Source of the DNA: Natronomonas marina | Lineage (GTDB): Archaea; Halobacteriota; Halobacteria; Halobacteriales; Haloarculaceae | Length of the DNA stretch: 64,000 bases | Assembly (NCBI RefSeq): GCF_024298905.1 | Contig: NZ_CP101154.1 | Location: 3,746,932 to 3,810,931, forward strand | Direction: 5' to 3' | Shown: positions 1 to 64,000 of the stretch, piece by piece | Layout: every line of letters starts with the position of its first letter | Position numbering within the stretch: the first letter of the stretch is position 1 | Translations under genes and position numbers: made by a program | Notes under the pieces: model-generated | Database searches by the model: none | What the model saw: only the letters and a program-made list of their open reading frames with translations | What the model was told of the DNA's origin: nothing

Positions 1-78
1 TTCGGCGTCTACGACGGCGCTCCCTTCGAGCGTGCCGTCCAAGAGCAGGCCGCCTTCCTCGAACGGCACCTACAGTGA
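1..78 (+). CDS. C-terminal end of an unidentified protein
   Basis: An open frame runs from the window edge to a TGA at 76-78 and encodes the last 25 residues of a protein. The tail contains the segment VQEQAAFLERHL, which reads like a terminal amphipathic helix. It could be the end of an alpha/beta hydrolase, but too little is present to name a family. It converges on the exporter gene that ends at position 106. Confidence 0.5.
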   Translation, partial: FGVYDGAPFERAVQEQAAFLERHLQ

Positions 79-105
79 GCGCCGGGACCGGCCCGACAGC
101 GGCCC

Positions 106-2586
106 TCACGGTGAGGCGAGCGTCGGGACCCGCTCGCTCCGGGTCGCGGCCCGCTCCCAGACGACGATTATCGACGGCAGCAGCAGCACGGAGCAGGCGT
201 AGGCGTAGAAGACGCCCAGGCCGAGCAGCAGGCCGAACTCCTGGATGAGCGGGATGATGGCGAAGAACAGCGCGCCGAGACCGAAGACGGTCGTCAGCAT
301 GCTGCCCGTCAGCGCGCCGCCGGTCCCCTGGATGGTCGTCCGGAGAGCGTCGAAGACGTCCGTTCCGGGGGTGTACTCGTCGACGAAGCGGTGCATGAAG
401 TGGACGGCGTAGTCGACGCCCAGCCCGATGGAAACGCCGAGTATCGGCGCGTTGATGGGCGACAGCGCGATGCCGAAGAAGCGCATCGACGCCGCCAGGA
501 GCGCGACCGTCACGAGCACCGGCAGGAGATTGAGGAACCCGTAGACGGCCCGCCCCTCGAGGAAGCGATACGACAGCGCCAGGAAGACCGCCGTCAGCAC
601 GAACGCGACGGCGAGGCTCTGGATGGCCGACTCGAGAATGACGTCGATGACGGCGGCGTTGACGATGAGCGTCCCGGTGGCGACGGCGTCGACCGGCATC
701 CGGTCGGCGATGCGCCTGGCGTCGGCGACGATCTCGTCGTCGGTGGCGTCGGACTTCAGCGTGAAGTCGATGCGTGCGCTGCCGCGGTCGGCGGCGATGT
801 AGTTGCGGGCCTGCGAGCGGGCCGGCGAGTCCAAGAGCGCGTCGTAGACCTGGTCGACGTTCTGGTCGGGGACGCCGTTGCCGGTGCGGTCGTTGCGCGC
901 GACCAGCGCGGCGAACTCGGGGTCCCGGTCGGCCCGCGACTGGATGACCGTCACGATGCTGCTGGCCTGGGCGTCCCCGTCGGCCGCCCGCTGGAAGGAG
1001 TCCGGCGGCTGTCTCGTCGCCCGGTGGAGTATCTCCAGGGAGTCGTCGTCCCGGACGGACTCGTCGACGTATATCGTGACGGTGCTGAACTGCCGGGCAC
1101 CGAACTCCTCCTCGAAGAGACGGATGGTCTTCGTGAATGTGTACTCCGTCGGCGCGAGCGGTTCCGGCAGCGCTTGGTATGCCTCGACGCGGTCCTCGTC
1201 GGGGAAGAAGATCTCCTGTGAGAACTCCGCGTCGACGCCGGTACCGTAGACCGCGGCACCGCCGCCACCGACGACGGCGACCACGACGACGACCGCGGGG
1301 GCGATCCGCGCCAGCGAGACGCTGCTCTCGAGGACCCGCCCCATCAGCGACCCCTCGCTTCCCAGCGGCGTCGATCCGAACTCCGGGAAGTACGGAATCC
1401 GGGCGCGAGCGCGGTCGGCGAGCACCTTCGTCGCGGGCAGGAACAGCCCGAAGACGACGAACGTGATGACGATGCCGATGGCGGAGACGATGCCGAAGTC
1501 CTGCAGCGAGCCGAGCGGGCTGGTGAGGTTCGCGGCGAAGCTGATGGCGGTGGTGATCGTCACGATGGCGAAGGCGACGAGCAACTGGTCGGTCGTCTTC
1601 CGCATCGCCGGCGCGATGTCGTCGCCGGCCAGCGTCGCCTCGCGGTAGCGGTTGATGGTGTGGATGCCGAAGTCGATGCCGACCGCGAGCAACAGCGGGA
1701 ACAGCGGCACCATCGTGTTCGAGAAGGGGATGCCGGCCCAGCCCATGACGCCGAAGGTCCAGACCAAGACGACGGCCAGCGAGCCGAGCCCGAGGAACAT
1801 GTCGACGGGGTCCCGGTAGGCAAGGAGCAGGAACCCGAAGAGGAATATCACCGTCGCGGGGAAGACGATGATCGCGGTGTCGGTCAACAGCGCGTTGAAC
1901 TCGTTTTGGATGACGCCCTGTCCGAAGAGGATAGCGTTGTCACCGGCCTCGTTGCCCTCGACGGAGTCGATCACGTCGATGGTCCGCTCCTGCAGCGTCG
2001 CCACCTCCGCGGTCGAGGCCGAGGCCGGCAGGTCGTAGGTGATGCCGACGATGCTGCCGGTCGCGCGCTGGGCGTTCGGGTTGTAGTCGGTCGACAGCTG
2101 GGCGCCGAGTCCGCGCTCGTCGGCCGCGTCGATGGCCGCCCGGAGTTCGCCGTCGGTCGCCGCCTCGACGGCGCGGCGCTGCTCCAGCGGCGTCTCCGCG
2201 CTCGGGTCGAGCTGTCTGGCGATGCCGCTCGCGTGGCTGGTCGTCGACGCGATCCGCAGCCGGCTGTTGGTCTCGAGGCGGTGCTGGGTCTCTAGGATGC
2301 GAACCAGCGTCGGCCGCGACAGGACGTTGCTGTCCTGGAGTATCAGCGTGCCCGATGTGGGGGCGTTCCCTATCGAGGTCCCGAACTCCTCTTCGATGTT
2401 CTCCTGGGCCTGCTGGGCCTCGACGTCCTCGGTGAACTGGTCGGTCTCGGCCTGCGTCGATATCATCGTGAGACCGGGTGCCAGGGCCGCGCTCACGACG
2501 AGGAACGCGGCGACGACGAGCAGCGGCCGGTCGACGACGAAGCGGTCGACCCGCTCGACGATTGGCTGGTCCGTGTCGTCGCTCAT
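106..2586 (-). CDS. RND superfamily (MMPL/HAE3-like) exporter
   Basis: This 826-residue protein has the internal duplication of RND exporters. Each half has one membrane helix, a large extracytoplasmic domain, then a cluster of about five helices. The first helix lies near residues 20-41, and the second half begins near residue 430. The conserved transmembrane motifs GIDFGIHTINRYRE (about residue 307) and GLGVDYAVHFMHRF (about residue 725) are typical of the archaeal predicted exporters of COG1033. It is probably driven by the proton gradient; the substrate (lipid, hydrophobic compound or surface component) cannot be read from sequence. Its ATG overlaps the stop of the upstream CARDB-like gene by four bases, so the two are likely co-translated. 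Family call is firm, substrate unknown. Confidence 0.88.
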   Translation of the reverse strand: MSDDTDQPIVERVDRFVVDRPLLVVAAFLVVSAALAPGLTMISTQAETDQFTEDVEAQQAQENIEEEFGTSIGNAPTSGTLILQDSNVLSRPTLVRILETQHRLETNSRLRIASTTSHASGIARQLDPSAETPLEQRRAVEAATDGELRAAIDAADERGLGAQLSTDYNPNAQRATGSIVGITYDLPASASTAEVATLQERTIDVIDSVEGNEAGDNAILFGQGVIQNEFNALLTDTAIIVFPATVIFLFGFLLLAYRDPVDMFLGLGSLAVVLVWTFGVMGWAGIPFSNTMVPLFPLLLAVGIDFGIHTINRYREATLAGDDIAPAMRKTTDQLLVAFAIVTITTAISFAANLTSPLGSLQDFGIVSAIGIVITFVVFGLFLPATKVLADRARARIPYFPEFGSTPLGSEGSLMGRVLESSVSLARIAPAVVVVVAVVGGGGAAVYGTGVDAEFSQEIFFPDEDRVEAYQALPEPLAPTEYTFTKTIRLFEEEFGARQFSTVTIYVDESVRDDDSLEILHRATRQPPDSFQRAADGDAQASSIVTVIQSRADRDPEFAALVARNDRTGNGVPDQNVDQVYDALLDSPARSQARNYIAADRGSARIDFTLKSDATDDEIVADARRIADRMPVDAVATGTLIVNAAVIDVILESAIQSLAVAFVLTAVFLALSYRFLEGRAVYGFLNLLPVLVTVALLAASMRFFGIALSPINAPILGVSIGLGVDYAVHFMHRFVDEYTPGTDVFDALRTTIQGTGGALTGSMLTTVFGLGALFFAIIPLIQEFGLLLGLGVFYAYACSVLLLPSIIVVWERAATRSERVPTLASP

Positions 2587-4145
2587 CGCCGCCGACGCCC
2601 GACGAGCAGTACCAGCCCGACGGCCACCACGACGAGCAGCGGCGACAGCGAGCCGTCGCCGTCACTGCTGGATTCGGTCACCTCGATGGGTTCCTGGTAC
2701 ACCTCCGAGATCTGGTCGTCGCCCCGCGAATCGGTGTACTGGAAGTCCATCTCGACGGCGTAGGTGTTCGGCATGGCGCTGCCGGCCACCGAGAGTTCGA
2801 ACTCGACGGTCGTGCTCTCGCCCGGCCCGAGTTCGTCGACGAACGACTCGTCGGTGCCCGTCCGCAGCGGGCTGTCGGCGTAGAGGTTCGCCGTGATGTC
2901 CGACAGCGTCTCCTCGCGGTTGTTCGTCACCTCGACGGTCAGCGTCGTCGAACTGCCGGCCTCGAGGGTCTCGGCGGCGTCGATCTCGAAGTCCGGCTGC
3001 GGGGGCGCGACGTCGACGCGGGCGGTCTGGCGGTCGCTGCGGGCGTCGGCCCCGCCGCTGGTGTACTCGACGACGAAACCGAACTGGCGGGGACCGGGGT
3101 CGGCCTGCCCGCTCACCTCGGCGTCGTAGCTGAAGGTCGCGGACTCGCCGGGCTCCAGGTCGGGCAGCGCGTACTGGCCCTCCCCGAGGTCGATCCGGTT
3201 GCTGCCGGTCGTCGCGACCAGCACCGCGTCGTCGACGGTAGTCGGTCCCTCGTTCGTGACGACGCCGGTCAGGTTCCCGCGGCTCCCGACCGACAGCGTC
3301 GTCTCGACGTCGTCGACGCTGAACGTCTGTTCGGCCCGCGGCTCGACGCCGAAGGCGATAGTGTCGGACTGTCGGGTCAGGCCGTCGGCGTTCTCGTAGG
3401 TGACGGTGGCCTCGGCGCTGAACCGCTCGGGAGCCGAGACGCTGGCGTCGTACTCCAGCGTCGTCGATTCGCCGGGGTCGAGCGTGCCGGCGAAGGCCCG
3501 CGTCGGGGCCTCGCCCTGGCCGCTGCCGACGGCGGCCCCGCTGGAGGTCGACCGGACGCCGACGCGGGCGTCGGTCGCCGACTCGGTCCCCTCGTTGCGG
3601 AGGGTGACGAACAGCGAGCCGTCGCCGCCGACCTGTGCGTCGGTCTCGACGTCGGTGACCGCAAAGCGCGGTTCGTCGGGAACCCGGAGCGTCACGTCGA
3701 ACCGTTCGGTTGCCCGCTTCTCGACGGTGCCGCCGTTCGGCCGGATGATCGTCCCGGTGTAGGCGTAGCTCACTTCGACGTCGAGGTCGTAGGTGCCGGG
3801 TTCGACGTCCTCGGGGACGGTGACCCGGATCGGCGCCGTCGCGGGCGCTCGGGTGGTGACGGCGCCGGTCGCCACCGTGTCGGTCTCGACGGTTATCGGT
3901 CCCTCGCCGCTGGCGGAGACGGTGACGCCGGTGGCGACGGTCGGCCGGTCGTCACTGCTGCCGGCCTGCAGTTCGCCGCGGTTGACGAGCTGGAGTTCGA
4001 CCGTCGACTGCCCCACGGCGAGTTCGTCGTCGGCGACGTGGACGGAGATGTCGGGCGACCCGCTCACCACGTCCTGGCCGACGACGGCGCCGGGGATCGC
4101 CGCCGCGACGAGCAGACAGCCGACGAGGACCGCGAGCGGTCTCAC
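2583..4145 (-). CDS. Exported CARDB/NEW3-like surface protein
   Basis: This protein of about 520 residues carries several tandem immunoglobulin-like repeats of the CARDB/NEW3 (COG1361) type, seen as recurring 'LEPGES' turns followed by beta-rich segments. A signal sequence (RPLAVLVGCLLVAAAIPGAVVG) opens the protein, and a C-terminal hydrophobic helix followed by RRRR closes it, so it should be anchored outside the membrane. I chose the GTG at 4145 because a GGAGG sequence precedes it closely and the signal peptide then lies at the N-terminus; an upstream ATG at 4235 would add an arginine-rich extension. A TATA-like run on this strand lies at 4291-4300. It overlaps the RND exporter gene by ATGA, and COG1361 and COG1033 proteins are often paired in archaea, which suggests an accessory role in export. 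Confidence 0.75.
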   Translation of the reverse strand: MRPLAVLVGCLLVAAAIPGAVVGQDVVSGSPDISVHVADDELAVGQSTVELQLVNRGELQAGSSDDRPTVATGVTVSASGEGPITVETDTVATGAVTTRAPATAPIRVTVPEDVEPGTYDLDVEVSYAYTGTIIRPNGGTVEKRATERFDVTLRVPDEPRFAVTDVETDAQVGGDGSLFVTLRNEGTESATDARVGVRSTSSGAAVGSGQGEAPTRAFAGTLDPGESTTLEYDASVSAPERFSAEATVTYENADGLTRQSDTIAFGVEPRAEQTFSVDDVETTLSVGSRGNLTGVVTNEGPTTVDDAVLVATTGSNRIDLGEGQYALPDLEPGESATFSYDAEVSGQADPGPRQFGFVVEYTSGGADARSDRQTARVDVAPPQPDFEIDAAETLEAGSSTTLTVEVTNNREETLSDITANLYADSPLRTGTDESFVDELGPGESTTVEFELSVAGSAMPNTYAVEMDFQYTDSRGDDQISEVYQEPIEVTESSSDGDGSLSPLLVVVAVGLVLLVGRRRR

Positions 4146-4337
4146 GGCGCCTCCGTCGGCGGGGCGCGTTCGGGGGTGGTACGGGAATCGCAAGCGAAGG
4201 GGGCGGGAACCGGAAGAGCGGCGCTCGTCGCCCACCCCTGGAGGGAAGTCTCACAACTCATCGGATGTGGATGGAGTGTTCCGGGACGGTTAAAAAACTA
4301 CGTATCGCGTTCGGCTATCTTTTAACGAGGAGGGAAT

Positions 4338-4355
4338 CCCGCCGTTTACGGTGGG
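4338..4355 (+). repeat. Left-end hairpin of the tnpB element
   Basis: This is a seven-base-pair stem with a TTTA loop and one G-T pair. Its mate with loop TTCA lies at 5739-5758 at the other end of the element. Such subterminal hairpins are the single-strand recognition sites of TnpA in IS200/IS605 elements. Confidence 0.65.
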
Positions 4356-4454
4356 AGTGAATCCGACAACGCGGACGCCGACCACCGCCGATGAGAGGCC
4401 GGATATTCCACGTTCATCCACACGATTAAGTTGGTTACTCTATATAGGCTATGT

Positions 4455-5705
4455 ATGGCGATTGAGGTCACGCGCACCTACGTTGGTTCCATCCAGAACC
4501 ACCGACAGGTCTGCGATGGCCTCGACTCGCTCGGAGACTCCGCTTCAAAAATCTGGAACGTCGCACGCTGGACAGCCGACCGCATCTGGGACGCAACCGG
4601 CGAAATCCCGGACGAAGCCGTGCTGAAATCGTACATGAAGAACCAGTCGTGCTGGAAAGACTTGAACGCACAATCCAGTCAGAAAGTCATCGAAGAACTT
4701 TCTGACGCTTTCCAGTCGTGGTTCGACCTGCGACAGAAACACCCAGAAGCGAATCCACCCGGCTACCGCAAACACGGCGACACACGCCCCAAGAGTACGG
4801 TCACGTTCAAAGCAGACGGGTTCAAACACGACCCCGAGAACAACCGCGTCCGCCTCTCGAAAGGCTCGAACCTCAAAGAGTATTGGTCGGACTTCCTGCT
4901 CTGCGAGTACCAGACGCGCCCCGACGTTGACCTTGCAGACGTCACCCGAGTGCAGAACGTTCGCGCCGTCTGGAACGGTGATGAGTGGGAACTGCACTTC
5001 GTCTGCAAAGTCAGTCTCAAAACGAACGACTCGGCAGGCGATGGAGTGGCAGGTATCGACCTCGGCATCACGAACATCGCCACGGTTGCGTTCCCTGACG
5101 AATACATCCTCTACCCCGGAAACACGCTCACAGAAGACAAGCACTACTTCACCCGAGCAGAGTACGACACTGAGGGTAAGAACGGCCCCTCGAAGAAGTC
5201 GATGTGGGCACGTCGGAAACTCGCCGACCGCGAGACGCATTTCTACCACGCGCTTACGGATACCATCATCACCGAGTGTGTCGAGCGGAACGTAGGAACG
5301 CTCGCGGTGAGTTGGCCCGAAGACGTACGAGAGTCCGACTGGGGAAAGACCGGCAACAAGAAACTGCACTCGTGGGCGTTCGACCGCATCTACCAGTACC
5401 TCGAATACAAAGGCGAGATACGTGGCGTCGAGGTGCTGAAAGAGAGCGAGTGGGACACCAGTAAGACCTGCTCACGATGTGGTGACGACACGAAGTCGAA
5501 CCGTGTCGAACGCGGCCTGTACGTTTGCTCGTCGTGTGAGTTGGTAGCGAACGCGGATTGTAACGGGGCGGAGAATATGCGGCAGAAGATAACTCCGAGT
5601 CCTCACGGCGAGGATAGGAGTAACGGCTGTGTGGCACAGCCATCGGTACGCCTGTTCGACCGCGAGAGCGGGACGTTCACCACGAGAGAACAGGCCGTAT
5701 CGTAG
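4455..5705 (+). CDS. tnpB: TnpB family RNA-guided nuclease (IS1341-type)
   Basis: The protein of 416 residues has the TnpB layout: an N-terminal helical and beta region, then a split RuvC-like nuclease with a zinc finger. RuvC-I is GIDLGITNIA with the catalytic Asp. The zinc finger has the pairs CSRCG and CSSC. RuvC-III is ANADCNGAEN with its Asp. At the RuvC-II position the segment is LAVSWPEDVRE; the usual acidic residue (as in IVIEDL) aligns to Ser, with a Glu three residues later. I start at MAIEV (4455) rather than the in-frame ATG at 4431 because family members begin there and a TATA-like GATTAAG lies about 27 bases upstream. Known TnpB proteins cut DNA guided by an RNA from the element's own 3' end. 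Confidence 0.9.
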   Translation: MAIEVTRTYVGSIQNHRQVCDGLDSLGDSASKIWNVARWTADRIWDATGEIPDEAVLKSYMKNQSCWKDLNAQSSQKVIEELSDAFQSWFDLRQKHPEANPPGYRKHGDTRPKSTVTFKADGFKHDPENNRVRLSKGSNLKEYWSDFLLCEYQTRPDVDLADVTRVQNVRAVWNGDEWELHFVCKVSLKTNDSAGDGVAGIDLGITNIATVAFPDEYILYPGNTLTEDKHYFTRAEYDTEGKNGPSKKSMWARRKLADRETHFYHALTDTIITECVERNVGTLAVSWPEDVRESDWGKTGNKKLHSWAFDRIYQYLEYKGEIRGVEVLKESEWDTSKTCSRCGDDTKSNRVERGLYVCSSCELVANADCNGAENMRQKITPSPHGEDRSNGCVAQPSVRLFDRESGTFTTREQAVS

Positions 5706-5768
5706 ACCAGCAAATATCCCACCCTGCGGGACGGGACGCCTCGCCGTTCACGGCGAGGAGGATGTCAC
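5590..5768 (+). ncRNA. Candidate omega/reRNA (sense overlapping RNA) of tnpB
   Basis: The 3' end of tnpB and the following 60 bases are rich in hairpins: CCTCACGGCGAGG inside the coding end, CCCTGCGGG near 5722, and the perfect eight-pair stem at 5739-5758. TnpB guide RNAs come from this part of the element, and sense overlapping transcripts have been reported from IS1341-type genes in Halobacterium. The guide would be the bases just beyond the right end. Exact ends cannot be read from sequence. Confidence 0.5.
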
Positions 5769-5914
5769 ATCCGGTTCATTAACCGGCACTCGGCGGATGT
5801 CGTGGGGGCGCGGTTCCGCCGACCGTCACGGTGGGTCCCGTTCCGTCCGAGGAACTACCTGCTGGCCGGGAACCGTCTCCCGGGTTTATCCGTCCGGGCG
5901 CGGAACGGGCAGGC

Positions 5915-6337
5915 ATGAAGATACTCGTCCCGATAGACGGTTCCGGCCCGGCCGACGTCGCCCTCGAGTACGCCCTCGAGCAGTTCGGCGACGAGGCGAT
6001 AACCGCGCTGTACGTCATCGACCCGGTCGACGGCGCGACGACCTGGGGTCCGGGCAGCGCCGACGACTGGCTCTCGACGGCCCAGGAGGAGGCCGAAGCC
6101 GTCCTCGAGGAGGCCACGGAGGGAGCGACCGCCGACGGGTACGACATCGAGACCGACTCGACGGTCGGACGGCCCGCCCGGACCATCGTCGAGTACGCCG
6201 ACGAGAACGGCTTCGACCACGTCGTCGTCGGCAGCCACGGCCGCGAGGGCATCTCGCGGGTCCTGCTGGGCAGCGTCGCCGAGACGGTCGTCCGGCGGTC
6301 GTCGGTGCCGGTCACGGTCGCCCGCAGCGAGGGCTGA
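5915..6337 (+). CDS. Universal stress protein (UspA family)
   Basis: This 140-residue single-domain Usp has the standard start MKILVPIDGSG and the C-terminal nucleotide motif GSHGREGISRVLLGSV, matching the G-x2-G-x9-G(S/T) pattern of ATP-binding Usp proteins. It is the usual length for one domain. A longer open frame extends upstream to 5831, but the ATG at 5915 places the first beta strand at the N-terminus. Usp proteins form dimers and help survival under stress, often paired with transporters. It stands alone here, between the tnpB element and the halorhodopsin gene. Confidence 0.9.
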   Translation: MKILVPIDGSGPADVALEYALEQFGDEAITALYVIDPVDGATTWGPGSADDWLSTAQEEAEAVLEEATEGATADGYDIETDSTVGRPARTIVEYADENGFDHVVVGSHGREGISRVLLGSVAETVVRRSSVPVTVARSEG

Positions 6338-6419
6338 TACGGACGTCGGCGAGCAGGTACCGTCAGGGGTCCGGGGTCGGCCGTCGAACGGCCGCGCGGT
6401 CCCGCGAGCCGGGGGTCGT

Positions 6420-6446
6420 ACCCCATTTATTGGGGTCCTTACTTAA
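6420..6446 (+). promoter_or_regulatory. Halorhodopsin promoter with upstream palindrome
   Basis: A palindrome ACCCCA-TTTAT-TGGGGT (6420-6436) is followed directly by a TATA-like TACTTAA (6440-6446), about 27-33 bases before the ATG at 6473. The spacing fits a leaderless transcript. The position and partial resemblance to the upstream activator of bop-type promoters (ACC...TTTGG) suggest a regulator site, but this is inference. Confidence 0.5.
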
Positions 6447-6472
6447 TGGACTCCCGCACCAAGCCCTAGCGT

Positions 6473-7336
6473 ATGTCCACACTACCGGCGACCGCGTTCG
6501 TACCGCTTCAGGAGGCGGCCAGCCAGCGAGAGATATTCGAGTACGTCCTCGGAGACACGCTGCTGGCGAGTTCGTTGTACGCGAACATCGCGCTGGCGGG
6601 GCTGTCGATACTGCTTTTCGTCTGGATGGCGCGGGGTCTGGAGGACCCGCGGGCGAAACTCATCGTCGCCGCGACGCTCGTGGTCCCGGTCGTCTCGCTT
6701 GCGAGTTACACCGGTCTGGCGTCGGGGCTCACCACCGGCATCCTCGAGATGCCGCCCGGCCACCCCGCCGTCGACGGCGCCTACGTGACCGTCGGCGGCG
6801 CCGAGGGCGTCGTCTCGCTGTGGGGCCGGTACCTCACCTGGGCGCTGTCGACGCCGGCCATCCTGCTGGCGCTCGGGTTGCTGGCGGGGTCGAACCTCAC
6901 GAAACTGTTCACCGCCATCGTCTTCGACATAGCGATGTGCGTCACCGGCCTGGCGGCCGCGCTGACGACCTCGAGTCTGGCGCTGCGGTGGTTCTGGTTC
7001 GGGATGTCCTGTACGTTCTTCGTCGTCGTCCTGTACGTCCTGCTCGTCGAGTGGCCGGCCGACGCCGCCGAGACCGGCACGGACGACGTCTTCGGGACGC
7101 TGAAGTACCTGACCGTGGTCATGTGGCTGGCCTACCCCGTCGTGTGGGCGCTGGGCGTCGAGGGGCTGGCGCTGCTGCCGGTCGGCGTCACGTCGTGGGC
7201 CTACAGCGGTCTCGACATCGTCGCCAAGTACGTCTTCGGCTTCCTGGTGATCCGCTACGTCGCCGACGAACCGGCGAGCGTGACCGCCGACGCCGGCTAC
7301 GGTGCGACCGGCGGCGTCGCACCCGCCGACGACTGA
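6473..7336 (+). CDS. hop: Halorhodopsin, light-driven chloride pump
   Basis: This 287-residue seven-helix retinal protein matches halorhodopsin rather than bacteriorhodopsin or a sensory rhodopsin. Helix C reads WGRYLTWALSTP: Arg119 is kept, Thr122 replaces the proton-acceptor Asp of bacteriorhodopsin, Ser126 follows, and the proton-donor position is Ala133. This is the Thr-Ser-Ala chloride-pump signature. Helix G holds Asp248 and the retinal Schiff-base Lys252 (LDIVAKY). It pumps chloride into the cell with light, helping osmotic balance and membrane potential. No retinal synthesis gene (brp/blh), bat regulator or transducer gene lies nearby in the window, so retinal must come from elsewhere in the genome. 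Confidence 0.95.
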   Translation: MSTLPATAFVPLQEAASQREIFEYVLGDTLLASSLYANIALAGLSILLFVWMARGLEDPRAKLIVAATLVVPVVSLASYTGLASGLTTGILEMPPGHPAVDGAYVTVGGAEGVVSLWGRYLTWALSTPAILLALGLLAGSNLTKLFTAIVFDIAMCVTGLAAALTTSSLALRWFWFGMSCTFFVVVLYVLLVEWPADAAETGTDDVFGTLKYLTVVMWLAYPVVWALGVEGLALLPVGVTSWAYSGLDIVAKYVFGFLVIRYVADEPASVTADAGYGATGGVAPADD

Positions 7337-7391
7337 CCCGCCCCCGCCGTATCGAAACGCATAAACTCGATAGCCTCCGAGGGTGAACCGA

Positions 7392-7476
7392 GCCGAGGTA
7401 GCCTAGCCCGGCCAAGGCGGTTGCTTCGAGAGCAACTGTCCGTCAGGACTCGTGAGTTCAAATCTCACCCTCGGCG
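7392..7476 (+). tRNA. tRNA-Ser (anticodon CGA)
   Basis: The 85-base cloverleaf has acceptor stem GCCGAGG/CCTCGGC (7392-7398 with 7469-7475), discriminator G at 7476, anticodon stem GTTGC/GCAAC around loop TTCGAGA with anticodon CGA at 7427-7429, a long variable arm as expected for serine, and a T arm GTGAG-TTCAAAT-CTCAC. CCA is not encoded. No intron is visible. Confidence 0.95.
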
Positions 7477-7546
7477 CTCCACCTCCGATGCGACGTCAGA
7501 CCCGCCAGCGGCGGCCACGCCGGCCCCCGGACTGGCGGCGTTCGCC

Positions 7547-9187
7547 TCACCCGCCCGTCCCGGGAACCGAGGGGGCGGCGACCGGCTCTATCGACACCTC
7601 GTCGTGGAAGTCCTGCTCCGTCCGGACGCCGGCACGGTAGCTCCACACCTGCAGGCGGAGGTCCCACTCGTCGTCGTAGCCCGCCGGGAGCGCGACGGTG
7701 AGTTCGCGTCGGGTCTCCTCGGTGTTGCCGACCCGGCGGCCGCCGGCGGCGACCTCGGCGAACGCCTCGCGGTCGGTGCCGACGCGGAACCGCTCGTCGG
7801 CGAGCAGTCGGGCGTCGCTCCAGTCGGCACCGGGGGGTTTCGCCTCGATCGTCGCCCAGTAGGGGTGCGGCTTCGGACCCCAGTTCTTCACGCCGACGGT
7901 GGCGGTCAGCGCACCGGCCTCGACCGTAGCGGCATAGACCTCCCCGGTCGCGTCGACGTGTTCGTAATCGGGGAAGGGCCGGTCGGCTATCCAGCCGCCG
8001 GGGTCGACGTACTGGTCGCGCTGGTGGGGACCCGTGATTCCGCCCGGATCGGCGGCAAAGCCGCCCTCGTAGCTTGCCCACACCTCGTTGCCGACCAGCG
8101 GGACGAGCTGGTAGGCGGTGTCGCCGTCGCCGTCGGGCGCCCACACCTCCGCGCTGCCCGTCTCGTCGGTGTGTAGAAGCGACAGGACGGGGTCGGTCTC
8201 GGCCCCCGCCGAGAACGGCGAGGCGTCGCCGACGTAGTAGCCCTGCAGGAGGAAGCCGTCGCCGTCGTAGCGACTCGAGTTCCGCAGCAGGCTGGCGTGG
8301 GCGCCCCGCTCGACGTACACCTCGGGGTGGGTTCCGTCCGTCGGCGCGGCCGCCCAGCGGCGGAACTCCCCGTAGCCGTGCTGTGCGGCCGCGAACCACT
8401 CGGGGCCGTCCTCGCCGACGAGGACGACGACGCTCTCGAGGTCGGCCTGGTGTTCGAAGAACGAAGCCAGCCCGTGCTTGGGGTCGAAGACGAGAAACGG
8501 CCAGTAGACGACCGCCGTGTAGGTCTCGCCCCGAAACGTCGTCTCGGTGACGCTGGCGTAGATGGTCGGCGGGTACGACTTCTGGTAGGTGGAGTAGGCG
8601 TCGCGCTCCTCGGGGAGGTGGAGGTAGTGGGAGTCGTCCCGTCCCGCGAGGTCGAACACCGTCGGCGGGTCGGCCACCGTCTCGCCGTCGTGGGGGTCGT
8701 CCTCGAGGCGGTCCCGCGGGTAGTCGCCGCCCGGAATCGGCGGATTCCGGGCCGGGTCGTCGGTCCGGCGGAGTTCGGCGTGCTCCAGCATCGCCTCGAT
8801 GCGGGTCGGTCGGTACTCCGTCTCCGGGTGGAAGTGGAACTTCGGCGCGTACCGGTCGATTAGCGCGCTCCGCTCGTCCGCCCGGAAGGCCGCGGTTCGC
8901 CGGCCGTCCTCGAGGACCGCCGAGACGACGTACCGGCCGGGGGCGTCGGGCCGGAGCGACGTCGTCCGGGCCGTCGGGTCGTGGAGTTCGGCGTCGCTGT
9001 CGGGCGGCGACGCCGTCAGTTCCCACGCGACGCCCTCGGGACCCCGGAACGTCACCGGCGACCCGACGACGGTCCGCTCGCGCGACTGTCGAATCGACCC
9101 CGACCCGCCGCCGGCCGCGGCGGCCGGCGCCAGCGCCGCGGCGCCACCTGCGAGCATCGAGAGAACGGTTCGTCGGCGGTGTCCCAT
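7547..9187 (-). CDS. Secreted Vps62-like protein
   Basis: The protein of about 546 residues begins MGHRRRTVLSMLAGGAAALAPAAAAGG, a twin-arginine-like export signal. A short beta domain follows, then a region starting LIDRYAPKFHFHPETEYRPT that resembles the Vps62/DUF946 family (proteins with a 'YAP..hhHP.E.Y.P' opening). The C-terminal part, with VGVKNWGPKPHPYW, looks like another beta-sandwich. I start at the ATG at 9187 because the signal follows at once; the open frame extends upstream to 9316 without a plausible protein. Function is unknown; Vps62-like proteins in bacteria and fungi are poorly characterised. It would act outside the cell. Confidence 0.6.
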   Translation of the reverse strand: MGHRRRTVLSMLAGGAAALAPAAAAGGGSGSIRQSRERTVVGSPVTFRGPEGVAWELTASPPDSDAELHDPTARTTSLRPDAPGRYVVSAVLEDGRRTAAFRADERSALIDRYAPKFHFHPETEYRPTRIEAMLEHAELRRTDDPARNPPIPGGDYPRDRLEDDPHDGETVADPPTVFDLAGRDDSHYLHLPEERDAYSTYQKSYPPTIYASVTETTFRGETYTAVVYWPFLVFDPKHGLASFFEHQADLESVVVLVGEDGPEWFAAAQHGYGEFRRWAAAPTDGTHPEVYVERGAHASLLRNSSRYDGDGFLLQGYYVGDASPFSAGAETDPVLSLLHTDETGSAEVWAPDGDGDTAYQLVPLVGNEVWASYEGGFAADPGGITGPHQRDQYVDPGGWIADRPFPDYEHVDATGEVYAATVEAGALTATVGVKNWGPKPHPYWATIEAKPPGADWSDARLLADERFRVGTDREAFAEVAAGGRRVGNTEETRRELTVALPAGYDDEWDLRLQVWSYRAGVRTEQDFHDEVSIEPVAAPSVPGTGG

Positions 9188-9327
9188 ACCCGCCGGATGT
9201 CGGAGAACGCGAAAGAGCGTTCTGCCGCAGATACGCCCTGGTTTATCAGTCCGGGGGCGGCCGACGCCCGACGGCGGTGGGCGGCAATTATCGCCACCTT
9301 CTTCGTCGGGTGACACGCGGTTCGACC

Positions 9328-9807
9328 ATGGAGGTAGTCGAGAACACCCTCGGTGCCGACCTGGAGGCGTTCCTGGCGCGGCCGCTGTTCGGCCACCTGG
9401 CGACGCACCACCCCGACGGGCCGCGGGAGTCGCCGGTGTGGTACCTCTGGGAGGAGGGCGCGGCCTGGATACTCGGCGACGCCGCGACCGACACGTTCCC
9501 GGCGCGGGTCGAGCGCGAACCGGCCTGCTCGCTGGGCGTGGTCGACTTCGACGCCGAACGGGGCCTCGTCCAGCACGTCGGCGTCCGCGGGCACGGTACC
9601 GTCGAACCGTTCGACCGCGACCGCGCCGAACGACTGCTGGCGCGGTACCTCGGCGCCGACCGGGCCGACTGGGACGGGCGCTTCTCTGAGTACGTCACCA
9701 ACCCGACGGAGACGGCACTCCTGGTCCGCATCGAACCCGACACCGTGGTCGCCCGCGACCAGTCGTACTCGCCGGCACCGGCTCGAAACCGGACGTCGGC
9801 ACCGTAG
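9328..9807 (+). CDS. Pyridoxamine 5'-phosphate oxidase-fold flavoprotein
   Basis: This 159-residue protein opens with LEAFLARPLFGHLATHHPDG followed by PVWYLWEEGA, the split-barrel pattern of the PNPOx-like family that binds FMN, F420 or haem. The middle strand (ACSLGVVDFD) and the loop before VRGHGTVE also fit. Haloarchaeal genomes hold many such small oxidoreductases, few with known substrates. The ATG at 9328 is used because the family starts near this point. It is transcribed divergently from the Vps62-like gene. A role in pyridoxal synthesis should not be assumed. Confidence 0.75.
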   Translation: MEVVENTLGADLEAFLARPLFGHLATHHPDGPRESPVWYLWEEGAAWILGDAATDTFPARVEREPACSLGVVDFDAERGLVQHVGVRGHGTVEPFDRDRAERLLARYLGADRADWDGRFSEYVTNPTETALLVRIEPDTVVARDQSYSPAPARNRTSAP

Positions 9808-10021
9808 ATCCCGGACTTCGGCCGCCGTCGCGGGCGCCGGCGGCCGGAAGGTTTATTCGGGAGCAATCTCGCTAAGGGAAAGCATTTAACGAATCAAGAA
9901 CACGTTCCGGCGGAAGAAGCGAAACGCGCCGTGTCTCGCGCCGGCCGTCGCCGCTCTCCGCCGCCCGACCCCGCCGCCACGCGCCGACCGCGGACACGGT
10001 ACTCGGGTAGATACAGATATC

Positions 10022-11365
10022 ATGACACAAGACGAAAACGAAAGACGGTTCCCGACGGTCGTATCGCTCGGTCTGCTCGCCCTGATGGCGGTCGCGGTCG
10101 CCGGCCTCGTCGCTGCGGGCGGGGCAGCCGCACAGTCCGGCTCCGGCAGTAACTTCGACGTGGCGATCAACGCGACGAACGCCCCGGTGACGGAGAACGA
10201 CACCCTCGAGGTCGAGGTGATAATCGAGAACACCGGCACCGAGACGGACAACCAGCAGATACTCCTCGAGACGGAGGACGGCATCCAGCGGGACTCGACG
10301 ACGATCGCGCTGGACGCCGGCGCGAGGGTCACCCGGAACCTGAGCTGGGACACCGAATCGGGTGACGCCGGCGACTACACGATCAACGTCTCCAGCGAGG
10401 ACGACTTCTCCACCAGGGAGGTGACGGTCAACGACGTCGCGGAGTTCGACGTCGACATCGACTCGACGAACGAGCCGGTCCTGGAGGGGGAGACGCTCAC
10501 CGTCAACGCCACCGTCGAGAACACCGACGACTCGGCCGACACCCAGGACGTGGAGTTGCGACTCGACGGCAGGCTGGTGGACACGACCTCCCTGGGGCTC
10601 GACGGTGACGAGTCCGAATCGGTGACGCTTGAGTGGGAGACCGACGCCGGCGACGCCGGCGACTACGAGGCCAACGTCACGACCGACACCGACCGGGCGA
10701 CGACCAGCGTGGCGGTCAACGCCCCGCCGAGGGCGGCGTTCACCCGCTCGCCGGCGACGCCGAACCTGAACCAGGCGGTCGTCTTCGACGCCAGCGGCTC
10801 CACCGACCGCGACGGTGACATCGTCGAGTACACCTGGCAGATCGACGGCGAGAACGTCTCCGGTTCCGAGACGCTGTCGTACACCTTCACCGACCCCGGC
10901 GATCACGAGGTGCGGCTGTACGTCACCGACGACGACGGCATCACGACGACGACGACGCGGACGGTCTCGGTCAACGCGCCCCCGAGAGCGTCGATTCCGT
11001 CCGTCGACGCGACGGTCGGCGAGGAGGTCGTCGTCGAGGCGAACGTGACCGACGACGGCACCATCTCGCGCTACGAGTGGTACGTCGACGGCGAGTTGGT
11101 GACGACCGACAGGGTCCTCTCGTACACCTTCGACCGGAGCGGAACCCACCAGATTCGGCTCCAGGTGACCGACGACGACGGCGCGACGACCGCCACGACG
11201 AAGGCGATAAGCGTCGCAAGCGACGCGACGGCGACGGCGACCCCGACGGCGACGGCGACCCCGACCGCCACGGCGACGCCGCCGCAGGACCAGCCCGGGT
11301 TCGGTCCCGCCCTCGCGCTGGTGGCGCTCCTCGCGGCCGCGCTCGTGGCCGCGAGGCGACGGTAA
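10022..11365 (+). CDS. PKD/CARDB surface protein with PGF-CTERM anchor
   Basis: This 447-residue exported protein has an N-terminal signal (about residues 14-40), two CARDB-like beta domains (about 45-235), and two PKD-type repeats (about 237-318 and 319-400), each opening with 'APPRA'. A threonine-rich linker of repeated TATATP units follows at about 403-422. The end is PGFGPALALVALLAAALVAARRR, a PGF-CTERM tail recognised by archaeosortase A, which removes it and allows lipid attachment. It is probably a cell-surface adhesion or structural protein. Its 214-base upstream region holds AT-rich stretches (TTTATTC near 9852, GCATTTAACG near 9882) but no other gene. Substrate or partner is not evident. 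Confidence 0.85.
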   Translation: MTQDENERRFPTVVSLGLLALMAVAVAGLVAAGGAAAQSGSGSNFDVAINATNAPVTENDTLEVEVIIENTGTETDNQQILLETEDGIQRDSTTIALDAGARVTRNLSWDTESGDAGDYTINVSSEDDFSTREVTVNDVAEFDVDIDSTNEPVLEGETLTVNATVENTDDSADTQDVELRLDGRLVDTTSLGLDGDESESVTLEWETDAGDAGDYEANVTTDTDRATTSVAVNAPPRAAFTRSPATPNLNQAVVFDASGSTDRDGDIVEYTWQIDGENVSGSETLSYTFTDPGDHEVRLYVTDDDGITTTTTRTVSVNAPPRASIPSVDATVGEEVVVEANVTDDGTISRYEWYVDGELVTTDRVLSYTFDRSGTHQIRLQVTDDDGATTATTKAISVASDATATATPTATATPTATATPPQDQPGFGPALALVALLAAALVAARRR

Positions 11366-11411
11366 CCGCCTCGCTATTCCGACCGGCGACCGAACGCGTG
11401 CGGTTCCTCCG

Positions 11412-11666
11412 TCACACGCCGCCCTCGTAGTCGCCCTCGCCGGTCCGGTTCTCGGCGAAGCCGCCCCGGATGGCGATCCAGCCGATGACCGAGACGAAGA
11501 GGATCGGCGGCAGGAGCAGGAACCCCCACAGCGGGTCCAGCCCCCACTGCAGTATCAGGAGGAGGTTGCCGACGCCCAGCGCGACGAAGGGGAGCACGAC
11601 GAGTGCCGCGGCCTTCCGGCCCTTCCGGAACCCGCCGGCGTCGGTTCGGCTGCCATCGGCGTCCAT
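11412..11666 (-). CDS. Small two-helix membrane protein
   Basis: The 84-residue protein has a basic N-terminus (FRKGRK), two hydrophobic helices (about residues 20-39 and 47-68) and an acidic tail. No catalytic motif is visible. The ATG at 11664-11666 is preceded by an AT-rich intergenic region that could hold its promoter. I do not recognise the family; it is most likely a conserved haloarchaeal membrane protein of unknown role. Confidence 0.65.
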   Translation of the reverse strand: MDADGSRTDAGGFRKGRKAAALVVLPFVALGVGNLLLILQWGLDPLWGFLLLPPILFVSVIGWIAIRGGFAENRTGEGDYEGGV

Positions 11667-11896
11667 ACGCCCACTTCGGTGTGCTGCGGCAAAAGCCGTC
11701 CGTTCCGGAGCTATAGATGAGTTGATGGAAAAATTGATATTATGGCAAAACAAAACGGAATTTAGCGTCGGGCACGAAACCCTTTCGACGCACCCGGCGC
11801 GACATCCCCCCGACCCCGTTTTCGACCGCCGCCGCCGCGGAGCAGACCACCCCGTTCTCGGGGGACCGTCCCGGAGTGCTGCCGGGGGCGATCGCG

Positions 11897-12181
11897 TCAC
11901 TCGCCGAGTAGCGGCGCCTGCTCGCCCGGCAGTTCCGCTTCGTTCCCGCGGAAGTGACTCCGGCGTGCGAGCAGGTAGCCGTCGGCGGGACCGACATCGC
12001 GGGGATGGGCGTCCTGCACCCAGAGGGTCCGACCCTGCGGGCTGGCGGTCCTGGCCCACTCGCGGGCCAGAGGCTTGGAGTCGAAGGACCGGTAGCGACC
12101 GTGCTCGGCGACCCACTCGCCCGCGGCGCGACAGGCGCGTCGAGCGGAGGGCTTGATGGCGACGACGTAGGGGTCGCCCAT
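11897..12181 (-). CDS. Small conserved hypothetical protein
   Basis: The 94-residue protein begins MGDPYVVAIKPSARRACRAAG and contains many basic and aromatic residues but no membrane helix or metal motif. The ATG at 12181 is chosen because upstream codons lack the acidic, compact character of haloarchaeal proteins. It is divergent from the BFN-domain gene with only 60 bases between start codons, so they may share control. I do not recognise a characterised family; function unknown. Confidence 0.6.
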   Translation of the reverse strand: MGDPYVVAIKPSARRACRAAGEWVAEHGRYRSFDSKPLAREWARTASPQGRTLWVQDAHPRDVGPADGYLLARRSHFRGNEAELPGEQAPLLGE

Positions 12182-12241
12182 ACCGGGTGCTGGAGGGGGT
12201 GACGCGAAAAGCTTTGGTGCCGCACACGCCAACTCTAGTCG

Positions 12242-12679
12242 ATGACAAACGAGGCGAGCGTGCACGGCCTCGGGATCAGCGTCGACGACGGGGGCGAGGA
12301 GGGCGCCCCGGTCGTGGTGCTGCAGGCCCGTGGGGAGGCGCTACCGATCTTCATCAGCGCCGACCAGGCGAAGTCGATCTCCCACGCCCTCGAGGACCGG
12401 CCCTTCGAGCGGCCGCTGACCCACGACCTCTTCGTCGAGATGCTGACCGAGTTCGGGGGTGCCATCGACCGCGTCCGCATCGACGGTCTCTCGGAGAACA
12501 CGTTCCTCGCCAAGATCGACGCCGAACGCTACGCCGGCGGCGAACGGAAGGACGTCGTCCTCGACGCTCGCCCCAGCGACGCCATCGCCATCGCGCTTCG
12601 CGTGGACTGTCCGATACTCGTCGCCGACGAGGTGCTCGACGAGGCCGGCCAGCCCCCCGAGGAGTTCGAGGTCGGCTAG
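12242..12679 (+). CDS. Bifunctional nuclease (BFN/DUF151) family protein
   Basis: This 145-residue protein matches the BFN domain: the opening contains VVVLQARGEALPIFISADQAKSI, then LTHDLFVEMLTEFGG and the signature block DVVLDARPSDAIAIALRVDCPI with the conserved DARPSDAIALA-type motif. The family was named after a plant protein with RNase and DNase activity; archaeal members are not well studied. Length is normal. The 3' end overlaps the stop of the convergent SCP2-like gene by four bases. Confidence 0.85.
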   Translation: MTNEASVHGLGISVDDGGEEGAPVVVLQARGEALPIFISADQAKSISHALEDRPFERPLTHDLFVEMLTEFGGAIDRVRIDGLSENTFLAKIDAERYAGGERKDVVLDARPSDAIAIALRVDCPILVADEVLDEAGQPPEEFEVG

Positions 12680-13380
12680 AGGAAACTCAGCGTCCGGATC
12701 GCCTGCCGGTGTGCGAACCGGTGGACCGCGGCCGGGTGCCGAACCGCCTCGTCGACGAGGACGTCCCCTGCGGAGGGCGAGTTCCCCTCGAAGAGGTGGG
12801 TCGTCTCGACCTGGCTGGCGACGTCGCCGAGCAACTGGAACATCGTGGCGTACTGGAGCCAGCCGAGCTGGCTGCCCTCCACGCGGAGATCGCCGGTCAG
12901 GAGCGCCGACGCCGACGGGCGGCCGTCGACGATCTCCCGCCACGTCACGTAACTGCCGCGGATGGTGAAGTCGGCGTCGCGGGTCGCGGGTACCTCCAGC
13001 ACCTCCGCGTCGGCGCAGTCGCCGCCGTCTATCTCCAGGAGGACGTGCAACGCGCCGTCGATGACGTTCGTCTCGATCTGGTCGAGGAGGTTCCGAGCCC
13101 GCTCCGGGAGCCCCGACCGGGCGCGTTCGTCGACCATCGAGGGCAACTCGGCGAGGGAGACCTCCGCCAGGCCGGCCCGCACCTGCTCGGGGAGCCCGTC
13201 CAGAGTCCCCTCCGGGAGGTCGCCGACCGTCGTGGTCTCCAGCGGCAGGTCCGCGATGACGAGGTGAATGGACCCGTCGAAGTCGAAGCCGACGCCGGAC
13301 GAGAGATCGTCCAGGGCGTCGCTCTCGTCGAGCAGCCGGGTGTACTCGTCCAGCCACCCTTCGGAGGGATAGAAGTACAT
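12676..13380 (-). CDS. SCP2 sterol-carrier-like domain protein
   Basis: This 234-residue protein has a C-terminal half resembling the SCP2 fold: ADFTIRGSYVTWREIVDGRPSASALLTGDLRVEGSQLGWLQYATMFQLLGDV, shown here by its pattern of strand, the 'W..I..G..S....L..G.L.V.G' block and a closing helix. The N-terminal half is acidic and less clear. SCP2-like proteins bind hydrophobic ligands such as lipids or acyl-CoA; the ligand is unknown here. A strong TATA box (rc ATTTATATCA at 13411-13420) lies about 35 bases before the ATG, giving a very short leader. Confidence 0.7.
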   Translation of the reverse strand: MYFYPSEGWLDEYTRLLDESDALDDLSSGVGFDFDGSIHLVIADLPLETTTVGDLPEGTLDGLPEQVRAGLAEVSLAELPSMVDERARSGLPERARNLLDQIETNVIDGALHVLLEIDGGDCADAEVLEVPATRDADFTIRGSYVTWREIVDGRPSASALLTGDLRVEGSQLGWLQYATMFQLLGDVASQVETTHLFEGNSPSAGDVLVDEAVRHPAAVHRFAHRQAIRTLSFL

Positions 13381-13410
13381 GCGTGTTGGTAACTACTAAC
13401 GTTCGCCCGA

Positions 13411-13420
13411 TGATATAAAT
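13411..13420 (-). promoter_or_regulatory. TATA box for the SCP2-like gene
   Basis: On the minus strand the sequence reads ATTTATATCA, an excellent archaeal TATA element, 31-40 bases upstream of the ATG at 13380. Transcription should start a few bases before the start codon. Confidence 0.65.
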
Positions 13421-13436
13421 TCGGCGGTGGTGTCCG

Positions 13437-13865
13437 TCACTGTATCGCGTCAGCTGGCTCGAACGGTCGGTTCCTGCCGCGCCACTCCTCGTCGGCGTCG
13501 TCGCGGGTGTCGACGTAGGTCTCCAGCCCGTTGCCCGACGGGTCGTCGAAGTACAGCGCCTTGCTGATGCCGTGGTCGACGGGCGAGACGGCGACGCCGC
13601 GCCCGGAGAGGCGCTCGTGGAGCGCCGAAAGCGCCTCGGGGTCGGCCACCTCGAAGGCGGCGTGGTAGAGGCCGACGCCGTCGGTCGGTCCCTGTGCGTC
13701 CGGGGCAACCTCCTGGAGCGCGACGTCGTGGTGGTGGTCGCCGAACGAGAGGAACGCGTAGCGGCCGTGCCGTTCCGTCACGTCGAGGCCGAGGACCTCG
13801 GTGTAGAATGCGACGCTGTCGTCGATGTCGCGGACCTTCAGGTGGACGTGGCCGAGGTGGGGCAT
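13437..13865 (-). CDS. Glyoxalase/bleomycin-resistance (VOC) family protein
   Basis: The 142-residue protein has two beta-alpha-beta-beta-beta modules of the VOC fold. It starts MPHLGHVHLKVRDIDDSVAFYTEVLG, with a metal-ligand His in the first strand, and the second module contains LYHAAFEV and ends ALYFDDPSGNGLETYVD, where Glu is the usual last metal ligand. Substrates of this superfamily range from methylglyoxal adducts to catechols and cannot be chosen from sequence. It sits alone, with its stop 56 bases upstream of the SCP2-like gene. Confidence 0.85.
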   Translation of the reverse strand: MPHLGHVHLKVRDIDDSVAFYTEVLGLDVTERHGRYAFLSFGDHHHDVALQEVAPDAQGPTDGVGLYHAAFEVADPEALSALHERLSGRGVAVSPVDHGISKALYFDDPSGNGLETYVDTRDDADEEWRGRNRPFEPADAIQ

Positions 13866-13902
13866 GCCGGTGGTACGGTCGCTCCGGACAAAGCCGTTCG
13901 GC

Positions 13903-14430
13903 TCACTCCTCGCCGTACCGCTCGGCGGCCGACTCGAAACCAGCCTCCTCCAGTTCGCGCGAGCGGCGGCCCTCCGCCTCGGCGATGGCCTCGGGGTCCG
14001 GCGAGGCGTCGTCGTCGATCCGCGCCCACGAGTCGTGGATCTTCGCGTGGCACCACCGACAGAGGTAGACCGTTATCTCGTGGGCCACGTCCTTGCGGTC
14101 GTCGTCGCGGTACTCGAGGTGGTGTTCCTCGAGCAGCGGGCGCTCGTCGTCGTGGGCCACCCGCCGCTCCTCGAGACCGCAGCGGACGCACTCGCGGGCG
14201 CGCTGACGGGCCCGGAAGTGCGGGCAGTCGGCCCACTCCCACTCGCCGGAGGGGTCCGCGGCAGGACATCGCAGATCGTCGACCCGTCGCTCGCGGGCGA
14301 ACTCCGGGTCGTGGTGGCCGTGCTCGGCGGCGTACCGGCACCGGCCGTCGTCGGTCAGGTGGTCGCACCGCTCGACGACCTCGTAGGGGTCGTCGACGCC
14401 GACCGAGGTACCCTGCGGCGCCTTCTCCAT
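13903..14430 (-). CDS. HNH-like zinc protein, conserved in haloarchaea
   Basis: This 175-residue protein is rich in Cys and His. Early pairs (ERCDHLTDDGRC and LRCPAAD/ADCPHF) suggest a first metal site. The C-terminal half has CVRCG, then LLEEHHLEYRDD and LCRWCHAKIHD, which together look like an HNH nuclease metal finger (Cys pair, His-His, Cys pair, His). Whether it cuts DNA is unproven. It is divergent from the DUF192 gene, across a short region with a strong inverted repeat. I start at the ATG at 14430, giving MEKAPQG. Confidence 0.65.
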   Translation of the reverse strand: MEKAPQGTSVGVDDPYEVVERCDHLTDDGRCRYAAEHGHHDPEFARERRVDDLRCPAADPSGEWEWADCPHFRARQRARECVRCGLEERRVAHDDERPLLEEHHLEYRDDDRKDVAHEITVYLCRWCHAKIHDSWARIDDDASPDPEAIAEAEGRRSRELEEAGFESAAERYGEE

Positions 14431-14439
14431 ACCCGAGTT

Positions 14440-14497
14440 GGGGCGTCCCCGGGGTTGAATCCTGGGTCGCCCCCGGGTTTTTGTCCCGGGACGCCCC
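14440..14497. promoter_or_regulatory. Inverted repeat in a divergent promoter region
   Basis: GGGGCGTCCC at 14440-14449 is mirrored by GGGACGCCCC at 14488-14497; allowing one bulged C the arms extend to 13 bases. The dyad fills the 77 bases between the divergent HNH-like and DUF192 genes and overlaps the likely TATA elements (rc GATTCAAC near 14453-14460 and GGGTTTTTG near 14475). It may be an operator or a hairpin; neither is proven. Confidence 0.5.
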
Positions 14498-14507
14498 ACT
14501 CGTGGCC

Positions 14508-14858
14508 GTGCGCGTCGTTCACGAGGCCGGCGGCGGCGAGCGAGTCCTGGCCGACGAGGTCGAAGTAGCCGACGGCCTCCTCTCGAAGGGTCTCGGACTG
14601 ATGTTCCGGCGGTCGATTCCGGACGACTACGCGCTGGTGTTCCCGTTCGGCCGGCCGGGGAAGCGGAGCCTGCACATGGTCTGTGTACCGTTCGACATCG
14701 ACGCCGTCTGGCTCCTCGACGGCGAGGTCCGGCGGGTCTCGCGGCTGTCGGCCTGGACCGGGACGGGGCGGGCGCGGGCCGACACCGTCGTCGAGATGCC
14801 CGCCGGGGCGGCCGACGGCGTCGAGACGGGCGACGCCGTCCGAATCGAAGGGCTGTAG
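14508..14858 (+). CDS. DUF192 family protein
   Basis: The 116-residue protein has the DUF192 hallmark GLMFRRSIPDDYALVFPFGRP followed by SLHMVCVPFDIDAVWLLDGEV and a small C-terminal strand region. Family members are small, often secreted or soluble proteins with unknown biochemical activity; in haloarchaea they are common single genes. The GTG at 14508 (MRVVHEAGG) is chosen; GTG at 14502 is two codons longer and possible. It is divergent from the HNH-like gene. Confidence 0.8.
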   Translation: MRVVHEAGGGERVLADEVEVADGLLSKGLGLMFRRSIPDDYALVFPFGRPGKRSLHMVCVPFDIDAVWLLDGEVRRVSRLSAWTGTGRARADTVVEMPAGAADGVETGDAVRIEGL

Positions 14859-14902
14859 CCGCCGCCTCGACGCTCGGGTCGATTCCTGCACCAACCCGCA
14901 GG

Positions 14903-14908
14903 TTAATA
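14903..14908 (+). promoter_or_regulatory. Likely TATA element of the citramalate synthase transcript
   Basis: TTAATA lies 31-36 bases before the ATG of a short open frame at 14939 and about 125 bases before the GTG of the citramalate synthase gene. Transcription from it would give a leader of roughly 100 bases. Confidence 0.4.
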
Positions 14909-14938
14909 CGGGACGCCGTCCTCGTGGGGAGTACAACC

Positions 14939-15022
14939 ATGCCGAACCCCAACACGGCAGAGGATAGAGTAAGTCGCCGCGAGGCGGCTGGTCGAGAAAT
15001 CCGACCGCTCGCCTACCACTGA
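14939..15022 (+). CDS. Short upstream ORF (27 codons) before citramalate synthase
   Basis: ATG at 14939 opens a 27-residue frame ending TGA at 15020-15022, ten bases before the enzyme's GTG start and in a different frame. The peptide starts MPNPNTAEDRVSRREAAG and ends PLAYH. A TATA element sits about 33 bases upstream, so the ATG may be at or near the transcript's 5' end. It has no run of Ile, Leu or Thr codons, so a classical attenuation peptide is not obvious. It may be a regulatory upstream ORF or simply chance. Confidence 0.35.
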   Translation: MPNPNTAEDRVSRREAAGREIRPLAYH

Positions 15023-15032
15023 GGATTCTCCC

Positions 15033-16568
15033 GTGACGAGCTTGTTCGGGGACCACCCAGCGACGGCTCCCCTTGACGACCGAGACGTACAGTTTCTGGA
15101 CACGACGCTTCGGGACGGCGAGCAGGCGCCCGGTATCTCGCTGTCGCCCGAGGAGAAGGCCGAAATCGCCCGCGAACTCGACTCGGCGAACGTCGACGTA
15201 ATCGAGGCCGGCAGCGCCTGCACCGGCCCGGGCGAACGGGAGACCATCTCCCGGGTGACCGACCTCGGGCTGGACGCCCGCGTGACCAGCTTCGCCCGCG
15301 GCGTCCGGGGGGACATCGACCTCGCGCTGGAGTGCGACGTCGACGGCGTCAATCTCGTCGTGCCGGCCAGCGACCGCCACGTCGAGCAGAAGGTCGGCAC
15401 CACCCACGAGCAGGTGATCGAGGACACCGTCGAACTCGTCGAGTACGCCAAAGAGCACGGCCTGTGGGTCGAGGTACTCGGCGAGGACGGCTCGCGTGCG
15501 GACCTCGACTTCCTCGAGGAGCTGATGGGCGCGGCAATCGACGCCGGCGCCGACCGCATCTGTGCGCCCGACACCGTCGGCCACGCCACGCCCGATCGCA
15601 TCCTCGAGATGTACTCGCGGCTCTCCGAACTCGGGCCGACCTCGACGCACACCCACGACGACCTCGGGCTGGCGGTGACCAACGCCCTGGTCGGCGTCGC
15701 CGCCGGGGCCGACCTCGTCCACGGCACCATCAACGGCATCGGCGAGCGGGCCGGCAACGTCGCCATCGAGGAGGTCGCAATCGCCCTCGACCACGGCTAC
15801 GGCGTCGAGACGGTCGACACCGAGCGGCTCTACGACCTCGGCCAGCTCGTCTCGACGACCACCGGCGTCCCGCTGGCGCCGAACAAGGCCGTCGTCGGCG
15901 AGAACGCCTTCACCCACGAGTCCGGAATCCACACCGACGGCACGCTGAAGGACGACGCGATGTACGAGCCGTACCCTCCCGAGAAGGTCGGCCGGAAGCG
16001 CCGCCTCGTCCTCGGAAAGCACGCCGGACGCGCCGGCGTCGAAGCCGCCCTCGCCGAACACGACATCGAGGTCGACGACGAGGAACTGGGCGAGGTCGTC
16101 GCCCGGGTCAAGGCGCTCGGCGAGCGGGGCAAACGCGTCACCGACGCCGACCTCCTGACCATCGCCGAGGAGGTCCAGGGCCGCGAGCGGGAGCGCCGGG
16201 TCGAACTCGTCGACCTCACGGCAGCCTCCGGCAGCGGCACCCCGACGGCGTCGGTCCGGCTGGACGTCGACGGCGAGGAACGCGTCGCCTCCGGCACCGG
16301 CTCCGGTCCCGTCGACGCCGCCATCGCCGCCGTCCGGTCGGCGCTGGGCGCCGCCGCCGACGCGCAACTGGACTCCTACCACGTCGACGCCATCACCGGC
16401 GGTACCGACGCCGTCGTCACCGTCGAGGTCGAGATGTCCCGCGGGGACCGCACCGTCACCGTCGCCGCCTCCGACTCGGACATCACCACTGCCTCCGTGC
16501 GCGCGATGGTCGACGCCCTCGACCGCCTCGTCGCGGACGAGGAGACGCCGGTGCTGGCCGACGACTGA
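15033..16568 (+). CDS. cimA: (R)-citramalate synthase (LeuA/CimA family)
   Basis: This 511-residue acyltransferase condenses acetyl-CoA with a 2-oxoacid. The catalytic HMGL-like barrel shows FLDTTLRDGEQAPG, the metal-binding THTHDDLGLA and GIGERAGN; the linker has the conserved GKHAGR; the last 130 residues form the LeuA regulatory domain, which includes SDITTASVRAMVDALDRL. The whole reads much closer to the methanogen citramalate synthase (pyruvate as substrate, for isoleucine) than to isopropylmalate synthase, including the IEAGSA motif. Assignment between these two paralogues is strong but not certain. The start is GTG at 15033. A T-run at 16577-16581 after the stop may end transcription. 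Confidence 0.85.
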   Translation: MTSLFGDHPATAPLDDRDVQFLDTTLRDGEQAPGISLSPEEKAEIARELDSANVDVIEAGSACTGPGERETISRVTDLGLDARVTSFARGVRGDIDLALECDVDGVNLVVPASDRHVEQKVGTTHEQVIEDTVELVEYAKEHGLWVEVLGEDGSRADLDFLEELMGAAIDAGADRICAPDTVGHATPDRILEMYSRLSELGPTSTHTHDDLGLAVTNALVGVAAGADLVHGTINGIGERAGNVAIEEVAIALDHGYGVETVDTERLYDLGQLVSTTTGVPLAPNKAVVGENAFTHESGIHTDGTLKDDAMYEPYPPEKVGRKRRLVLGKHAGRAGVEAALAEHDIEVDDEELGEVVARVKALGERGKRVTDADLLTIAEEVQGRERERRVELVDLTAASGSGTPTASVRLDVDGEERVASGTGSGPVDAAIAAVRSALGAAADAQLDSYHVDAITGGTDAVVTVEVEMSRGDRTVTVAASDSDITTASVRAMVDALDRLVADEETPVLADD

Positions 16569-16576
16569 CCACCCGA

Positions 16577-16581
16577 TTTTT
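16577..16581 (+). terminator. T-tract after citramalate synthase
   Basis: Five T residues follow nine bases after the stop codon of the gene. Archaeal RNA polymerase terminates at such runs. Confidence 0.4.
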
Positions 16582-16644
16582 ACACGGCCGCTCGGCGGAT
16601 ACGAGCCGGGGGTTACTGTGTCCCCGGCTGGATACCCTCGACCG

Positions 16645-17040
16645 TCACCCTTCCTCGGGTACGACCGCCTCGGCCTCGATTTCGACGACGTACTCCGGGC
16701 CGATGAGCCCCGACACCTCGACCATGCTCGCGGCGGGCCGGACGTCCCCGAAGAACTCCCCGTGAACGTCGCCGACGATTTCCCAGTCGTCGGCGTCGGT
16801 GACGTACATCCGGGTGCGGACGACGTCTTCCCGCCGTCCACCGGCTTCCTCGATGGCCTCGACGACGGTCTCCAGCGCCCGGCGGGTCTGGACTTCGGGG
16901 TCGCCGGGTGCGACGGGATTCCCCTCGGCGTCGGTCGCGGTCGTTCCCGAGACCAGGATTCGGTCGCCGACCCGCACCGCCCGCGAGTAGCCCACGCGCG
17001 GTTCCCACTCGGTCCCCGTCGAGACGCGGCGGCGGTCCAT
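16645..17040 (-). CDS. Rid (YjgF/YER057c/UK114) family protein
   Basis: This 131-residue protein has the Rid fold: GYSRAVRVGDRILVSGTTATD, a helix with TRRALETVVEAIEEAGG, then VVRTRMYVTD and a C-terminal strand VVEIEAEAVV. In imine-deaminating RidA the motif PARxCVEV carries an essential Arg; here it reads PAASMVEV, so that Arg is Ala. The protein therefore belongs with Rid subgroups that probably lack 2-iminobutanoate deaminase activity. It converges on the citramalate synthase gene, whose pathway shares 2-oxobutanoate, but a direct link is unproven. Confidence 0.85.
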   Translation of the reverse strand: MDRRRVSTGTEWEPRVGYSRAVRVGDRILVSGTTATDAEGNPVAPGDPEVQTRRALETVVEAIEEAGGRREDVVRTRMYVTDADDWEIVGDVHGEFFGDVRPAASMVEVSGLIGPEYVVEIEAEAVVPEEG

Positions 17041-17147
17041 GTCGGGGCTGGTGCCCCGGGACGGGTAACTCCTCCGCCGGCGACCCCCGACGACGCCTCC
17101 GACGGCGAACTGAAGCGTTTAAGCGCCCGCCCCGGGAACGTCCGGGC

Positions 17148-17234
17148 ATGAGTCAGGCCACCAAAGTCGTGCTCGGCGCGGTCGGGGCGTCGCTCGTCGT
17201 CGGCGTGCTACTGCTCGCCGCCGTCGCCCTGTAG
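17148..17234 (+). CDS. 28-residue single-helix membrane microprotein
   Basis: ATG at 17148 opens a frame of 28 codons ending TAG at 17232-17234. After MSQATK the peptide is one hydrophobic helix (VVLGAVGASLVVGVLLLAAVAL). The next gene starts with ATG at 17235, immediately after the stop, so both are probably on one transcript. A TATA-like TTTAAGC lies about 30 bases upstream (17118-17124), supporting a real leaderless gene. Role unknown; such microproteins often bind membrane complexes. Confidence 0.6.
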   Translation: MSQATKVVLGAVGASLVVGVLLLAAVAL

Positions 17235-18014
17235 ATGTTCGAACCGCGGGCGCTGCCGGACGACGTCGCCGGAATCCGCGAGGACCACGCCCCCGGGGCG
17301 CTCGTCCTCGACAGCGACGGCGACTTCGAGACGCTCCCGCCATCGGTCGCGGAGAACCTGCTCGCGGTCGTCGACTCGCTGGACCTGCTGTCGTACGACG
17401 CCTCGTGGGTTCCCGCCGACGCCCCGGCGACGCTCGACCGACTCGCCGGCGAGGAGTTCACCGTCGGCGCGCCGGGCGACGGCGGCGTCGTCTGGACCCG
17501 ACAGACGGAACCGCCGACGGTGTTCGTCAAGCCGCGACTCGAGGGAGCGCCCGAGGGGTTCGTCGACTTCCTCGTCGCGGAGGCGCTCGTCGAAATCGGG
17601 CTCGGTCTCCCCGAGACGTTCCTCGGCTTCTTCGCGGAGGAGTACCGCGCCCTCGAGGAGGCGGTGCCGCTCGAACCGGCCGACACCTACCAGCTGGCGG
17701 CCGCGCTGTTCGACGCCTACGTCGGCCTGCACACCCGCGAGACGTTCGCGGACTGGGACGGCGAGTACGACCGCCTCCACGACCAGTGGGTCGACGCCGG
17801 CGAACGGCTGGAACCGCGGCTCTCGGGGCTGTCCGAGGCCGTCGCTGCGGGTCGAATTGAGTTCGCCGAGGCCGCCGAACTCGCTTGCAGCGCCGTGAAA
17901 CACGACGTCGACATCCCGGCGCAGTTCGCGGCGCTGGACGCCGACGCCTACCACGAGCACGGTCCGGCGTACGCGGTCCGGTGGGCCGAGAAGACGTTCG
18001 AGGCGCTGGAGTGA
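17235..18014 (+). CDS. Conserved haloarchaeal protein of unknown function
   Basis: The 259-residue protein is soluble and acidic. It starts MFEPRALPDDVAGI directly after the microprotein stop. There are no membrane helices and no clear metal or nucleotide motif; the middle (TVFVKPRLEGAPEGFVDFLVAEALVEIGLGLPE) and the alpha-helical second half suggest a helical fold. It resembles a family I know only as a haloarchaeal domain of unknown function. Coupling to the preceding membrane microprotein is the only context clue. Confidence 0.7.
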   Translation: MFEPRALPDDVAGIREDHAPGALVLDSDGDFETLPPSVAENLLAVVDSLDLLSYDASWVPADAPATLDRLAGEEFTVGAPGDGGVVWTRQTEPPTVFVKPRLEGAPEGFVDFLVAEALVEIGLGLPETFLGFFAEEYRALEEAVPLEPADTYQLAAALFDAYVGLHTRETFADWDGEYDRLHDQWVDAGERLEPRLSGLSEAVAAGRIEFAEAAELACSAVKHDVDIPAQFAALDADAYHEHGPAYAVRWAEKTFEALE

Positions 18015-18059
18015 CCGGACCGGGTGGTCCGGGTTCGAAGCCGGTCGCCGCCCCGCGTC

Positions 18060-19220
18060 TCAGGTGTACGCCTGCACGCCGGTGAGGTCCTCGCCGAGGA
18101 TGAGCGTGTGGATGTCGTGGGTCCCCTCGTAGGTGTAGACCGTCTCCATGTTCGTCATGTGCCGCATCGGCGAGTAGTCGGCGGTGATGCCGTTGCCGCC
18201 GAGGATTTCGCGGGCGACCCGCGACTGGTCGCGGGCCATCCGGACGTTGTTCCGCTTGGCCATCGAGACGTGCTGGGGCCGCAGGTCGCCGCGTTCCTTG
18301 AGGTCGGTCAGCCGGGAGGCGAGCAACTGCGCCAGCGTGATCTGGGTCGCCATCTCGGCGAGCTTCTCCTGCTGGAGCTGGAAGCGAGCGATTGGGCCGC
18401 CGAACTGCTCGCGGTCGGTCGCGTACTGGCGGGCCGTCTCGAAGCAGTCCCGCGCCGCGCCGACGGCGCCCCACGCGATGCCGAACCGGGCCTGCGTGAG
18501 ACAGGACAGCGGGCCCTTCATCCCCTCGACGCCGGGCAGCACCGCCGACTCCTCGACGCGGGCGTCGTCGAGGTGGACCTCGCCGGTGATGGAGGCCCGC
18601 AGCGAGAGTTTCTCCGTGATTTCGTTCGTCGTCACGCCCGCGGTGTCGGTGTCGACGAGGAAGCCACGGACGGTGTCGTCGTCCGAGCGGTCCTTCGCCC
18701 ACACCAGCGCGACGTCGGCGATGGGCGAGTTCGTGATCCAGGTCTTCGTGCCGTTGAGGACGTAGCCGTCGCCGTCCCGTTCGGCCGACGTCTCCATGCC
18801 GGCGGGGTTCGAGCCGTGGTCCGGTTCGGTCAGGCCGAAGCAGCCGACCCGCTCGCCCGACCCGAGGGCGGGCAGCCACCGCTCTTTCTGGGCGTCGCTG
18901 CCGAACGCGTGGATGGGGTACATGACCAGGGAGCCCTGGACGGAGGCCATCGACCGGAAGCCGGAGTCGCCGGCCTCCAGTTCCTGCATCAACAGGCCGT
19001 AGGCCCGCTCGGAGAGGTTCGGCAGCCCGTAACCGTCGAGATTCGGTGCGTAGAAGCCGAGTTCGCCCATCTCCGCGATGAGATCCGTCGGAAACGTTCC
19101 CTCGATCCAGTGGTCGCCGACCGTCGGCCTGACCTTCTCCTCGACGAACTGGCGGGCGGTGTCCCGCACCATCCGCTCTTCCTCCTTGAGGTCCGCCTCT
19201 AGCTCTAGGTAATCGAGCAT
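18060..19220 (-). CDS. Acyl-CoA dehydrogenase, glutaryl-CoA dehydrogenase-like
   Basis: This 386-residue flavoprotein has the three-part acyl-CoA dehydrogenase fold. FAD and substrate contacts include CFGLTEPDHGSNP and WITNSPIADVALVWAK; the C-terminal helical part has QQEKLAEMATQI and GGNGITADY. The active-site block YEGTHDIH (about residues 363-370) carries the catalytic Glu. The segment SGFRSMASVQGSLVMYPIHAFGS and the block around it match the glutaryl-CoA dehydrogenase group more than short-chain enzymes, so the substrate may be glutaryl-CoA or a related dicarboxylic CoA ester. Start is the ATG at 19220. No electron-transfer flavoprotein or other beta-oxidation gene lies next to it. Confidence 0.85.
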   Translation of the reverse strand: MLDYLELEADLKEEERMVRDTARQFVEEKVRPTVGDHWIEGTFPTDLIAEMGELGFYAPNLDGYGLPNLSERAYGLLMQELEAGDSGFRSMASVQGSLVMYPIHAFGSDAQKERWLPALGSGERVGCFGLTEPDHGSNPAGMETSAERDGDGYVLNGTKTWITNSPIADVALVWAKDRSDDDTVRGFLVDTDTAGVTTNEITEKLSLRASITGEVHLDDARVEESAVLPGVEGMKGPLSCLTQARFGIAWGAVGAARDCFETARQYATDREQFGGPIARFQLQQEKLAEMATQITLAQLLASRLTDLKERGDLRPQHVSMAKRNNVRMARDQSRVAREILGGNGITADYSPMRHMTNMETVYTYEGTHDIHTLILGEDLTGVQAYT

Positions 19221-19315
19221 ACCCCGTGTTGGGTCGGTATCGTCAAAAGCGCTCGCACGCGGGCGCCGGACGGTCACTCGGCCGGACATCGGGGCGCGAC
19301 CGGGGCCGCCGGCGG

Positions 19316-20002
19316 TCAGTCGTCGGCGACGGGAGCCGACCGCTCCGCCAGCCGACAGAAGTTGTCGAAGACCCGTTTCGTGGCCCGCGCCTCGGCGTAG
19401 GCCTCGTCCGTGATGCCGGCACAGACCGACTCGATGCGCTCCTCGGGGAGGTCCTTCCCGCGGGCGACGGCCTCGGCCGTCTCGGGGTCGTACTCGGGGT
19501 GGGACTGGAGGCCGTAGACGTTCCCGCGGCGGAACCCCTGGATGCCGTAGTCGTTCTCGGCGATGCGGTCGGCACCATCGGGTAACTCCGTGACGGCGTC
19601 GGAGTGGGTCGTGAAGACGGTGAACGTCTCGGGGACGCCCTCGAAGATGTCGGCGCCGTCGTGGCTGACCGTCCGGTAGCCGAGTTCGTACTCGTCCATC
19701 GACTCGACGGTGCCGCCGACGGCGTCGGCGAGCAACTGGTGGCCCCAGCAGATACCCAGCGCGGGCGTGTCGCTCTCGACGGCGTCGCCGGCCCACCGCT
19801 GGGCCTCGTCTATCCACGGTTCGTCCCAGTAGACGGAGGCCCGGGACCCGGTGACGACCACGCCGTCGTAGGTCTCGACGTCGGGGAACGAGCGCTCCAG
19901 CGCCGAGTAGGCGGTCACGTCGGCGTCCAGTTCCCGGCGGAAGTTCCGCAGCGTGTTCGTGCCGTCGTAGGAGGCGTTCACCAGCGCGATGCGGGCGGTC
20001 AC
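19316..20002 (-). CDS. Class I glutamine amidotransferase-like protein
   Basis: The 228-residue protein has the type 1 amidotransferase fold: GVVVTGSRASVYWDE, nucleophile motif LGICWGHQLLADA (Cys about residue 84), and the His-Glu pair in QSHPEYDP (about residue 167). All three catalytic residues are present. There is no synthetase domain, so it is a free-standing enzyme like the GMP synthase-like amidotransferases or gamma-glutamyl hydrolases found widely in archaea. The start is the GTG at 20002 because the open frame upstream adds only a short, unlikely extension. It follows the alpha/beta hydrolase gene on the same strand, 64 bases downstream of it. Confidence 0.8.
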   Translation of the reverse strand: MTARIALVNASYDGTNTLRNFRRELDADVTAYSALERSFPDVETYDGVVVTGSRASVYWDEPWIDEAQRWAGDAVESDTPALGICWGHQLLADAVGGTVESMDEYELGYRTVSHDGADIFEGVPETFTVFTTHSDAVTELPDGADRIAENDYGIQGFRRGNVYGLQSHPEYDPETAEAVARGKDLPEERIESVCAGITDEAYAEARATKRVFDNFCRLAERSAPVADD

Positions 20003-20066
20003 GCCTCCCAGTACCGCGTCGACGCACAAAAGCGCCGCGGCGACGGGAACGCTTTCGGCGACCGAC

Positions 20067-20846
20067 TCACTCGTCGTCGGTCAGCGCCTCGAGGAACCCC
20101 TCGACGGCGTCCGTCACGGCGGCGGAGTGCTCGACGAAACAGCAGCGTTTCCCCTCGACGGCCTCGAAGCGGCCGCGCGGGAGGTCACGGGCGAGCGTCT
20201 CGCCGGTCCCGACCGGCACGACGGGGTCGTCGACGCCGTGACAGACCAGCGCCGGCAGCGTGACCTCGTAGAGCGGCCCAGTCTGGAAGGAGCGTGCGGC
20301 CTCGCGGTGACCGACGAGGGCGTCGCCCGTGGCGTCCTCCTCGCGGCGCCAGGCGACGACGTCGTCGACGACGCCGGACTCGACCAGGAACCGCTCGGAG
20401 AACGCCAGCGACAGCGATTCCCGGAGTCGCGTCGGGTCGTCGGGGTGCAGCGCGGCCAGCGCCCCGGCGTCGACGTCGTCGCCCGTCGCCGCCGCGCCGA
20501 ACAGCGTCAGCGACCGGGCGCGGCCGTACTCGCGGGCGTAGCGGAGCGCGATCATCCCGCCGAGTCCGGCGCCGACGACGTGTGCGCGGTCGGCGCCGAC
20601 CGCGGCCAGAATCGCATCGAGGTCGGCGGCCAGGCGCTCGACCGTGTAGGGACCTTCGGTCCCGGAGCGGCCCGTCCCGCGCTGGGCGTAGACGACGGTC
20701 CGGTAGGCGCCCGTTAGCGCCGGTGCCTGCCAGCCCCACAGCCACGGCCCGAAGCCGACGTCGGGAACGAAGACGACCGTCGGCCGGTCGTCGTCGCCCG
20801 CGACGTCGTAGCGGAGCGTCGTCCCGTCGGCGCTCGTGGTCGGCAT
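20067..20846 (-). CDS. Alpha/beta-hydrolase fold protein lacking catalytic Ser and His
   Basis: The 259-residue protein has the alpha/beta-hydrolase order of strands and helices: TVVFVPDVGFGPWLWGWQ, VVYAQRGTGRSG, HVVGAGLGGMIALRYA, and LVCHGVDDPVVP with the acid residue. In active family members the nucleophile elbow reads G-x-S-x-G; here it is G92-A93-G94-L95-G96, so the Ser is Gly. The usual terminal GHxxxxE is replaced by EGKRCCFVEHS, with Cys where His is expected. The fold is clear but a classic hydrolase is unlikely; it may bind a ligand or use another chemistry. Start is the ATG at 20846. Confidence 0.75.
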   Translation of the reverse strand: MPTTSADGTTLRYDVAGDDDRPTVVFVPDVGFGPWLWGWQAPALTGAYRTVVYAQRGTGRSGTEGPYTVERLAADLDAILAAVGADRAHVVGAGLGGMIALRYAREYGRARSLTLFGAAATGDDVDAGALAALHPDDPTRLRESLSLAFSERFLVESGVVDDVVAWRREEDATGDALVGHREAARSFQTGPLYEVTLPALVCHGVDDPVVPVGTGETLARDLPRGRFEAVEGKRCCFVEHSAAVTDAVEGFLEALTDDE

Positions 20847-21031
20847 GCTCACCCGAAGGCGGGGTACGACCTTGCCAGTTGCGGTGCCCGGACCCGCCGC
20901 CGGGCCGCTCGCGGCGATGTCGGGCCCCCATCCGTGGCGGCGCTTTCGACCCGCGGCGACGACGGGACCACCAAACTCCCGAAAACGACCGATTCGAGGC
21001 TCCTCCGCGCCCCTCGACACCGCCTCTCACA

Positions 21032-21041
21032 CTATTATTAT
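21032..21041 (+). promoter_or_regulatory. TATA element of the zinc-ribbon microprotein
   Basis: CTATTATTAT lies 26-35 bases before the ATG at 21067. The spacing fits a leaderless transcript. The rest of the 220-base interval 20847-21066 shows no other gene. Confidence 0.5.
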
Positions 21042-21066
21042 GTAGGTCGAAACCTTGCGTCTCCCT

Positions 21067-21225
21067 ATGCCGGAATGCCAGAACTGTGGCGCGTTCGTAA
21101 CGGCAGCGTACGCGCGGGTCTTCACGCCGAACGGCGTGGAGGACCCGCGCGTCTGCCCGCAGTGTGAGGACAAGATTCGGGACGGCTCGGACGTCCGCGA
21201 GGCGCGGTCGACCCGGCGCACCTGA
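21067..21225 (+). CDS. 52-residue zinc-ribbon protein (DUF7563-like)
   Basis: The ATG at 21067 opens a 52-codon frame too short for many gene finders. Two Cys pairs (CQNC at residues 4-7 and CPQC at 31-34) make a compact zinc ribbon, followed by a basic tail rich in Arg. Proteins of this pattern (MPxCQNCGxFVT...) are widely conserved in haloarchaea as a domain of unknown function. It may bind nucleic acid or a protein partner. It has its own TATA element and no coupled neighbour. Confidence 0.75.
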   Translation: MPECQNCGAFVTAAYARVFTPNGVEDPRVCPQCEDKIRDGSDVREARSTRRT

Positions 21226-21289
21226 ACTGGCATCCGCGACCCGTTTTCCGACCCCGGATTCTCGTCGGTTCTCGACCCTCCAGCGTCCG

Positions 21290-22591
21290 CTATCTCGCCG
21301 CCTCGACGAGGGTCCGCGCCTCGTCCGCCAGCGTCTCGGCGCGGCCGGCGTCGCGCGCCTCGGCGGTGACCCGAACCAGTGGCTGGGTGCCGCTGGCGCG
21401 GATCAGGAACCAGCCGTCGTCGGTCTGGACTCTGACGCCGTCCAGCGTCTCGACGTCGTCGTAGCTCTCGAGGACGCGCTCCTCGACGCGGGCCATCACC
21501 GCCGCCTTCCCGTCGACCTCGACGTTCGCGCGCCGGATGGGGTAGGTGGGAATCCGCGAGAGCCGTTCGGCGAGCGGCTCCTCGGCGGCCATCTCCGCCA
21601 GCCTGACGGCGGCGAGCGGCCCGTCCGGACACAGCGTCGCCTCCGGCCATATCCACGCGCCCGAAGGTTCGCCGCCGAAGGCCACGTCGGGGTCGGTCGC
21701 GGCCTCGGCGACGTAGACGTCGCCGACCGGCGTCCGGGTGACGCCGACGTCCCGTTCGGCGAGGTAGTCCTCGACGGCGAGGCTGGTGTCGACGGGGACG
21801 GCGACTCGCTGGCCCGGTTCGGCGGCATCGGCGGCGAAAAGCGCCAGCAGGGCGTCCCCCGACAGGAAGGTCCCGTCGCCGGCGACGGCGCGAGTCCGGT
21901 CGGCGTCGCCGTCGTGGGCGACCCCGAGGTCGTAGTCGCCCTCGGCGACCAGCGTCGACAGCGCCGTGCAGTTCTCGGCGGTCGGCTCGGAGGGTCGTCC
22001 CGGGAAGCGGCCGTCGGGCTGTGCGTTCAGCGTTTCGACGTGACAGCCCAACTCGACGAGTGCGTCGGCGGTCACGCCGCCGGCGCCGTTGCCGACGTCG
22101 ACGGCGACCGACAACTCGAGGGGGTCGGCCGACCGGACGAGCGCCGCGACGTGGCGGTCGGTTGCGTCCGCCCGCCGCCGGTCGCCGAGGCGGTCCCACG
22201 GCTGCAGCGCCGGGTCGTCGGCCTCGACCCGCTCGGTGATTCGCTCGCGGCCCTCGGCGTCGTAGGCCTGCCCGGAGGGCTGCCACAGTTTCAGGCCGTT
22301 GTCGGTCGCGGGGTTGTGGCTGGCGGTGACCGAGACGCCGGCGTCGCCGTCCTCCCAGCCGACGGCGCGGGCGACGGTCGGGGTCGCGGCCACCCCGAGG
22401 TCGACGACGTCGGTTCCCAGTTCCCGGAGACCGGCCGCCAGGGCGTCGACGAGGAGTTCGCCGCTGGTCCGGGGGTCCCGACCGACGACGACGCGGTCGG
22501 TCTCGGCCCCGACGGCGCGGCCGACCCGCAGCGCCAACTCCGCGGTCACCTCGTCGCCGACCGGTCCCCGGATGCCGCTCGTTCCGAACAT
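21290..22591 (-). CDS. glmM: Phosphoglucosamine/phosphohexomutase family enzyme
   Basis: This 433-residue enzyme has the four-domain alpha-D-phosphohexomutase layout. It starts MFGTSGIRGPVGD; the phosphoserine loop is TASHNP with Ser91; the metal loop is HDGDADRTR (about residue 225); the sugar-specificity loop is GEPSGAW (about residue 307); and the phosphate-binding end is IRASGTQPLVRV. It interconverts hexose or hexosamine 1- and 6-phosphates. Archaeal members named GlmM and ManB are hard to separate; the MFGTSGIRG opening and length fit the GlmM/PMM archaeal branch. It is divergent from rpiA. Confidence 0.85.
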   Translation of the reverse strand: MFGTSGIRGPVGDEVTAELALRVGRAVGAETDRVVVGRDPRTSGELLVDALAAGLRELGTDVVDLGVAATPTVARAVGWEDGDAGVSVTASHNPATDNGLKLWQPSGQAYDAEGRERITERVEADDPALQPWDRLGDRRRADATDRHVAALVRSADPLELSVAVDVGNGAGGVTADALVELGCHVETLNAQPDGRFPGRPSEPTAENCTALSTLVAEGDYDLGVAHDGDADRTRAVAGDGTFLSGDALLALFAADAAEPGQRVAVPVDTSLAVEDYLAERDVGVTRTPVGDVYVAEAATDPDVAFGGEPSGAWIWPEATLCPDGPLAAVRLAEMAAEEPLAERLSRIPTYPIRRANVEVDGKAAVMARVEERVLESYDDVETLDGVRVQTDDGWFLIRASGTQPLVRVTAEARDAGRAETLADEARTLVEAAR

Positions 22592-22683
22592 GTGGGCGTC
22601 GTCGCGCGCCGCCGTGAAAACCTATTCGTCGCGCCGCGGGCACCACCGCAAGGGCTTTTTCGACCTCGGCGCCATGTCCGCCC

Positions 22684-23367
22684 ATGAAACAGTCCGGCGG
22701 CACGGAGGACCAGAAGCGCCGCGCGGGCGAGAGCGCGGCCGACGCGGTCGAGGACGGGGCGGTCGTCGGCCTCGGCACCGGCTCGACGGCTGCCGCCGCC
22801 ATCCGGGAACTCGGGCGGCGCGTCGACGCCGGTTTCGACGTCCACGGTGTTCCGACCTCCCACGGCGCAAGACGGCTCGCCCGCGAGGCAGGGATTCCGC
22901 TGACGACGCTGGAGGAGGCGGTCCCGGACGTCGCCATCGACGGCGCCGACCAGGTGGCCGACGGACACCTCCTCAAGGGCGGCGGCGCGGCCCACGCCCG
23001 CGAGAAACTCGTCGACACCGCCGCCGACCGCTTCCTGGTCGTCGTCGACGCCTCGAAGCGGTCGGACGAACTGGATTTGCCGGTACCGCTGGAGGTACTG
23101 TCCGACGCCGTCCCCGTCGTCGAGCGGCGGATCGAGGAACTGGGCGGCGAGCCACGACTCCGCGACGCCGAGCGGAAGGACGGTCCCGTCGTCACCGACA
23201 ACGGCAACCTGGTGGTCGACTGTGCGTTCGGAGCCATCGACGACCCCGCGTCGCTGGCCGCGCGACTGGCGGGGATTCCGGGCGTCGTCGAACACGGCCT
23301 GTTCGTCGACCTCGCCGACGAGATCCACGTCGGCACGGGCGACGGCGTCGAGATACTCGACCCGTAG
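22684..23367 (+). CDS. rpiA: Ribose-5-phosphate isomerase A
   Basis: The 227-residue enzyme interconverts ribose 5-phosphate and ribulose 5-phosphate. Motifs are GLGTGSTAAAAI for phosphate binding, VPTSHGARRLA, IDGADQVADG with the catalytic Asp, and LKGGGAAHAREKLVD. Length is normal. In haloarchaea, which lack a full oxidative pentose phosphate pathway in most species, it serves ribose supply for nucleotides. Start is the ATG at 22684, 92 bases from the divergent glmM start. Confidence 0.92.
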   Translation: MKQSGGTEDQKRRAGESAADAVEDGAVVGLGTGSTAAAAIRELGRRVDAGFDVHGVPTSHGARRLAREAGIPLTTLEEAVPDVAIDGADQVADGHLLKGGGAAHAREKLVDTAADRFLVVVDASKRSDELDLPVPLEVLSDAVPVVERRIEELGGEPRLRDAERKDGPVVTDNGNLVVDCAFGAIDDPASLAARLAGIPGVVEHGLFVDLADEIHVGTGDGVEILDP

Positions 23368-23376
23368 GCGGCGGGT

Positions 23377-24801
23377 TCAGCGGTTCAGCGTGTGGACCGC
23401 CTCGCCGCGGGCGTTGGCGGCCGCCTCCCCGACGGCCTCCGACAGCGTCGGATGCGTGTGGATGGTCGCGGCGACGTCCTCGAGTTGGGCGCCCATCTCG
23501 ATTGCCAGTCCGACCTCGGCGACGAGTTCGGCGGCCTCCGGGCCGACTATCTGGGCGCCGAGGACGAACTCGGTGTCGGCGTCGGCGACGATGCGGACGA
23601 AGCCGTCGTCCTCGCCGAGCGTGAGCGCGCGCCCGGAGGCCTGGAACGGCATCTGCCCGACGACGGGGTCGAAGCCGGCCTCCTCGGCGTCCGCTTCGGT
23701 CATGCCGACGGTCCCGATTTCGGGGTCGGTGAACACCGCCGCGGGGACGGCCTGGTAGTCCAGCGCGGCCGGCTGGCCGTCGATGACCTCGACGGCGACG
23801 TGACCCTCCTTGTACGCCTTGTGTGCGAGCATGGGCTCGCCGGCAACGTCGCCGACGGCGAAGACGTTCTCGACGTCGGTGCGGGCCTGGTGGTCGGTGT
23901 CGAGCGTGCCGTCGTCGTTCGGTTCGAGACCGACGTTCTCCAGGCCGAGCGAGTCGGTGACGGCCTCCCGGCCGACCGCGACGAGCACCTTCTCGGCGAC
24001 GTGTTCGCGGGTGTCGCCGTCCTCGGTCTCGGTCGTGACGACCGCCTCGCCGGTGGCCTCCTCCCAGCCGGTGGCGGTCTCGCCGAAGTGGAAGTCGATG
24101 CCGAGCGACTTCGCCCGCTCGCGGACGACCCGCGTTACGTCGTCCTCGTAGGCGGGGAGGATGTCGTCGAGCATCTCGACGACCGTGACGTCGGTGCCGA
24201 GTTTCGCGTACACCGTCGACAGCTCCATGCCGATGTAGCCGCCGCCGACCACGAGCATCGAGTCGGGGACCGACTCCAGGGCGAGGGCGTCGGCGGAGTC
24301 CAGAATCCGCTCGCCGTCGAACTCCAGGCCGGGAACCTCGATGGGGCGGCTGCCCGTTGCGACAACGGCGTGTTCGAACTCGATGGACTCGCTGCCCTGG
24401 CCCTCGCCGCCGTGGGCGACGCGGGCGGTGTTCTCGTCGGCGAACTCCGCGCGGCCGGGCACGAGATTGACGCCGTTGGCCTTGCAGAGCTTCTCGACGC
24501 CGCCGGTCAACTGGTCGACGACGCCGTCCTTCCAGTCGACGAGTCCCTGCATGTCGACGGCGGGGTCGGCGTGGACGCCCATCTCCTCGGCGTTGCCCGC
24601 CTCGTGGGCCAGCCCCGTCCCGTGGATAAGCGCCTTCGACGGGATGCACCCGTCGTTCAGACAGGTGCCGCCGTAGGCGTCCTTCTCGACCAGCGTCACG
24701 TCCAGCCCGAGCTGTCCGCCGCGGATCGCGGCGACGTAGCCGCCCGGCCCGGCGCCGATGACCAGTACCTCCGTCCCGGTTGCGATGTCTCCAACGACCA
24801 T
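23377..24801 (-). CDS. lpdA: Dihydrolipoyl dehydrogenase (E3)
   Basis: This 474-residue flavoprotein reoxidises dihydrolipoamide with NAD. It shows the FAD-binding GAGPGGYVAAIR, redox-active CLNDGCIPSK (Cys47 and Cys52), NAD motif VVGGGYIGMELS, second FAD motif VFAVGDVAGEP, and the C-terminal HTHPTLSEA with the catalytic His-Glu pair. It is full length. It is not next to genes for E1 or E2 subunits, so it is either the sole E3 of the cell acting in trans or a second copy. A TATA-like TTTTTAAC lies on its strand about 30 bases upstream of the ATG. Confidence 0.92.
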   Translation of the reverse strand: MVVGDIATGTEVLVIGAGPGGYVAAIRGGQLGLDVTLVEKDAYGGTCLNDGCIPSKALIHGTGLAHEAGNAEEMGVHADPAVDMQGLVDWKDGVVDQLTGGVEKLCKANGVNLVPGRAEFADENTARVAHGGEGQGSESIEFEHAVVATGSRPIEVPGLEFDGERILDSADALALESVPDSMLVVGGGYIGMELSTVYAKLGTDVTVVEMLDDILPAYEDDVTRVVRERAKSLGIDFHFGETATGWEEATGEAVVTTETEDGDTREHVAEKVLVAVGREAVTDSLGLENVGLEPNDDGTLDTDHQARTDVENVFAVGDVAGEPMLAHKAYKEGHVAVEVIDGQPAALDYQAVPAAVFTDPEIGTVGMTEADAEEAGFDPVVGQMPFQASGRALTLGEDDGFVRIVADADTEFVLGAQIVGPEAAELVAEVGLAIEMGAQLEDVAATIHTHPTLSEAVGEAAANARGEAVHTLNR

Positions 24802-24865
24802 TCGTTGGTGACCCCTCGCCCGCCGGGGTTAAAAACTCGCAGGAATTGCCGTTCGGGTGACGGGT

Positions 24866-25507
24866 TCACTCGACGAGCGCCTGGTCGCGGACCGCGAGCC
24901 GAGAGTAGGGGAACGCGTAGCGCCGCCGCTCGTCGAGGTCGGCGTCGCCGTCGAAGGGGTAGACGACCTCGACGACCGGGTCGTCGGCCGGGTAGCCGTC
25001 GTTGGCGGGGTAGTCGGCGACCGTACAGTCGGCGGCCTCGATGAACCGCTCGTCGGCCCGCTCGCCGGTCAGCCGGTAAACGACGACGGTGTCGCCCGTC
25101 TCGCGGTCGGTGGCGAAGTCGCCGCGCTCCAGCCAGCAGTCCCCACAGACGGCGGGGCCCTCCTCGGGGACGAACGACTCGCGGCCACAGATCGCACAGT
25201 CGCCCCGGCGCTTTCCGGGCGGCGGGACGCGGCCCTCGGTCACCTCGATGGCGACCCGGCGGAGGTGCTTGCAGCGCTCGCCGCGAATCTCGTGGTCCGG
25301 GCAGGTGCAGTCGCTCCGCGGCAGCGAGACCACGTACGTCGCGCCGGAGGCGCTGTCGACGGCGTAGCGGCCGCGGCCGAGCGGACGGACGGCCATCGCC
25401 TCGGTCCAGGCCCGGGCCGACCGGTCCTCGAGCAGTCGGGTGTCGGGCGCCAGCGGGCGCCGACGGGACGAGTCCGATGACGCGGCCGTGTGTTCGGGGT
25501 GCGTCAT
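24866..25507 (-). CDS. SWIM zinc-finger plus zinc-ribbon protein
   Basis: The 213-residue protein contains a SWIM finger with CTCPDHEIRGERCKHL (Cys67, Cys69, Cys79, His81), a motif that binds DNA or proteins. Just after it is a second metal site with CAIC (104-107) and CGDC (121-124). The C-terminal part is a beta-rich domain without a clear family. The N-terminus is serine-rich and probably flexible. SWIM proteins occur in recombination and transposition proteins, but also as stand-alone regulators in haloarchaea. Function is unknown. Confidence 0.75.
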   Translation of the reverse strand: MTHPEHTAASSDSSRRRPLAPDTRLLEDRSARAWTEAMAVRPLGRGRYAVDSASGATYVVSLPRSDCTCPDHEIRGERCKHLRRVAIEVTEGRVPPPGKRRGDCAICGRESFVPEEGPAVCGDCWLERGDFATDRETGDTVVVYRLTGERADERFIEAADCTVADYPANDGYPADDPVVEVVYPFDGDADLDERRRYAFPYSRLAVRDQALVE

Positions 25508-25641
25508 TCCAGTCGAAACGTAGGGGCTGAACGCTAATGAGTCGCTCGACGTTTCACTACTTTTCGGACGCTGCGGACCGTTCTAACGTCTCCAACCTCC
25601 GTTTCACCTCTGGACTCACCCCCCGGTAGCTGTCGGCAGCG

Positions 25642-26652
25642 CTACTCCTCGAAGGTCGGGCCCGCGATCTCGAAGCGGGCGCCGCCGGTCTCGCTTTCGG
25701 TCACGTCGACGTCCCATCCGTGGGCTTCGACGACGTTCTCGACGAGCGTGAGGCCGTATCCGGTTCCCTCCTCGCTCGTGGTGTACCCCTTCTCGAACAC
25801 CTTGCCCCGCTCTTCCGGGGCGATCCCCGGTCCGTCGTCGGCAACGTACAGGCGGCCGTCCTCGACGCCGACGCGGATCGTCACGTTGGAGTCGCCGTGT
25901 TCGACGGCATTTCGGAACAGGTTCTCGAAGACCTGCAGCAGTCGGTCCTCGTCGGCACGAACCGCCACGCCGCCGGTCTCGATCTGCAGGGTCGCCTCCG
26001 GCGTCGCGGTCGTCGACCACGCGTCCGCTATCACGGCGTCGAGGGCGACCCGCTCGCGTTCCTCGACGGTTTCGCCCGCCCGGGCGAGCGCGAGCAGTTC
26101 CTCGGCCAGTTCGCGCATCCGCGAGTGGGCGTCGTCGACGCGGTCCAGATACGAGAGGTCGCCGGTCTCCCTGGCGAGGTCGACGTTGCCTTCGGCGACC
26201 GTCAGCAGGTTCTTGACGTCGTGGCTGAGGATCGAGCCGAAGTCGTCGAGCCGCTCGTTTTGTCGTTCGAGATGCCGTTCGTAGGTGCGGCGGTCGGTCA
26301 CGTCGACGTTGATGGCGACGAAGTGCGACACCTCCCCCGTCTCGTCGGTCACCGGCGCGATGGTCTGGTCGACGACGTACTGTTCGCCGGACTTCCGCTC
26401 GTTTACGAGTTCGTTCCGCCAGACCTCGCCGCTCAGTATCGTCTCCCAGAGTTCCTCGTAGAACGCCCGGTCGTGTTCGCCGGATTTCAGGATACGCGGC
26501 GTCTTGCCGATCGCCTCCTCGGCGGTGTAGCCCGTCGTCTCCTCGAAGGCCGGGTTGACGTACTCGATGACGCCGTTCGCGTCGGTGAAGTATATCGAGT
26601 GGCCAGCGGCCTCGACCGCCCGGCGAAAGAGCTTCCGTTCCAGTTCGATCAT
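25642..26652 (-). CDS. PAS-domain sensor histidine kinase
   Basis: This soluble 336-residue kinase has an N-terminal PAS domain (about 5-120, with AGHSIYFTDANGVIEYVNPAF and the PAC-like VDVTDRRT), a HisKA-type phosphoacceptor with His144 in ILSHDVKNLL, and a HATPase domain with N248 (FENLFRNAVEH), DDGPGI (272-277) and GTGYGL (296-301). There are no membrane helices, so the signal is intracellular. No response regulator gene is adjacent, which is common for haloarchaeal kinases. A TATA element (rc TTTATATC, 26700-26707) lies about 48 bases before the ATG. Confidence 0.9.
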   Translation of the reverse strand: MIELERKLFRRAVEAAGHSIYFTDANGVIEYVNPAFEETTGYTAEEAIGKTPRILKSGEHDRAFYEELWETILSGEVWRNELVNERKSGEQYVVDQTIAPVTDETGEVSHFVAINVDVTDRRTYERHLERQNERLDDFGSILSHDVKNLLTVAEGNVDLARETGDLSYLDRVDDAHSRMRELAEELLALARAGETVEERERVALDAVIADAWSTTATPEATLQIETGGVAVRADEDRLLQVFENLFRNAVEHGDSNVTIRVGVEDGRLYVADDGPGIAPEERGKVFEKGYTTSEEGTGYGLTLVENVVEAHGWDVDVTESETGGARFEIAGPTFEE

Positions 26653-26699
26653 CCGTGAAATGTCGCTGTCTCCCCGTGTGGTCGAACGTATGCCGCAGT

Positions 26700-26707
26700 G
26701 ATATAAA
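26700..26707 (-). promoter_or_regulatory. TATA box of the PAS kinase gene
   Basis: The minus-strand sequence TTTATATC is a strong TATA element 48-55 bases before the ATG at 26652, implying a leader of about 20-25 bases. The rest of the interval 26653-26909 shows no gene. Confidence 0.55.
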
Positions 26708-26909
26708 CCGGCTTCGTATACGGTGGTGAAATAAGGCGCTCCCGTGTTCCGATCGTGACCGTTCCTTGGTGGGGGTCTCGGGTGCGGCGTAGCGGGACCG
26801 ACATCGACGGAACCCCGGTGCGGCGCCCCCGACGGACGCCGCCCGACCCGTCGGCGACGCGGAGCGCGGCTTCGAAGCCCTTTTCCCGGCTACAATCGCA
26901 GGGGCGAGC

Positions 26910-27107
26910 ATGGACCGGGATGCCGCCGTCGAAGCCGCGGTCGCGTTCGTCGGCGTCGGGACGCTCGCCGCGATCATCATCGGGATCGGTCTCACCTACA
27001 ACGACAGCGGGCTCTCCGCCGACGGCGGCCTCGCGCTCGTCGGTGCCGTCGGCTTCTTCATCGTCTTCATGTCGCTCATCGGCCTCGGCCTGTCGCGCCG
27101 TCACTGA
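26910..27107 (+). CDS. Small two-helix membrane protein
   Basis: The 65-residue protein begins MDRDAAVEAAVAF and has two hydrophobic helices (about 9-28 and 40-60) joined by a short loop NDSGLSADGG; it ends LSRRH. This matches a small haloarchaeal membrane family of unknown function. Its 3' end overlaps the 3' end of priL by seven bases in convergent arrangement. No regulatory signal is obvious. Confidence 0.65.
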   Translation: MDRDAAVEAAVAFVGVGTLAAIIIGIGLTYNDSGLSADGGLALVGAVGFFIVFMSLIGLGLSRRH

Positions 27108-28159
27108 GCGCGCCAGTCCGCGATCCGGTCGTCGGGGGTCCGTTCCAGGTTCCGCTCGTAGTACGACAGCGGGTGCGGGATCGTCTCACAGAGGTCGTCC
27201 TTGTTCACGCAGTCGCCGTACTCGACCATCACGGCACACGATGGCGGCGCGGCGACGGCGCCGTCCTCGTCGCGGAGTCGCCCGACCTGCGATTCGACGG
27301 CGTCGGCGGCCGCCCCGGAGACGTCGCACAGTTCGGTGACCTCCTCGGCATCAAGACCGGCGGCCACGAGGAATGACACGAGCGCGAACCGGGAGTGGGA
27401 GGGCAGCGTCTCGCCGTCGCGGGCCCGCGACAGGAGCGCCCGCATACAGGGCGGAAAGAGGCCGGGCGCTGCCGTCTCGAACGACGTCGGCGGGTCGATG
27501 TCGGCGACGCTGCGGCGGATCGCGGTCAGTTCCGCCGAGAGAGGGTCGGCGACGGCGTCGGGGACCGACAGCGGTAGCCCCTCGGCGACGCGACGCCGGA
27601 CCGCCTCCCGGAGCATCGTGTACAGCTCCGGGCGGTCGACGGGGACCGTCCCGTCGGCCAGCGGCCGGGTGACGAGCCGCCACTCGTCGCCGTCCAGCGA
27701 CCCCGCGAGCCGCAGGTAGGCGGTGACGACGACGTCGAACCGGCCGTCGCCGACCGGCGTCACCCCGCCCGACAGCCCGAAGTCCGAGAGCAGGCCATCG
27801 AGGGTGAGCCGCTCGTCACCGGCGCTCTTCAGTTCGATGTCGCTCTCGAAGTCGTCGACGAACCGCTCGCGGGCGGTTGCCGCCTCGGCCGCGGCGTACT
27901 TTTCGACGGCGCCGGGCACGTCCAGCAGGGACACGAGGACGCGCGCAATCGGGTACGAGAGCAGTTCCGCGCGGTCGCTGTAGGCCCGCGGCTCCGCGGC
28001 GTCGGTGGTCCCCTCCAGCAGCGCCCGCTGGACCCGCTCGCGGCCGCGCTCGACGGCCGGGCCGCCCTCGGCGACGAGCGACGCGAGGTCGACGTCGGCA
28101 GCCTCGACGGCCTCCCTGGAGGCCTCGAGGAATGGGTACCGGGCGTGGAGCCGCTCCAT
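27101..28159 (-). CDS. priL: DNA primase large subunit
   Basis: The 352-residue protein is the archaeal/eukaryotic primase large subunit, which holds the primase small subunit and helps start and measure the primer. The N-terminal part is helical (MERLHARYPFLEASREAV). The C-terminal domain carries the four Cys ligands of the [4Fe-4S] cluster: Cys228 (FPPCMR), Cys298 (PSCAVM), Cys307 (YGDCVN) and Cys314 (DDLCETIPHPLSYY). The start is the ATG at 28159. The small subunit gene is not in the window. A membrane protein gene lies upstream on the same strand. Confidence 0.9.
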   Translation of the reverse strand: MERLHARYPFLEASREAVEAADVDLASLVAEGGPAVERGRERVQRALLEGTTDAAEPRAYSDRAELLSYPIARVLVSLLDVPGAVEKYAAAEAATARERFVDDFESDIELKSAGDERLTLDGLLSDFGLSGGVTPVGDGRFDVVVTAYLRLAGSLDGDEWRLVTRPLADGTVPVDRPELYTMLREAVRRRVAEGLPLSVPDAVADPLSAELTAIRRSVADIDPPTSFETAAPGLFPPCMRALLSRARDGETLPSHSRFALVSFLVAAGLDAEEVTELCDVSGAAADAVESQVGRLRDEDGAVAAPPSCAVMVEYGDCVNKDDLCETIPHPLSYYERNLERTPDDRIADWRAQ

Positions 28160-28232
28160 ACCCACCGGTATCGCGGCGGCGCCGATAAACGCACCGACCC
28201 CGAGGCCCGTCCCGCGGTGGACCGTGGGCGAA

Positions 28233-28757
28233 CTACCCGCCGGGGGACTGCGCCGTTCGAGCGGAACGACGACGGAACAGGGAGACAGCGACGGCGAGCG
28301 TCCCGACGACGCCGAGTCCGACGACGGCGTAGTGATACCGGAAGGCGGCCCGCGGCGTCGCCTCCGAGAGCGTGAAGCCGCCGAACAGCGCGAGTGCCAT
28401 CGGTTCGCCGACGACCGGCACGCCGAGGAACAGTTCGAGTCCGACCTGACCCGCGTAGTACGAGAGCTGCGTCCACGGGAGCAGCAGGCTCGTGTAGGCG
28501 TACAGGACGACCAGCGGCATCGAGACGACGGCGCCGACCGCGTAGCGTCGCGCATCGACGACGCCGAGTACCGCCCCGAGCACCGGCACGCCGAAGGCGC
28601 CGACGGCGAGCAGGAGTCGGACCGATTCCGCGGGCAGCACGGTCGGCGCACCGGCGAGCAGCGCCACGTCGACGAGTACGAGGCCGGCGACGAGGCCCAA
28701 CAGGAGGGCTTCGAGCACCGACGCGGGCTCTCGACTCGGACTCCGGAGTGTGGCCAT
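28233..28757 (-). CDS. Multi-helix membrane protein of unknown function
   Basis: The 174-residue protein has five hydrophobic segments, for example VLEALLLGLVAGLVLVDVALL, VRLLLAVGAFGVPVLGAVLG, and YHYAVVGLGVVGTLAVAVSLF near the end. No metal, haem or transport motif is evident. The ATG at 28757 is selected because the first helix follows soon after it. It lies 73 bases upstream of priL on the same strand and may share its transcript. Function unknown. Confidence 0.65.
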   Translation of the reverse strand: MATLRSPSREPASVLEALLLGLVAGLVLVDVALLAGAPTVLPAESVRLLLAVGAFGVPVLGAVLGVVDARRYAVGAVVSMPLVVLYAYTSLLLPWTQLSYYAGQVGLELFLGVPVVGEPMALALFGGFTLSEATPRAAFRYHYAVVGLGVVGTLAVAVSLFRRRSARTAQSPGG

Positions 28758-28875
28758 ACCGGTCCCGAGGCGACGCTCGAACATGATTTTTGTCGTACGC
28801 TGTGCGGACGGAACCAACCGCCCGGGCTCGCAGTCGACACGCCTATACTCGCGGCCGCTCACCGAACGAACAGCC

Positions 28876-29463
28876 GTGCGCCTCAGGTACCGCTGTCCGG
28901 GCTGTCGGACGACGAGCAACCTCCACGATCCGGGCTGTGAGTTCGAGGGCGTCGACCGGGTCGACGTCGAGAAGGCCTACACGGACCTGCTGTCGGCGCT
29001 CTCGGTGCGGACCTTCGACGACGAGGAGGCCCTCCGGGAGGACGCCCCCGGCCGCTGGAGCGGCCTGCACGCCGCGGTGCTGTCGCGGCTCCGAAGCGAC
29101 CAGCGGGTCGTCGAGGAGGACGGCCACCTCCGCCTGCTCGACCCCGAGGAGTTCAAAGAGCGGGTCGCCCAGCCGACCTTCGAGCCGCTGAAGACCATCT
29201 ACGAGAAGGGCAGCGTCCCCGGTGCCCACGACCACTCGGTGTTCGCAATGCTGGCGTTCTACGAGATGGTGGGGCTCTCCTGGGAGGAGGCCCACGAGAA
29301 CACCGTCGAGTGGCTGGAGGCGTCGGGGACGTGGGCCCGCGGCGGCTTCGAGGAGTCGACGCCGGAGGAACTGGTCGACTCGAAGAGGCACGTCTACGAG
29401 GAGGGCTACGGCTGGAAGCAGGCCGCCACGGAGGCGAAGGCGGTCATCGACCGCCGGCTCTGA
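28876..29463 (+). CDS. Conserved haloarchaeal protein with N-terminal zinc ribbon
   Basis: The 195-residue protein starts with a metal motif: RYRCPGCRTTSNLHDPGCEF. The rest is acidic and mainly helical, containing a repeat-free region with WEEAHENTVEWLEASGTW. It is probably a nucleic-acid or protein-binding factor; the family is not one I can name. The GTG at 28876 is chosen because the zinc motif then sits at the N-terminus. It is divergent from the membrane protein gene upstream of priL. Confidence 0.65.
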   Translation: MRLRYRCPGCRTTSNLHDPGCEFEGVDRVDVEKAYTDLLSALSVRTFDDEEALREDAPGRWSGLHAAVLSRLRSDQRVVEEDGHLRLLDPEEFKERVAQPTFEPLKTIYEKGSVPGAHDHSVFAMLAFYEMVGLSWEEAHENTVEWLEASGTWARGGFEESTPEELVDSKRHVYEEGYGWKQAATEAKAVIDRRL

Positions 29464-29850
29464 TCACTCCGGCGGCTCCCACCGGTAGCGCGTCGTCTGC
29501 GTGCCGTCGAAGCGGGGCCCGGGGCCGTACTCGTCGAAGTCGCTGGCCTCGATGGCCTCCCGGGTCGCCTCGTCGCCCTCCGGGACCAGCAACTCGACGT
29601 CCATACCCTCCTGGCTGGCGAAGCGGGTCGGCTCCTCGAGCAGTCGCTCGCACAGCTTTGGGTCGCCCTCGAGTTGGGTCACATGGACGGTCCGGTCGGT
29701 GGCGTCGTAGCTGACGAACCCCTCGACTCCGCCGTCGTCCGCCACCCGGACCGTCCGGTCGTGGACCAGGTTCCGCATGACGTCGGCGGGCGCGCCGGTC
29801 AGCGCCGCGAGCCGCTCGGCGTCCGCCTCGACGGCGTCCCGTATCTCCAT
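29464..29850 (-). CDS. Small GNAT-like protein
   Basis: The 128-residue protein opens MEIRDAVEADAERLAALTG, the usual first strand and helix of GNAT acetyltransferases, and continues with a VEGFVSYD strand. The acetyl-CoA loop (Q/RxxGxG/A) typical of active enzymes is not visible, and the length is short. It is most likely a degenerate or ligand-binding GNAT relative conserved in haloarchaea. It converges with the zinc-ribbon gene, stop codons adjoining at 29463/29464. Confidence 0.55.
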   Translation of the reverse strand: MEIRDAVEADAERLAALTGAPADVMRNLVHDRTVRVADDGGVEGFVSYDATDRTVHVTQLEGDPKLCERLLEEPTRFASQEGMDVELLVPEGDEATREAIEASDFDEYGPGPRFDGTQTTRYRWEPPE

Positions 29851-30034
29851 GTCATCCCATATCGCACTCAGCCGGATTAAACTTCCCCGTCGCGGCACCG
29901 GGTTTCCCCGGACGTGTCGGGGACGTTCCCGGACCGCCCGCGACCTCGTGCTGCAATAATCGCCGGAAGGCAGGCCGTTGGCAAACCTTCCAGAGATGAA
30001 CAGGATTATCTCCCGCGACTGGCTACCCGCGGGT

Positions 30035-30076
30035 ATGAGAGAGTACACCGTACAGCGGGTGAGAGCATGCGCGTAG
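30035..30076 (+). CDS. Short ORF overlapping the lysC start
   Basis: ATG at 30035 opens a 13-codon frame (MREYTVQRVRACA) ending TAG at 30074-30076, ten bases into lysC in another frame. An AT-rich GATTATC at 30004-30010 sits about 28 bases upstream, so this ATG may be at the transcript's 5' end. It could couple or tune lysC translation, or be only part of a short leader. Evidence is positional only. Confidence 0.3.
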   Translation: MREYTVQRVRACA

Positions 30077-31251
30077 TCGCCAAGTTCGGGGGAACGAGCC
30101 TCGGCAACGGCGACCGCGTCAACCGGGCGGCCGACTCCATCACCGAGGCCGTCGAGGCGGGCCACGAGGTCGCCGTCGTCGCCTCTGCCATGGGTTCGAC
30201 GACGGACTTCCTGCTCGACGCCATCACCTTCGAGGCCGACGAGGCCGACGAGGCCGAGATCGTCTCGATGGGCGAACGCACCTCGGTCCGGATGCTGAAG
30301 GCCGCGCTGGGCGCTCGCGGCGTCGACGCGAAGTTCGTCGAACCCGGCATGGACGAGTGGCCCGTCATCACCGACGAGCACGGCGAGGTCGACGTCGAGG
30401 AGACGCGCCGCCGCGCCAAGCAACTCGCCGCCGACATGGCGGCCAGCGGCTACGTTCCCGTCATCAGCGGCTTCGTCGCCCAGGACCACGCCGGCAACGT
30501 GACCACGCTCGGCCGCGGCGGATCCGACACCACCGCCCTCATGATGGGCAACTACATGGAGGCCGACGAGGTCGTCATCATCACCGACGTCGAGGGCGTG
30601 ATGACGGGCGATCCACGCGTCGTCGAGGGCGCGCGCAACGTCGGCGAGATCACCGTCGACGAACTCCGCAACCTCTCCTTCCGCGGCGCCGAAGTCGTCG
30701 CGCCGTCGGCGCTGTCGTACAAGACCGGCGACATGGTCGTCCGCGTCGCCCACTACCAGCACGGCGATCTGCTGGAGGGCGGCACCACCATCGAGGGCCA
30801 GTTCGAGAACCTCATCGACCTCCGGGAGACGCCGCTGGCCTGCATCACCGTCGCCGGCCGTGCCATCCGGAACACGCCCGGCATCCTCTCGGAACTCTCC
30901 GTGGCGCTGTCCGACTCCGACATCAACGTCGACGCCGTCTCCAGCGGCATGGACTCCGTCACGTTCTACATCGACGAGGAGGTCGCCGAACACGCCGAGA
31001 ACGTCCTCCACCAGGCCGTCATCGACGCCGAACCCCTCTCCAGCGTCACCGTCGACGACAACGTCGCCGTCATCCGCGTGACGGGCGGCCAACTGCCCAA
31101 CCAGTCCGGCGTCCTCCAGGACATCATCGCGCCCATCTCCGAGGCCCACATCACCATCTACGACCTCATCACCAGCGCCACCTCCGTCGCCGTCTTCGTC
31201 GACTGGGAGGACCGCGAGGAGGCCCTGGATATCATGCAGGACGCGGTCTGA
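30067..31251 (+). CDS. lysC: Aspartate kinase
   Basis: This 394-residue enzyme phosphorylates aspartate at the start of threonine, methionine and lysine synthesis. The kinase domain has VAKFGGTSLGNG (nucleotide contact), FVAQDHAGNVTTLGRGGSDTTA and VMTGDPRVVEGA. Two ACT domains follow from about residue 255 (ITVAGRAIRNTPGILSELSVAL and VIRVTGGQLPNQSGVLQDI), which usually give feedback control. The domain order and length are normal for archaea. A SD-like GGTGAG lies just before the ATG. It is a single gene, followed by a T-tract. Confidence 0.93.
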   Translation: MRVVAKFGGTSLGNGDRVNRAADSITEAVEAGHEVAVVASAMGSTTDFLLDAITFEADEADEAEIVSMGERTSVRMLKAALGARGVDAKFVEPGMDEWPVITDEHGEVDVEETRRRAKQLAADMAASGYVPVISGFVAQDHAGNVTTLGRGGSDTTALMMGNYMEADEVVIITDVEGVMTGDPRVVEGARNVGEITVDELRNLSFRGAEVVAPSALSYKTGDMVVRVAHYQHGDLLEGGTTIEGQFENLIDLRETPLACITVAGRAIRNTPGILSELSVALSDSDINVDAVSSGMDSVTFYIDEEVAEHAENVLHQAVIDAEPLSSVTVDDNVAVIRVTGGQLPNQSGVLQDIIAPISEAHITIYDLITSATSVAVFVDWEDREEALDIMQDAV

Positions 31252-31258
31252 AACCCAC

Positions 31259-31263
31259 TTTTT
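31259..31263 (+). terminator. T-tract after lysC
   Basis: Five T residues follow eight bases after the lysC stop, and a strong 11-pair hairpin begins at 31273. Together they likely mark the transcript end. Confidence 0.45.
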
Positions 31264-31555
31264 ACTCCTTCGGGTTCCGCGCCGTGGGCGCGGAACCACT
31301 ACTCTGCTCACGGCGACTACGTCGCCGTTCGCGCGGTGAGCGGGACCTTCGGTCCCGCACAAGTCGCAAAAACGTGGGGAAAAACTACCGTCCCGGCTGC
31401 TCACCGCTCACGGCTCGCACCTCGCGCTCGCCGTTCGCACGTTCCCGGCCGGTTCACCGCTCGCTCCCTGCGGTCGCTCGCGGATGTTCTGACGGAACTC
31501 CGGGTCGGTCGAAGTGAACGGAACACTTTCCAGTTATCCGTAACGATGGCCCGCC
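31264..31555. repeat. Hairpin-rich intergenic region
   Basis: The roughly 290 bases between lysC and the next gene contain no convincing coding frame. Three perfect inverted repeats stand in a row: GGTTCCGCGCC/GGCGCGGAACC (31273-31297), CGGCGAC/GTCGCCG (31311-31327) and GCGGGACC/GGTCCCGC (31340-31358). They are followed by a degenerate stretch rich in GCTCACGG and CTCGC words (31395-31480). It may be a decayed repeat element or a structured RNA. Confidence 0.55.
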
Positions 31556-31843
31556 ATGAGTTGGCTCGGAAGCCCCCAACTCCAGTTCGTGGCCGTCGTC
31601 TTCGGCGTGGTGGTGGCCGGTCTCGGCGGATACGGGTACTACGCCGACCGACTCTCCCGGTCGGAACTCACGTTCACGATGGTTGGTGTCGCCGCGTTGC
31701 TCGCGTACGGCATCGCGGGAGCGGCGACGGTTCTCTCGCTTCCACGATTCGTATCGGACCTCCTCGCCGGCGTCGCTGGACTGTCGTTCGTCGGACTGTT
31801 CCTCTACTGGGCATACAGCCAGGAGACCGAGGCGAGCGATTGA
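31556..31843 (+). CDS. Three-helix small membrane protein
   Basis: The 95-residue protein has three hydrophobic helices (about 8-27, 41-60 and 66-86) and ends in an acidic tail. Base composition is lower in G and C than its neighbours and the codon use is less extreme, suggesting relaxed selection or transfer. No motif identifies a function. It lies after the hairpin-rich region and before the tryptophanase gene. Confidence 0.6.
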   Translation: MSWLGSPQLQFVAVVFGVVVAGLGGYGYYADRLSRSELTFTMVGVAALLAYGIAGAATVLSLPRFVSDLLAGVAGLSFVGLFLYWAYSQETEASD

Positions 31844-31988
31844 TTCGCACGTCGCGTCTCCGGGCGCAGTCGGTCTTCCGCTGAAACGGCCTGCCGCCTC
31901 CAGTCCCGGCTACCGACCGACAGAGTCGTCCGTTCGTGTACCGACGCCCGCACCGAGTTTTTTGCCGGCGGACGGCGGTTGCCCGGAC

Positions 31989-33350
31989 GTGCGCAACTAC
32001 AAGGCGAAGGTCGTCGAGCCGGTCCGGCTGCCCGACGCCGACGAGCGGCGGGCGGCACTGGAGGCCGCCGGCTACAACGTCTTTGGCCTCGACGCCGAGG
32101 ACGTCTACGTCGACCTCCTGACCGACAGCGGCACCGGCGCGATGAGCCACGACCAGTGGGCGGCGCTGCACCGCGGCGACGAGTCCTACGCCGGCAGCCG
32201 GTCCTTCGAGCGGTTCCGCGACGCCGTCGAGGCGGTGATGGGCTTCGAGCGAGTAGTACCGACCCACCAGGGCCGCGGCGCCGAGAACGTCCTCTTCGGC
32301 GCGCTGCTCGACGATGGCGATGTGGTCCCCAACAACACCCACTTCGACACGACGCGGGCCCACGTCGCAAACCAGGGCGCCGAGCCGGCCGACTGCCCGC
32401 TCTCGGTCGGCCTGGACCCCGACGCCGACCACCCGTTCAAGGGCAACATGAACCTCGACCGGCTCCGGTCGGTCGTCGACGAGGCCGGCGCCGAGAACGT
32501 TCCGGTGATTCTGCTGACCATCACGAACAACTCGATGGCGGGCCAGCCGGTCAGCGTCGAGAACACCCGCCGCGTCGCGGCGTTCGCCGACGAGATAGAC
32601 GCCACCTTCGTTATCGACGCCTGCCGGTTCGCCGAGAACGCCGCCTTCGTCGGCGCCCGCGAAGACGAGTTCGCCGACGCCGAAATTGCCGATATCGCCC
32701 GCGAACAGCTCTCGTACGCCGACGCGGTGACGATGAGCGGCAAGAAGGACGCCCTGACGAACGTCGGCGGCTTCGTCGCCTGCCGGGACGAGGGCCTCTT
32801 CGAACGGTGCAAGGAGCGGGCCATCCTCTACGAGGGGTTCCCGACCTACGGCGGGCTGGCGGGCCGGGACCTGGAAGCGATGGCGGTCGGCCTCCGGGAG
32901 GCGGTCCAGCGCCGCTACGTCACCGACCGCCTGGAGGGGGTCGCCGAACTCGGTCGCCGGCTCGTCGCGGCTGGCGTCCCCGTCTACCAGCCGTTCGGCG
33001 GCCACGCCGTCTACGTCGACGCCGGGCGGTTCCTGCCGCAAATCGACGACGAGGCCTTCCCCGGGCAGGCGCTGGTCTGTGAGTGCTACCTCGAGGGGGC
33101 GGTCCGCGGCGTCGAACTCGGGAGCTTCGCCTTCCCGGGGACGGACCGGCCGGAACTCGTCCGGCTCGCGCTGCCGCGGCGGACCTACGGGCTGGAACAC
33201 CTCGAGCACGTCGCCGACACCGTCGCCGCCGTCTACGACCGGCGGGAGGCGGTTCCGGGCATGGAACTCACGAGCGAACCGGCGACGCCCGAGTTGCGGC
33301 ACTTCTCGGCGTCGCTGTCGCCGCGGGGCCCGCTCGGGGCCGCGGACTAG
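31989..33350 (+). CDS. tnaA: Tryptophanase (beta-eliminating lyase)
   Basis: This 453-residue PLP enzyme matches the tryptophanase/tyrosine phenol-lyase family. The PLP Lys is in TMSGKKDALTNVGGF (about residue 256), with YEGFPTYGGLAGRDLEAMAVGL and GGHAVYVDA nearby. The substrate loop reads VRGVELGSFAFPG, like the VEIGSF of tryptophanase; tyrosine phenol-lyase instead has an Arg there for the phenol ring. So indole, pyruvate and ammonia from tryptophan is the best prediction. The GTG at 31989 gives a normal start (RNYKAKVVEPVRL), and a T-rich TATA-like GTTTTTTG lies just upstream. Confidence 0.85.
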   Translation: MRNYKAKVVEPVRLPDADERRAALEAAGYNVFGLDAEDVYVDLLTDSGTGAMSHDQWAALHRGDESYAGSRSFERFRDAVEAVMGFERVVPTHQGRGAENVLFGALLDDGDVVPNNTHFDTTRAHVANQGAEPADCPLSVGLDPDADHPFKGNMNLDRLRSVVDEAGAENVPVILLTITNNSMAGQPVSVENTRRVAAFADEIDATFVIDACRFAENAAFVGAREDEFADAEIADIAREQLSYADAVTMSGKKDALTNVGGFVACRDEGLFERCKERAILYEGFPTYGGLAGRDLEAMAVGLREAVQRRYVTDRLEGVAELGRRLVAAGVPVYQPFGGHAVYVDAGRFLPQIDDEAFPGQALVCECYLEGAVRGVELGSFAFPGTDRPELVRLALPRRTYGLEHLEHVADTVAAVYDRREAVPGMELTSEPATPELRHFSASLSPRGPLGAAD

Positions 33351-34010
33351 CTATCGGCCCTTTTTCAGCCGCTGGCCGGTGTCCCGCGGCAGGCCGGCCG
33401 CCTCGACGGCCTCGACCACGCGCTCGACATCGTACTCGACGCGCCGTTCCTCGACCGTCAGGGCGTCGAGGTCGACGACGGCGTAGGCCGCCCGCGGGTC
33501 GTCGTCGCGGGGCTGGCCCACTGATCCCGGGTTCATCACGACGCCGTCGTCGAACCGCTCGTGGGCCTGGACGTGGGTGTGGCCCATCACGAGGACGTCC
33601 TCGCCCTCCAGCAGGCGCTCGGCGAACAGCGCCGGGTACGTGTAGCGGTTCGGGTCGTCGGGGTGGCCGTGGACGACCTTCATCCGGCCGTCGAAGCAGC
33701 GCCGCTCGTCGGGCAGGTCGGCGAGCCACTCGATTCGTGCCTCGTCGAGTTCCTCGCGGGCGTGTTCGACGCCGGCGTCGGCCATGCCGTTACCGGCGAA
33801 CCCGGTCCCCGTCACGACCGCGCGGTCGTGGTTGCCCATAATCGTCGGCACCTCGCGGTCGCGGAGTTCGTCCACGCAGTCGGCCGGCCAGGGGTTGTAG
33901 CCGACCACGTCGCCGGCACAGACCACGGCGTCGATGTCCGGCATGTCCGAGAGCACCGCCTCGAGGGCGACCCGGTTGGCGTGGATGTCGGAGATGACGC
34001 CCACTAGCAT
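33351..34010 (-). CDS. Metallophosphoesterase (MJ0936/YfcE-like)
   Basis: The 219-residue protein has all calcineurin-type metal motifs: ISDIH (Asp8, His10), GDVVG (Asp34), GNHDR (Asn60, His61), a HGHP site and GHTHVQ near residue 144. Its compact size and the extra loop NPWPADCVDEL fit the archaeal MJ0936-type phosphodiesterases, whose natural substrates are unknown but which hydrolyse model cyclic phosphodiesters. It converges with tnaA, stop to stop at 33350/33351. Confidence 0.85.
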   Translation of the reverse strand: MLVGVISDIHANRVALEAVLSDMPDIDAVVCAGDVVGYNPWPADCVDELRDREVPTIMGNHDRAVVTGTGFAGNGMADAGVEHAREELDEARIEWLADLPDERRCFDGRMKVVHGHPDDPNRYTYPALFAERLLEGEDVLVMGHTHVQAHERFDDGVVMNPGSVGQPRDDDPRAAYAVVDLDALTVEERRVEYDVERVVEAVEAAGLPRDTGQRLKKGR

Positions 34011-34097
34011 GCGTCGGGTCTTGGGACGGCCTCGGCTAAGGGCTGGCGGTCCCCCGCGCTCGTCATGCTGGCGTGGCCGCCATTGCCGACGGCGGGC

Positions 34098-34292
34098 TCA
34101 CATCCGGGAGGCTTCCTTGGCGTCCTCGGCGTGTTCGAGGGCGAACGTCAGCTGTGCGCGGTGGAGCCGCTCCAGTTCTTCGGGGTCGGCCTCGGCCAGC
34201 TGGGTCGTCACCTCCAGCCCCGGGAGCTTCGTCTTCATCCTCGCGTCGCCGCCGCCCAGCGCCTCCTCCAGGTCGATGTCGATGTCGGACAT
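34098..34292 (-). CDS. Short acidic conserved protein
   Basis: The 64-residue protein is rich in Glu and Asp with a C-terminal helical stretch (EELERLHRAQLTFALEHAEDA). It has no membrane helix or metal motif. It may be a small regulator or part of a complex. It sits between the metallophosphoesterase and purO on the same strand, 26 bases downstream of purO. I do not recognise a named family. Confidence 0.6.
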   Translation of the reverse strand: MSDIDIDLEEALGGGDARMKTKLPGLEVTTQLAEADPEELERLHRAQLTFALEHAEDAKEASRM

Positions 34293-34318
34293 CGGCGTAC
34301 GGTAGGCGCCGCACCCCC

Positions 34319-34903
34319 TTACGCTTGGGGCCCGTTGTAGAAGTCGGTCGTGAAGCCGTCGTCAGTCTCGGCGACGGCGGCCGCACACACCGGGTGTTCG
34401 AGGTCGAACTCGTAGAGTTCCCGAGCCATCTCGGCGGGGTCGGTGGTCTCGAGGTCGACCGCTTCCGGTCGGTCCTTCTCGTAGGTGGCCACGAGCGTCG
34501 GTTCCTCGACGGCGTGGACGAGGAGGGCGTCCCGGCGGACGATGCCGACGTAGCTCTCGGCGCCGACGACGCCCGCGATGCGGGGCGTGTCGTAGTCGTC
34601 CTTCTCGTAGTCCAGCGCGAGCAGCGTCTCCGCCAGCGCGTCCCTGGCCGGATAGCCCGCCTCCAGTTTCTCGACGATGGGGTCGACCTGGGTGCCGTTG
34701 CCCACGACGGCCGCCTCGCCGTCGGCGGTCGTCCGCAGGCAGTTGTACGAGATGTAGGGGTTGTCCGTCGCCGGGGCGTCGGCGGTCGGCGCGACGGTGA
34801 GCGTCCCGTCGCGGTCGACGACCTGCCGGTTCGGGAACGACCGCGAGGAGACCCGGTAGGCGGCCCGGTCCGGTGCGACGACGATGAATCGACCGACGTA
34901 CAT
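34319..34903 (-). CDS. purO: Archaeal IMP cyclohydrolase
   Basis: The 194-residue protein matches PurO, which closes the ring of FAICAR to make IMP in many archaea. Recognised blocks are [11 protein letters not shown] at the start, [14 protein letters not shown] and [10 protein letters not shown], then [16 protein letters not shown]. Length fits the family (about 200 residues). It lies upstream of the short acidic gene at 34098-34292 and is divergent from the HNH gene. Confidence is good on motif order. Confidence 0.85.
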
Positions 34904-35025
34904 ACCCGTGGATGCCCGCGGCGGCGGTATGTCGGTGTCGGTTCGTCCCGCGTCGAGGGGCCGACGCCACGCGGCACTTTCACTCCGTGGCCGGCCTTTT
35001 GTACGATGCCGCGGGAAGCGACCGT

Positions 35026-35859
35026 ATGGCGACGTCGGAGGCCGAGTGTCTCGACGCGCTCCGGGAGGCCGCCGAACGACTCGGCGAGTCGCCGACGAAA
35101 GCGGCGTACGAGGAACTCGGGTTGCAGCCGGCATCGGCGACGATAATACGGCAACTGGGCGGCTGGAACGCGGCCAAGGAGGCGGCGGGACTGGAGACGA
35201 ACCCCTCGACCGGCACGCGGGTCGGGCCGAAGCCCGGCGACGTGGAGCTCCCGGACGGCCGGTCGTGGGCGGAACTGTCGGTCGACCAGCGGTGGCACTA
35301 CCGCAACCGGGAGCACAACACCGAGCGGACGCTTCGCCGCCGGGCGAGGCTCAGACGCTGGGTCAACGAGAGAAAGGAGGAACGGGGCTGTGCGCACTGT
35401 GGGCGATCCGACCCCGCGGTGCTCGACTTCCACCACCGCGAGGACGCGGGGAAGACGATGGACGTCGGGACGATGGTCACGTACGGTCACGGAAGGGATT
35501 CCCTCGCCGACGAGATGGCCAACTGCGACGTCCTCTGTGCGAACTGCCATCGACGAGAACACCACACTCCGCCGACGGAGGCGCTCCGCCGCTGGGTTCA
35601 CGAGCGGAAGCAGTCGAGTGGCGGTTGTGAGCGATGTGACGAGGACGACCCCGCGGTACTCGACTTCCACCACGTCACTGAGGACAAGAACGCCAGTATC
35701 GCGCGCATGGTCGCCGACGGGCGTCCGAAAGCGGACGTCGAATCAGAGATGGCTCGGTGTCGCGTGCTCTGTGCGAACTGTCACCGTCGGGAACACTTCG
35801 AACCGCCCGCGCCGTCGAGCGGCGTCGAGGGGTCGGGCGAACACGACAATCATAAATAG
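35026..35859 (+). CDS. Double HNH protein with homing-endonuclease-associated repeat
   Basis: The 277-residue protein has an N-terminal helix-turn-helix-like repeat (about 6-57, [25 protein letters not shown]...[13 protein letters not shown]) seen with homing endonucleases and HNH proteins. Two tandem HNH-type metal fingers follow: [16 protein letters not shown] with CANCHRREH (122-170), and [16 protein letters not shown] with CANCHRREH (191-248). The repeats are near copies of each other. It could be a selfish or defence nuclease, or a DNA-binding protein. It ends 27 bases before tRNA-Gln. Confidence 0.7.
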
Positions 35860-35886
35860 CATCGCGGCGTTCGTTCCTCCGCAGGC

Positions 35887-35959
35887 AGTCCCGTAGTGTA
35901 GTGGCCAATCACGTGGGCTTCTGGGGCCCACAACGGAGGTTCGAATCCTCCCGGGACTA
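35887..35959 (+). tRNA. tRNA-Gln (anticodon CTG)
   Basis: The 73-base cloverleaf has acceptor AGTCCCG/CGGGACT (35887-35893 with 35952-35958), discriminator A at 35959, anticodon stem TGGGC/GCCCA around loop TTCTGGG giving CTG, and T arm GGAGG-TTCGAAT-CCTCC. CCA is not encoded and no intron is visible. It follows a double-HNH gene on the same strand. Confidence 0.93.
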
Positions 35960-35999
35960 CTTCTTCCGACGTTCGAACCCTCGAGCAGCGCCTCCACTC

Positions 36000-36908
36000 T
36001 CACCCCGGCGTCGGCGCGCCCTCCCCCTCGTCCGGCGTCCGGCGCCGGAGCCGTGCGATGCGGGCGGCGTAGGTGGGGTGCGTCGAGAACAGTCGCAACA
36101 CCGGGTGGACCCGCGCCTGGTCGGTGCCGGCGGCGTCGTCCAGCGCGGTCAGAAGCGAAACGATCGCATCGACCGACGTGCGGCGTGCGGCGACGGCGTC
36201 GGCCCGGAACTCGAGACGTCGCATGGTCCGGTAGGCGACGAGGCGCTCGACGGCGACGGCCGCGAGGAGGGCCGCGGCCGCCGCCGGGACGAGCGCGTCG
36301 AAGAGCGCCGTCACGACCGCCGCACCCGCTCCCAGGACGGCCACGCTGACGCCGCCCCGGAGCAGGACGTGTCGCTCCCCGTGGTGGCAGGCCTCGTGGG
36401 CGAGCAGCGCGGCCACCTGCGGGGCCGGGAGGTACTCGAGTGCGAACTCGCTGACGCCGATCACGTCCCGGAACGGGCCGCCGATGGCGTAGCCGTTCAC
36501 CGGGCCGTCCGTCGTGTCGGTGACGACCACTACCTCGCACGTCAGGGCGGGAAGGGTCTCGACGACCGCCGCCTCCTCGGGTGTCGGCGGCCGGGCCTCG
36601 TAGCGATACACCGCGAGGAGAGGCGAGAGGGTGACGGTCGCCGCGAGCAGGCCGACCACGCCCCACACCCACACGGCGAAGGGTGCCGTCAGGACGAGCA
36701 GCGCGGCGACGACCGTGGCGGCCGTCGGGAGGACCGCCCCGACCGCGCCCCTGGCGAGTGCCCGCGCCGCCGAGAGTTCGCCCGACGCGGGGAACCACGC
36801 GACCTCGCCGAGTTCGAGGAGCGGCGAGTCGAGGATCCACTGGTGGAGTGCGGCGACGACGACCGCGGCGACGGCGAGTCCCACCGTGAGGACGACGACG
36901 GGCTCCAT
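36000..36908 (-). CDS. M48-family membrane metalloprotease
   Basis: This 302-residue membrane protein has two N-terminal helix regions (residues 3-21 and 60-100) and a zinc protease domain. The motif HEACHH (His171, Glu172, His175) gives two zinc ligands and the catalytic Glu, and LEFRADAVA (Glu233) the third ligand. The C-terminal STHPTYAARIARLR block matches Ste24/HtpX-type enzymes that degrade or process membrane proteins. I start at the ATG at 36908, with MEPVVVL; ATG at 36926 is an alternative. No chaperone or stress gene is adjacent. Confidence 0.85.
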   Translation of the reverse strand: MEPVVVLTVGLAVAAVVVAALHQWILDSPLLELGEVAWFPASGELSAARALARGAVGAVLPTAATVVAALLVLTAPFAVWVWGVVGLLAATVTLSPLLAVYRYEARPPTPEEAAVVETLPALTCEVVVVTDTTDGPVNGYAIGGPFRDVIGVSEFALEYLPAPQVAALLAHEACHHGERHVLLRGGVSVAVLGAGAAVVTALFDALVPAAAAALLAAVAVERLVAYRTMRRLEFRADAVAARRTSVDAIVSLLTALDDAAGTDQARVHPVLRLFSTHPTYAARIARLRRRTPDEGEGAPTPG

Positions 36909-37008
36909 GATTGCCCCTTCGACCACCGGCCTGAAAAGACGACCTGCCGTGGCGCGGTCGGCCCCGAAGGTTGAATACCCCTGGCGTGTTGTTTCTGATA
37001 GAACATTT

Positions 37009-37446
37009 ATGCCTGTCAGGAGCTCCGAGGCGACCTGGCGCGGCGGCGTCCACGACGGCGACGGCGAACTGGAACTCGGCAGCGGCGCCTGGCAGGGCCG
37101 CTACACCTTCCGGTCCCGGTTCGAGGCCGACGAGCCGAAAAAGAGCAACCCCGAGGAACTGCTGGCGGCCGGCCACGCGGGCTGTTACTCGCTGGCGCTG
37201 GCCAACCGCCTGGAGGGGGCAGGCCACGAACCCGACCGGGTGCACACGACGGCCGACTGCCACATCGAGATGGACGACGAGAAGGGACCGACCATCACCC
37301 GTATCGACCTCGAAACCGAGGCGACGGTCGAGGGCATCGACGACGAGCGGTTTCGGGAGATGGCCCACGCGGCGAAGGTCGGCTGTCCGGTCTCCCGGGC
37401 CGTGAACGCCCCCGAAATCACGCTCGAAGCCGAGCGGGTGGCGTGA
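37009..37446 (+). CDS. osmC: OsmC-type peroxiredoxin
   Basis: The 145-residue protein reduces organic hydroperoxides. It carries both redox Cys residues in the family positions, Cys59 (GHAGCYSLAL) and Cys126 (VGCPVSRAV), plus the conserved Glu near residue 50 (NPEELLAAGHAG). The GYRTR-like opening sequence ARW is replaced by RGGVHDGDG, normal for the OsmC subgroup. It is full length. A TATA-like TTGAATA (about 36971-36977) lies about 33 bases before the ATG. It is divergent from the M48 protease. Confidence 0.9.
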   Translation: MPVRSSEATWRGGVHDGDGELELGSGAWQGRYTFRSRFEADEPKKSNPEELLAAGHAGCYSLALANRLEGAGHEPDRVHTTADCHIEMDDEKGPTITRIDLETEATVEGIDDERFREMAHAAKVGCPVSRAVNAPEITLEAERVA

Positions 37447-37531
37447 CGATGGGGCCGCCGTCCCCACCGGCGCTGGCCCCGGAATCGGGCTTTTTTACGT
37501 GCGGCCTCTCCAGTAGGGACATCCCCACAGC

Positions 37532-39310
37532 ATGAGCGAGGAGGACCCGACCCAGGAGGGGGCCGAGGGGGGCGAGCGGTTCGTCCTCGAGGAGGTCGAC
37601 GAGGCGGTGGCGGAACGAGCGATGGATGCCGTCCTCCGGAGCGGTCGGGGCGACGTCTCGACGACGCCGCGACAGGAGGTCCAGCGGACCGTTCTGGACG
37701 ACGTGGAGGCGTACTTCGAGAGGGCCTACGATCCCGCCGACCTGGGGCTGTCGGCGCCCGACCCCGAGACGGTCCGGGAGGGGTGGTTCGACTTCGACTA
37801 CCTCGACACCTACGAGACGGTCTCGTGGCACTGGTCGCGGCGTCCCTACTCGTACACGTCCATCATCTACGACCCGGCGGAGAACGAGTACCGATACCAC
37901 GTCGTCGACCCCCGACTGACGGAGTTCGAGGAGTACGTCCGCGAGGACCTGGTGCGGACGCTCCGGCAGGACCTGATGCACCGCGACGTCGGCGCCGACG
38001 AACAGCGCCGGGACGTGTTCGACGAGGAGATCGGTCGCGTCCTCGACGAGCACGCCGCGGCCGTGCCGTCGGCGACGCTGCTGCGGGTGGTGTACTATCT
38101 CCGGCGTGACTTCGTCCGGTACGGGAAGATCGATCCGCTGATGCAGGACCCCGAGATCGAGGACATCTCCTGTGACGGCGCGGGCGTCCCGCTGTACGTC
38201 TATCACGGCGGCTACCGGGATCTGGAGACGAACCTGACGTTCACGGAGGAGCGACTGGACGCGTTCGTCACGCGGCTCGCCCAGCGGGCCGGCAAGTCCG
38301 TGACGGCCGCCGACCCGTTGCTCGACGCGAGCCTCCCGGACGGCTCGCGCGCGCAGTTCACGCTGGGGACCGACGTCAGCCTCCGCGGGTCGACGTTCAC
38401 CATCCGACGGTTCTCCGAGGACCCCTTCACGCCGACCGACCTCGTCGAGTTCGGTACGTTCAGCCTCGACCAGATGGCCTATCTCTGGCTGCTCGTCGAG
38501 AACGGAATGTCGGTGATGTTCGCCGGCGGCACCGGCTCCGGGAAGACGACGAGTCTGAACGCCATCTCGTACTTCATCCCGCCGGGCAACAAGATCGTCT
38601 CCATCGAGGACACCCCGGAGGTGCGGCTCCCCCACCAGAACTGGGTGCGGAACGTGACGCGGGAGTCCTCGACGGCGGAGGGACAGGGCGAGATTACGAT
38701 GTTCGACCTGCTGGAGTCGGCGCTCCGACAGCGCCCCGAGTACCTGCTGGTCGGCGAGATACGGGCCAACCCCCAGGTCGCCTTCACGTTCTTCCAGGCC
38801 ATCTCGACGGGCCACACGGCGTACACGACGTTCCACGCCGACTCCGCCGACAGCGCGATGCGCCGCCTCGAGAACGAGCCGCTCAACATCCCCGGACAGA
38901 TGATCGGCAGCCTCGACGTCATCTCGATCCAGCGGCAGGTCCGCACCGAGGAGGGTCGGGTTCGCCGGAACCACAAACTGGTCGAACTCACGCCCCGGCG
39001 GGACGGCGACGGTGTCCGGACGCGGGACGTTTTCGCCCGCGACCCGGCGACCGACGCCTTCGAACAGCGGGGGGAGTCGCTGCTGCTCGACGAGATCAAG
39101 TACGAGCGCGGCTGGGACGACGACCGCCTCCGGCGGGAACTGTCGCTCCGCCGGGAGGTGCTGCGCTACCTCCGCCGCGAGAACATCAACCACCACGACG
39201 ACGTCGGGCGCGTCATCCGGACCTTCCACCGGCGCCCGGAGACGGTCGTGCGACGGATCCGGGAGGACAGCCTCGACCCGGCGGAACTCTCGTATCCGGT
39301 GGGCGAGTAA
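37532..39310 (+). CDS. pilB: Type IV pilus assembly ATPase (PilB/TadA-like)
   Basis: The 592-residue cytoplasmic ATPase powers pilus assembly. The N-terminal 250 residues are a variable archaeal domain with FDYLDTYETVSWHWSRRPYSY. The ATPase core has Walker A FAGGTGSGKTTSLNA (about residues 330-343), the Asp box with IEDTPEVRLPHQNW, the Walker B-like LLVGEIRANP (about 406) and the His box GHTAYTTFHAD. It starts a three-gene operon; three bases separate it from the next gene. The closest relatives are haloarchaeal PilB proteins; the archaellum ATPase FlaI is a sister family. Confidence 0.9.
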   Translation: MSEEDPTQEGAEGGERFVLEEVDEAVAERAMDAVLRSGRGDVSTTPRQEVQRTVLDDVEAYFERAYDPADLGLSAPDPETVREGWFDFDYLDTYETVSWHWSRRPYSYTSIIYDPAENEYRYHVVDPRLTEFEEYVREDLVRTLRQDLMHRDVGADEQRRDVFDEEIGRVLDEHAAAVPSATLLRVVYYLRRDFVRYGKIDPLMQDPEIEDISCDGAGVPLYVYHGGYRDLETNLTFTEERLDAFVTRLAQRAGKSVTAADPLLDASLPDGSRAQFTLGTDVSLRGSTFTIRRFSEDPFTPTDLVEFGTFSLDQMAYLWLLVENGMSVMFAGGTGSGKTTSLNAISYFIPPGNKIVSIEDTPEVRLPHQNWVRNVTRESSTAEGQGEITMFDLLESALRQRPEYLLVGEIRANPQVAFTFFQAISTGHTAYTTFHADSADSAMRRLENEPLNIPGQMIGSLDVISIQRQVRTEEGRVRRNHKLVELTPRRDGDGVRTRDVFARDPATDAFEQRGESLLLDEIKYERGWDDDRLRRELSLRREVLRYLRRENINHHDDVGRVIRTFHRRPETVVRRIREDSLDPAELSYPVGE

Positions 39311-39313
39311 CCC

Positions 39314-41488
39314 ATGGCGGACGAGCACGACGGCGGTGGCGAGCGGTCGACGCCGGCCGACGCCGGGACCGGGGAGGCGGCCACCGGCGACGCGGGCGAC
39401 GAGGCGCCGACTCCCGGAACCGATCCCGGCGGCGACATCGGGCGCGACGTGACGCTCGACGAGGAGGCCTTCGGGGAAGCCTACGGCGGGACCCCGGAGG
39501 CCGAGCGGAACCCCGAGGAGATGTTCCAGCGCCCCGGCCAGCGGAGTTCCGCCCTCCGGACCCTCGAGCGGGCGGACCTCAGGGACCACTACGGGCCCGT
39601 CCGGACGTGGTTCAAGCAGCGCGAGGGGGCCTACACGGAGTTCCAGCGCCGGCTCACGCAGGCGTGGATGCGACGGACCTACGACCAGTACCTCGCCTCG
39701 ATGGTCGCGAGGATGTGCTACATTGCGGTCGCCGGCGTCCTCGTCGGTCTCGTCGCCGCCGGTATCCTGCTGGGGGCGGCGCAGTACGGCGTCCTGCCGG
39801 CGGTGCTGCGCGGTGCTGGCGTCCCGGTCACGACGCTTGCGGCGGTCGTGGCGGTGCTGTCGGCGGCCGCCGGCCTGCTGGGGGCCGGCGCCTACTGGGC
39901 CTGGCGGCGCGTCCTCCTGCTCCGGCGACGAATCGCACAACGCCGCCGCAACATCAACTACAATCTCCCCTATGCGGTCACGTTCATGTACGCCCTGTCG
40001 CGGGCGGGCGTCAGCTTCGACCGGATACTCGTCCGGCTGGCCGACTCCAAGGAGACCTACGGCGCCGTCGGCCAGGAGTTCGACCGGGTGGTCCGCGACG
40101 TGGAGATGTTCGGCAACAACGTCTACACCGGCCTGGAGAACCTCCGGTCGGTCACGCCGAGCGCGGAACTCCGGCGACTCACCGACGACATCATGACGAT
40201 ACTGGAGACCGGCGGTGACCTCTCGGCGTTCCTCCGGGAGGAGATCGACACCCAGCTCGACACCGCCGTCGAGCAGCAGGAGGCGTTCATCGAGCGGCTG
40301 GAGCTTCTGAGCGAGATCTTCGTCGTCGGGCTCGTCGCCGCCCCGCTGTTCGTGCTGGTCGTCCTCCTGGTCATCAGCTTCCTCGGCGTCGAGACGTTCA
40401 CCGTCATGGCGGCGCTCGTCTACCTGATCGTCCCGCTCGCACTCGTCGCCTTCGGCGTGTTCGTCGACGTCGTCAGCGAGCCGTACAAGGAGCGGCCCGT
40501 GTCGTTCTCCAGCGTCGACGCGGCGCCCGCACCGCCGACGGCCGAGGCGGCTCCCGACTGGTGGCAGTCCCACCAGCGGAGCAAGCAGCTGACGGGCCTC
40601 CGAAACCGGCTCCGGGCGCAGGTCACGCGGATCCGCGAGGACCCCTGGCGCGCGCTCGTGTTCTCGGTCCCCGTCGCCGTCGCCGTTCCGGTCGTCGGCG
40701 TCCTGATGGGGGTCGTCTCCCCGACGCTGCCGGCGCTGCTGTCGCGTCCCGTCGCGGTCACGACCGTGCTGGCGGCCGCGCCGCTGCTCGTCGCCACGAC
40801 CCCCGTCGCGGTGGTCTACGAGCGGCGGCGCCGGCAGGAACTGGCGTTCCGGCGGCGGTTCCCGGACCTGTTGCAGCTGCTGGCCGCGAGCAACCGGCGC
40901 GGCCTCTCGCTGACCCGCGGGCTGGACATCGTCACCGAATCGACGTCGGGCCGGCTCGGCGAGGAGCTCCGGAAGCTCCGCAACGACATCGAGTGGAACG
41001 CAGACCTCCCGGCCGCTTTCGAGGCGTTCGGCGACCGGCTCGTCTCCCCGACCCTGACGCGGACGGTCAACCTCGTCGCCGAGGGGAGCCGCGCGACGAG
41101 CGACCTGCACGTCGTTTTGGGGGTCGCGGCGACGGACACCGCCGAACGCGCTCGCCTCCGCCGGGAGCGCCGACAGACGCTGCAGTCGTACCTCGTCATC
41201 GTCGTCGTCGGCTTCCTCGTCTACCTGCTGGTCGTGCTCCTGCTGGCGGCGAACTTCCTCGAGCCCATCGAGGCGGTCCGGACCGAGGGCGCCACCGACG
41301 CCGGCCCGATCAGCCTCGGGGACGTGCCCGTCGACCGGCTCCGGGTCCTCCTCTTTCACTCCGCGCTCGTCCAGGGGTTCGGCAGCGGCGTGCTGGCGGG
41401 GAAGCTGGCCGAGAACAGCCTCTACAGCGGCCTCAAGTATGGCATCGGGCTCGTCATCCTGACGCTCGTCGTCTTCACGGTGTTTTGA
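39314..41488 (+). CDS. pilC: Type IV pilus membrane platform protein (PilC/TadC-like)
   Basis: The 724-residue protein is a polytopic inner-membrane platform. It has two copies of the type II secretion F domain, each with two to three helices on either side of a helical bundle. The first copy includes YNLPYAVTFMYALSRAGVSFDRIL and the second LLQLLAASNRRGLSLTRGLDIV. The N-terminal 130 residues are acidic and flexible. It works with the ATPase to extrude pilins. It is separated by one base from the pilin-like gene downstream. Confidence 0.9.
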   Translation: MADEHDGGGERSTPADAGTGEAATGDAGDEAPTPGTDPGGDIGRDVTLDEEAFGEAYGGTPEAERNPEEMFQRPGQRSSALRTLERADLRDHYGPVRTWFKQREGAYTEFQRRLTQAWMRRTYDQYLASMVARMCYIAVAGVLVGLVAAGILLGAAQYGVLPAVLRGAGVPVTTLAAVVAVLSAAAGLLGAGAYWAWRRVLLLRRRIAQRRRNINYNLPYAVTFMYALSRAGVSFDRILVRLADSKETYGAVGQEFDRVVRDVEMFGNNVYTGLENLRSVTPSAELRRLTDDIMTILETGGDLSAFLREEIDTQLDTAVEQQEAFIERLELLSEIFVVGLVAAPLFVLVVLLVISFLGVETFTVMAALVYLIVPLALVAFGVFVDVVSEPYKERPVSFSSVDAAPAPPTAEAAPDWWQSHQRSKQLTGLRNRLRAQVTRIREDPWRALVFSVPVAVAVPVVGVLMGVVSPTLPALLSRPVAVTTVLAAAPLLVATTPVAVVYERRRRQELAFRRRFPDLLQLLAASNRRGLSLTRGLDIVTESTSGRLGEELRKLRNDIEWNADLPAAFEAFGDRLVSPTLTRTVNLVAEGSRATSDLHVVLGVAATDTAERARLRRERRQTLQSYLVIVVVGFLVYLLVVLLLAANFLEPIEAVRTEGATDAGPISLGDVPVDRLRVLLFHSALVQGFGSGVLAGKLAENSLYSGLKYGIGLVILTLVVFTVF

Positions 41489-41489
41489 G

Positions 41490-43121
41490 ATGCCAGGAAA
41501 CGACGGCACTCGGTCGACCGACTCGCCGGCGGGCGACGCCGGTCGCTCGCTCCGCGCCGACGCCCGGGGCGTCTCCCCCGTCGTCGGCGCGGTGCTGATG
41601 CTCGCGGTGGCGATGCTGCTGCTTTCGGTCCTCCAGACGACGGCCATCCCGGCGCTGAACGCCCAACAGGAGTTCCAGCACAACCAGGACCTCCAGACGG
41701 ACCTCGTCGAACTCGAGACGACGGTCGACCGGGTCGCCGCAATCGGGACCGGCGAGACGACGCCGGTGGCGGTCGGCCTCCGGTATCCGCCGCGACTCGT
41801 GTTCGTCAACCCACCGCCGGTCAGCGGCCGCCTCCGGACGACCGACCCCCGGAACGCGACGATAGCGAACGCGCGGGCGCCGGGCGAGACGGGCGACTAC
41901 TGGGACGGCACGACCCGGCGGATTCCCACGCGGACCGTCGTCTACAGCCCCGCCTACAACGAGTACGGCGACGCCCCGACGACGGTGTACGAGCCGTGGG
42001 TCGTCTACAACCGCCAGGACGACGCGAGCGTCCCGCTGACGGGGACGGACCTGGTCGACGGCCGGCGCATCTCGCTGGTCGCCATCGACGGCGAGTACTC
42101 GGCGTCGCGGGCCGGCACCGTCGGCGTGAACGCCGAACCCGAGAGCGCGCCGGTCCGGGTCGTGACGGTACGCAACGACACGGGGCCGGTGACCCTGACC
42201 GTCCCGACGGGGCTCCGCAACGACACCTGGACGCGGCTTCTCGAGGCCGAACTCGCGGCCAACGGCGGCAACGTCACCGGCATCGACTGTGCCGACGAGC
42301 CACCCGCCCCCTGCGGCGAGTTGACGCTGACGCTCTCGCCCGGCAGTTACGACCTCCACCTCGGCGAGGTGGCGCTGGACGGCTCCGACCGCGAACCGGC
42401 GACCTACCTCACCGACGTCGAGGGCAACGCGACGGCGGTCCCCGAGTCCGGCCGCCAGCGGCTCGCCGTCGAGGCGCGCGACCGGTTCGACAACCCGGTC
42501 AGCGGCGTCCCCGTGGCCGCGTCGGTCGCCGACGGCCCGGGCGAGGTCGACCGGGTGCGGCCGACGAGCGGGCCGGACGGCCGGGCCGTCTTCGTCTATC
42601 GCGCGCCCGACGACGTCGCGGAGAGTCAGTCCGTGACCGTCACCGCCCGCTTCGGCGACGGCGCCGAACAGCGGACCGTCGACTTCGACGTCCGCGTTGT
42701 CGACCTCGACCCCGGCACCGGTCCGCCCCCGGGTCCAGGCCCGGGACCGCCGCCGGGAACCAGCGCCGACGCCGTCGCCGGCGTCGAGGAGTCGGTCGAC
42801 AGCGGGAACGTCCCGGGCCGCGACCGCGGCCGGGAGATAACGTTCGACCTGCGGGCGACCGAGGCGGTGACCGTCACGGACTTCTCGGTCCAGACCCGCG
42901 GGGACCTCGCCGGGCGACCGTTCGTCGACCGCGGGACGACCTTCGACGGGTCCGAACCGCGGGTGACGTTCCAGGGCGAAGTCGGGGTCGTACTGCGGGA
43001 GTTCGGCGGGAGCGGCAACCTCGGCGTCGAGGAGTTCGTCGACCCGAGCGACGAGGACGCCGTCGTCGTCGTCACCCTCCAGTTCGACGACGGGAGCACG
43101 CGCACGCTGGGGATAGCGTAG
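41490..43121 (+). CDS. Large type IV pilin-like protein
   Basis: The 543-residue protein has an archaeal class III signal: RADARG|VSPVVGAVLMLAVAMLL, where the prepilin peptidase would cut after Gly27 and the following hydrophobic helix builds the pilus core. Normal pilins are 130-200 residues, so this is unusually large. After a beta-rich region comes a Big/invasin-like repeat (LAVEARDRFDNPVSGVPVAASV, about 330-410), a Pro-Gly linker near 412-427, and a final beta domain. It could be a minor pilin or a tip adhesin of the pilus encoded by the two upstream genes. Confidence 0.8.
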   Translation: MPGNDGTRSTDSPAGDAGRSLRADARGVSPVVGAVLMLAVAMLLLSVLQTTAIPALNAQQEFQHNQDLQTDLVELETTVDRVAAIGTGETTPVAVGLRYPPRLVFVNPPPVSGRLRTTDPRNATIANARAPGETGDYWDGTTRRIPTRTVVYSPAYNEYGDAPTTVYEPWVVYNRQDDASVPLTGTDLVDGRRISLVAIDGEYSASRAGTVGVNAEPESAPVRVVTVRNDTGPVTLTVPTGLRNDTWTRLLEAELAANGGNVTGIDCADEPPAPCGELTLTLSPGSYDLHLGEVALDGSDREPATYLTDVEGNATAVPESGRQRLAVEARDRFDNPVSGVPVAASVADGPGEVDRVRPTSGPDGRAVFVYRAPDDVAESQSVTVTARFGDGAEQRTVDFDVRVVDLDPGTGPPPGPGPGPPPGTSADAVAGVEESVDSGNVPGRDRGREITFDLRATEAVTVTDFSVQTRGDLAGRPFVDRGTTFDGSEPRVTFQGEVGVVLREFGGSGNLGVEEFVDPSDEDAVVVVTLQFDDGSTRTLGIA

Positions 43122-43130
43122 GCGGGCGAT

Positions 43131-44741
43131 TCAGTCGTCGCCCGGTGCCACTTCCCGGGGTTCGCTCGTGGCCTTGGGGTCGATGCCGCGGCGTCTGGCG
43201 TCGAAATCGGAGAGAACGTAGACGAGGGCGACGAGCGCCAGGACGCCAACCGGGAGCAGCACGAACGGCGTGATGCGGGTGAAGCCCCACACCAGCATCA
43301 GCCCCGCGGTCACCATCACGACCGTGAACGCGTAGTAGAATTGGGTGCGGACGTGGTCGACGAGGTCGGCGCCGGTGAACGTCGAGGACAGCACGGTCGT
43401 ATCGGAGATGGGCGAGGAGTGGTCGCCGAAGATGGCGCCCGAGAACACCATCCCGACCATCACCGCGACCATGGTGTGGCTCCCGGTGAGGTTCCAGGCG
43501 ACGGGGACGGCGATGGGCGTGACGATGCCCATCGTGCCCCAGGAACTCCCGGTCGAGAAGGCGATGAACGCGGCGGTAAAGAGGACGACCACGGGCAGGA
43601 TTTCGGGCGTGAGGAACGCCTCGACGACGCTGCTGACGTAGTTACCCGTCCCGAGGCCGCCGTCTTCGACCGGGGCGACGACGTTCCCAATGCCCCACGC
43701 CAGCACGAGGATGGTGACCGCGGTCAGCATGATGCCGAAGCCGTCGATGGTGGTGTCGACGCTCTCCGACAGCGACAGCAGGTCGTAGTAGTAACCGATG
43801 GTGTAGGTCGTCGCCACCATCGCAAAGGAGCCGAAGATGAGCGCCAGGGCGTAGTCGGCCCCCGTGACCATGTCGTACAGCGAGGCGCCGGGCGAGTAGC
43901 CGGTGTACAGCGCCGACCCGATGGTGACGCCGATGAGTACGACGATGGGCAGGACGAACGAGGTCAGTCGCGGGTCGTCGACGTTCGGTTCGCCGAGTTC
44001 GGCCTCGACGTCCTGCATCGGTCGGGCGTCGTCGCGGGTCACCTTTCCCGTCTCGGCGGCACGGTGCTCGGCGGTGAGCATCTCGCCGTAATCGCGTCGG
44101 CTGAGGACGACGATGCCGACCATCACGATGGCCAGAATCGAGTACATGTTGTACGGGATGGACTGCAGGAACACCTCGAAGGAGTTCGGTATCTCGCTGG
44201 CAGCGAGGTCCGTCGCCTCGTACCCCGACTCGATCATCGACAGCTGGAAGGCGACCCACGAGGAGATGGCCAGCGTCGCCACCGGCGCGGCCGTCGAGTC
44301 GACGAGGTACGACAGCTTCTCCCGGGAGACGCCGAGGTTGTCCGAGATGTCCTTCATCGTGCTGCCGACGACGGCGGTGTTGGCGTAGTCGTCGAAGAAC
44401 AGCACGATGCCGAGCAGCCACGCGGCGACGCCGGCCTTCCGCTTGGTGTCGATTCGTTCGGTTGCCCAGTTCCGGACGGCGTGGGAGCCGCCGAGCCGCC
44501 ATATCATCGCCACCGCCGACCCCAACAGCAGCGTGAAGATGATGATCTGGGCGTGGAAGGTGCTCTCCCCGATGGCCGAGGCGATCCAGCCGAAGGTCTG
44601 TCCCAGCCCGACGCTGCCGGTGGCAATGACGCCGCCGGCCCAGATGCCGAGGAACAGCGACAGGACGGCCTTCCGGGTGACGATTGCGAGCAGTATCGCC
44701 AGGAGCGGCGGTACGAGCGATAGTATGCCAAACTCTGACAT
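43131..44741 (-). CDS. nhaC: NhaC-family sodium/proton antiporter
   Basis: This 536-residue polytopic protein has at least ten helices. Diagnostic NhaC motifs are LFFDDYANTAVVGSTM and FGDHSSPISDTTVLSSTFTGADL with acidic residues in the pore. The N-terminus LSLVPPLLAILLAIVTRKAVLSL and helix near residue 330 also fit. It should expel sodium in exchange for protons, central to salt balance. A member of the family may instead exchange malate and lactate, so the exact substrate is open. Start is the ATG at 44741; ATG at 44753 is four codons longer. It is divergent from uspA. Confidence 0.88.
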   Translation of the reverse strand: MSEFGILSLVPPLLAILLAIVTRKAVLSLFLGIWAGGVIATGSVGLGQTFGWIASAIGESTFHAQIIIFTLLLGSAVAMIWRLGGSHAVRNWATERIDTKRKAGVAAWLLGIVLFFDDYANTAVVGSTMKDISDNLGVSREKLSYLVDSTAAPVATLAISSWVAFQLSMIESGYEATDLAASEIPNSFEVFLQSIPYNMYSILAIVMVGIVVLSRRDYGEMLTAEHRAAETGKVTRDDARPMQDVEAELGEPNVDDPRLTSFVLPIVVLIGVTIGSALYTGYSPGASLYDMVTGADYALALIFGSFAMVATTYTIGYYYDLLSLSESVDTTIDGFGIMLTAVTILVLAWGIGNVVAPVEDGGLGTGNYVSSVVEAFLTPEILPVVVLFTAAFIAFSTGSSWGTMGIVTPIAVPVAWNLTGSHTMVAVMVGMVFSGAIFGDHSSPISDTTVLSSTFTGADLVDHVRTQFYYAFTVVMVTAGLMLVWGFTRITPFVLLPVGVLALVALVYVLSDFDARRRGIDPKATSEPREVAPGDD

Positions 44742-44764
44742 ACGAAGAACCATCCTGATCATCC

Positions 44765-44802
44765 TATTTAAACCTCCTCCGTAGCGCGAGGTGGGTTTAA
44801 AT
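44765..44802. promoter_or_regulatory. Divergent promoter with perfect 9-base inverted repeat
   Basis: ATTTAAACC at 44766-44774 is exactly mirrored by GGTTTAAAT at 44794-44802. Each arm contains the TATA element for one of the divergent genes (nhaC to the left, uspA to the right), with the right TATA 25-32 bases before the uspA ATG. A single factor could control both genes. The function of the dyad is inferred. Confidence 0.55.
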
Positions 44803-44826
44803 GTTCCCATCGCCAAAAATGGCGTC

Positions 44827-45249
44827 ATGACCGCTGTACTGGTCCCGTACGACGGATCGACGCTCTCGCAGGAGGCGCTGACCTTCGCCTGCGAACGGTT
44901 CCCCGAGGCGGAGGTCACGGCGCTTTTCGTCGTCGACACGACCGTCACCTATCAGCCCGAGAAGTACGTCGGCGTGAAGCTCTCGGAGATCTACGAACAG
45001 CGGGAGACCGAGGGTGAGGAGATTCTCGCCGACGCCGAAGCCCTCGCCGCCGAACACGGGACGACCCTGTCGACCGCTATCGTGAAGGGCCGGCCGTCCA
45101 AGGAGATACTCGCCTACGTCGACGAACACGGCATCGACCACGTCGTCCTCGGGAGCCACAGCCAGGACCTCATCGAGCGGTTCTTCGTCGGCAGCGTCGC
45201 CGAGCGGGTCGTCGACCGGATCCCCGTCCCGGTCACGGTCGTCCGCTGA
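44827..45249 (+). CDS. Universal stress protein (UspA family)
   Basis: The 140-residue protein has the Usp fold, starting MTAVLVPYDGSTLS with the Asp at residue 9. In the nucleotide loop the sequence is GSHSQDLIERFFVGSV, where the second Gly of the ATP-binding signature is Ser, so ATP binding may be weaker or absent. It is divergent from nhaC with only 85 bases between starts and a shared symmetric promoter, so it probably serves ion stress with the antiporter. No other domain is fused to it. Confidence 0.88.
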   Translation: MTAVLVPYDGSTLSQEALTFACERFPEAEVTALFVVDTTVTYQPEKYVGVKLSEIYEQRETEGEEILADAEALAAEHGTTLSTAIVKGRPSKEILAYVDEHGIDHVVLGSHSQDLIERFFVGSVAERVVDRIPVPVTVVR

Positions 45250-45261
45250 ACTGCCCTCGGT

Positions 45262-46614
45262 TCACCCCGCGGGCACGACCCGGTGGAGGCCGCCGTCGCT
45301 CTCGCCCACTGTGAGGACGTACACCTCTCCCTCTGGGTCCCGGCCGACCGAGAGGAGTCGACCGAGATCGCCCGCGTCGCCGTCGGCCACCGGCAGGACC
45401 GCGGTCGGCCACCGGTCGCCGTCGTCGGGCGGCGTGGCGACGAAGAGCCGCCCGTCGGCCCGGAGGTCACCGAAGACGTACCGGCCGGCGAGTGCCGGGA
45501 GCGCCGCCCCCCGGTAGACCTGTCCGCCGATGACCGAGACGCCGCTGACCGCCGCCCCCGAGTGGGGGTACTCGACGACGGGGTCGACGAGCGGTTCGCC
45601 GCCGCGAACGTCGTCGGGCGTCCGCTCGGGGCAGGTCTCGGCGCCGTAGCAGTGGCTCGCCTCCCTGACGTTCCAGCCGTAGTTGCCGCCCTTCTCGACG
45701 ATGTCGACCTCCTCGAAGCGGTTCTGTCCCACGTCGCCGACGAACAGGCGACCGTCGTCGAAGGCCATCCGGTAGGGGTTCCGCAGCCCCCAGGCGTACT
45801 GCTCGTCCAGACCCTCGCGGCCGACGAGCGGGTTGTCCTCGGGGACGGCGTAGGGTTCCTCGCCGTCGACATCGATGCGGAGGATGCTCCCCAGCAGGTT
45901 CTCGGTGACGTCCTGGCCGTTGCCGCCGCCGACGGCGCCGTACCAGTCCTCGACGTGGCCCCTCCCCTGGTCGCCGCCGGCCCCGCCGTCGCCCACCGCG
46001 ACGTAGAGGTGGCCGTCGGGACCGAACGCGAGGTCGCCGGCGTTGTGGTTGCCCTGTGGCTGTGGAATCTCGAGGACGGTCCGCTCGGTGTCGGGGTCGA
46101 CTCGCCGGCCGTCGTCGCCGACGCGGAACTCCGCGAGGACGAACGTGTGGCTGTAGTCCGGGGGCGTTCCGTCGCGGCGCGGCGCGCTGTAGCGGACGAA
46201 CAGCCGGCGGTTTTCGGCGAAACCGGGGTGCAGCGCGATGCCGAGCAGCCCCTTCTCGCCGCCGGCGGTCACCGTCTCGCGCAAGTCGAGCAACGGCGCC
46301 TCGCGGAGGCCGTCCGGGCCGTGAACGTGAACGACGCCCTGCTGTTCGGCGACGTAGCGGCGGTCGGCGTCCGGCGCGAAGGCGACGTCCAGCGGCGCCC
46401 GCAGGCCGTCGACGAGCGTCTCGAGGGCGACGGCCGCGGGCAGGCCGTCGGCGTCCGCGGTCGGCGTCCCCTCTCCTCCTGCCCCGTCCCGGCTCGCGTC
46501 CGTCCCCGTCCCGGCCGGGGTCGCGTCGGGCGTCTCCTGGCCCCCACACCCGGCAACCCCGCTCGCGGTCGCGGCGGCCGCCAGAGCGAGCAGTCGGCGT
46601 CGGCTGACGTCCAT
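45262..46614 (-). CDS. Secreted PQQ-type sugar dehydrogenase-like lipoprotein
   Basis: The 450-residue protein begins MDVSRRRLLALAAAATASGVAGCGG, a twin-arginine signal ending in a lipobox Cys, so it is likely a membrane-anchored lipoprotein outside the cell. The mature part is a six-bladed beta propeller of the soluble aldose/glucose dehydrogenase (Gdh/HHIP-like) type: KGLLGIALHPGF, PQPQGNHNAGDLAFGPDGHLYV, YAWGLRNPYRMAFDD and NYGWNV. Such enzymes use PQQ; no PQQ synthesis gene is seen here, and many archaeal members have unproven activity. The ATG at 46614 puts the RR motif at residues 5-7; the frame opens upstream at 46641. Confidence 0.8.
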   Translation of the reverse strand: MDVSRRRLLALAAAATASGVAGCGGQETPDATPAGTGTDASRDGAGGEGTPTADADGLPAAVALETLVDGLRAPLDVAFAPDADRRYVAEQQGVVHVHGPDGLREAPLLDLRETVTAGGEKGLLGIALHPGFAENRRLFVRYSAPRRDGTPPDYSHTFVLAEFRVGDDGRRVDPDTERTVLEIPQPQGNHNAGDLAFGPDGHLYVAVGDGGAGGDQGRGHVEDWYGAVGGGNGQDVTENLLGSILRIDVDGEEPYAVPEDNPLVGREGLDEQYAWGLRNPYRMAFDDGRLFVGDVGQNRFEEVDIVEKGGNYGWNVREASHCYGAETCPERTPDDVRGGEPLVDPVVEYPHSGAAVSGVSVIGGQVYRGAALPALAGRYVFGDLRADGRLFVATPPDDGDRWPTAVLPVADGDAGDLGRLLSVGRDPEGEVYVLTVGESDGGLHRVVPAG

Positions 46615-46715
46615 ACCGCCGCCGAGGGTCCGGAGGATCAAATACCCCCTCCCGCGCCGGCTCTCGCGTGCGCCCCCGGCAGGGGAGCCTTTACCCTCCC
46701 CGTCGTAGGGAACGC

Positions 46716-47870
46716 ATGCACGAGCCGACCGACCGCGTCCGGCGAGCCGAACGGTCGAAGATACGCGTGATGTTCGACCTCGCGGAGGCGACCGACCGCG
46801 ACCTGGTCCGACTGGAGGTGGGTGAACCGGACTTCGACACGCCCGAACACGTCGTCGCGGCGGCCGCCGAGGCGGCCCGCGACGGGGCGACCCACTACAC
46901 GCCGAACGCGGGGCTGCCGGAGACGCGGCGGGCCATCCGCGACGCGATGGCCGACGACTACGGGGTCGAGCACGGTATCGACGAGATAGCCGTCACCGTC
47001 GGCGGGATGGAGGCGCTGCACCTGGCGACGCTGTCGGTGGTGGGCCCGGGCGAGGAACTGCTGTACCCGGGGCCGGCCTGGCCCAACTACGAGACGCAGG
47101 CGTTCCTGGCGGACGGCCGCCCGGTCGAGGTGCCGATGCCGGCCGAGTCGGGGTACGCCCTCGACGCCGACCGCCTCACCGACCGGATGGGGCCCGAGAC
47201 GGCCGCGGTCGTGCTGACGACGCCCTCGAACCCGACGGGGCGGGTGTTCGACCCCGACGCGATACGGGCGGTCGTCGAGGCGGCCGACGAGCACGACGCC
47301 TACGTCGTCGCCGACGAGGTGTACGCGGGGCTGACCTACGACCGCGACCCGCGGGGCATCGCGGCGCTGACCGGCCACCCCGGGCACGTCCTCACGGTCG
47401 GGTCGTGCTCGAAGACCTACGCGATGACGGGCTGGCGCCTCGGCTGGCTGGCCGGCGACCGGTCGGTGATCGACGAGGCCGTGAAGGTCCGCGAGTCGAC
47501 GACGGCGTGTGCCTCCAGCGTCGCACAGCACGCCGCCATCGAGGCGCTCACGGGGCCGCAGGAACCCTTCGAGGAGATGTACGACGCCTTCGAGCGGCGC
47601 CGCGACTACGTCGCCGACCGCATCGCCGACATCGACGGCCTGTCGGCGCCGCGCCCCGAGGGCGCCTTCTACGCCTTCCTCGACCCCGACGTCGAGGCGG
47701 ATTCGCTGCCGTTCGCGAAGTACCTCCTGACCGAGCACGGGGTGGTGCTGGCGCCCGGCAGCGGCTTCGGGACGGCCGGCGAGGGTCGGCTCCGGCTCTC
47801 CTTCGCCAACTCGATGGACCGCCTCGAGGAGGGACTGGACCGAATCGAGGCCGGCATCGAGGCCTACTGA
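46716..47870 (+). CDS. Class I/II pyridoxal-phosphate aminotransferase
   Basis: The 384-residue enzyme has the fold type I aminotransferase motifs: LEVGEPDFDTPEHVV near the N-terminus, TPSNPTGRVFD, the Tyr-Asp pair in VVADEVYAGLTYD, and the PLP Lys in VGSCSKTYAMTGWRLGW (about residue 232), plus the Arg in EGRLRLSFANS for the substrate carboxylate. Aspartate or alanine type transaminases look similar, so the amino acid cannot be fixed. Start is the ATG at 46716 (MHEPTDRV). It is divergent from the propeller lipoprotein gene. Confidence 0.88.
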   Translation: MHEPTDRVRRAERSKIRVMFDLAEATDRDLVRLEVGEPDFDTPEHVVAAAAEAARDGATHYTPNAGLPETRRAIRDAMADDYGVEHGIDEIAVTVGGMEALHLATLSVVGPGEELLYPGPAWPNYETQAFLADGRPVEVPMPAESGYALDADRLTDRMGPETAAVVLTTPSNPTGRVFDPDAIRAVVEAADEHDAYVVADEVYAGLTYDRDPRGIAALTGHPGHVLTVGSCSKTYAMTGWRLGWLAGDRSVIDEAVKVRESTTACASSVAQHAAIEALTGPQEPFEEMYDAFERRRDYVADRIADIDGLSAPRPEGAFYAFLDPDVEADSLPFAKYLLTEHGVVLAPGSGFGTAGEGRLRLSFANSMDRLEEGLDRIEAGIEAY

Positions 47871-47876
47871 ACGGGC

Positions 47877-49100
47877 CTACACGCCGTCCGGCTCGGGCGC
47901 GTACCACGCCAGCAGGACGCCGACCGCGCCGAGGCCGCCCGCGAGTGCGAAGGTCGCCCGGTAGCCGACGGCGGAGATGAGGCCGCCGGCCGCGATGGGC
48001 GCGAGGAAGGCGCCCGCGCTGCCGACGCTCGTCAGGAAGGCGACGGCGGTGGCGGCGACCGCGGGATCGACAAGTTCGCGGACGTAGGCGAACACGATGC
48101 CGAGACAGAGCTGGACCGCAAAGCCGGCGACGAGCAGTGCGGCGACGACCAGCGGAACCGTCCGGAGCGCGGTGAAGGTGCCGACGACTGGGGCCGCCAC
48201 GAGGAAGGACACGAGGACGACCGGCTTGCGCCGACCGTCGAACAGCGTATCGGAGAGGAGGCCGCCGCTGACCCGCGAGAGCACGCCGACGGCGGGGAAG
48301 GCGGCCACGAGGGCCCCGCTGAGCGCCAGGGACAGCTCCAGCTGGTCGGTGAGGTACGACGGCGTCCAGCTGTTGACGAACAGGTACAGCGAGTAGCCGA
48401 TGAAGCCCAGCAGGCCGACGGTCCAGACCCGGCGGTCGGTGACGACGCTGGCCAACTCCGCCGCGCTCGGCGCCGAGGTGCCGCTGGCGCGGCCGTTGCC
48501 GCGACTGGCGGGCCAGAAGAGCACCAGCCCGACGAGGGCGGCGCCGGTGAACGCCGGGAAGATAGCGGGCCAGCCGAAGGCGTCGGCGACGAGCGGGCCG
48601 CCCGCCTGTCCGACCGCGAAGCCGATGGGACCGCTGGCGGTGAACGTCGCCACCGCGGTCCCGCGTCTCTCCGGACCGAACGACCGGCCGACGATGTCGA
48701 TGCCGGCGTTCCAGACGACGACGTAGGCGACGCCGCCGACGACGCGGGAGGCGATCAGCGACCGGTAGGCGCCGGCGGTCGCGGCCTGCCAGCCCCACGC
48801 CCCCGCGAGGAACAGCAGGCCGATGGCGGCCGCGACGGCGTGTCTGGAGTTCGTCCGGTCGAGGACGACCCCGACCGGGAGGCTGGCGACCACGACCGTC
48901 CCGAACATCACGCCGACGACGAGGCCGGCCCCGGCGTCGCCGACGCCCAGCGATGACGTAATCAGCGGCGTGACGCTCGCCGGCACGATCTCGTAGGCGG
49001 CGAGCGCCATCGAGATGACGCTCGCGCCCACGAGCAGGCTCCAGCGGGCGCGGCGGCTCTCGAGTACGGCGTCGGTCCGGGTCGGCGTCTCCCCTGCCAC
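47877..49100 (-). CDS. MFS transporter
   Basis: The 407-residue protein has twelve predicted helices in two sets of six. The first intracellular loop motif reads VGVVLDRTNSRHAVAAAIG, similar to the GxLaDrxGrr signature of the major facilitator superfamily, and its second-half match is SGGLLSDTLFDGRRK. Substrate cannot be judged; the family includes nitrate, sugar and drug carriers. It converges with the aminotransferase gene and is divergent from a secreted beta-propeller gene. Confidence 0.85.
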   Translation of the reverse strand: MAGETPTRTDAVLESRRARWSLLVGASVISMALAAYEIVPASVTPLITSSLGVGDAGAGLVVGVMFGTVVVASLPVGVVLDRTNSRHAVAAAIGLLFLAGAWGWQAATAGAYRSLIASRVVGGVAYVVVWNAGIDIVGRSFGPERRGTAVATFTASGPIGFAVGQAGGPLVADAFGWPAIFPAFTGAALVGLVLFWPASRGNGRASGTSAPSAAELASVVTDRRVWTVGLLGFIGYSLYLFVNSWTPSYLTDQLELSLALSGALVAAFPAVGVLSRVSGGLLSDTLFDGRRKPVVLVSFLVAAPVVGTFTALRTVPLVVAALLVAGFAVQLCLGIVFAYVRELVDPAVAATAVAFLTSVGSAGAFLAPIAAGGLISAVGYRATFALAGGLGAVGVLLAWYAPEPDGV

Positions 49101-49216
49101 GCCGGGTGCGTTTCGCGCCGGCTCGTATCAACCCACCGAGCGGGGCCGTTTCGGTCAGTTTCGGGGCCGTACGTCGACCGCGAGGCATATGTCGGCGGGG
49201 GCCGAAGCCGACGGCG

Positions 49217-50575
49217 ATGTCACCGCCCGGACGTCGAGAGGACCGACCGGCCGGCCCCCGCTTCGGCCGGCGCCGCCTGCTTTCGAGTCTCGGCGCCGCC
49301 GGCCTGGTCGGTCTCGCGGGCTGTACGAGCCTCGTCGACGACGGCTACGACCGGAACCAGGCCGCCTTCGACCCCGAGATTCGCCCCTACGACGAGACGT
49401 ACCCGGTCGGCGACGAACTGACGATGTTCCGCCGGGGGACGCGACGGCTCGGCTACTTCCCCGAGGCGTCGGTGCCCGACGCCGTCGAGGTGGAGTGGTC
49501 GGCGCCGATAAACGAACTCGGACACACGGCGGCGAAGTCCAGCCCGCGGCCGACGCCGGACGGCGAGACGCTGATTGTCCCGGACGACACGGGCCGCGTC
49601 CACGCGTTCGCGCCCGACGGCGAGAACCGCTGGACGGTTCGGACGGGTGCCGGCGACAGCCTCGGCTTCCACGGGACGCCGACGGTCGTCGACGGGACGG
49701 CCTACGTCGGCGGCTACGACGGCGCGATGTACGCGCTGGACGTCGAGACGGGCGAGTACGTCTGGAAGACCACCCGGTGGCAACTCGGCGGCGCCATCGC
49801 CATCGGCTCCAGCCCCGCCTACTGGGACGGGGTGCTGTACTTCGTCGCCGAGTACAACTACCCGGGGATGGACCCCTCGGGGACGATGTGGGCACTGGAC
49901 GCGGGGACGGGCCGGCCGCTGTGGTACGACGACCGCCCGTGGGGGATGCCCCACCCCTCGCCCGCAATCGACCCCGCGACCGAGCGGATGATAATCGGCT
50001 CCAACGACGGCGTCTGTTACTGCTGGGAGTTCCCCTCGCTGGAGTTCGCGTGGTCCTTCGAGACGGGCGCCGAAATCAAGGGCACCATCCCGACCTACGA
50101 GGGCGGCGCCTTCGTCGGGTCGTGGGACGGTCACTTCCGCCGCCTCGACCTCGAGGACGGCAGCCTGGAGTGGTCCTTCGAGACCGGCGCGATAACGATG
50201 TCGAACCCGGGCATCGACCCCGACGCCGGCGTCGTCTACGTCGGCAGCGACGACCGCAACGTCCACGCGCTGGACGCCGACTCCGGCGAGCGACTGTGGT
50301 CGCGGAACGTCCACGGCCACGTCATCGGGTCGCTGAACGTCACCCCCGAGTGCGTGCTCGTCGGCTCCTACGACGCGCGACTCTACTGTCTGGAGAAGGA
50401 CACTGGCGCGGTCCGGTGGACGGTCGAGGGCATCGGCCACGCCACCAGCGAGGCGGTCCCCCACGACGGCCGCATCTTCTACGCGGAACGGGCCGACCTC
50501 TCGGGCTACTGGGCCGACGACGAGGAGACGGTCGTCGAGGAACCGGGCCGCGTCTACGGGCTCCGGCCGGCCTGA
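49217..50575 (+). CDS. Secreted PQQ-like beta-propeller lipoprotein
   Basis: The 452-residue protein starts with an RR-type signal, FGRRRLLSSLGAAGLVGLAGC, ending in a lipobox Cys, so it should be a lipoprotein on the outer face. The mature part has seven or more tandem PQQ-like repeats, each with 'YVG..DG..YALD..TG...W' (for example TAYVGGYDGAMYALDVETG and VVYVGSDDRNVHALDADSG). This fold is usually a scaffold for protein interaction or redox cofactors; enzyme activity is not shown. The ATG at 49217 starts just before the signal. Confidence 0.8.
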   Translation: MSPPGRREDRPAGPRFGRRRLLSSLGAAGLVGLAGCTSLVDDGYDRNQAAFDPEIRPYDETYPVGDELTMFRRGTRRLGYFPEASVPDAVEVEWSAPINELGHTAAKSSPRPTPDGETLIVPDDTGRVHAFAPDGENRWTVRTGAGDSLGFHGTPTVVDGTAYVGGYDGAMYALDVETGEYVWKTTRWQLGGAIAIGSSPAYWDGVLYFVAEYNYPGMDPSGTMWALDAGTGRPLWYDDRPWGMPHPSPAIDPATERMIIGSNDGVCYCWEFPSLEFAWSFETGAEIKGTIPTYEGGAFVGSWDGHFRRLDLEDGSLEWSFETGAITMSNPGIDPDAGVVYVGSDDRNVHALDADSGERLWSRNVHGHVIGSLNVTPECVLVGSYDARLYCLEKDTGAVRWTVEGIGHATSEAVPHDGRIFYAERADLSGYWADDEETVVEEPGRVYGLRPA

Positions 50576-50635
50576 CGGCCCGCGGCGCTCGCCGCTGAAC
50601 GAAGGCTTTTGTGTTCGATTCGGCTACCTGTAGGC

Positions 50636-51286
50636 GTGGGTTCCCCGTTCGACGTACTGCGTGTCGACCCCGACGCCGACGACGACGAGATAAAACGGGC
50701 GTACAGGCGACGCGCCAAGGAAGCGCACCCCGACCAGGGCGGTTCGGTCGAGGAGTTCCAGCGGGTCAAGGCGGCCTACGAGGCGGTCCTCTCGGGGCGG
50801 GCCGAACCGCTCGAGGACGCCGACGTCGAGGACCCGGCCGCCGACCCGGGGCCCGACGAACCCGAGCGGACCGAGGTCGAGTACCTGAACTACGAGGTGT
50901 TCGACGACTACGGCTGGTCGCTGGACGACGAGGACCTCTTCGAGCGGGCGGCCGACGCGGGGCTGGACTCGACGGACTACGGCCGCTTTCTCGTCGAACC
51001 GGCGGAGACGCTCCTCGAAGCGGCCGAGAACCGCGGCTTCGCGTGGCCCTACGCCTGCCGCGGCGGCGCCTGCGCGAACTGCGCCGTCGTCGTCACCGAG
51101 GGCGAACTGTCGACGCCCGTCGACCACATCCTCCCCGACGAGATGGTCGAGCGCGGCATCCGGCTCTCCTGCGTCGGCAAGCCGCTGACCGACGAGCTAT
51201 CGGTCGTCTACAACGTCAAGCACATGCCGGACCTCGAGGAACTGCGCCTGCCGCCGCGGCCCTTCGAGCGCGCACAGGACGACTGA
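50636..51286 (+). CDS. J-domain/[2Fe-2S] ferredoxin fusion protein
   Basis: The 216-residue protein joins an N-terminal J domain (residues 1-50, with the HPD motif at 31-33 in EAHPDQGG) to a plant-type ferredoxin (about 80-205). The cluster ligands are Cys141, Cys146, Cys149 and Cys179 in YACRGGACANCA and LSCVG. Haloarchaea have a similar J-domain ferredoxin. It may bring electrons or an iron-sulfur cluster to Hsp70 clients. The GTG at 50636 is chosen so that the J domain is whole. It begins the cluster that includes LemA and the GIDE-like gene. Confidence 0.85.
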   Translation: MGSPFDVLRVDPDADDDEIKRAYRRRAKEAHPDQGGSVEEFQRVKAAYEAVLSGRAEPLEDADVEDPAADPGPDEPERTEVEYLNYEVFDDYGWSLDDEDLFERAADAGLDSTDYGRFLVEPAETLLEAAENRGFAWPYACRGGACANCAVVVTEGELSTPVDHILPDEMVERGIRLSCVGKPLTDELSVVYNVKHMPDLEELRLPPRPFERAQDD

Positions 51287-51371
51287 GGCGGCGCTCGACG
51301 CCCGGTTTCTTCCGGTCGGTCGGCTGAACGGTGCGGGTGATTTATGTCGTCGCTCGCTGCAGTGGCTCCCG

Positions 51372-52076
51372 ATGGTACTGGAAATCATCGGTGGGTTCGT
51401 GGTGCTCGTTCTGCTGGCACTCGTGGTGGGGTACGTCGTCAGCCTCTACAACCAGCTCGTGCGGCTGCGCGAACGGGTCGACCAGGCCCGCCAGAACATC
51501 GACGTGCTGTTGAAGCAGCGCCAGGACGAACTGACGAAACTCATCGACGCGGCACAGGAGATGATGGACTACGAGGAGGAGGTTCTCACGCAGTTGACGG
51601 AGGCCCGCGAGAAGGCCGAACGCGCCTCGACGCCGTCCGAGGAGGCCAGCGCCGACAAGGCCGTCCGGAACGCGATGGCGTCGTTCCGCGCCCGCGTCGA
51701 GGACTACCCCGAACTCCGCTCCCAGGAGAACCTGATGCAGTTCCAGGAGCGCATCAGCGACATCGAGAACCAGGTCGCCGACCGCCGGGAGTTCTACAAC
51801 GAGGCCGTCACGCAGTACAACACCCGCATCGAGCAGTTCCCCTACGTCGTCATGGCGACGCAGTTCGGCTTCGAGGAGGAGGAACTGTTCACCGCCAGCG
51901 AGGAGGAGACAGCCGACGTCGACGTCGGGGCGGCGTTCTCCGGGTCGGACTCGGGTTCGGCTTCCGGGTCGGGCTCCCCGAGTTCGTCGGGTTCGGCTTC
52001 CGGTTCCGGTTCGCCCGGCACGTCCGACTCGGCCACCGGGTCGGGCCCGGATTCGGCGCCGGGTTCGGACTCGTGA
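51372..52076 (+). CDS. lemA: LemA family membrane protein
   Basis: The 234-residue protein has one N-terminal transmembrane helix (about 3-24) then the LemA helical core: YNQLVRLRERVDQARQNIDVLLKQRQDELTKLID and MQFQERISDIENQVADRREFYNEAVTQYNTRIEQFP. The last 45 residues are a flexible Gly-Ser-rich tail. LemA proteins are widespread but biochemically undefined; some take part in membrane signalling. It overlaps the next gene by GTGA at 52073-52076, so both are probably made together. TATA is not obvious; a common transcript with the J-ferredoxin gene is possible. Confidence 0.85.
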   Translation: MVLEIIGGFVVLVLLALVVGYVVSLYNQLVRLRERVDQARQNIDVLLKQRQDELTKLIDAAQEMMDYEEEVLTQLTEAREKAERASTPSEEASADKAVRNAMASFRARVEDYPELRSQENLMQFQERISDIENQVADRREFYNEAVTQYNTRIEQFPYVVMATQFGFEEEELFTASEEETADVDVGAAFSGSDSGSASGSGSPSSSGSASGSGSPGTSDSATGSGPDSAPGSDS

Positions 52077-52888
52077 CCGTACCCGCGGGGTCCGGGGGAC
52101 CGCTCGCGTCAGTGTCGGCAGCCGTCGGCCTGCCGCTGCAGGTCGGGCTCGGCGAGTTGGCCTTCCTGCTCCTGTTCTTCGCGCTCGCGCTCTTCCTGAT
52201 ATACCAGGGGTTCGACGAGTACCGGGCCAGCCGGCTCATCCAGGACACGGCCACCGAGAAGGTCCGGTCGGTCGCGGCCGGCCGAACGGAGCTGACCGGT
52301 ACCGCCGACCCCGACGAGACGGTCTTTCACCGGCCGTTCACCGACGGCGAGTGCGTCTACGCCCACTACCGTATCCGGGAGCACCACGAGAGCGGGTCGG
52401 ACGGCTCCGACTGGCGGACCGTCGACTCCGACACCTGGATCGCTCCCTTCTTCCTCGACGACGGGACCGGCCGCATCCGGGTCGAGCCCGAGCGGTCGAC
52501 GACGTTCGAGATCTCCGACGAGCACTCGACGACCGTCACCGTCGAGGAGGACCACTCGCCGCCGCCCGACGTTCGGGAGTTCCTCGAGGAGGTGTCCTCG
52601 GCGGGCCCGGCCGACGACAAGCGGCGGTACGTCGAGGCGGTCATCCCGCCGGGCGAGGAGGTGTACGTCCTCGGCGGCGCCGAACAGCGCGACGACGAGT
52701 CGGGGGACAACGAGGACCGCCTCGTCGTCCGCCGCGACGGGGGCAGCGACCGCTTCATCGTCTCCGATATGTCCGAGGAGGAACTCGCCTCGACGCTGAC
52801 CTACCGGGTGCCGCTTCTGATCGTCTTCGGGCTGGCCATCAGCACCGGCTGTCTCTACGTGCTCCTCCGGATGTTCGGGCTGGGGTGA
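52073..52888 (+). CDS. GIDE-domain (MULAN/E3-ligase-like) membrane protein
   Basis: The 271-residue protein has a helix at each end (about 22-42 and 248-268) and a soluble middle domain. The domain contains GRTELTGTADPDETVFHRPFTDGECVYAHYR...APFFLDDGTGRIRVEPE, a pattern close to the GIDE domain of eukaryotic mitochondrial ubiquitin ligase MULAN, but with no RING finger. The start is GTG, overlapping lemA by four bases. Bacterial and archaeal relatives often sit beside LemA genes, which argues for a shared membrane function. Ligase activity is not expected without the RING. Confidence 0.7.
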   Translation: MTVPAGSGGPLASVSAAVGLPLQVGLGELAFLLLFFALALFLIYQGFDEYRASRLIQDTATEKVRSVAAGRTELTGTADPDETVFHRPFTDGECVYAHYRIREHHESGSDGSDWRTVDSDTWIAPFFLDDGTGRIRVEPERSTTFEISDEHSTTVTVEEDHSPPPDVREFLEEVSSAGPADDKRRYVEAVIPPGEEVYVLGGAEQRDDESGDNEDRLVVRRDGGSDRFIVSDMSEEELASTLTYRVPLLIVFGLAISTGCLYVLLRMFGLG

Positions 52889-52947
52889 GTCGACCGTCGC
52901 CAGCAGGCCGCCGGAGCTTTAATCGGCCGGCGCCCGAAGGCTCCGTC

Positions 52948-53751
52948 GTGGCCGACGACGAGCGCGAGGCCGAACGGACCGTCGAGCGTTCCGCCGACAG
53001 CGGCGCCGACGCCGAGCGAGCGGCCGACGCGTTCCTCGATCTCGAGGGGGAACTGTCGGCCGACGACCCGCCGCCCGAGGGTCCGAGGAGTGGCCTCGTC
53101 GTCGACGCCGAGACGGTGCCGGCCGGCGAGGTGCCGGCGTCGTCCCCGCTCGACGCCACGACGGACTCGGTGCTGGCGCTGACGCTGGAGACGGCCGACG
53201 GGCGGGCGGTGACCGACTACTTCGAGTGGCCCGACGACGGTGGTGTCGACCCCGAATCGCGGCTGGGTCGCCTGCTCGCCGCGGCGAACGTTCCGGCCGA
53301 CGGCTTCGCCGACCTCTACGGCCGACGGCTCCCGCTGGAACGCGCCGACGGACGCTGGCGGGCGTTCGTCCCGCGGGAGCGACCGCGAGGGGCCGGCGAC
53401 TGGTCGCTGGGCGTCGCGGGGGGACTGGTGTTCAACGCCGCCGTCCTCGGCCTCGTCGCGCTCGGCGCCGCCGGGACCCCCGTCGGCGGCCTCCTGTCGG
53501 CGCTGACGATACCGTACTTCCTCGTGAACCTCCTCGTCCTCCCCTACGCCACCTACCGGGACGCGACGTACCTGCGGAGCCACAGCGACTGGGGGCAGGG
53601 TCCGCCCTTCTGGGCGACGCTGTCGATGGTACCGGTCCTGAACGTCCTCGTGAGCGCGCTGTACCTCCGGAGCCGGTCGAAGGCGCGGTTCCTCGGCGAG
53701 GAGCCGTCGCTGTCGACGCGACTCGTCCGTCGGGTCCGGGACCTCCGGTAG
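52948..53751 (+). CDS. Conserved haloarchaeal membrane protein
   Basis: The 267-residue protein has an acidic soluble N-terminal part (about 1-145) and three hydrophobic helices (about 155-175, 178-198 and 223-243) with a basic C-terminus. No catalytic motif can be seen. It sits 59 bases after the GIDE-like gene on the same strand, so it may belong to the same unit. Start is GTG at 52948, selected because the acidic N-terminus fits; function is unknown. Confidence 0.65.
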   Translation: MADDEREAERTVERSADSGADAERAADAFLDLEGELSADDPPPEGPRSGLVVDAETVPAGEVPASSPLDATTDSVLALTLETADGRAVTDYFEWPDDGGVDPESRLGRLLAAANVPADGFADLYGRRLPLERADGRWRAFVPRERPRGAGDWSLGVAGGLVFNAAVLGLVALGAAGTPVGGLLSALTIPYFLVNLLVLPYATYRDATYLRSHSDWGQGPPFWATLSMVPVLNVLVSALYLRSRSKARFLGEEPSLSTRLVRRVRDLR

Positions 53752-53841
53752 GTCGTACCCGTCGGTATCTCCATCCGAAACGGAGGGGTTGTTTTCCTCC
53801 GAGCCGCACGTTTGAAACGGCTCGCCGTTCCAGGGGCAGGT

Positions 53842-55344
53842 ATGTCCGCCTCAGAACTCGCGGCGCAGGTCACCGAGGCACTGGCGGTCGACGACGAGGA
53901 GTTCGCGTCGCGGGTGGCAGACGAACTCGAGGTCCTGCGCGAGGAAATCGACGACGGGACCTTCGACAACCCGCAGGCAATCGTCGGTCTCGAGTACGAG
54001 TTCTACGCGGTCGACGCCGAGACCGACGCGCTGATGAGAGTCCCCCGGCGGCTGCTGGAGTACATCGGCTTCGAGAAGGAACTGGGGCTCCACAACGCCG
54101 AACTCTCGACGACGCCACAGCCGCTGTCGCGGTACGGCATCCGCGCCCAGGAGGCGGAGGTGCAGGCCAAACTCGACGCCGCACAGCGGGAGGTCGCCCG
54201 CGAAGGGATGACGCTCGTCAGCGATGGCATGTGGACGGTGCCGCCCATCGGCGAGACGGCCTCGGAGTACCTCACCGACAGCGTCGAGACCGACGGCGTC
54301 CGCATCGCCACGAACATGACGAACTCGGTCCGGTATCACGCGATGGCGAACACGGACTACGCGGCGGAACTGCAACTGGAGGCGCCGCACGTCTCGCTGG
54401 ACGCCGACACCGTGATGCCGGAGGCGCTCATCACCTCCATCCAGCCGCACTACCAGACGGCCCACGCCCACGACCTGCCGGAGAACTTCCGGTACGCCCT
54501 CCGAGTCGCCGGGCCCCTCCTCGCGATATCGGTCAACTCGCCCTTTTTCCCGCCGGACCTCTACGAGGCCGACGCCGAGACGGTGCTCGCCGACGGCTAC
54601 ATGGAGAACCGGGTCCCCGTCTTCGAGTCGGTGCTCAACCCGGCGGACTCCGAGAAGGTGACATTCCCGGAGGACATCGACGACGTCGACGAGGCGATCC
54701 AGCGCGTCGCCGACGACGAGACGGTGGTCCCGGCACTGGTCGACGACCGGGGCCGCTTCGACGACCGCTTCGCGCACTTCCGGCACAAGCACGGCAGTTT
54801 CTGGCGGTGGGTCCGCCCGGTCTTCGACGGCGCGACGCGGGAGAGCGCCAACGCCCGCATCGAGTTCCGGCCGCTGCCCGCCCAGCCGACGGTCCGGGAC
54901 ACCGTCGCGCTCTTGGCGGTCTTCGGCGGCCTCTTGGAGAGCCTGCCCCGCCGGGAGCACCCCATCTACGACCTGCCGTGGGCCGACGCCCGGGAGAACT
55001 TCTACGCGGCCGTCCGGGACGGCCTCGACGCCGAGATGCGGTGGTTCACCGCCGACGGCACCGAGACGACCGACACCGAGGAGCTGTACGCCGAACTGTT
55101 CGAGCTGGCCCGCGACGGTCTCGAACTCCGAGGCCTCGACGCCGAGGAGGCCAACCGCTACATCCAGCCGCTCCGCGAGCGGGTCGACCGCCGCGTCACG
55201 CCGGCGTCGTGGAAACACGACCTCGTGGCCGAACGGGTCGGCCGTGGCGAGCCGCTGGGCGAGGCCATCTGGGGGATGCAGGCGGAGTACATCGACAACC
55301 AGGAGGGGACGCTCGTCGAGGGAACGTTCGTCGACTGGCTCTGA
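53842..55344 (+). CDS. Glutamate-cysteine-ligase-like (GCS2) protein
   Basis: The 500-residue protein resembles the GCS2 branch of glutamate-cysteine ligases and related carboxylate-amine ligases: VGLEYEFYAVDAETD near the start, then GLHNAELSTTPQPLS, and a C-terminal part with RIEFRPLPAQPTVRDTVALLAVFGGLLESL. ATP-grasp-like active-site Glu residues are present. Haloarchaea make gamma-glutamylcysteine as their main thiol, and enzymes of this superfamily are candidates; the exact substrate pair is not proven. Start is the ATG at 53842 (MSASELAAQV). It is a single-gene unit. Confidence 0.7.
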   Translation: MSASELAAQVTEALAVDDEEFASRVADELEVLREEIDDGTFDNPQAIVGLEYEFYAVDAETDALMRVPRRLLEYIGFEKELGLHNAELSTTPQPLSRYGIRAQEAEVQAKLDAAQREVAREGMTLVSDGMWTVPPIGETASEYLTDSVETDGVRIATNMTNSVRYHAMANTDYAAELQLEAPHVSLDADTVMPEALITSIQPHYQTAHAHDLPENFRYALRVAGPLLAISVNSPFFPPDLYEADAETVLADGYMENRVPVFESVLNPADSEKVTFPEDIDDVDEAIQRVADDETVVPALVDDRGRFDDRFAHFRHKHGSFWRWVRPVFDGATRESANARIEFRPLPAQPTVRDTVALLAVFGGLLESLPRREHPIYDLPWADARENFYAAVRDGLDAEMRWFTADGTETTDTEELYAELFELARDGLELRGLDAEEANRYIQPLRERVDRRVTPASWKHDLVAERVGRGEPLGEAIWGMQAEYIDNQEGTLVEGTFVDWL

Positions 55345-55460
55345 GGCCGCCGGGACCGCTCCCCGGACGGTCCAGCACCCCGCTTCCGGGTTCCTGCTGC
55401 GGTTCCGCTCGGCGGGAACGGAGCCGACGGCGGGCGGTGCGTGACAGCGTTACCTCCGGC

Positions 55461-55927
55461 TCACTCCAGCGGCTGTGCGTGGTCGACCTGCTTCGGTCGG
55501 AACCCCGTATTGCGATAGAACCGCCGGGCGGCATCGTTGTTCCACTCGCAGGAGACCTTGAGGTGGTCACAGCCACGGTCGCGGGCGAGCGCTTTCACCC
55601 GCTCGACGACCGCCGTACCGTGGCCACGGTTCCGGTGTGCCTCGTCGATGGCGATGTTCACGATGCGGAGGTAGTGGGAGTGCCGCCGGGATGGGTGGTG
55701 CCCCTCCCGGAGCGTGACGAAGCCGACCGTCTCGCCCTCGTGGACGACGAGGTAGTCCGTGACCTGGTCGTCTCGAGGTGGGCGCGGAACCCCTCCTCGG
55801 AGACGTCGTCGACGTCCCCGTCGGCGAGTTCGTTCAGCGGGTCGTGCGATTCCATCGACCGCGCGAGGGCCTGCCAGCGGTCGACGAGCGCGTCGATGTC
55901 GCCGCCGGTGGCTTCCACGAGTTCCAT
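55461..55927 (-). pseudogene. GNAT acetyltransferase gene with a frameshift
   Basis: Two overlapping frames on this strand make one interrupted GNAT acetyltransferase. The first (from ATG 55927) gives MELVEATGGDIDALVDRW... up to HLETT; the correct continuation is in the next frame as VTDYLVVHEGETVGFVTLREG and then NIAIDEAHRNRGHGTAVVERV, with the RGHGTA acetyl-CoA loop and a C-terminal YRNTGFRPK. The break is near 55763-55768, where one missing base (reading ETTQVTDYL) would restore the frame. This is either a real inactivation or a sequencing error. Without the frameshift it would be a full-length, active-looking enzyme of about 155 residues. Confidence 0.75.
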
Positions 55928-56048
55928 GGGACGATTACCGGGAGACTGACTCTAAAAGCCCCGACCCGGCGTGTGACCGACAGCCACCCCTCCGCGAGCG
56001 GCATCCAGGCACGGAACGGGGGCGGTCGCGCTCTCCACCTGACCGCGG

Positions 56049-57257
56049 TCAGACCAGGACGTCGACCTCGTAGCCCGCCGATTCGAGGGCGTCCAGCAGT
56101 TCGGCGACGTGTTCGTCGCCGCGGGTCTCCAGGTCGAGTTCGACCTCGGCGGCGTTGACGGCGATGTCCTTGGAGGCGCGGTCGTGCTCGATGGCGTAGA
56201 TGTTGGTCCGGTTCTCCGCCAGCAGGTCGACGAGGTCCTGGAGGGCGCCGGGGCGGTCCTTTAGGACGGTCCGAACCCGGAGGAACCGGCCCCGTTCGAC
56301 GAGACCGCGGCGGACGACGTTCGTGAGGACGTTGAGGTCGATGTTGCCGCCGCACAGTGCGGGCACGATGGTCTCGCCCTCCTCGTACTCGAAGCGGTCC
56401 TGCAGGACGGCCGCGAGCGGGACGGCACCGGCCCCCTCGACGAGCGTCTTCGAGCGTTCCAGGAGCGCCGTCACGGCGTTGGCTATCTCGGCGTCGGTGA
56501 CGGTGACCACCTCGTCGACGCGCTCCCTGATGACCTCGAAGGTCAACTCGCCGACGCTGCGCGTGGCGATGCCGTCGGCGATGGTGTCGACGGACTCCCG
56601 CTCGACGACGGTCCCCTTCCGGAGCGACTCGGCGACGCTGGAGGCGCCCTCGGCCTGGACGCCGACGACGCGGGCGTCGGTCTTCGCCTTCACCGCCGTG
56701 GCGATGCCGGAGATGAGGCCGCCACCACCGATGGGGACGACCACGGTGTCGACGTCGGGACACTGCTCGACGATCTCGAGACCGATGGTGCCCTGGCCGG
56801 CCATCACCGCCGGGTCGTCGAAGGCGTGGACGTAGGTCGCACCCGTCTCGCGCTCGATTTCGTGGGCGCGTTCGGCCGCGGCGTCGTAGTCGACGCCGTG
56901 GAGGACGACGTCGCCACCGTACGAGCGGGTCGCGTTGATCTTCGAGATGGGCGCGTACTCCGGCATGACGATGGTGGCGTCGACGCCGGCCCGCGAGGCC
57001 GCCAGCGCGACCCCCTGGGCGTGGTTGCCCGCGCTGGCAGTCACGACGCCGCTCTCCTTCTCGTCGTCGGTCAACTGCGCTATCTTGTTCGTCGCGCCGC
57101 GTATCTTGAACGACCCCGTCCGCTGGAAGTTCTCCAGTTTCAGGTGGACGTTCGCGCCCGACCACGTCGAGTACGTGTTCGAGTACTCCAGCGGCGTCAC
57201 GCGTGCGGTCTCGGCGACCCGCTCGCGCGCCGCGAGTACGTCCGCGAGTTCGAGCAT
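56049..57257 (-). CDS. ilvA: Threonine ammonia-lyase (threonine dehydratase)
   Basis: The 402-residue PLP enzyme makes 2-oxobutanoate from threonine, the first step toward isoleucine. It has the PLP Lys51 in FQRTGSFKIRGATNK, the SAGNHAQG loop, the glycine loop PIGGGGLISG and a C-terminal ACT domain (about 320-400, RVRTVLKDRPGALQDLVDLL) for regulation. This is the biosynthetic or catabolic short-form layout. The ATG at 57257 is taken because upstream in-frame codons cover a TATA-like TTTTATGATAG near 57361-57371, giving a leader of about 80 bases. Confidence 0.9.
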   Translation of the reverse strand: MLELADVLAARERVAETARVTPLEYSNTYSTWSGANVHLKLENFQRTGSFKIRGATNKIAQLTDDEKESGVVTASAGNHAQGVALAASRAGVDATIVMPEYAPISKINATRSYGGDVVLHGVDYDAAAERAHEIERETGATYVHAFDDPAVMAGQGTIGLEIVEQCPDVDTVVVPIGGGGLISGIATAVKAKTDARVVGVQAEGASSVAESLRKGTVVERESVDTIADGIATRSVGELTFEVIRERVDEVVTVTDAEIANAVTALLERSKTLVEGAGAVPLAAVLQDRFEYEEGETIVPALCGGNIDLNVLTNVVRRGLVERGRFLRVRTVLKDRPGALQDLVDLLAENRTNIYAIEHDRASKDIAVNAAEVELDLETRGDEHVAELLDALESAGYEVDVLV

Positions 57258-57485
57258 GCCCGGACTACTCGCGGGGCCGCCGTATGCCTTCCGACGGCGC
57301 GGCCGCTCGGAGTCGTCGGGTCCAAAGGGGAAGGAGCGTGTGCATCCGACGATGGGGGTGGAGCTATCATAAAACCCCGCCATGCATACCGGAAGTAAAA
57401 CCGCAGGACAGGAGTGGTGTGAAACTGGTGTCAGACGGTGGTTCGACGGGCGACGGACGGCGGACGGACGGGACCCGAGGGGGTC

Positions 57486-58331
57486 TCAGAGGTCCGACGA
57501 CTCGAAGCGGAGGTAGCCGACGACGAGCGGCAGCACAATCCACAGCGCCAGCACGACGAACCCGAACCAGGGTTCGAGGTAGAAGGCGTCGACGCTGGTC
57601 TGGGCGGTCTCCTGCTGGTCGGAGACGCGGCGGAGGAGCCACCTGGTGGACTGCCGCCAGCCGTTCATCGGGTTCACGATGGTCAGCACCTCGACCCACT
57701 CCGGTGGCTCGGTCCCGAGACCGAAGTCGGGCGTCTCGAAGCCGTTGGCGACGTACCGGAGGAGGAAGATGACGCCCTGCCAGGCGAACTGGAACAGGAC
57801 GAAGAAGCCGAACCCGCCGATTGCGGCCGCGAAGGTCGACTCGGCGAACGCCGAGATGCTGACCGCGATGCTGACGAAGACGATGGCCAGGAGTAGCGCC
57901 GCGAGCATGAACATCAGGATGGTTTCGGGCTGGATGTCCCCGTCGAAACTCGCGGCGGCCGCGACGAGCATCGAGATGAACCCGATGACGACGGCGACGC
58001 TGACGACCGCCGAGCGGCCGATGAACTTCCCGATGACGACGTCGAGCCGGGAGTTCGGCAGCGAGAGCAGCAGTTTCAGGCTCCCGCTGGCCCGTTCGCC
58101 GGCGATAGCGCGATAGGCGATACCGAGCGAGACGAGCGGGACGAAGATGGCCGTCCCGCCGAGCATGACCGTCAGGATGAGCGCGACGACGGTCCCGCTC
58201 TCGAGGCCGACGGCGTTGCCGAGCGCGACGCCGCCGCCCGTGAAGGCGACGAACATCACCGCGACAGCTATCATCAGCCGCGAACGGATGGCGTCCCGGA
58301 AGTCCTTCTTTGCGACGGCGGCGATGCTCAT
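57486..58331 (-). CDS. ABC-2 type transporter permease
   Basis: The 281-residue membrane protein has six hydrophobic segments, including SRLMIAVAVMFVAFTGGGVAL, VVALILTVMLGGTAIFVPLVSL, and WFGFVVLALWIVLPLVVGYL near the end. The cytoplasmic loop RASGSLKLLLSLPNSRLDVVIGK contains the R/E-x-E/G-SL pattern of NosY/ABC-2 permeases. It pairs with the upstream ATPase, whose stop overlaps this gene's ATG by four bases. Substrate (drug, lipid, copper or other) is unknown. The pair looks like a two-component exporter. Confidence 0.88.
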   Translation of the reverse strand: MSIAAVAKKDFRDAIRSRLMIAVAVMFVAFTGGGVALGNAVGLESGTVVALILTVMLGGTAIFVPLVSLGIAYRAIAGERASGSLKLLLSLPNSRLDVVIGKFIGRSAVVSVAVVIGFISMLVAAAASFDGDIQPETILMFMLAALLLAIVFVSIAVSISAFAESTFAAAIGGFGFFVLFQFAWQGVIFLLRYVANGFETPDFGLGTEPPEWVEVLTIVNPMNGWRQSTRWLLRRVSDQQETAQTSVDAFYLEPWFGFVVLALWIVLPLVVGYLRFESSDL

Positions 58332-59236
58332 GCTTCACCCTCCGTGTAGGCGGCGAAGAGGTCCTCCAGCGGCGCCTCCTCCGTCGAGAAGTCCTCGACG
58401 GTCGCGCCCATCCCTTCGAGTTCGTCGATGACGGTGGTCTTGGCGTCGTCGCTACACCCGACCCGGAGGGACCGCCCGTTGACGGAGACGTTCTCGATGC
58501 CGTCGAGGCTCTTCAGGCGGTGGGCGGCGTCGTCGGGCACCTCGTCGACCTCGACGACGAGCGTCGACCCGCTGCCGACGGCGTCACGGAGGCCCTCGAT
58601 GCTGTCGACGGCGACGAGCTCGCCCTCGCGGATGATTCCGACACGGTCGCAGACGGCCTCGACCTGGCCGAGGATGTGCGACGAGAAGAAGACGGTCGTG
58701 CCGCTTTCGGCCTCCTCCTCGACGATGTCACGGAGTTCGCGGGCGCCGTTGGGGTCCAGCCCGGAGGTGGGTTCGTCGAGGATCAACAGGTCGGGGTCGC
58801 CGACGAGCGCCATCGCCAGCGCGAGGCGCTGGCGCATCCCCGTCGAGAACCCGCCGGCCTTCCGGTCGACGGCGTCCTCCAGGCCCACGCGCTCCAGCAG
58901 CGGGTAGGGGTCGTCGTCGGCCTCCTTCGACTCGATGGCGAACTCGAGGTGCTGTCTGGCGGTCAGCCGCTTGTAGAGGTCGAACCCCTCGGGGAGGACG
59001 CCGGTCCGTTCCCGGACCGGGACGGTATCCTCGTGGGCGTCGTACCCGAGGACGTGGACGTCGCCCTGGTCGGCCCGGACGAAGTCGAGCAGGATGTTGA
59101 TGCTGGTGGACTTGCCGGCACCGTTCGGGCCGAGGAAGCCGAACACCTCGCCCTCCTCGACCTCGAGGTCGACCCCCTGCAACGCACGGACGTCGCCGAA
59201 CGACTTGTGTACGTCGTCCAGTTCTATGGCGGCCAT
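58328..59236 (-). CDS. ABC transporter ATPase
   Basis: The 302-residue protein is the ATP-binding part of an ABC exporter. It shows Walker A GPNGAGKST (about residues 36-44), the signature FSTGMRQRL, Walker B DLLILDEPTSGLDP and the H-loop FFSSHILGQVEAVCD. The C-terminal 80 residues are the regulatory or dimerisation extension usual for ABC-2 exporters. The downstream permease overlaps by four bases. A TATA element (rc CATATAAT) lies about 29 bases before its ATG, giving a leaderless transcript. Confidence 0.93.
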   Translation of the reverse strand: MAAIELDDVHKSFGDVRALQGVDLEVEEGEVFGFLGPNGAGKSTSINILLDFVRADQGDVHVLGYDAHEDTVPVRERTGVLPEGFDLYKRLTARQHLEFAIESKEADDDPYPLLERVGLEDAVDRKAGGFSTGMRQRLALAMALVGDPDLLILDEPTSGLDPNGARELRDIVEEEAESGTTVFFSSHILGQVEAVCDRVGIIREGELVAVDSIEGLRDAVGSGSTLVVEVDEVPDDAAHRLKSLDGIENVSVNGRSLRVGCSDDAKTTVIDELEGMGATVEDFSTEEAPLEDLFAAYTEGEA

Positions 59237-59261
59237 ATCGGTTCCGGGTTGAAACTGACGG

Positions 59262-59269
59262 ATTATATG
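59262..59269 (-). promoter_or_regulatory. TATA box of the ABC transporter operon
   Basis: On the minus strand the bases read CATATAAT, 26-33 bases before the ATG at 59236. The spacing fits a leaderless mRNA for the two-gene operon. Confidence 0.65.
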
Positions 59270-59292
59270 CCTTGAGGGTTTCCTGCGGTGTG

Positions 59293-59556
59293 CTAGATAG
59301 CCTCATCCGGCTCGTGGGAATCCCGGACGCGGTCGACCTCCATGGCGTACCGCTCGCGGGTCTCGGCGTCCTCGACGGGTTCGAGGTCGTCGGCGTCGAC
59401 CGCCGTGGCCGCCGTCACCGTCGTCCGCCCCAGCATCGACGCCGACAGTTCCTTGCGGTACTTCCGTTCGCCGTCTGGCGTGGCGTAGATCAGCACGATC
59501 AGGTCCCGGTCGGTGTAGGTCCGCTCGACCAGCCAGCACCGCACCTCGTCGGTCAT
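59293..59556 (-). CDS. Small conserved haloarchaeal protein downstream of trpS
   Basis: The 87-residue protein starts MTDEVRCWLVERTYTDRDLIVLIYATPDGERKYRKELS and ends in an acidic helix. It has no membrane helix or known motif. It follows trpS by 16 bases on the same strand and may be cotranscribed. The trpS neighbourhood suggests translation, but this is guesswork. I do not recognise a family; the ATG at 59556 is chosen over a longer in-frame start at 59586. Confidence 0.55.
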   Translation of the reverse strand: MTDEVRCWLVERTYTDRDLIVLIYATPDGERKYRKELSASMLGRTTVTAATAVDADDLEPVEDAETRERYAMEVDRVRDSHEPDEAI

Positions 59557-59572
59557 CGTCGGTCCCGGCCGG

Positions 59573-61120
59573 TCACCGCCGGTCACTCTCCAGTTGAACG
59601 TCCGTTTCGGCGAGCAGTTCGCGGGCCTCCTCTCGCTTCTCCTGGTGCTCGGCGAGGAACTCGGCCATCAACTCGGCGGCCTGCTCCTTGCAGTCGCCGC
59701 AGAGGCGCTCGCCGGTGGCGCACTCCTCGTAGACCCGGGCGGCGAAGTCGTCGTCGGCCTCCGCCAGCAGGTAGGCGTACAGTTCGTAGACGGGGCATTC
59801 GTCGGGCTTCCCGCCGAGTTCGCGCTGGAGTTCGGCCGTCTCGCGGCCGCCCGTCGTGGCCGCCTTGACCTTGTCGTAGCCGTCCTCGGGGTCGTCCAGC
59901 AGCGAGATGTGGGAGGCCGGCACCGACGAGGACATCTTCCCGCCCGTGAGTCCGGTCATGAACCGGTGATAGATGGAGGAGGGTGGCAGGAAGCCGTAGC
60001 CGCCGTGGTCGACCTCGATTTCGCGGGCGAGTTCGGCGGCCGCCTCGTGGTCCATCTCGAAGGCGTCGACGTGGCCCTCGTAGACGCGCTTCTCGCCGTC
60101 GACCGCCCCGATGAGCGCCTCGAATGCCTCGTCGGTGGCGTTCTGGTCGACGAAGCGCACGCGGGGGCGGAGGGGTTCCTTGCCGCCGGACCGGAGTTTT
60201 TCGACGGCCTCCCACAGCGCGGGCGCGTCGGGCGACTCCTCCTCGAGCCAGTCGGCGGCCTCGACACACCGGACGTCGGCGTCGTCAGCGTCGTCAACGA
60301 GCGCCTCGTATGCGCGGGCGGCGAGTTCGCGCTCGTCGTCCTCGAGTTCGAAACTCGCGTACGCTTCGGTCACCTTGAAGAACCGCATCCGAGCCGCCAG
60401 ATCGCGGGCCAGCCGCATGTGGGGATCCTGGTCGGGACCGACCGGGATGACCGTCGGCTTGGGGTCGTCCAGTTGCGGGTAGAGGATGTCGGCCATCTGC
60501 GTGACGACCGACTGCATGTAGGAGACCTCCGTCTCGCCGTCGAAGTCGTAGATGGCGCCCAGCTCCGAGAAGTTGGCCTTCGTCCCGAGTTCGAAGGCGA
60601 GGTCCTGGACCTCGCGGTTGGTCGACTGCCGGTAGATCTCGCCCTCCTCGGGGTCGAAGCCCAGGGCGATGAGCGACAGCAGGTAGCTCTCGGTGTGCTC
60701 GTCGATCTCCTCCCACGACAGGTCGCGTGCGGCGTGGGCCTCCAGGTCCGCGATGAGGCCGTAGGCGTCGCCGCCCCGCTGTTGGTGCCAGATTATCTCG
60801 TCGAAGACGAGCTTGTGGCCGACGTGGGGGTCGCCGGTCGGCATGAATCCCGACAGCGCCGCGAAGGGTTCGTCGTTGCGCATCGCCTCGGCGACGGGCC
60901 GGTAGTCCCGGTGGCCGAAGATGACGCCGCGGCGCATCAGGTAGTGCGGCGACGGCACCTCGCCGAGGACGTCGTCGAACTCCTCGATGCCGAACTCCTC
61001 GAACAGCTTCCGGTAGTCGTCGACGGTCGAGGACCCCCACGGGTCCAGGGCCACCTCGTCGGCGCCGGTGGCGTCGGTGCCGCCGTCCGGGAGGGGACCG
61101 TCTCCGGTGTCGCGTGTCAT
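59573..61120 (-). CDS. trpS: Tryptophanyl-tRNA synthetase
   Basis: The 515-residue class I synthetase loads tRNA-Trp. The HIGH equivalent is TGDPHVGHKL (about residue 95), the tryptophan pocket includes GPDQDPHMRLARD, and the KMSKS equivalent is GGKMSSS (about residue 391). It is the archaeal/eukaryotic type, with an N-terminal extension (residues 1-45) and a C-terminal segment holding CATGERLCGDCKEQA. The ATG at 61120 is used; an in-frame extension upstream to 61450 shows no conserved sequence. It is followed by a short conserved gene and preceded on the same strand by endA. Confidence 0.93.
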   Translation of the reverse strand: MTRDTGDGPLPDGGTDATGADEVALDPWGSSTVDDYRKLFEEFGIEEFDDVLGEVPSPHYLMRRGVIFGHRDYRPVAEAMRNDEPFAALSGFMPTGDPHVGHKLVFDEIIWHQQRGGDAYGLIADLEAHAARDLSWEEIDEHTESYLLSLIALGFDPEEGEIYRQSTNREVQDLAFELGTKANFSELGAIYDFDGETEVSYMQSVVTQMADILYPQLDDPKPTVIPVGPDQDPHMRLARDLAARMRFFKVTEAYASFELEDDERELAARAYEALVDDADDADVRCVEAADWLEEESPDAPALWEAVEKLRSGGKEPLRPRVRFVDQNATDEAFEALIGAVDGEKRVYEGHVDAFEMDHEAAAELAREIEVDHGGYGFLPPSSIYHRFMTGLTGGKMSSSVPASHISLLDDPEDGYDKVKAATTGGRETAELQRELGGKPDECPVYELYAYLLAEADDDFAARVYEECATGERLCGDCKEQAAELMAEFLAEHQEKREEARELLAETDVQLESDRR

Positions 61121-61462
61121 TGAATGGCGGAACTTCGGCCCGTGAGACGCAAAAAGCGTTCGTTTCCTCGGGTCGTCGCGTCGGTCCCGTGGCTGTACCC
61201 CGTCGGTCGCGTCGTCGCGTTCGTCGTGCATGGGTCGGTAGTCCGGTCGCTCGGCGGGCGGTGCGGCGCGCAGAGAAACGGAGTGAGCGACGCGGCGGGG
61301 GTCAGGCGAGTGAGGCCCGTCCGCTCCCGACCGCGACACTGTCCGCTGCCCGCCGTCGCCAGCGCCACGTCGCGGGAAGAGCGGACTGCACGGACGGCCG
61401 GTACCCCGGCTCGAAGGTAGTTCTTGCGCCGCCGTGTGGGCAGATAACATGCCACACGGAAC
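61121..61462. other. Intergenic region between endA and trpS
   Basis: This 342-base stretch holds no gene I can support. A 98-codon open frame on the plus strand (61124-61420) is arginine-rich and lacks acidic residues, so it looks like chance. A T-rich segment GCTTTTTGCG on the minus strand near 61152-61161 may be the trpS promoter. Confidence 0.5.
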
Positions 61463-62470
61463 TCAGGGCGTCAGCCGGCCGACGGTGACCCACTCGATGT
61501 CCTCGCCGTCGACCAGCGCGAACACCATCCGCTTGCGGACGCCGTGGGCCAGCCGCACGTCCAACGCGAGGTCGCGCGGCGACCGGACGGCGCCGGCGGG
61601 CAGCACCCGCACCAGCAGTTCGGAGTGGCCCAGCTCGTCGACGTGCTCGACGTCGGCGTAGGTGCGGAAGTCGGCGCCGAACTTGAAGCCGGTCTTGGGG
61701 ACGACGCCACGCTCGCGGAGCCGCCGGTAGACGGCGAGCCGTCGGTCGAACCGCTCACCCTCGACGGCACGGCCCCGCTCGCGGACCGCTTCCGCCCCAC
61801 CGTCGAGGGAGAGGTCGTCCCGCTCGGCGAGGTGCGTCGCCTCCAGGAGCGAAAGCTGGAGTGTGGCGTCCTCGCGGCCCATCCGCTGGCCGTAGAAGCC
61901 GCGCTCGTACAGCGCGGCGGGCGGGTCGAAACAGAGCACCCGGTCGTCCAGCAGCACGCCCTCGGCGGGCTCCTCCAGCGAGAGGTCGTTGCTCCCCGAG
62001 ACGTCCGGGCGGTCGGTCTCGAGGTACGTGATTTCGCTCTCCTCGTCGACGACGGCGACGACGACGTCGCCGAGACCGGCCACCGCGGGGTCGGCCCGCT
62101 CGTCGACGACGCGGACGCGGTACTCGACGGTGCCGTCCCAGGGGCCGTCACCGCGAGGGTGGACGACGAAGTCGGCGCCGTCGGCGTCGTCGACCCATCC
62201 GTCCCGGGCGGGCGAGACGTAGAATCCCCGGTCGCGGAGGTCGCGGTAGACGAGGAACGGGACGACGCTGTCGGCGTTGTCCGCCAGGAACGCCCCGAAC
62301 CCGTGGCCGTCGACGGCGTCGAGGTCGCCGCGGTACAGCAGGTGGGCGGCCTCGACGACCGAGAGGACGACCCCGTCGCCGTCCGGCCGGCCGTAGCCGC
62401 TGGAGTCGTAGTATCGCTCGCGGGCGTTGGCGCCGACCTCGACGACGTCGCCGCGCTGGTGGCCTTCCAT
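61463..62470 (-). CDS. endA: tRNA-splicing endonuclease
   Basis: The 335-residue enzyme cuts introns at bulge-helix-bulge structures in pre-tRNA. It is the tandemly duplicated euryarchaeal form: the first half (1-165) is degenerate, and the second half carries the catalytic Tyr (FRTYADVEH), His (GHSELLVRVLP) and Lys (GVRKRMVFALV). In haloarchaea the main substrate is the intron in tRNA-Trp, so its place next to trpS fits. The start is the ATG at 62470, with MEGHQRGDVVEVG. It is the first gene of a likely endA-trpS transcription unit, although a 342-base gap separates them. Confidence 0.92.
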   Translation of the reverse strand: MEGHQRGDVVEVGANARERYYDSSGYGRPDGDGVVLSVVEAAHLLYRGDLDAVDGHGFGAFLADNADSVVPFLVYRDLRDRGFYVSPARDGWVDDADGADFVVHPRGDGPWDGTVEYRVRVVDERADPAVAGLGDVVVAVVDEESEITYLETDRPDVSGSNDLSLEEPAEGVLLDDRVLCFDPPAALYERGFYGQRMGREDATLQLSLLEATHLAERDDLSLDGGAEAVRERGRAVEGERFDRRLAVYRRLRERGVVPKTGFKFGADFRTYADVEHVDELGHSELLVRVLPAGAVRSPRDLALDVRLAHGVRKRMVFALVDGEDIEWVTVGRLTP

Positions 62471-62526
62471 CGTCCCCGTCTCGCGGACGCTGGCGTATAG
62501 CCGCTACGGTCGGTGACGGCCCGTCC

Positions 62527-62940
62527 CTACAGCGGTCCGTCCACGCGGAGCGCGTAGACGGTGAGCAGCGCCGCGGCGACGAGGACGGGCGTCAGGCCGA
62601 GCGAGAACGGGACGGCGTACCCGAGGTTGTACGCCAGCACGAGCGCCTGGACGTAGGCGACGACCGCCCCGACGAACAGGACCGCGGCGCCGAGGACGCG
62701 GGCGTCGGTGGACGGGTCGGCCCGGGCGGACAGCCGCGCAATGGCGATTCCGGCCACGCCGAGCGCCGGCGCCAGCGCGACGCCGAGCGGCCTGGCGACG
62801 AAGTCGTCGGGGTCGCCGCCCGAATCGAAGTGAATCGCCATCTCCGCGGGCAGGCGCGGCCACAGCGCAAGGCCGGCCAGCGCCGAGGCGGCCAGCAGGC
62901 CAGCGGCGAGCACGTCGGGCCACCGCGAGTCGAGCGCCAT
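62527..62940 (-). CDS. DUF1648 membrane protein
   Basis: The 137-residue protein has four hydrophobic helices. The loop RLPAEMAIHFDSGGDPDDFVARPLG after the first helix is the DUF1648 signature ('P..i.iHfn..G.pd.f'). The family occurs in bacteria and archaea, sometimes as SdpI-like immunity or signalling proteins, but this form is short and its role is unknown. The gene lies between the endA promoter and the zinc-finger gene upstream. Start is the ATG at 62940. Confidence 0.75.
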   Translation of the reverse strand: MALDSRWPDVLAAGLLAASALAGLALWPRLPAEMAIHFDSGGDPDDFVARPLGVALAPALGVAGIAIARLSARADPSTDARVLGAAVLFVGAVVAYVQALVLAYNLGYAVPFSLGLTPVLVAAALLTVYALRVDGPL

Positions 62941-62990
62941 GTCGGGACCGGTCGGCCTCCGGCCCGGAGTGTCTTTCGCCGCCTCGCGGG

Positions 62991-63704
62991 TCAGGCCTCA
63001 CAGCCGGCGTCCAGACACCGCCGGCCGCCGCCGGTGTCGAACCGCGGCAGTTCACACTCGCACTCGCCGGCGACGGTGCCGTCCGGGACGGCGAACCCGG
63101 TCTCGCAGTCGGGGTAGTTCTCACAGCCCGCGATGAGACCGCCGCGCCGGAGTATCTCCAGGTCGCCGCCGCACATCGGACAGTCCCACTCGCGGTCGAA
63201 GCGCGCCTCGACGGCCGCCAGGAGCGCCTCGCACTCGTAGTCGAGACACACCTCGAACGCCTCGCCGCGCTCGACGCGAATCTGCGGAAGCCCGCAGTCC
63301 CCACAGGCCGAATCGAGGACCGCGGCGCCGCCGGGGAGCGGGAACCGGTCGTCGCAGTCCAGGCAGGTGACGGCGCCGCCCGACCGGACCAGCGGCCCGC
63401 CGCAGGGGCAGTCGCCGACGGGGACGCCCGCGTCCGTCGTGTCGTGTTCGGTCACCGTCACCGGTCCCTCGGCCTCGATCTGGAGGGACTCGTCGCCGTC
63501 GACCGCGACGAGCCATAGCGGGTCGGCCTCCAGCGTCAACTCGGCCGGCCGGGTGAGCCAGGCGGCGGGCTGGTAGCCGTCGCCGTCGTGGACGAGGACG
63601 GTGTCGTCGGGCTTGACGAGGACGACCACGCGGCCGCGCTGGGTGGTCTCCCTCCGGCCGCCGGTGCGGACGATGCAGTCGCCGGCGATGACGCGCGTCG
63701 ACAT
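62991..63704 (-). CDS. NucS-N-like domain with zinc ribbons
   Basis: The 237-residue protein combines an N-terminal domain that resembles the DNA-binding half of NucS (DUF91): residues 1-90 with VVVLVKPDDTVLVHDGDGYQPAAWLTRP. It then has several Cys-rich zinc ribbons: CPCG...CLDC, CGDC, and CPMCGGDLEILRRGGLIAGCENYPDC, like topoisomerase C4 zinc fingers. The nuclease domain of NucS is missing. It may bind DNA ends or junctions. The ATG at 63704 is preceded by an intergenic gap of about 100 bases with the end of a divergent-class small gene. Confidence 0.65.
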   Translation of the reverse strand: MSTRVIAGDCIVRTGGRRETTQRGRVVVLVKPDDTVLVHDGDGYQPAAWLTRPAELTLEADPLWLVAVDGDESLQIEAEGPVTVTEHDTTDAGVPVGDCPCGGPLVRSGGAVTCLDCDDRFPLPGGAAVLDSACGDCGLPQIRVERGEAFEVCLDYECEALLAAVEARFDREWDCPMCGGDLEILRRGGLIAGCENYPDCETGFAVPDGTVAGECECELPRFDTGGGRRCLDAGCEA

Positions 63705-63805
63705 GGGGCGTCTGGTCCCGCTATCGTACTTGAATACGGGGGTCCGGCGGTCCCGCCGCGTGCCGGCGCTGCCGGTCGATGCGGGCCGATAATCCGACCG
63801 GCCGG

Positions 63806-64000
63806 TCAACAGCAGAAGATGAACGGGTACATCAGCGCGACGCGGTCGCCGTCCTCGAGTTCGGTGTCGAGACCGTCGAGGTGTTCGTTGAACCGACCGT
63901 TGACCGCGACGCGGGCGAAGGCGCGGGTCTGCTCGCCCTCGGGGTTCTTGTTCCAGGTGCCCGGGGGGTCGCCGTCGGTCGGCGCCCACCCGTGGGCCGT
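63806..64000 (-). CDS. C-terminal part of a MoaD/ThiS-like protein (5' end outside window)
   Basis: The frame reads off the window edge and ends TGA at 63806-63808. The visible 64 residues contain FARVAVNGRFNEHLDGLDTELEDGDRVALMYPF, a good match for the second half of a beta-grasp MoaD/ThiS/SAMP fold, where DGD-x-VAL is the turn before the last strand. Instead of the expected Gly-Gly end the protein finishes YPFIFCC. It is probably a sulfur carrier or modifier relative, but without the C-terminal Gly-Gly it may not be activated in the usual way. Confidence 0.65.
   Translation of the reverse strand, partial: TAHGWAPTDGDPPGTWNKNPEGEQTRAFARVAVNGRFNEHLDGLDTELEDGDRVALMYPFIFCC

Follow-up and report, generated by a model that had tools for sequence, protein, structure and literature searches.

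A lemA gene of the haloarchaeon Natronomonas marina and the GIDE/BAM-domain gene that directly follows it are, as we conclude from sequence comparisons, a partner-specific LemA-GIDE pair, which would be the GIDE version of a more general plan in which LemA is combined with a membrane-protein partner. The strongest new point is that the subfamily of a LemA and the type of its partner appear to go together. LemA is a very widespread protein for which, to our knowledge, no function has been established, and no report of LemA joined with GIDE/BAM was found in the open-access literature searched. The genes lie in the window, by which is meant the whole stretch of 64,000 nucleotides analyzed here (C1:3746932-3810931 of a 3.99 Mb genome). 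Its GC-rich, acidic coding sequence and its relatives also indicate the class Halobacteria. A preliminary description of this DNA had grouped both genes with an upstream J-domain ferredoxin gene and a downstream third membrane gene, and had viewed the four-gene block as a possible archaeal membrane quality-control or signaling unit whose eukaryotic relatives became ubiquitin ligases. What it observed is confirmed (Table 1), but within this block a consistent linkage holds for lemA and GIDE alone.

Table 1. Features in and around the lemA-GIDE pair, with positions counted from the first nucleotide of the window.
Feature	Position	Strand	Details
J-domain 2Fe-2S ferredoxin gene	50627..51286	+	DnaJ PF00226 and ferredoxin PF00111; neighbor, outside the unit
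TATA-like ATTTAT	51340..51345	+	read from sequence; about 27-30 nt 5' of the lemA ATG
lemA	51372..52076	+	234 aa, ATG start; PF04011 3.4e-39, PDB 2etd lemA 5.6e-27, hydropathy
lemA parts			N-terminal helix aa 5-23, LemA helical domain aa 41-185, tail aa 186-234
GIDE/BAM-domain membrane protein gene	52073..52888	+	271 aa, GTG start; PF12483 E 1.5e-14
GIDE helix 1	52145..52201	+	aa 25-43, hydropathy 2.48; model helix 26-61
GIDE domain by Pfam	52373..52852	+	aa 101-260; conserved part from about aa 60
GIDE helix 2	52808..52864	+	aa 246-264, hydropathy 2.24; model helix 235-268
Third membrane gene	52948..53751	+	267 aa, GTG start; loose companion, not core

The paired genes and their products

The LemA protein matches PF04011 at full length and well above the cut-off (134.5 bits versus 26.2, profile positions 3-147 of 149), and consists of an N-terminal membrane helix, as judged by hydropathy, followed by a helical domain that resembles 2etd. 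Directly after its helix the protein carries LYNQLVRLRERV, which suggests that the helical domain is located in the cytoplasm, on the same face as that predicted for the GIDE domain (see below). By score, LemA is also a homologue of the magnetosome protein MamQ, although its 79.6 bits fall far under the NF040966 cut-off of 250, and no magnetosome genes were seen among the neighboring open reading frames that were read. The TATA-like element ahead of lemA is the probable promoter of the two-gene unit, and TTTTAA occupies the corresponding upstream position in a relative, L085. The LemA tail (window positions 51927-52073) is a low-complexity segment rich in serine, glycine and aspartate, and L085 has a shorter form of it.

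The end of lemA and the start of the GIDE gene have the bases GTGA in common, which is the four-base overlap noted in the preliminary description and is present in L085 as well. That description had also assigned the second product the helix-GIDE-helix plan of mitochondrial MULAN without a RING finger, and a profile search bears this out. The protein matches PF12483 at full length (54.2 bits versus a cut-off of 23.6, profile positions 4-156 of 160), as do 23 of the 24 members of its family at the level of a PF12483 match, and the domain sits between two membrane helices. Only about seven residues follow the second helix and the whole protein contains two cysteines, so a C-terminal RING is not merely absent but impossible.

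An AlphaFold model of the GIDE protein, built on an alignment of three sequences, has a mean pLDDT of 43.9 and is confident only in the two membrane helices, with pLDDT mostly 67-88 over the membrane part. The model is beta-rich at this low confidence, the family profile weakly matches OB-folds of replication factor A (E 0.11 and 0.97), and one member has a weak match to an OB-fold family (0.0023). Such hints would be consistent with a membrane-tethered OB-like domain that binds nucleic acid or another ligand, with LemA serving as an accessory. However, none of the OB-fold matches is significant, and a Foldseek search with the low-confidence model returned no match with an E value below 2, and we consider this reading improbable.

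The orientation of the GIDE protein can be predicted from charge bias, which was computed over 36 GIDE proteins as lysine plus arginine per 100 residues. The value is 21.8 in the twelve residues past helix 1 and 24.1 ahead of helix 2, versus 8.4 ahead of helix 1 and 0.5 past helix 2, while the interior of the domain has 10.0 such residues and 20.1 acidic residues per 100. By the positive-inside rule, this bias predicts that the haloarchaeal GIDE domain faces the cytoplasm and that both termini are outside.

Linkage and shared divergence in Halobacteria

LemA is rare among the Halobacteria, being present in 6 of 116 genomes of an even sample and in 4 of the 20 genomes from the same genus as the window, and GIDE is found at Pfam level in about half of the sample (57 of 116). 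Ten LemA loci were compared by tblastn with the window proteins (the window, L038, L039, L040, L041, L042, L046, L047, L048 and L086; L085 and L046 denote one locus), and these comprise all six LemA-bearing genomes of the sample and four further loci. The expectation that the two genes would be linked in other genomes proved correct, in that GIDE directly adjoins lemA in the same orientation at 10 of 10 of these loci, and again in the bacterium Providencia. In L039, L040 and L041, the adjoining GIDE escaped the Pfam search and was recognized by its relatedness. Eight loci have the order LemA>GIDE, whereas L047 and L048 have GIDE>LemA, and wherever the starts can be placed, the two genes overlap or are no more than about 50 bases apart. 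The adjacency is far from chance; the chance product is about 3e-17, a value that treats genomes as independent, is inflated by kinship and serves only as an order-of-magnitude guide.

Most GIDE-bearing haloarchaea carry no LemA, so GIDE is not generally dependent on it. Stand-alone prokaryotic GIDE/BAM proteins, two of which are encoded in this genome, belong to the same family and have the same charge pattern around their helices, but unlike the window GIDE they have no adjoining lemA. In the GIDE tree, the LemA-linked proteins cluster within one region (4 changes versus 9.6 when labels are shuffled).

No gene other than lemA and GIDE is common to all ten loci. An interpretation of the J-domain ferredoxin, lemA, GIDE and third genes as one archaeal quality-control operon can draw on the shared orientation of all four in the window and in L046, and on the presence of the third gene 3' of GIDE in L042, which is from another family. 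Yet the J-domain ferredoxin is found beside the locus elsewhere only in L046, which is of the same genus, and the remaining eight haloarchaeal LemA loci lack it; the ferredoxin part of the protein passes the cut-off of NF041393, the haloarchaeal Fer model of NCBIfam, whose scope is halo-wide. The ferredoxin gene is a neighbor of the pair within the genus only. Similarly, the third gene is missing from 7 of 10 loci (it adjoins the pair in the window, L046 and L042 only), it occurs elsewhere with neither LemA nor GIDE in its flanks, and a TATA-like CTTTAAT at 52917-52923, 5' of the gene, suggests a leaderless transcript of its own, probably from its own promoter. The third gene is a loose companion of lemA-GIDE and not a core part, and a single four-gene operon has little probability.

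The product of the third gene is soluble in its N-terminal half, carries several hydrophobic stretches toward its C terminus and has no match in Pfam or NCBIfam. It belongs to an uncharacterized haloarchaeal membrane family, whose representatives lacking LemA or GIDE in the flanks covered by the analysis are L097-L104 (G087, G094, G035, G003, G067, G012, G023, G063); several of the homologues come from one genus (g9).

LemA and GIDE have also diverged together. Their trees contain the same three linked groups (L039/L040/L041; L038/L047/L048; and window/L046/L042/L086), the last of which includes one unlinked protein, L006, in the GIDE tree. The window and L047/L048 are from one genus, yet they fall into different groups for both proteins. 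The three groups cut across genera and families, and therefore species history alone is insufficient to account for the matching trees. Pairwise LemA and GIDE distances are correlated with a Mantel r of 0.90, or 0.75 when near-copies are removed (permutation p 0.0004).

LemA partners in methanogens and bacteria

When the phylum was searched with a profile, GIDE was recovered from 34 of 295 genomes, all of them Halobacteria of the order to which the window genome belongs. The methanogens of this phylum have a DUF2207 or M48 gene as the neighbor of lemA, and a search for GIDE at that place gave none. Closely related DUF2207-LemA pairs have been recorded in a published note (PMC12631010). The bacterial sample is small and consists of plasmid records, with partners assigned partly from annotation and partly by reading unannotated open frames. 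In these records, lemA adjoins TPM in eleven cases from several phyla, M48/HtpX in Listeria, Prevotella, Tistrella, Mycobacterium and Bacteroides ovatus, DUF2207 in Sulfitobacter, Acetoanaerobium and Sinorhizobium, and DUF3137 in Thermus and Mycolicibacterium. The LemA-TPM (YgcG), LemA-HtpX/M48, LemA-DUF2207 and LemA-DUF3137 arrangements likewise consist of lemA and an adjoining membrane-protein gene on the same strand, whereas the window pair differs in that the partner is GIDE and the LemA lies in a separate clade. DUF3137 was considered as a GIDE-like domain and rejected, the sequences being unrelated (hhalign 0.1%).

One bacterial case of GIDE was encountered in the plasmid-record sample. 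A Providencia alcalifaciens plasmid (NZ_OU659131.1; L082:3935-6493) carries, in an operon-like arrangement, lemA, a GIDE-like gene, a second lemA and a gene for a small membrane protein. The GIDE-like protein is annotated as hypothetical and has no Pfam match, its domain falling under the Pfam threshold, but profiles from which it was left out do recover it (hmmsearch 1.8e-15; hhalign 95.6%, 1.3e-8). No DNA match to this locus was found in E. coli genomes. Viral contigs yielded no relatives, and GIDE was found in 0 of 199 genomes of Bacillota, a group without a positive control. The recovery of GIDE from Halobacteria only within the phylum, the different LemA partners of methanogens and the occurrence of the pair in a gammaproteobacterium speak against the archaeal character proposed for the unit in the preliminary description. 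The adjacency and joint evolution of the two genes in haloarchaea and at least one bacterium suggest an ancient membrane device made of two proteins, though not the ancestor of a ubiquitin ligase.

When 44 LemA proteins were labeled by partner type, their tree was found to sort by partner, with 10 changes compared with a mean of 25.8 for shuffled labels. The TPM-type LemAs constitute one clade (100/100). The GIDE-type LemAs, from haloarchaea and Providencia, also form one clade, with moderate support (85/91, and present in 81% of bootstrap trees); one of the Providencia LemAs is a long branch.

These data also bear on the idea that LemA and GIDE are an old, often transferred cassette whose products never touch and serve separate membrane processes. 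The patchy distribution and cross-genus grouping do indicate transfer as a unit, and GIDE mostly stands alone. Nevertheless, the pair has been kept despite the inverted gene order in L047 and L048, the two proteins co-diverge, and LemAs of different phyla group by the type of their partner, as expected if LemA fits its partner. We consider it rather unlikely that the products are unconnected.

Proposed role and comparison with MUL1/MAPL

According to the mechanism we favor, lemA and the GIDE gene would make up a membrane unit of two genes with translational coupling. LemA would be anchored by its single N-terminal helix and the GIDE protein held by its two helices, with the LemA helical bundle and the GIDE domain both predicted to be cytoplasmic and the two products predicted to interact on the inner side of the membrane. 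LemA would then scaffold or regulate GIDE in a partner-specific manner, much as other LemA subfamilies are associated with HtpX/M48, TPM or DUF2207. The sequences themselves establish the domains, the overlap, a linkage kept in independent contexts and in both gene orders, the co-divergence and the sorting of LemA by partner, whereas the complex, the orientation, the scaffolding and the envelope task are predictions. We lean toward the view that the pair acts together, with LemA scaffolding or regulating GIDE at the cytoplasmic face, and have lower confidence regarding its exact task. That task would probably be membrane or envelope upkeep or sensing, rather than ubiquitin ligation. By analogy, a membrane-maintenance role is plausible because of the other partners of LemA (HtpX/M48, TPM and DUF2207) and scattered expression reports, such as the increased expression, under membrane stress, of lemA and of a TPM gene in a Flavobacterium sppA mutant (PMC13236525).

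A tentative generalization, possible rather than probable, is that LemA proteins are partner-matched membrane scaffolds, with each subfamily dedicated to one effector (a protease, TPM, DUF2207, DUF3137 or GIDE). In this scheme, the prokaryotic GIDE/BAM effector would act at the cytoplasmic face, and the ancestral BAM task would be LemA-assisted and unrelated to ubiquitin. The sorting of the LemA tree by partner would hint at one common rule behind the function of these proteins, and a tight, co-evolving pair supplies a defined partner for both LemA and BAM/GIDE. The GIDE family is common in Halobacteria, some of which are amenable to genetics, and what a GIDE protein without RING does could therefore be tested directly.

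The eukaryotic MAPL/MUL1/MULAN proteins, which combine BAM/GIDE with RING, also have the PF12483 domain between two membrane helices, whereas the window protein has no C-terminal RING and adjoins lemA. On the basis of this common domain family and helix-domain-helix plan, LemA-GIDE might be regarded as the precursor, in prokaryotes, of the mitochondrial ubiquitin/SUMO ligase, an ancestral unit for membrane quality control to which a RING was added later. Against this stand the recovery of GIDE from Halobacteria only within this phylum and the fact that we know of no LemA link in eukaryotes. Archaeal and bacterial proteins with BAM/GIDE have already been described, none of them with a RING, and the prokaryotic BAM clade was placed apart from eukaryotic MAPL in a tree that left the ancestry unresolved (Wideman and Moore 2015; PMC4457424). 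In human MAPL, the domain is located in the intermembrane space and both termini are cytosolic (PMC4457424), which is opposite to the orientation predicted here for the haloarchaeal proteins. The same authors stated the ancestral function of the MUL1 BAM/GIDE domain as an open question (PMC4457424). A forerunner relationship is thus highly improbable, and the ubiquitin-ligase ancestry considered in the preliminary description is unsupported.

Other GIDE proteins were noted in different settings. The two further paralogues in the window genome are located at G000:C1:2036399-2037130 (L002) and G000:C1:2136909-2137628, the former being flanked by an SDR gene and an apparent ribonuclease J gene, with no lemA adjoining. 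GIDE domains end very long open frames of 995 and 611 codons in L028 (G047:C1:2373518-2373865) and L025 (G044:C27), respectively. On the Haloferax mediterranei plasmid pHME132 (L084:3494-4738), a GIDE domain slightly under the Pfam cut-off is part of a DUF3592-GIDE fusion protein, whose gene adjoins one for a HEAT-repeat protein.
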